DNA of 15,238 nt from Nitrospinae bacterium RIFCSPLOWO2_12_FULL_45_22 (GTDB lineage Bacteria; 2-12-FULL-45-22), in contig MHDQ01000151.1 of NCBI GenBank assembly GCA_001803565.1, forward strand, positions 1 to 15,238, given 5' to 3'. Below, piece after piece: positions 1 through 15,238 of this stretch (within the stretch, counting starts at the first letter, position 1; the number at the start of each line of letters is the position of its first letter). Position numbers and translations under genes: made by a program. Under the pieces are notes generated by a model. It was not told the origin of the DNA, did not search any database, and saw only the letters and a program-made list of their open reading frames with translations.

Positions 1-68
1 TTCAAGAAAAACTCGACGAGCAACTTGAAACTCCCCCAACGAACCAAACAATCGAAAGGCCATTTTGA
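1..68 (+). CDS. 3' end of an unidentified upstream gene (partial)
   Basis: Reading from base 3, the frame is open for 21 codons from the window edge to a TGA at 66-68. The last residues read EKLDEQLETPPTNQTIERPF, a hydrophilic tail. The stop lies one base before the ATG of the methyltransferase gene, the tight spacing expected of two co-transcribed genes. The fragment is too short to identify. A restriction enzyme or another modification-linked gene would be a natural partner for a methyltransferase, but nothing here shows that. The methyltransferase frame is also open upstream of its ATG, so this could be a chance open frame. Confidence 0.35.
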   Translation, partial: QEKLDEQLETPPTNQTIERPF

Positions 69-69
69 C

Positions 70-1059
70 ATGTCTACACATAGACAAATATCGTTATTTG
101 CAGAATTATCTGAGGAAATAGAAATACCGAAGCCGGTGAATGTAGCATCTGTCCCCCAGCGAAGTCCCTTCCGATATCCTGGTGGGAAGACATGGTTTGT
201 GCCAACATTTAGACAGTGGATGGCGCGTATGAATCCAAAGCCACGTATCCTGGTCGAACCCTTCGTGGGAGGGGGGATAATCAGCCTTACGGCTCTCTTT
301 GAGAATCTGGTTGAAAAGGCAGTCATGGTCGAATTAGATGACGAAATTGCTACTGTCTGGGAATCCGTTGTCAATGGGGATGCCGAATGGTTGGCCAATC
401 GAATCCTTACTTTCAACCTAAGTAAGGAAGCCGTCTTACAGGAGATCAAGAAAAACCCGAACACTAAGAGAGAGAAAGCGTTTCAGACGATTCTGAAGAA
501 TAGGACTTTGCATGGAGGAATACTCGCCGAAGGCTCACGATTTATCAAATATGGAGAGAGTGGGAAAGGAATTCGTTCTCGCTGGTACCCCGGGACTCTC
601 GCCAAAAGGCTTGTAAACCTAAATCATGTTGTGAACAGAATTGATTTCCGATGCGACGATGGATTGAAAGTAATGATGGAATTTTCTGCTACTGAAGAAG
701 TGGTCTACTTCATAGATCCTCCATACACTGCTGGCGGAAAGAAGGCTGGCAAGCGTCTATACAAACACTATGATCTCGACCATGAGGGCTTGTTTACGGT
801 GTGCGAGTCACTAAAGGGTGATTTCCTCATGACGTATGATCATGCAGAAGAAGTGAAGGAAATGGCACGCAGGCATGGATTTCAAATGTGCCTGATTCCT
901 ATGACGAATACTCATCACACGACACTGAAGGAATTAGTCATTGGTAGGGATTTGTCATGGATGGACAGATTTCCCGCAGTGCATGAGCCTGAAGCTAACT
1001 ATCGGGTCAAGAAGAAAAAGGAGAAACGTCCTAACAAAGGGGTGGAGCGGATGCGCTAA
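70..1059 (+). CDS. DNA adenine N6-methyltransferase, D12 (Dam-like) class
   Basis: This protein transfers a methyl group from S-adenosylmethionine to N6 of adenine in a specific DNA site. Seen in the 329-aa product: the AdoMet-binding RYPGGK motif at about residues 35-40, EPFVGGG at about 63-69, and the catalytic DPPY motif at about 216-219, followed by the family's typical C-terminal half with MTNTHHTTLKELVIG. The ATG at 70 is preferred because AAAGG lies about 10 bases upstream; a TTG at 25 in the same frame would add 15 unconserved residues. The stop codon lies inside an attC-like stem-loop (1029-1089), suggesting that the gene is or was an integron cassette. It could be an orphan or phage-type methylase, or half of a restriction-modification system extending left of the window. 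The family call is firm; the target site cannot be read. Confidence 0.93.
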   Translation: MSTHRQISLFAELSEEIEIPKPVNVASVPQRSPFRYPGGKTWFVPTFRQWMARMNPKPRILVEPFVGGGIISLTALFENLVEKAVMVELDDEIATVWESVVNGDAEWLANRILTFNLSKEAVLQEIKKNPNTKREKAFQTILKNRTLHGGILAEGSRFIKYGESGKGIRSRWYPGTLAKRLVNLNHVVNRIDFRCDDGLKVMMEFSATEEVVYFIDPPYTAGGKKAGKRLYKHYDLDHEGLFTVCESLKGDFLMTYDHAEEVKEMARRHGFQMCLIPMTNTHHTTLKELVIGRDLSWMDRFPAVHEPEANYRVKKKKEKRPNKGVERMR

Positions 1060-1089
1060 TCGCGCGCCGCTCACCCCTGATCGTTCGGA
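1029..1089 (+). repeat. attC-like integron recombination site overlapping the methyltransferase stop
   Basis: A 61-bp imperfect palindrome. Outer arms TCCTAAC (1029-1035) and GTTCGGA (1083-1089) are complementary at 6 of 7 positions. Inner arms GGGGTGGAGCGG (1039-1050) and CCGCTCACCCC (1067-1077) pair fully except for one bulged G, and a small GCGC/GCGC helix sits in the loop. Two paired boxes, unpaired spacers, one extrahelical base, about 60 bp of length and overlap with the cassette stop codon are the usual attC layout. The right box departs from the GTTRRRY consensus, because position 4 is C. No T-run follows, so it is not an intrinsic terminator. No integrase gene is in the window. Confidence 0.5.
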
Positions 1090-1095
1090 GAAAAA

Positions 1096-1343
1096 ATGGT
1101 TTTGACTCGACCCCCGAGTCGAACCCGATACCTTAGGCCGAGAAAGGAGGGAGCATTATGAGATTTAAAAGTTCCCAAATTTCTCATCTGTTGTATCGTG
1201 TTTCGAGAGCTATGGGCTCAACCCTAGCTCGAATTTATAGGCTTTGTTGCGGAATTGAGTTCAGCGGTATCGGGGTTTCTCTGATCCCTGGAATTATTAC
1301 CTGTAACATCAGCTTTCGGGCTGGGGGGTCGGGTCAAAACCAT
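1096..1343. repeat. 248-bp segment bounded by a 20-bp inverted repeat (19/20)
   Basis: The left arm at 1096-1115 begins ATGGTTTTGACTCGACCCCC. The reverse complement of 1324-1343 is the same except for one C in place of T. The arms enclose a short reading frame with a strong ribosome-binding site. The left arm also runs into a small hairpin, GACTCG/CGAGTC (1104-1120). I see no target-site duplication and no transposase. It may be a small non-autonomous element or a structured transcript; the sequence does not decide. Confidence 0.5.
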
Positions 1344-1361
1344 TATTCAATTTTTACTTAA
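1158..1361 (+). CDS. hypothetical small protein (67 aa) inside the inverted-repeat segment
   Basis: A 67-codon frame starts at ATG 1158 and is preceded by AAAGGAGGGAG, a near-perfect ribosome-binding site 7 bases upstream. That site is the main reason to list it. The product is basic at the N-terminus, has two adjacent cysteines near residue 30 and ends in a glycine-rich tail. The last third is encoded partly by the right arm of the inverted repeat. I recognise no family with confidence. The stretch LARIYRLCCGIEF faintly resembles the N-terminal part of serine O-acetyltransferase-like proteins, so a degraded fragment is possible. It may equally be non-coding. Confidence 0.3.
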   Translation: MRFKSSQISHLLYRVSRAMGSTLARIYRLCCGIEFSGIGVSLIPGIITCNISFRAGGSGQNHYSIFT

Positions 1362-1374
1362 CTCCCAACTCAAT

Positions 1375-1403
1375 TTGATAGAAAACGATAATTCTCTGAT
1401 AAT
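1375..1403 (+). promoter_or_regulatory. Sigma70-type promoter for the DUF4160/DUF2442 pair
   Basis: TTGATA (1375-1380), a 17-base spacer, then GATAAT (1398-1403): each hexamer matches consensus at 5 of 6 positions. The expected start of transcription, about 7 bases downstream, coincides with the ATG at 1411, and there is no ribosome-binding site before that ATG. The mRNA would therefore be leaderless or nearly so. Confidence 0.55.
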
Positions 1404-1410
1404 TGATTGA

Positions 1411-1668
1411 ATGCCGACTGTTAAAAATATTCCAGGGCCATATCGTTTTTTCTTTTATAGCTTTGACTGTAATGAGCCAATGCATGTACATGCTCAGCGG
1501 GAAGGAACAGTTTGTAAGTTTTGGTTGGAACCTGTTGTGTTGAGCAAAAATCACGGCTTTACGTCAAAGGAGCTAAATACTATACGGGAAATCATTTATA
1601 ATAATAGAAACAAAATAGTGGAGGCATGGCATGAGCACTGCGGTAAAACTTCAGGAAGTAAGAATTAA
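1411..1668 (+). CDS. DUF4160 family protein
   Basis: An 85-aa protein with the family's layout: an N-terminal MPTVKNIPGPYRFFFYS, then the EPMHVH motif (residues about 22-27) and the KFWLEPV block, then GFTSKELNTI and a C-terminal helix ending in the EAWHEHCG motif. The start fits the family's usual MPT N-terminus although no ribosome-binding site precedes it; the nearby promoter predicts a leaderless transcript. Its 3' end overlaps the DUF2442 gene by 38 bases. DUF4160 and DUF2442 genes often occur as adjacent small pairs in bacterial genomes. A toxin-antitoxin-like role is a reasonable inference, but nothing in this sequence demonstrates activity. Confidence 0.85.
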   Translation: MPTVKNIPGPYRFFFYSFDCNEPMHVHAQREGTVCKFWLEPVVLSKNHGFTSKELNTIREIIYNNRNKIVEAWHEHCGKTSGSKN

Positions 1669-1927
1669 GGATATAAGTGTTACCGAGGACACAATTACTG
1701 CCTATCTTATTGATGGCCGGATAATTAGTGTTCCTCTTGCTTGGTCATGGAGATTGTCAGAGGCAACACCTGAGCAGCGTGCTAATTACGAGATTATCGG
1801 AGATGGTCAGGGCGTACATTGGCCAGATATCGATGAGGATATTAGCGCAGAAGGGATGTTATATGGTATCCCTGCTCCCAGACCTCGAAAATCTCACAAG
1901 TTAAGGTTAAAATCTAAAAAAGACTAA
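1631..1927 (+). CDS. DUF2442 family protein
   Basis: A 98-aa protein matching the DUF2442 pattern: a beta-rich N-terminus (VTEDTITAYLIDGRIISVPLAW), then the conserved RLSEATPEQRANYEIIG block and GVHWPDIDEDISAEGML, followed by a basic tail (RPRKSHKLRLKSKKD) that could bind nucleic acid. GGAGG at 1620-1624 lies 6 bases before the ATG at 1631, so this gene has its own ribosome-binding site inside the end of the DUF4160 gene. The 38-base overlap implies one mRNA and probably translational coupling. It is the likely partner, perhaps the antitoxin-like or DNA-binding member, of the DUF4160 protein. The family assignment is strong and the function unknown. Confidence 0.87.
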   Translation: MSTAVKLQEVRIKDISVTEDTITAYLIDGRIISVPLAWSWRLSEATPEQRANYEIIGDGQGVHWPDIDEDISAEGMLYGIPAPRPRKSHKLRLKSKKD

Positions 1928-1959
1928 AGTGATGATGCATAGCCAATCACTCCTCGTGC

Positions 1960-2312
1960 CAAGCAAAATCCAGGTCGAAGGGATCGGGCGGTAGCCCATG
2001 AAATTCGATAATGTTACCCAGTGGGTGAGGGCCGACACGGCCCAAGTCCCACCTGACTAAAGTTTAGCCAACAGGTCAGTAGGGAAGTCTGCGGGTAAGC
2101 CCGGTAACGGGAGTCCGAAGCCGGATGGATTAAGGGTGCAGGCTCTGAATTGAGCCCCGAAATATGTATAGTTGTGGTCATTAGGATAGCCTCTCGGAGT
2201 GGAGAGAGTGAAAGCCGACGGCAAGGAAGATGGTAAGAAGAGGCCGATAAGCAAACCCTGCTTTGAGGACAAGATAGTCCAGAGGGCGGTGGTGATGATA
2301 TTGGAGGCAATT
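1960..2312 (+). mobile_element. Decayed group II intron (ribozyme-like 5' part plus RT fragment)
   Basis: This stretch has no intact gene. Bases of roughly 1980-2190 look like structured intron RNA, rich in short complementary GC blocks such as GGGCCGACACGGCCC (2028-2042) and CCCGGTAACGGG (2100-2111). It runs into a reverse-transcriptase fragment (2190-2312). I do not find domain V or a 3' end, so it is truncated. The RT motif is the firm evidence; the ribozyme part is pattern recognition and its left boundary is uncertain. The rest of the gap (1928-1960 and 2313-2384) holds nothing I can identify. Confidence 0.55.
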
Positions 2313-2363
2313 AGCCGTAATCGGCATGCCAAAGCGGTAGAAGGATGTTACTTGAATAAGTGA
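2190..2363 (+). pseudogene. Group II intron reverse transcriptase/maturase fragment
   Basis: The frame is open from just after a TAG (2187-2189) to a TGA at 2361-2363. It reads VKADGKEDGKKRPI followed by FEDKIVQRAVVMILEAI (to 2312). This matches the N-terminal RT region of group II intron-encoded proteins, where KADGKxRPLGIP is followed by LEDKIVQRAV and a leucine-rich helix. After LEAI the similarity stops: the remaining residues, up to CYLNK, do not resemble the YE-x-F-x-D continuation. The palm domain with the YADD active site and the maturase domain are both missing, so the product cannot be functional. The repeated DGK suggests a small internal duplication or junction. Confidence 0.65.
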
Positions 2364-2384
2364 TGACCTAAGGAGAGGATATGC

Positions 2385-3614
2385 TTATTCGTACCTCAGG
2401 GCTTCGATGGGATGGAGTTTGGAGGCCCTGCGAGCCGGGTAGAGGCCAAAAAATATCCCTACGGCAGCGGCAAATAAGAAGGCCAGCAGGATAGCCGGGC
2501 CAGTAACCAGTATCGGCCACCCGAAGAAATGGCCTATTAAATAAGCTCCGCCAATACCCAACAAGAGTCCAAACAGGCCACCACTCACGCTTAATACTAC
2601 TGCCTCGATCAGGAATTGACTCAGGATATCCCGTTCCCTGGCCCCTACCGCTATACGAATACCGATCTCTTTGGTCCTTTCGGTGACTGAGACCAACATA
2701 ATATTCATAATACCTATCCCACCAACGATAAGAGAGATGGAGGCAATCGCCCCTAAAAGGAAAGACATTACCCTGGCCGATTGTTCGGCGGCCGCCATCA
2801 TTTCACTCAGGTTGCGGATAGAAAAGTCATCCTCCTGCTCCTCCCGGGAAAGGCCATGTCGTTGCCGTAATAAAGTCCTTATCTGTTCTTCTGCTTCTGC
2901 CATGCGCTCAATAGACTTGGCCTTTACCATAATATAACGGACTACACCAGGTAGCTCCTCCCGGAATAATCGCTTCATGGCGGTGGTGAGAGGCACGAGA
3001 ATAGCATCATCCTGATCCTGTCCCAGGGGGGATTGGCCCTTATATACAAGAACCCCAATTACCCGGAAGGGAACCTTATTAATGCGGATGATCTGGCCTA
3101 AAGGCTCTGAGTCGCCAAAGAGTTGCTTAACCACAGTCTGGCCCAGGAGGCAGACCTTGACTGCCCCATCCATCTCTAAACGGCTAAAGAATCTCCCTTT
3201 CACTGGTTTCCAGCCCCGAACTTCTTCATAATCCGGGGTGACACCACTGACTAAAGTACTCCAGTTCTGATTGCCATAGACCACCTGAGCCGTGCCGGGG
3301 AAGATAGGAGCGGCATATTGCGCAGCATCACACTCCTGTTCTATAGCTCTGGCATCATCGAGGGTGAGGGTTGGTTTAGAGCCAAAACCCATACGTAAAC
3401 CACCACTGGTAGTACTACCGGGGATGATAATCAACAGATTAGAGCCGATGCTGGCTATTTGTTGGGAGATAGTTTGTTGGGCACCGGTTCCTATAGCAAT
3501 CATAACAATGACAGCCGCTACGCCTATGATTACTCCTAGCATAGTCAACGAAGAGCGGGTTTTGTTAGCCAGCAGGGCCTTCGAAGCAGTCTTGATGCTA
3601 AGCACCAGGGTCAT
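2385..3614 (-). CDS. ABC transporter permease, MacB/FtsX family
   Basis: A 409-aa inner-membrane subunit of a MacAB-type tripartite exporter. Seen: a first membrane helix at about residues 22-45, a large periplasmic domain (about 50-280), then three membrane helices at about 284-307, 334-362 and 371-392. The FtsX signature ERTKEIGIRIAVGAR follows helix 2, and the usual C-terminus YPARRASKLHPIEALRYE is intact. This is the transmembrane half only; E. coli MacB carries its ATPase on the same chain, whereas here the ATPase is the adjacent gene, overlapping by 4 bases. These proteins couple ATP hydrolysis in the cytoplasm to movement of the periplasmic domain, driving export of peptides, macrolides or lipoproteins from the periplasm. 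The substrate is not readable. No outer-membrane TolC gene is nearby. Confidence 0.93.
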   Translation of the reverse strand: MTLVLSIKTASKALLANKTRSSLTMLGVIIGVAAVIVMIAIGTGAQQTISQQIASIGSNLLIIIPGSTTSGGLRMGFGSKPTLTLDDARAIEQECDAAQYAAPIFPGTAQVVYGNQNWSTLVSGVTPDYEEVRGWKPVKGRFFSRLEMDGAVKVCLLGQTVVKQLFGDSEPLGQIIRINKVPFRVIGVLVYKGQSPLGQDQDDAILVPLTTAMKRLFREELPGVVRYIMVKAKSIERMAEAEEQIRTLLRQRHGLSREEQEDDFSIRNLSEMMAAAEQSARVMSFLLGAIASISLIVGGIGIMNIMLVSVTERTKEIGIRIAVGARERDILSQFLIEAVVLSVSGGLFGLLLGIGGAYLIGHFFGWPILVTGPAILLAFLFAAAVGIFFGLYPARRASKLHPIEALRYE

Positions 3615-4309
3615 AGGGTTATCCTTTCGTCTTTCATGATCTGGCCGTCCCTAAAATATACCCGGCGTTGGCAAAAGGCAGCAATATCTGCCTCATGAGT
3701 AACCAGGACGATGGTGATTCCTTTTTCCCGGTTCAATCGCTGGAAGATTTCCATTATCTCCAGGCTGGTCTTGGAATCTAGATTACCCGTAGGTTCATCT
3801 GCCAGGATAATCTCTGGCTCATTGATCAGGGCCCGGGCAATAGCTACCCGCTGCTGCTCACCGCCGGATAATTGGGTAGGGAGATGATACTCTCTTCCTT
3901 CTAGGCCGACATTCTTTAGGCCAGCTAAGCTAATCTCTTGTCGCCTTTTTCCTGAGATAGCACCGGCATTGTAGAGCAGAGGCAGTTCAACATTTTCCAG
4001 GGCGGTAGCCCGGGGCAAGAGGTTGAAGCCCTGAAAGATAAAGCCAACATATTTGTTCCGGATATGGGCCAGTTGGTTATTGCTTAGGCTTTCTACATCA
4101 GTACCCTTAAATAGATAAGTCCCTTTAGTAGGCCGGTCCAAGCATCCCAATACATTCAACAAGCTGGATTTGCCGGAACCAGAAGCCCCTAAGATAGCGA
4201 TAAAGTCCCCCGGGGCAATACTCAAAGATATCCCCTGCAATGCCGGAATCTGTACTGTACCCCGGGTATAGCTCTTCTCCAGCCCGTGCACTTCCATTAA
4301 ATTAGGCAT
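3611..4309 (-). CDS. ABC transporter ATP-binding protein, MacB/LolD type
   Basis: A 232-aa ATPase that powers the adjacent permease. All motifs are present: Walker [10 protein letters not shown] (from residue 41), the Q-loop Gln at about 93 in IFQGFNLLP, the signature LSGGEQQ (147-153), Walker B IILADEP with catalytic Glu172, the D-loop NLD, and the switch His205 in LVTHEAD. The phrase [11 protein letters not shown] is characteristic of the MacB/LolD branch. The ATG on the minus strand is at 4309, and the stop overlaps the permease start by 4 bases (ATGA-type), so the two are translationally coupled. A palindromic element separates it from the upstream adaptor gene, but the same strand and order support one operon. 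Confidence 0.95.
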
Positions 4310-4361
4310 CTTAAAATTTGGGTAATTACACAGGTTTAACCGAAACAGTTTTTGCTTTCAT

Positions 4362-4496
4362 TGCAAAATTAGCAATTAACAATGCTAGGCGAGAGGCTAT
4401 GGGCAAGAGGCAATGGGAAGCAAATAAAGAATTCATAGCCCATCGCCTATTGCCCTTTTCCTCTATTATTTTGAAATGCTAATTGATAATTTTGCA
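4362..4496. repeat. 135-bp palindromic element between adaptor and ATPase genes
   Basis: Two nested imperfect inverted repeats. The outer arms are TGCAAAATTAGCAATTA (4362-4378) and the reverse complement of 4480-4496, with 16 of 17 matching. The inner arms are GGGCAAGAGGCAATGGG (4401-4417) and the reverse complement of 4439-4455, with 15 of 17 matching. The structure spans nearly all of the 207-bp gap and would form a long cruciform or RNA hairpin between two genes of one operon. It encodes nothing and resembles a small non-autonomous interspersed repeat. Confidence 0.7.
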
Positions 4497-4516
4497 TTTT
4501 GCATTGAATATACAAA

Positions 4517-5728
4517 TTAGAAGAATCTTATCCGGCCTGGCTGGGAGCGCCCCTTCTGGCCAGAACCAGAGACCTCATCTAATATGCCTATTACTACCTC
4601 TTGCCCTTCCTTCAAACTGCCCTCTTTGATCTCGGTAAAGATACCATCACTTATCCCCACCCTAACCGGCACCTGAACCAGCTCGCGATCACGATTTAAG
4701 ACCCAGAGAGAATTATTTTTACCAGGGTTTCTATTTCCCCTATTGCTTTTGTCCCCTTCGGCTAGCGATTCAGGTTGAAAGCGGAAGGCGCTGGTAGGTA
4801 CCTTCAAGATACCCTCCTTATGTGCTGTGATGAGTGAGACCGTAGCGGTCATACCCGGTTTAATCTTATATTCAGGATTTTTTACCTCCATGATCACATC
4901 ATAGGTAACGACATTCTGAATAGACCTGGGATTGTTCCGTATCTGAGAGACCGTCCCGGGAAATGTCTCGTTAGGGTAGGCATCTACATAAAAAGTGCCT
5001 TTCTGGCCCACTGCTACCTGGCCGATATCTGCCTCGTCTACATTAGCTTCAAGCTGCATCCTGGTAAGATCCTGGGCAATAGTGAATAGGATAGGGGTCT
5101 GGAAGCTGGCAGCCACGGTCTGCCCTACATCTACATGCCGTGCGATGACTATGCCATCCACCGGTGAAGGGATAGTAGTATACCGGAGATTGGTCTCTGC
5201 CAATTCCAGATTAGCTTTAGCCTGGTCTACCTGGGCCCCGGCTGACTTGAGCTGAGCCACAGCCATTTCATAGTTAGTAAGGGCAGTATCCAGCTCGTCC
5301 TCCGAGATAACTTTTCTGGCAAAAAGGGCCTGATGTCTCTTCAGGGTCCTCTGGGTATCTTTTACCCGCACCTTAGCTATCTCCAGGTTGGCCTCCGCAT
5401 TTTTTAGATTAGCCCTGGCCTGGGTGAACTGGGCCTTAAAAGGCGCTGGGTCAATTTGGGCTACTATCTGCCCTTGCTTTACCGGGGAGTTGAAATCAAC
5501 AAATATGGACTGGATACGGCCAGAGACCTGGCTACCAACCAGCACCGTAGTCAAGGGATTCAAGGTACCGGTGGCAGAAATGGTAGCGGTAATGGCGCCC
5601 CGCTCCACCCGGACAGTCTTATATTGCGTAGTCGAGGCTTTTCCTCTGAATAATAAATAACCCAGTAATATAGTTACTGCCAGGATCAGAGATAGGCTGA
5701 TAATGATCTTTGCTTTCATACTACCCAT
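4517..5728 (-). CDS. macA: MacA-type periplasmic adaptor (membrane fusion) protein
   Basis: The adaptor joins the inner-membrane ABC subunits to an outer-membrane channel. In order, numbered from the start chosen here: one N-terminal membrane anchor (about 6-27, IIISLSLILAVTILLGYLLF), a first lipoyl half-motif around GQVSGRIQSI-like residues (about 65-95), a long alanine-rich coiled-coil hairpin (about 97-185), the second lipoyl half (SPVDGIVIARHVDVGQTV), beta-barrel domains and a glycine- and basic-rich C-terminus. The start is uncertain. The frame is open to an ATG at 5791, but that ATG overlaps the predicted -10 box. The ATG at 5728 (MGSMKAK) puts the anchor at the N-terminus; one three codons later at 5719 is equally plausible. 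None has a good ribosome-binding site. A 40-residue linker rich in Asn, Gly and Arg interrupts the barrel region near DKSNRGNRNPGKNN. Confidence 0.92.
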   Translation of the reverse strand: MGSMKAKIIISLSLILAVTILLGYLLFRGKASTTQYKTVRVERGAITATISATGTLNPLTTVLVGSQVSGRIQSIFVDFNSPVKQGQIVAQIDPAPFKAQFTQARANLKNAEANLEIAKVRVKDTQRTLKRHQALFARKVISEDELDTALTNYEMAVAQLKSAGAQVDQAKANLELAETNLRYTTIPSPVDGIVIARHVDVGQTVAASFQTPILFTIAQDLTRMQLEANVDEADIGQVAVGQKGTFYVDAYPNETFPGTVSQIRNNPRSIQNVVTYDVIMEVKNPEYKIKPGMTATVSLITAHKEGILKVPTSAFRFQPESLAEGDKSNRGNRNPGKNNSLWVLNRDRELVQVPVRVGISDGIFTEIKEGSLKEGQEVVIGILDEVSGSGQKGRSQPGRIRFF

Positions 5729-5781
5729 ATAATTAGTGCTGACTTTTCCCGAACGGTACAAACATTCTTCCATATATAAAA

Positions 5782-5810
5782 ATTTTAGCATAAAAGGATT
5801 ACTTTCTTAA
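5782..5810 (-). promoter_or_regulatory. Candidate promoter of the macA-ABC operon
   Basis: Reading the minus strand: TTAAGA (5810-5805), 17 bases, then TAAAAT (5787-5782) preceded by TGC, which gives an extended -10. The predicted transcription start is near 5775, downstream of the longest possible macA start, which argues for the shorter protein. Confidence 0.45.
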
Positions 5811-5915
5811 GAGACACTAAATGATCATGAAACTCTAATGAGGGAGTGGGTTAAAGAACGAGGTTGGAGTCACTGGGCAGGGTAAGGCCCTGCGGCTATA
5901 TTTTAATCAATCTAA

Positions 5916-7124
5916 TCAATCCCTTGCCAGGATCTCGCGAGATATGATGACCCGCTGGATCTCTGAAGTCCCTTCATAGATAGTAGTTATCCGGGCATCC
6001 CGATAGTGTCGCTCTACCCCATATTCCCGGATATAGCCATAACCACCATGGATCTGTAATGCCTCATCTGCGACTTGTTTAGCCATCTCTGAGGCAAAGA
6101 GCTTAGCCATAGAAGAGGCCAGGAGAAAATCCTCACCCTGATCTTTTAAATAGGCCGCCCCTAAATACATCTTGCGGGCCGCCGTAATACCGACGACCAT
6201 ATCGGCCAGCTTGAATTGGATGGCCTGGAAATTAGATATCGGTTGGTCAAACTGAACCCTTTCCTGTGAGTATTTTAATGCCTTTTGATAAGCGGCTTTA
6301 GCAATACCTACCGCCTGGGCTGCAATCTCTATCCGGCCCCCGGTCAAGCCTCGCAAGACATACGAGAGACCTTTTCCCGGCATACCCAGCAGGTTCTCTT
6401 TAGGTACCAGGCAATTCTCTAATACCAGTTCAGTAGTAGGTGAGGCATGGATTCCCAGCTTTTCTTCTACTTTTCCGATGCCAAATCCCGGGGCTTTTCT
6501 CTCCACCACAAACGCACTTAGACCTTTCTTGCCTTTAGCTCGGTCCGTAGCGGCCAGGACAATGTAGATATCGGCTTTGCCACCATTGGTAATAAACTGC
6601 TTGACTCCATTCAGCAAATAATGATCGCCATCGAGGTCAGCGGCCATCTTGCAGTTGCCTACATCAGAGCCAGCATTAGGTTCAGTAAAGGCAATGGCCC
6701 CCAGCATCTCTCCCCGGGCTAATTTGGGCAGGTATTTTTGGCGGGCTTCCGGGGCGCCTAACTCTACTATAGAGTCAATAGCTGTCCCATGCACCGCCAT
6801 AGCTACAGCTATGCACGGGCAAGCAGCGGCAATAATCTCAATGGTAACAGCATAAAAGGTATATGGCATACCCCCTCCGCCATACTGCTCTGGTATAAAA
6901 GTACCTAATATACCACTTTCCCCCAGCTTTTGTATTATCTCATCCATACCCGAAGGGAGGATTATCTGACCGTTCTCACAACGAATACCTTCCTGGTCAA
7001 AGCGGCCAGCCATAGGCTCTATCTCGGCAGCAAACTTCTGCGCCAAATCCAGCAGCATAAACCCCGTCTCCAGTTGATCGGCAGAAAAGTTCATGCTTTT
7101 CAGTTCCCGTTTTATATCCTTCAT
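5916..7124 (-). CDS. acyl-CoA dehydrogenase
   Basis: An FAD flavoenzyme that oxidises an acyl-CoA to the trans-2-enoyl-CoA, passing electrons to an electron-transfer flavoprotein. The 402-aa product has the N-terminal helical domain, the central AFTEPNAGSD signature (about 145-154) followed by the NGVKQFITNG beta-domain block, and the C-terminal GGYGYIREYGVERHYRDARI block. The IYEGTSEIQR motif contains the catalytic base Glu at about 384. That Glu position is the short- and medium-chain type. The ATG at 7124 is chosen because AAGG sits 9 bases upstream; a TTG two codons earlier is possible. It lies 38 bases after hrcA on the same strand, so the two are probably co-transcribed. No electron-transfer flavoprotein or thiolase gene is adjacent, so the substrate is unknown. 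Confidence 0.95.
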   Translation of the reverse strand: MKDIKRELKSMNFSADQLETGFMLLDLAQKFAAEIEPMAGRFDQEGIRCENGQIILPSGMDEIIQKLGESGILGTFIPEQYGGGGMPYTFYAVTIEIIAAACPCIAVAMAVHGTAIDSIVELGAPEARQKYLPKLARGEMLGAIAFTEPNAGSDVGNCKMAADLDGDHYLLNGVKQFITNGGKADIYIVLAATDRAKGKKGLSAFVVERKAPGFGIGKVEEKLGIHASPTTELVLENCLVPKENLLGMPGKGLSYVLRGLTGGRIEIAAQAVGIAKAAYQKALKYSQERVQFDQPISNFQAIQFKLADMVVGITAARKMYLGAAYLKDQGEDFLLASSMAKLFASEMAKQVADEALQIHGGYGYIREYGVERHYRDARITTIYEGTSEIQRVIISREILARD

Positions 7125-7162
7125 GTCCAATAACCTTATCCAGGGCTTGTCGAAAAATCTTA

Positions 7163-8218
7163 TTAATAATTACTTAATAACCGGCTGACTGCGTTGGCAG
7201 TATAATCAACTATAGCAATAATGCGGGGATATTCCATCCTTTTAGGCCCGATTATCCCCAGGGTGCCAACCGTCTTATTCCCATATTTATAGGTATGCGT
7301 AACCAGGCTACAATCTTGCATTTCTTCCACCATACTCTCTGACCCGATTAATATCCTTACCCCTTCTTCCTCCATACATTTATCTAAGAGTTTAATAAGG
7401 TTACTTTTTTCTTCGAAGGCGGTAAAGATAGCCTTCATTTTTTCTATATTACTGGCAAACTCCGGTTGGTCGAGGATGTTAACCGTCCCACCCAGATAGA
7501 TTTCTCCCTCTAAACCCGTTTGTTCAGAAAAGGTTCTTTTACTTAATTGGATAGCTTTTTTTAACAGGTTATCATATTCTTCCTTTTCCTTGCGCATCAT
7601 TTTTTCAACCTTATGGCGTATCTCCCGCAAGGTCATACCGGCAAACTCATGGTTCAGATAATGTGATATACTTTCTAGCTTGTCCTGCGAAATATCTTCA
7701 TCTAGCTCGATAATTTTGTTATGTACCAGGCCAGATTCAGTCACAAATATAACCAGAGCCTGATCAGCACGCATACGGATAAATTCTATATGCTTAAATA
7801 CGCTGATGGATAATTTAGGAAGGAATACTAACCCTGCCTGCCTGGAGATAGCAGAGAGCATCCTGGAGGTAGTTTCCATAATTTGTTCAAGCTCGTTGAG
7901 ATTCTCTTTCAGTCTCCGGTCTATCTGATCAGTTTCAGCCTTTGACAGAGGGGGAATATTTACCAGGTTGTCCACATAAATCCGATACGCCCGGTCAGTA
8001 GGCATGCGGCCTGCAGAGGTGTGGGGTTGAGTCAATAAACCCATCTCTTCTAAGTCTGCCATAGTATTCCTTATAGTGGCTGGGCTCAAGCCCAGGGTGT
8101 ACTTCTTAGAAATGGTTCTAGAGCCCACAGGTTCTGCAGTAGCAATATGGCTATCAACTAGAGCCATCAAAATTGCTCTATTCCTTTCACTTAATAGGTA
8201 TTGATCGGCTATAGACAT
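7163..8218 (-). CDS. hrcA: heat-inducible transcription repressor HrcA
   Basis: HrcA represses heat-shock operons (groESL, dnaK) by binding the CIRCE element, and GroEL keeps it active. The 351-aa product has the N-terminal winged helix (about residues 5-75) with the family hallmark VGSRTISKKY, then LSPATIRNTMADLEEMGLL and QPHTSAGRMPTDRAYRIYVD. The GAF-like and dimerisation regions fill the rest, ending in IIGPKRMEYPRIIAIVDYTA. GGGGGAGGGG lies 10 bases upstream of the ATG at 8218. It is normally followed by grpE-dnaK-dnaJ, but here the next gene is an acyl-CoA dehydrogenase. I find no CIRCE repeat (TTAGCACTC-N9-GAGTGCTAA) upstream, so autoregulation through a canonical site is not evident. 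Confidence 0.96.
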   Translation of the reverse strand: MSIADQYLLSERNRAILMALVDSHIATAEPVGSRTISKKYTLGLSPATIRNTMADLEEMGLLTQPHTSAGRMPTDRAYRIYVDNLVNIPPLSKAETDQIDRRLKENLNELEQIMETTSRMLSAISRQAGLVFLPKLSISVFKHIEFIRMRADQALVIFVTESGLVHNKIIELDEDISQDKLESISHYLNHEFAGMTLREIRHKVEKMMRKEKEEYDNLLKKAIQLSKRTFSEQTGLEGEIYLGGTVNILDQPEFASNIEKMKAIFTAFEEKSNLIKLLDKCMEEEGVRILIGSESMVEEMQDCSLVTHTYKYGNKTVGTLGIIGPKRMEYPRIIAIVDYTANAVSRLLSNY

Positions 8219-8318
8219 GATAAGACTACCCCTCCCCCTTTAAATATGCGCAACTTAACCCTCGGGAGATAGTAAAAAATTATATATTTAATGGGTAGAA
8301 TTTTCAACTTCATCTCGC

Positions 8319-8347
8319 TTATTACCAACTTATCGTACCTTTGTCAA
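8319..8347 (-). promoter_or_regulatory. hrcA: Candidate hrcA promoter
   Basis: On the minus strand a perfect TTGACA (8347-8342) is followed after 17 bases by TAATAA (8324-8319), about 100 bases before the hrcA start. The -35 is ideal and the -10 weak. No CIRCE operator overlaps it. Confidence 0.45.
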
Positions 8348-8471
8348 GCAAACTTAATCTGGACATTCCCCAAAAATTTATCCCTGGAAGGGTAAATTAA
8401 CGTATGGGACATGGTTTTAGAAGATAGGAAAGGTGAAATTTTCCGGGGAGACTCCAAACACAAAATTCTTC

Positions 8472-8498
8472 TTGACCTTTGAAGGATATTTATATTAT
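8472..8498 (+). promoter_or_regulatory. Candidate plus-strand promoter upstream of the molybdoenzyme subunits
   Basis: TTGACC (8472-8477) and TATTAT (8493-8498) are separated by 15 bases, shorter than ideal. The 20-bp inverted repeat TTAGGCA-N6-TGCCTAA (8505-8524) falls on the predicted start point, as an operator would. The 237-base leader to the next gene is long. Confidence 0.3.
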
Positions 8499-8504
8499 CC
8501 TGAA

Positions 8505-8524
8505 TTAGGCAAACATATGCCTAA
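8505..8524. promoter_or_regulatory. Operator-like inverted repeat
   Basis: A perfect 7-bp inverted repeat TTAGGCA / TGCCTAA with a 6-base spacer, a size typical of dimeric regulator sites. It lies directly downstream of the candidate -10 at 8493-8498. It is followed by GCTTTT, so a weak terminator hairpin is an alternative. Confidence 0.35.
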
Positions 8525-8529
8525 GCTTT

Positions 8530-8594
8530 TGTAGGGCGGGGCTTTAGTCCGGTAACTGTGGTGATATAACTCAAGCCTAAAGGCTTGCCCGACA
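8530..8594. repeat. Inverted pair of GTAG-like hairpin repeats
   Basis: The unit at 8530-8552 (TGTAGGGC then a CTTTAG core) and the reverse complement of 8572-8594 (TGTCGGGC then the same CTTTAG core) agree at 16 of 23 positions. The right unit forms a clean hairpin, CAAGCC-TAAA-GGCTTG (8572-8587). The left one is weaker. The arrangement, a GTAG-type foot followed by a hairpin, in inverted pairs, is that of REP or REPIN elements. Confidence 0.5.
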
Positions 8595-8705
8595 ATGCTT
8601 TGCAATGAAGATTGCATAATTCGGTATCTTTAGTATCTTTACCCCGTTAGAAAGGAAGTTCGCTCGGTAAAGGCGGGGAGGGGAAAATTAAGGGTGTAGG
8701 GGGTT

Positions 8706-8711
8706 TATAAT
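8706..8711 (+). promoter_or_regulatory. Consensus -10 box ahead of the iron-sulfur subunit gene
   Basis: A perfect TATAAT lies 24 bases before the ATG at 8736 and would give an mRNA leader of about 18 bases containing the GGGGAGG ribosome-binding site (8722-8728). No recognisable -35 lies 16-18 bases upstream; that stretch is G-rich, so an activator may be needed if it is used. Confidence 0.35.
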
Positions 8712-8735
8712 CTTTAGTTTAGGGGAGGCTAGGTT

Positions 8736-9758
8736 ATGGCTTACGAGGTGCTTAAAAAAGCGGACCTTATGAAATCTAAGCGGCAACTAGCAATGGTCAT
8801 TGACCTCAATAAATGCATAGGGTGCCATACCTGTACTATTGGCTGCAAGAGACTCTGGACAGAAGACGAAGGCATGGCCCATATGTATTGGAATGATGTG
8901 GTGACGGTACCTGGTCGGGGCTATCCCCGGGATTGGCAAAAACTTGGGGGCGGTTATAAAGACCAGATGCCCCAGAAAGGTACCCTTCCCACTAAGGCCG
9001 ACTATGGGGAGGCCTGGGAATTTAATTATGAGGAGGTATTTTTTCAAGGCAAAGGTTTGGATACCCATCTCAAGCCCACAGGTACTGCTACGGATTGGGG
9101 CCCCAACTGGGAAGAAGATCAGGGGGCCGGGGAATATCCCAATAGCTATTACTTCTATTTACCGCGTATCTGTAACCACTGCAGCAAACCTGCCTGTGTA
9201 GAGGCCTGCCCCAGGAACGCTCTGTATAAGAGGCCAGAGGATGGCATTGTCCTCCAGGACCAGGAGCGCTGTCAGGGGTACCGTTACTGTAATGAGGCCT
9301 GTCCGTACAAAAAGACCTATTTCAATTTTAAAAAGGCTAAGAGTCAAAAATGTATCTTCTGCTATCCCCGGCTGGAGAAGAAGGTAGCCAATGCCTGTGC
9401 CCGGATGTGCCCCGGCCGGGTCCGGTGGGTAAGCTATAAGGAAGATAAGAGCGGGCCGGTTTATAAATTGACCGAGAAATGGAAAGTGGCTTTACCCTTA
9501 CACCCAGAGTTTGAGACCGAACCTAATGTCTTTTATGTCCCACCCCTATCACCACCTCAATATGGTCCTGATGGTAGTCTGCTGGACGAGCCCAGGATAC
9601 CTATCGAGTATCTCAAGTCGCTCTTTGGGCCGGCAGTAGAAGAGGCATTAAATACTTTGAAGGAAGAGATGGGCAAGAGGAGAAATGGCGGCTCGTCAGA
9701 ACTCCTGGATATCCTTATAGCCAGAAGATTTAATGATATGTTTAAATTGGAGGTCTAA
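8736..9758 (+). CDS. type II DMSO reductase family iron-sulfur (beta) subunit
   Basis: This is the electron-transfer subunit of a complex molybdoenzyme of the ethylbenzene dehydrogenase / dimethylsulfide dehydrogenase / (per)chlorate or selenate reductase / NarH branch. The 340-aa product has four cysteine groups: C27-C30-C33-C37; C146-C149-C154-C158; C179-C185-C189; and C206-C209 with C221-C225. In the third group the usual second cysteine is Tyr182 (CQGYRYC), the substitution that in NarH-type subunits gives a [3Fe-4S] cluster. The prediction is thus three [4Fe-4S] and one [3Fe-4S]. Length agrees with EbdB, SerB and ClrB. GGGGAGG lies 7 bases before the ATG. There is no signal peptide, as normal for this subunit, which is exported bound to a Tat-dependent alpha subunit. 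No alpha gene is adjacent. The reaction cannot be told from beta alone. Confidence 0.92.
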   Translation: MAYEVLKKADLMKSKRQLAMVIDLNKCIGCHTCTIGCKRLWTEDEGMAHMYWNDVVTVPGRGYPRDWQKLGGGYKDQMPQKGTLPTKADYGEAWEFNYEEVFFQGKGLDTHLKPTGTATDWGPNWEEDQGAGEYPNSYYFYLPRICNHCSKPACVEACPRNALYKRPEDGIVLQDQERCQGYRYCNEACPYKKTYFNFKKAKSQKCIFCYPRLEKKVANACARMCPGRVRWVSYKEDKSGPVYKLTEKWKVALPLHPEFETEPNVFYVPPLSPPQYGPDGSLLDEPRIPIEYLKSLFGPAVEEALNTLKEEMGKRRNGGSSELLDILIARRFNDMFKLEV

Positions 9759-9761
9759 GCC

Positions 9762-10445
9762 ATGAAATGCGACAAGGTTAACCATACCAAAGAAGAGATA
9801 TTAGATCCTGGTTCCCCGGTCTGGGACGGGGTCAAGGCAGAAAAGATCGCCCTTGACTCTACCCCTATAAATACCATCCCTACTTCTAAATATATAGTTG
9901 AGACTATCAAACGGGAAAAGATCGGTAAGGTAAAATCCATCGAGGTAAAATCCCTCCATAATGGGAAGGAGATATTCTTCTGGTGTCGCTGGAAAGACGA
10001 TACAGAAAATAGAGAGATTACCGATGTAAATACCTTTGTGGATGGGCTGGGCATGATGTTCCCCATGAAGGGGGATGCCAAGATCGAAGAGATGGGCTCA
10101 AAAAAAGAGCCGGTAAATCTCTGGTACTGGCGGGCAGATTTTGATGATAAGCCGCACAACCTTACTGCCCAAGGTATAGGCTCTACCCAGGCAAGTGAGA
10201 AGAGCTTCTTATTCTCTAAATCCAAATGGGAAAATGGTTACTGGACAGTGATTATGGGCCGACCTCTGACCGTTAAAGCGCAATTGAAAGAAGCGGTTCA
10301 GTTCAAGCCCGGGCAGACCTTCAAGGCCGGCTGGGCAGTGATGGAAGGGAGTAATAATGAGCGGGGTGGGGCCATGTCTTTCTCGGTTTATTTTAGAAAC
10401 CTGGATTTAGTTGACGGTGCCCCGGCCAAGGCCAGGAAAGGCTAA
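9762..10445 (+). CDS. ethylbenzene dehydrogenase-type b-heme (gamma) subunit
   Basis: The 227-aa product belongs to the EB_dh heme-binding family (EbdC, DdhC, SerC, ClrC), which passes electrons between the beta subunit and a periplasmic carrier. Seen: LDPGSPVWDG at the N-terminus, WCRWKDDTEN, then the MGSKKEPVNLWYWRAD block with Met111 at the position of the heme-ligating Met. Near the C-terminus are GYWTVIMGRPLT and the AGWAVMEGSNNERGGAMSFSVYF block. In EbdC the second ligand is a Lys close to this last block; here I see Met205 and no Lys, so the ligand set may differ. The gene starts 3 bases after the beta stop, with GGAGG at 9749-9753. It has no signal peptide, and the in-frame TAA at 9756-9758 rules out a longer N-terminus. 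That is unlike the periplasmic homologues. Confidence 0.88.
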   Translation: MKCDKVNHTKEEILDPGSPVWDGVKAEKIALDSTPINTIPTSKYIVETIKREKIGKVKSIEVKSLHNGKEIFFWCRWKDDTENREITDVNTFVDGLGMMFPMKGDAKIEEMGSKKEPVNLWYWRADFDDKPHNLTAQGIGSTQASEKSFLFSKSKWENGYWTVIMGRPLTVKAQLKEAVQFKPGQTFKAGWAVMEGSNNERGGAMSFSVYFRNLDLVDGAPAKARKG

Positions 10446-10596
10446 AGTATACCAACCAATTTACTTAATACCTCAATGATTAAGCGAGTTAAAACGGATT
10501 GCATATTAATTGTGACCCCCTACAAAATTGTTAAATCCTGTTAATCCTGTCTAAAAATCCCCGCCGAAGGCGGTTAATTTAAACCAGAGGTAAGAG
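10446..10596 (+). other. Gap before purA with small repeats
   Basis: The gap contains a short tandem repeat, AATCCTGTT then AATCCTGTC (10534-10551), of a kind often seen dispersed between genes. It also has a small hairpin CCGCC-GAA-GGCGG (10561-10573) followed by TTAATTT, too weak to call a terminator. TTGTTA (10529-10534) with TAAAAA 18 bases on could be a purA promoter, but the match is poor. Confidence 0.35.
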
Positions 10597-11889
10597 ATGT
10601 CGGTACAAGTAGTAGTAGGCGCCCAATGGGGTGACGAAGGGAAGGGTAAGATAGTAGACGTATTATCAGAAAAGGCCGACGTGATTGCCCGCTATCAGGG
10701 GGGGCCTAATGCTGGCCATACCGTGGTCTTAGAGCAGGACAAGTTTGTCCTGCATTTGATCCCTTCGGGAATATTACGCCCCGCTAAGGTTTGTATTGTT
10801 GGCCATGGCGTGGTAGTAGACCCAGAAGCCCTCCTGGAAGAGATAGCTGCTTTAGAAAATAAAAATATTAAAGTAAAAGGAAATCTGTTTGCCAGCAAAA
10901 AGGCCCATCTTATTATGCCTTATCACAAGATTATTGACCAGCGCAGTGAACAACTGAGGGGAAATCAGATGATAGGCACCACCGGCCGGGGTATCGGGCC
11001 AGCATATACAGACAAGGTCGCTCGTCTGGGTATTCGGCTGGCCGATCTTTTAGATAGTAACTTGTTTAAAGAAAAGTTGCTGGTAAATCTGCAAGAAAAA
11101 AACTTCCTCTTAAAGAATTTCTATGGCCTCCCCGATCTCTCCTTTGACACAGTATATGCCCAATATATGTCCTATGGTGAAAGATTAAAGGATTATATAA
11201 CCGATACCGATGCCCTTATGAAAGAAGCCCTCGGGCAAGGACGTAGTATCTTGATAGAAGGAGCTCAGGGCACTATGCTGGATGTAGATCATGGCACTTA
11301 TCCTTTTGTGACCTCATCTAGTTCCAGTGTGGGAGGAGTTTGTACTGGCCTGGGGATTGCTCCATCAAGGATTGATGAGGTTATAGGAGTAGCCAAGGCC
11401 TATACTACCCGCGTGGGCAGTGGTCCTTTCCCCACAGAGCTGACGAATGACTCAGGCCAAAAATTACGGGACCGAGGCAATGAATATGGTGCTACTACCG
11501 GTAGGCCCCGGCGCTGTGGCTGGTTTGATGCCGTGGTCGTGCGGCATGCCGTATGGGTTAATGGTATCAAGAAGCTGGCTATTACTAAATTAGATGTACT
11601 GGATCAGTTCGATAAAATCTTTATCTGTACCGGCTATCGCTATAAAGGGGAGATGTTCCGGGATATGCCATGCGAGACAGAGGTGTTAGAAAAGCTCACG
11701 CCGGTATATAAAGAATTGGAGGGTTGGCGGCAAAATACTGCGGGACTCACTTCCTATGAACATTTGCCTTTAAAGGCTAAAAATTATCTAAAGCGCCTTT
11801 CTGACGAGGTAGAAGCAAATATCTCTTTGATCTCTACCGGCCCCCAACGTACCCAAACTATTTTCTTAAAGAATGACGGGATATGCTAG
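10597..11889 (+). CDS. purA: adenylosuccinate synthetase
   Basis: PurA makes adenylosuccinate from IMP, aspartate and GTP, the first committed step from IMP to AMP, in the cytoplasm. The 430-aa product is full length. It shows GAQWGDEGKGK (residues 8-18) with catalytic Asp13, GGPNAGHTVV with catalytic His41, GTTGRGIGPAY, and the EGAQGTMLDVDHGTYPFVTSS block. VGSGPFPTEL and the C-terminal STGPQRTQTI, the guanine and IMP contact region, complete the set. The start is fixed by the conserved N-terminus and by AGAGGT about 7 bases upstream. Its last 7 bases overlap tatA, so it heads a coupled purA-tatA-tatC-pyrF run. Nothing unusual is seen in the protein. Confidence 0.98.
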   Translation: MSVQVVVGAQWGDEGKGKIVDVLSEKADVIARYQGGPNAGHTVVLEQDKFVLHLIPSGILRPAKVCIVGHGVVVDPEALLEEIAALENKNIKVKGNLFASKKAHLIMPYHKIIDQRSEQLRGNQMIGTTGRGIGPAYTDKVARLGIRLADLLDSNLFKEKLLVNLQEKNFLLKNFYGLPDLSFDTVYAQYMSYGERLKDYITDTDALMKEALGQGRSILIEGAQGTMLDVDHGTYPFVTSSSSSVGGVCTGLGIAPSRIDEVIGVAKAYTTRVGSGPFPTELTNDSGQKLRDRGNEYGATTGRPRRCGWFDAVVVRHAVWVNGIKKLAITKLDVLDQFDKIFICTGYRYKGEMFRDMPCETEVLEKLTPVYKELEGWRQNTAGLTSYEHLPLKAKNYLKRLSDEVEANISLISTGPQRTQTIFLKNDGIC

Positions 11890-12116
11890 GCATTGGGATG
11901 CAGGAGTTAATACTAATCCTGGTAATTGCTTTAATAGTCTTCGGGCCTAAACGCTTACCAGAACTGGCCCGCTCCATGGGCCGGGCAGTTGCTGAATTCC
12001 GGAAGGCCTCTGAAGATATAAAAGAAAGTCTGACCTTGAACCTTGAGGAAGAGAAGGAGTGGAAAAAGGACCATACGGTAAAAGAGTTAGCTGAAACCAG
12101 TCATGAAACCCCTTAA
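11883..12116 (+). CDS. tatA: twin-arginine translocase subunit TatA
   Basis: TatA oligomerises to form the pathway by which folded proteins with RR signal peptides cross the inner membrane. The 77-aa product has the typical start MLGIGMQELILILVIALIVFGPKRLPELARSMG: one short membrane helix (about 6-20), the FGPKRLPEL hinge, then an amphipathic helix (about 24-42) and a charged tail. A second ATG at codon 6 exists, but the MxGIGMQE form is common in the family. The gene overlaps the end of purA by 7 bases and tatC by 14 bases, so translation is probably coupled. No separate tatB is present, so this protein may serve both roles, as in minimal TatAC systems. Confidence 0.93.
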   Translation: MLGIGMQELILILVIALIVFGPKRLPELARSMGRAVAEFRKASEDIKESLTLNLEEEKEWKKDHTVKELAETSHETP

Positions 12117-12855
12117 ACAGGATGACAAGATACCATTTACCGAACATCTAGAGGAATTACGCACCCGGCTATTGATAGTCCTGGCCTCAATAGCCGTTGG
12201 TTTCATGACCTGTTACTACTTCTCTGGTTGGTTAGTAGAGTTCATCCGGCGACCATTAGGCCGGGAATTAATATTCATAGCCCCTACCGAGGCCTTTTTT
12301 ATCAACTTAAAGCTCGCCTTTTTTGGTGGATTATTTTTGGCTACCCCTATTATTCTATTCCAGACCTGGCGCTTTGTGGCCCCTGGCTTACTGGAAAAAG
12401 AGAAAAGACTTACCCTGCCCATCGTGGCATCATCGTCCATATTTTTTCTCCTGGGTTCCCTCTTTGCCTATTATATTATCCTGCCTATAGGCACCCAGTT
12501 TTTTTTGAGCTTTGCTACCGAAGGGCTCCAGCCCATGATCTCGGTGGGCAATTACCTCTCTTTCTCAACCAAACTGATCCTGGCCTTCGGCATAGTCTTC
12601 CAGTTGCCAGTAGCCATATTCTTTCTCAGTAAATTAGGAATACTCCGGTCTAAGACCTTAAGACAAAACCGGCGTTATGCTATCTTGATAATATTTATTG
12701 TAGCGGCTATCTTAACCCCCCCAGACGTTATCAGTCAGGTAATGATGGCTATCCCTCTCTTACTCCTTTATGAAGGAGGTATCTGGGTAGCGAAACTGGT
12801 GGAGCGGGGCAGAAGTCAGGCAGAGGGACCTGTAGAGGATGAAAGCACAGGATAG
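12103..12855 (+). CDS. tatC: twin-arginine translocase subunit TatC
   Basis: TatC is the six-helix membrane receptor that recognises twin-arginine signal peptides. The 250-aa product contains the conserved N-terminal FTEHLEELRTRLL (about 12-24, with signal-contacting Glu15), IAPTEAFFINLK (59-70), the RFVAPGLLEKEKR loop (90-102, with the second conserved Glu) and PIGTQFFLSFA. Hydrophobic segments agree with six helices. The ATG at 12103 lies within the end of tatA (14-base overlap), and the last 17 bases overlap pyrF. There is no strong ribosome-binding site, which suggests coupling to tatA. Exported Tat substrates are not encoded nearby; a molybdoenzyme alpha subunit for the genes at 8736-10445 would be an expected client. 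Confidence 0.97.
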   Translation: MKPLKQDDKIPFTEHLEELRTRLLIVLASIAVGFMTCYYFSGWLVEFIRRPLGRELIFIAPTEAFFINLKLAFFGGLFLATPIILFQTWRFVAPGLLEKEKRLTLPIVASSSIFFLLGSLFAYYIILPIGTQFFLSFATEGLQPMISVGNYLSFSTKLILAFGIVFQLPVAIFFLSKLGILRSKTLRQNRRYAILIIFIVAAILTPPDVISQVMMAIPLLLLYEGGIWVAKLVERGRSQAEGPVEDESTG

Positions 12856-13564
12856 AATTTTTTTGGCCCTGGATGTGAATAGTTATCGCCGGGCCGAAGA
12901 ATTAGTGACCAGGTTAAAAGATTATGTAGGGGGTTTTAAGGTAGGTAGCCAACTCTTTACCCGGGCCGGGCCAAGGGTTCTACGCATGATCAAGAAGGCT
13001 GGGAAGCCTATCTTCCTGGACCTTAAATATCATGATATACCTGCGACGGTCGCCCGGGCGGCAGAGGAAGCTGTCCGCCATGGTGTCTCTATCTTTAATG
13101 TCCATATCTCTGGCGGTTATGAGATGATGTGGGCCTGTGTAGAGACTTGTGGTAAATTATCCCGGGAAAAATCTCTGCCTAAACCACTGATCTTAGGAGT
13201 AACCCTCCTTACCAGCCTAACCGATGCCGACTTGAGCGATCTAGGTATCCAGCGGCGGATAGACGCCCAGGTGTTATCCCTGGGCAGGATGGCACAGAAA
13301 GCTGGCTTAGATGGTGTTGTAGCATCACCGCAAGAAGTAAAAGCGCTACGCGATGCCTTTGGTAAAGATTTCATTATATTATGCCCAGGAGTAAGGCCTG
13401 CTGGCGCCAACAAACATGACCACCACCGGAGCGCTACCCCTAAAGACGCTATTGCAGCAGGGGCCGATTATATAGTAGTAGGAAGGCCGATCCTGGATGC
13501 CCCTGACCCGGTATTGGTTTGTCAACGACTGATACAGGAAATAAAACAGGCTTCGCCCCGCTAG
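12839..13564 (+). CDS. pyrF: orotidine 5'-phosphate decarboxylase
   Basis: PyrF converts OMP to UMP, the last step of pyrimidine synthesis. The 241-aa product has the catalytic set: LALDV with Asp12, GGFKVGSQLF with Lys34, and FLDLKYHDIPATV holding the Asp61-x-Lys63-x-x-Asp66 array. The phosphate-binding GVRP loop and the C-terminal TPKDAIAAGADYIVVGRPI are also present. The segment between them reads GANKHDHHRSATP, a variation on the common DDQKRxxTP. It matches the short bacterial type I form. The start overlaps tatC by 17 bases, with AGAGGGA about 11 bases upstream, making it the last gene of the purA-tat run. It is separated from hutH by a palindromic element. Confidence 0.96.
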   Translation: MKAQDRIFLALDVNSYRRAEELVTRLKDYVGGFKVGSQLFTRAGPRVLRMIKKAGKPIFLDLKYHDIPATVARAAEEAVRHGVSIFNVHISGGYEMMWACVETCGKLSREKSLPKPLILGVTLLTSLTDADLSDLGIQRRIDAQVLSLGRMAQKAGLDGVVASPQEVKALRDAFGKDFIILCPGVRPAGANKHDHHRSATPKDAIAAGADYIVVGRPILDAPDPVLVCQRLIQEIKQASPR

Positions 13565-13695
13565 TAATTAGTTCCCACTGAAAAATGGGATGTCGAGCAA
13601 GCTCGACCACTACAGGCCTTATTAAAACAGTTATGCAATAACAATATGTAGTGGCAAAGCTTGCTTTGCAGAGATTTTTCAGTGGGAACTAATTA
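13565..13695. mobile_element. 131-bp MITE/REPIN-like element with perfect 22-bp terminal inverted repeats
   Basis: The 22 bases at 13565-13586 (starting TAATTAGTTCCCACTG) are the exact reverse complement of 13674-13695. Inside are two inverted units, each GTAGTGG followed by a 6-bp stem and a CTTG loop. The right one (13648-13669) has stem GCAAAG/CTTTGC; the left one, read on the minus strand (13613-13592), has stem GTCGAG/CTCGAC. The stems differ but both stay paired. No coding capacity is present. Each hairpin is followed, four bases on, by ATTTTT, so the element could also end transcription on both strands after pyrF. Confidence 0.8.
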
Positions 13696-13720
13696 GGGGT
13701 AACAGTTCAGAGGGATTTTT

Positions 13721-15238
13721 ATGCGCAAAATCGTTTATCTGGATGGAGAGACCCTGGGCTTCGAAGAAGTGGAAGAAATAGCGCTGGGGCAAGCCCAAGT
13801 CCAGATTGCGCCCCAGGCATTATCCAGGATGGCCGCTTCCCGTCAATACCTGGAGCAAATCATTGAGACTGGTGCAGTCATTTACGGGATCAATACCGGT
13901 TTTGGCGACCTGAGCAATGTCCGTATTGATCCCCAGGACATTGTTACCCTTCAAAAAAATCTGATCTTGAGTCATAGTGTTGGCGTAGGCCCCTTTTTTG
14001 ATGAGCCAGAAGTAAGGGCTATTATGGCTTTACGGGCTAATGTGTTAGCAAAGGGTTATTCCGGCGTTAGGCCCGCGTTAGCAGAGCTACTGGTAGAGAT
14101 GCTTAATGGGGATGTTATTCCCATTATTCCCCAGAAAGGTTCAGTGGGGGCAAGTGGTGACCTGGCGCCACTGGCCCACTTAGGGCTGGTTATGATTGGC
14201 CAGGGAGAGGCCTTTTATCAAGGCCAGCGGTTATCTGGAAAAGAGGCCCTGGACAAAGCAGGTCTTCAGCCAATAGAACTGCAGGCCAAAGAAGGCCTAT
14301 CCCTAATCAATGGCACCCAGGTAATGACGGCCCTGGGTGTCTTAACCCTGCTCCAGGGAGAGCGACTCATTCACTTAGCTGATGCGGCTGGGGCCATGAC
14401 CCTGGAAGCCGTCAAAGGTACTAATACCCCATTCAGGGACGAGATCCAACAGGTAAGGCCTCATCCCGGCCAAATAGCTACTGCCCGCCATCTACAGGCG
14501 ATGCTCCAGGATAGTGCTATCTTGCTCTCCCATAAGTATTGTCCCAAGATTCAAGATGCTTACTCTTTGCGGTGCATGCCCCAGGTACATGGGGCCATCC
14601 GGGATGCCTTATCCTATGTTAGGCGAGTATTGGAGATAGAAGTCAATGCCGCAACCGATAATCCTCTGGTTTTTCCAGAGGCAGACCTGGTCCTTTCGGG
14701 GGGTAATTTTCATGGTCAGCCCGTGGCCCTGGCATTGGATGTCTTAGGTATAGCCCTGACAGAACTGGGCACTATATCAGAGCGGAGGATAGAAGACCTG
14801 GTCAATCCCACCTTAAGCCATCTGCCAGCTTTCCTTACCGAAAAAGGTGGATTGAATACCGGTTTTATGATGCTTCAGGTTACGGCAGCAGCCCTGGCCT
14901 CAGAAAATAAGCTCCTGGCCACCCCTGCCAGCATACACTCTATACCTACCTCAGCCAATAAGGAGGATTATGTCTGTATGGGAGTAACTGCGGCCAGGAA
15001 GGCCAGAGAGATACTGGAGAATGTCCAACGCATAATAGCTATAGAACTGATCTGTGCGGCTCAGGGGTTAGAATTCAGTAATCCAGAAGAGGCGGGTGTT
15101 GGTGTCAGAAAACTCTATCAGCTTATCCGATCCTATATCCTACCATTGACCGAAGACCGTCCCCTTTATTCAGATATTGACAGGATATATCAATTGATCA
15201 GAAATAACTATCAATTGATTGAAAGCGCCCTATCCTAA
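13721..15238 (+). CDS. hutH: histidine ammonia-lyase
   Basis: HutH removes ammonia from L-histidine to give urocanate, the first step of histidine breakdown. The 505-aa product is complete, and its TAA is the last codon of the window. The catalytic MIO group would form from Ala144-Ser145-Gly146 in GSVGASGDLAPLAHL. Tyr55 in YGINTGFG is the catalytic tyrosine. Ser84-His85 in LILSHSVGVG is the substrate-selecting pair that marks histidine rather than tyrosine or phenylalanine lyases. NAATDNPLVF and GNFHGQP are also present. AGAGGGA lies about 6 bases before the ATG at 13721. Upstream is a repeat element rather than another hut gene; hutU, hutI or ftcD could follow to the right. Confidence 0.97.
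   Translation: MRKIVYLDGETLGFEEVEEIALGQAQVQIAPQALSRMAASRQYLEQIIETGAVIYGINTGFGDLSNVRIDPQDIVTLQKNLILSHSVGVGPFFDEPEVRAIMALRANVLAKGYSGVRPALAELLVEMLNGDVIPIIPQKGSVGASGDLAPLAHLGLVMIGQGEAFYQGQRLSGKEALDKAGLQPIELQAKEGLSLINGTQVMTALGVLTLLQGERLIHLADAAGAMTLEAVKGTNTPFRDEIQQVRPHPGQIATARHLQAMLQDSAILLSHKYCPKIQDAYSLRCMPQVHGAIRDALSYVRRVLEIEVNAATDNPLVFPEADLVLSGGNFHGQPVALALDVLGIALTELGTISERRIEDLVNPTLSHLPAFLTEKGGLNTGFMMLQVTAAALASENKLLATPASIHSIPTSANKEDYVCMGVTAARKAREILENVQRIIAIELICAAQGLEFSNPEEAGVGVRKLYQLIRSYILPLTEDRPLYSDIDRIYQLIRNNYQLIESALS

Follow-up and report, generated by a model that had tools for sequence, protein, structure and literature searches.

The window analyzed here is an entire contig (C151; 15,238 bp) of a MAG of 3.67 Mb in 321 contigs, with a completeness of ~85% and contamination of 1.3%. 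Between hrcA and purA it carries genes for the beta and gamma subunits of a type II DMSO-reductase-family enzyme, and no alpha gene is present at the locus, as the preliminary description had recognized. The features are as follows.

7163..8218, - strand: hrcA, divergent neighbor (PF01628, 236 bits)
8219..8735, no strand: non-coding region from hrcA to beta (517 bp)
8736..9758, + strand: beta, predicted four-cluster iron-sulfur protein of the type II DMSO-reductase family (340 aa; TIGR03478, 2ivf_B, 15 Cys)
9762..10445, + strand: gamma, EbdC-like haem b protein without a signal peptide (227 aa; PF09459, 2ivf_C, 19-gamma alignment, model)
10597..11889, + strand: purA-like gene, 151 bp downstream of gamma (identity from reading the translation)
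12103..12855, + strand: tatC, translocase component (PF00902, 250.5 bits)

Both reading frames hold at the positions first proposed (8736-10445); they are intact, meet at a 3-bp junction, and are accompanied by a ribosome-binding-like GGAGG. An in-frame TAA does precede the gamma ATG by two codons, as reported; it is the stop codon of beta itself (9756-9758), so that a longer gamma start is impossible. The region between hrcA and beta has the size and non-coding character described earlier: its 517 bp contain no run of N, no listed ORF reaching 80 aa, no visible alpha remnant, no Rfam family, and no repeats that we could find. An assembly break between hrcA and beta, which had been raised as a reason to doubt the arrangement, was rejected, since there is neither an N run nor an ORF remnant. 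Two candidates for control of beta were also rejected, HrcA acting through a CIRCE element (no site matched, with up to three mismatches allowed) and an upstream RNA element (no Rfam match). The presence of tatC shows that the genome encodes a component of the Tat pathway. Elsewhere in the window, an Rfam group-II-D1D4-6 match (2043-2208, + strand; 49.4 bits, threshold 49) lies between a DUF2442 gene and a MacB-like transporter gene, and overlapping DUF4160 and DUF2442 genes (1411-1927, + strand) adjoin a D12-class adenine methyltransferase (1-1059).

Assignment to the type II DMSO-reductase family, to which ClrABDC and PcrAB also belong with the same subunit plan, is borne out for both proteins. 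Beta scores 523.8 bits with TIGR03478 (cut-off, 480.7), its best solved relative is EbdB (2ivf_B, E=8.7e-132), and it is not narH-like (narH profile, 248 of 524 bits). All 15 cysteines are kept, as they are in 16 of 16 aligned betas, a number that agrees with three 4Fe-4S clusters plus one 3Fe-4S cluster, and beta is predicted from these residues to carry four iron-sulfur clusters. Gamma matches PF09459 above the cut-off (105.7 bits) and aligns over its full length with EbdC (2ivf_C, E=8.8e-29); its TIGR03477 score of 133 bits is below the cut-off of 169.85, as are those of the EbdC-side gammas of genomes G025, G174, and G312 (122-134 bits). The gamma model, built from a thin alignment (pLDDT 73, pTM 0.78), superimposes on EbdC with Z 24.2 and an rmsd of 2.2 over 197 residues, and on NxrC, which shares the fold and the position of the haem site, with Z 21.6. 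For beta, gamma, and the two alphas searched, the closest solved structure is EbdABC (2IVF) of Aromatoleum aromaticum, although the EbdA/B/C equivalog cut-offs are missed by beta (449/740), gamma (121.5/400), and the best alpha in the genome (738/2000), and the genes are dispersed here.

The preliminary description regarded the lack of a signal peptide on gamma as anomalous, with EbdC as the example of a Sec-exported counterpart. The absence itself stands, and the comparison does not: residue 1 of the 214-aa EbdC chain aligns with residue 1 of gamma, so EbdC too is without a signal peptide. By eye in the alignment, the gammas of G025, G174, G312, and contig C330 of G060 have signal-less starts, and signal-like N-terminal stretches occur in ClrC and in the NxrC-like and G173 gammas. 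Judged from these alignments, a signal-less gamma is characteristic of EbdC-side proteins rather than an anomaly, and the putative Sec signals are those of ClrC- and NxrC-like gammas. ClrC differs from the gamma described here both in this stretch and in its Lys haem ligand.

The haem site of gamma is unusual. In NxrC the haem is ligated by Met155 and Lys305, as in EbDH (PMC8387239), and counting along the structure-chain alignment places these residues at gamma Met111 and Met205, respectively. In an alignment of 19 gammas, including EbdC, ClrC, and the NxrC-like protein from the same genome, the ligand column holds Lys in 18 of the 18 other sequences and Met only here; the earlier observation of Met205 in place of the expected Lys is therefore confirmed, as it is by the alignment with EbdC. 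The conserved axial Met is retained as Met111, leaving the Met + Lys pair for haem b incomplete. A conserved Trp eleven residues before the ligand column, present in all 18 others, is likewise replaced only here, by Met194. A lone sequencing error was considered as the source of Met205, for which one base suffices (AAG to ATG), but the Trp-to-Met change at position 194 needs at least two; the double change makes such an error less likely, as a single error would not account for both Met205 and Met194. The AlphaFold model has pLDDT <50 for residues 200-208, and the position of Met205 is not placeable within it. Three readings of Met205 remain: the haem may be Met/Met ligated, its binding may be weakened, or codon 205 may contain a one-base error. 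Met/Met ligation is possible on the residues present, and has precedents in bacterioferritin and Shp (PMC4807273). If Met205 does ligate the haem, this would be the first gamma without Lys among those compared, and it would offer a test of ligand choice against the high haem potential of the hydroxylases, which for EbDH is +256 mV (PMC8840923).

One suggestion made at the outset was that the catalytic subunit is encoded at a distance, and this now appears likely: a profile search of the genome found four type II alpha loci, all on other contigs. They score 958 (C308), 957 (C273), and 963 bits (C124), with C96 represented by two pieces (731 and 245 bits), so that the loci span 730-963 bits and the best is just below the profile cut-off of 984.75. 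The C124 alpha is cut at its 5' end by the contig end, and the C96 pieces, which we left unjoined, are parted by a run of N; we rejected the notion that the C96 alpha is frameshifted or dead because the split coincides with this assembly gap. No beta or gamma genes were seen on any of the four contigs, and the beta of the window is the only one above the type II cut-off in this ~85%-complete genome. A chaperone and Tat motifs on alpha, for which a search had been suggested, were found in part: a type II chaperone gene precedes the C273 alpha (TIGR03482, 162.6 bits; cut-off, 152.3), and the three alphas whose N-terminus can be read have Tat-type motifs by eye (TRRDFIKG, NRREFLKS, and TRRELIKG), the C124 N-terminus being truncated. 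With the RR motif on the alphas and no signal seen by eye on beta or gamma, the set has the pattern of a Tat hitchhiker.

The C308, C273, and C124 alphas retain the FS0 His/Cys3 ligands together with the Mo-ligand Asp, and the FS0/Mo-site ligands are visible in the N-terminal piece of C96. Identity to EbdA is ~37-39% for the first three and 35% for C96; among solved structures the C308 and C273 alphas are closest to EbdA, and in a tree the C308, C273, and C124 alphas group with EbdA and the G025 sequences rather than with ClrA. Tetranucleotide correlations with the window are high (C308, 0.94; C273, 0.94; C124, 0.92; C96, 0.87), and this similar composition, together with orthologues in a genome of the same order, opposes the idea that the alpha contigs are foreign contaminants. 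A neighbor of the C308 alpha encodes a FAS1-like dehydratase-domain protein and a neighbor of the C96 alpha a 2-hydroxyacyl-CoA dehydratase D component, genes that hint at catabolic settings. The genome also has a separate NXR/Nar-like complement, which differs from the pair described here in having its own betas and gammas: contig C4 (L028, 3112-12959) carries two successive sets, which together encode two betas, two TorD-like chaperones, a 1161-aa alpha, and two EB_dh gammas, one of them 526 aa long; Rieske- and cytochrome b-like genes come next. Contig C144 (L029, 1-2739, - strand) has another NarG/NXR-like alpha, truncated where the contig ends.

An excess of alphas over betas recurs in other genomes. 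Nine of 386 sampled genomes had a beta match at E<=1e-105, and the alpha:beta counts, which are approximate because some alpha matches are fragments, are 4:1 in G025 (98% complete) and G312, ~5:2 in G060, 5:3 in G153, 4:2 in G291, ~3:1 in G173, 1:1 in G146, and 0:1 in G174, in which the contig stops a short way upstream of gamma, at the position expected for an alpha start. The sole beta-gamma pair of G025 adjoins one alpha, and its other three alphas are elsewhere. The only same-order genome compared, G001 (68% complete), has two alphas, orthologues of those on C308 (73% identity) and C273 (69%), which are situated within contigs (35.7 and 56.0 kb) whose ORFs around alpha include neither a beta nor a gamma; in this incomplete genome neither a type II beta nor purA was found, so that the lack of beta there carries no weight. 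A gamma-like (EB_dh) domain does occur in G001 (C23, 14066-14758; L135, L147) within an open frame of ~694 aa, possibly a membrane-linked version. Clusters of three or four type II alphas with fewer beta and gamma genes in G153 (contig C24, L164) and G291 (contig C47, L165) would be suited to a study of alpha swapping.

We propose, with a probability of roughly 0.78, that the beta-gamma pair is a shared electron-transfer module for several (at least four) Tat-exported type II molybdenum enzymes. First, there are four alpha loci to a single beta, and no alpha contig has a beta or gamma, which supports sharing. Second, the alphas of G001 are solitary within long contigs, and the 4:1 ratio is repeated in G025 and G312. 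The closest published parallel is the S25DH1-4 series of the cholesterol degrader Sterolibacterium denitrificans, in which alpha paralogues outnumber the shared beta-gamma genes (PMC6016249); these are alpha-beta-gamma enzymes with Mo, five Fe-S clusters, haem b, and a Tat signal on alpha (PMC6016249, PMC7411048). The beta-gamma genes are fewer than the alpha genes, from which the authors infer sharing (PMC6016249; gene counts, PMC6153880), and alpha1, alpha2, and alpha3 were each active when produced with beta3-gamma3 (PMC6016249). The comparison is with the published gene arrangement, and we assign no substrate here; the arrangements differ, the beta-gamma genes of S. denitrificans being within S25DH gene clusters, whereas here the sole pair lies between hrcA and purA with the alphas elsewhere.

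The physical pairing of the subunits, how they are exported, what they catalyze, and what accepts the electrons are all inferred. Beta and gamma would be folded and supplied with four Fe-S clusters and haem b in the cytoplasm, and would there join any of the at least four alphas that is expressed, with a type II chaperone inserting the molybdenum cofactor into alpha. Export to the periplasm would then depend on the twin-arginine signal of alpha, with which beta and gamma would hitchhike, much as the PaoABC heterotrimer is exported on one Tat signal (PMC4273604). There, alpha would oxidize its substrate, probably through water-dependent C-H hydroxylation given its kinship with EbdA, and electrons would pass from Mo through FS0 and FS1-FS4 to haem b and on to a periplasmic cytochrome c, the exit proposed for EbDH and S25DH (PMC8840923, PMC6153880).

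Several observations weaken the case for sharing. Another type II beta-gamma pair could be missing from a ~85%-complete MAG in 321 contigs, the C124 contig is cut at the 5' end of its alpha, and G174 shows the reverse situation, with a beta and no alpha found, although its contig ends close to gamma. Met205 and Met194 depart from the standard haem site, and neither the alphas nor gamma reach their NCBIfam cut-offs. The fragmentation of the assembly gives some room for the alternative that the pair serves only one alpha and that the partners of the others lie in the unassembled 15%, and G153 and G291 do have two or three betas per four or five alphas; we nonetheless think this improbable, since the near-complete G025 and G312 have four alphas to one beta and the G001 alphas are alone within long contigs. 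We consider it very improbable that the locus is a decaying remnant that has lost its local alpha and whose gamma no longer binds haem: although both Lys and Trp are replaced by Met at positions where all 18 other gammas keep them, such decay is hard to reconcile with intact ORFs, the 3-bp junction and GGAGG, a full set of beta cysteines, retention of Met111, and a predicted fold matching that of EbdC (Z 24.2).

The preliminary description favored either a cytoplasm-facing enzyme or a pair used on its own, and neither has fared well. EbDH and S25DH are periplasmic, and since the readable alphas have Tat motifs as well, a cytoplasm-facing enzyme is unlikely. Least probable of all is a haem/iron-sulfur pair without any molybdenum subunit, such as a cytoplasmic electron carrier, for although no alpha is present at the locus and neither beta nor gamma has a signal peptide, EbdC is also signal-less, beta retains every Fe-S ligand of the family of betas that dock with alpha, and the genome has four partnerless type II alphas, three with Tat motifs, and no second type II beta that we could find.

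The pair is most likely the part that several enzymes have in common, a principle already known but encountered here in a new context, and the haem ligation is possibly new. The fuller proposition is that at least four Tat-exported molybdenum enzymes of differing substrates, in a lineage far from Sterolibacterium, all pass their electrons out through one beta-gamma pair whose haem b is Met/Met-ligated or has been retuned in another way; it is a tentative one that we regard as doubtful at present. What looked like an orphan would instead reflect a modular design, in which one set of wiring serves many interchangeable catalytic heads, and annotation that expects alpha beside beta-gamma would overlook such enzymes or record them as incomplete. 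Since unrelated genomes also have an excess of alphas, the arrangement reported for Sterolibacterium may well be more general.
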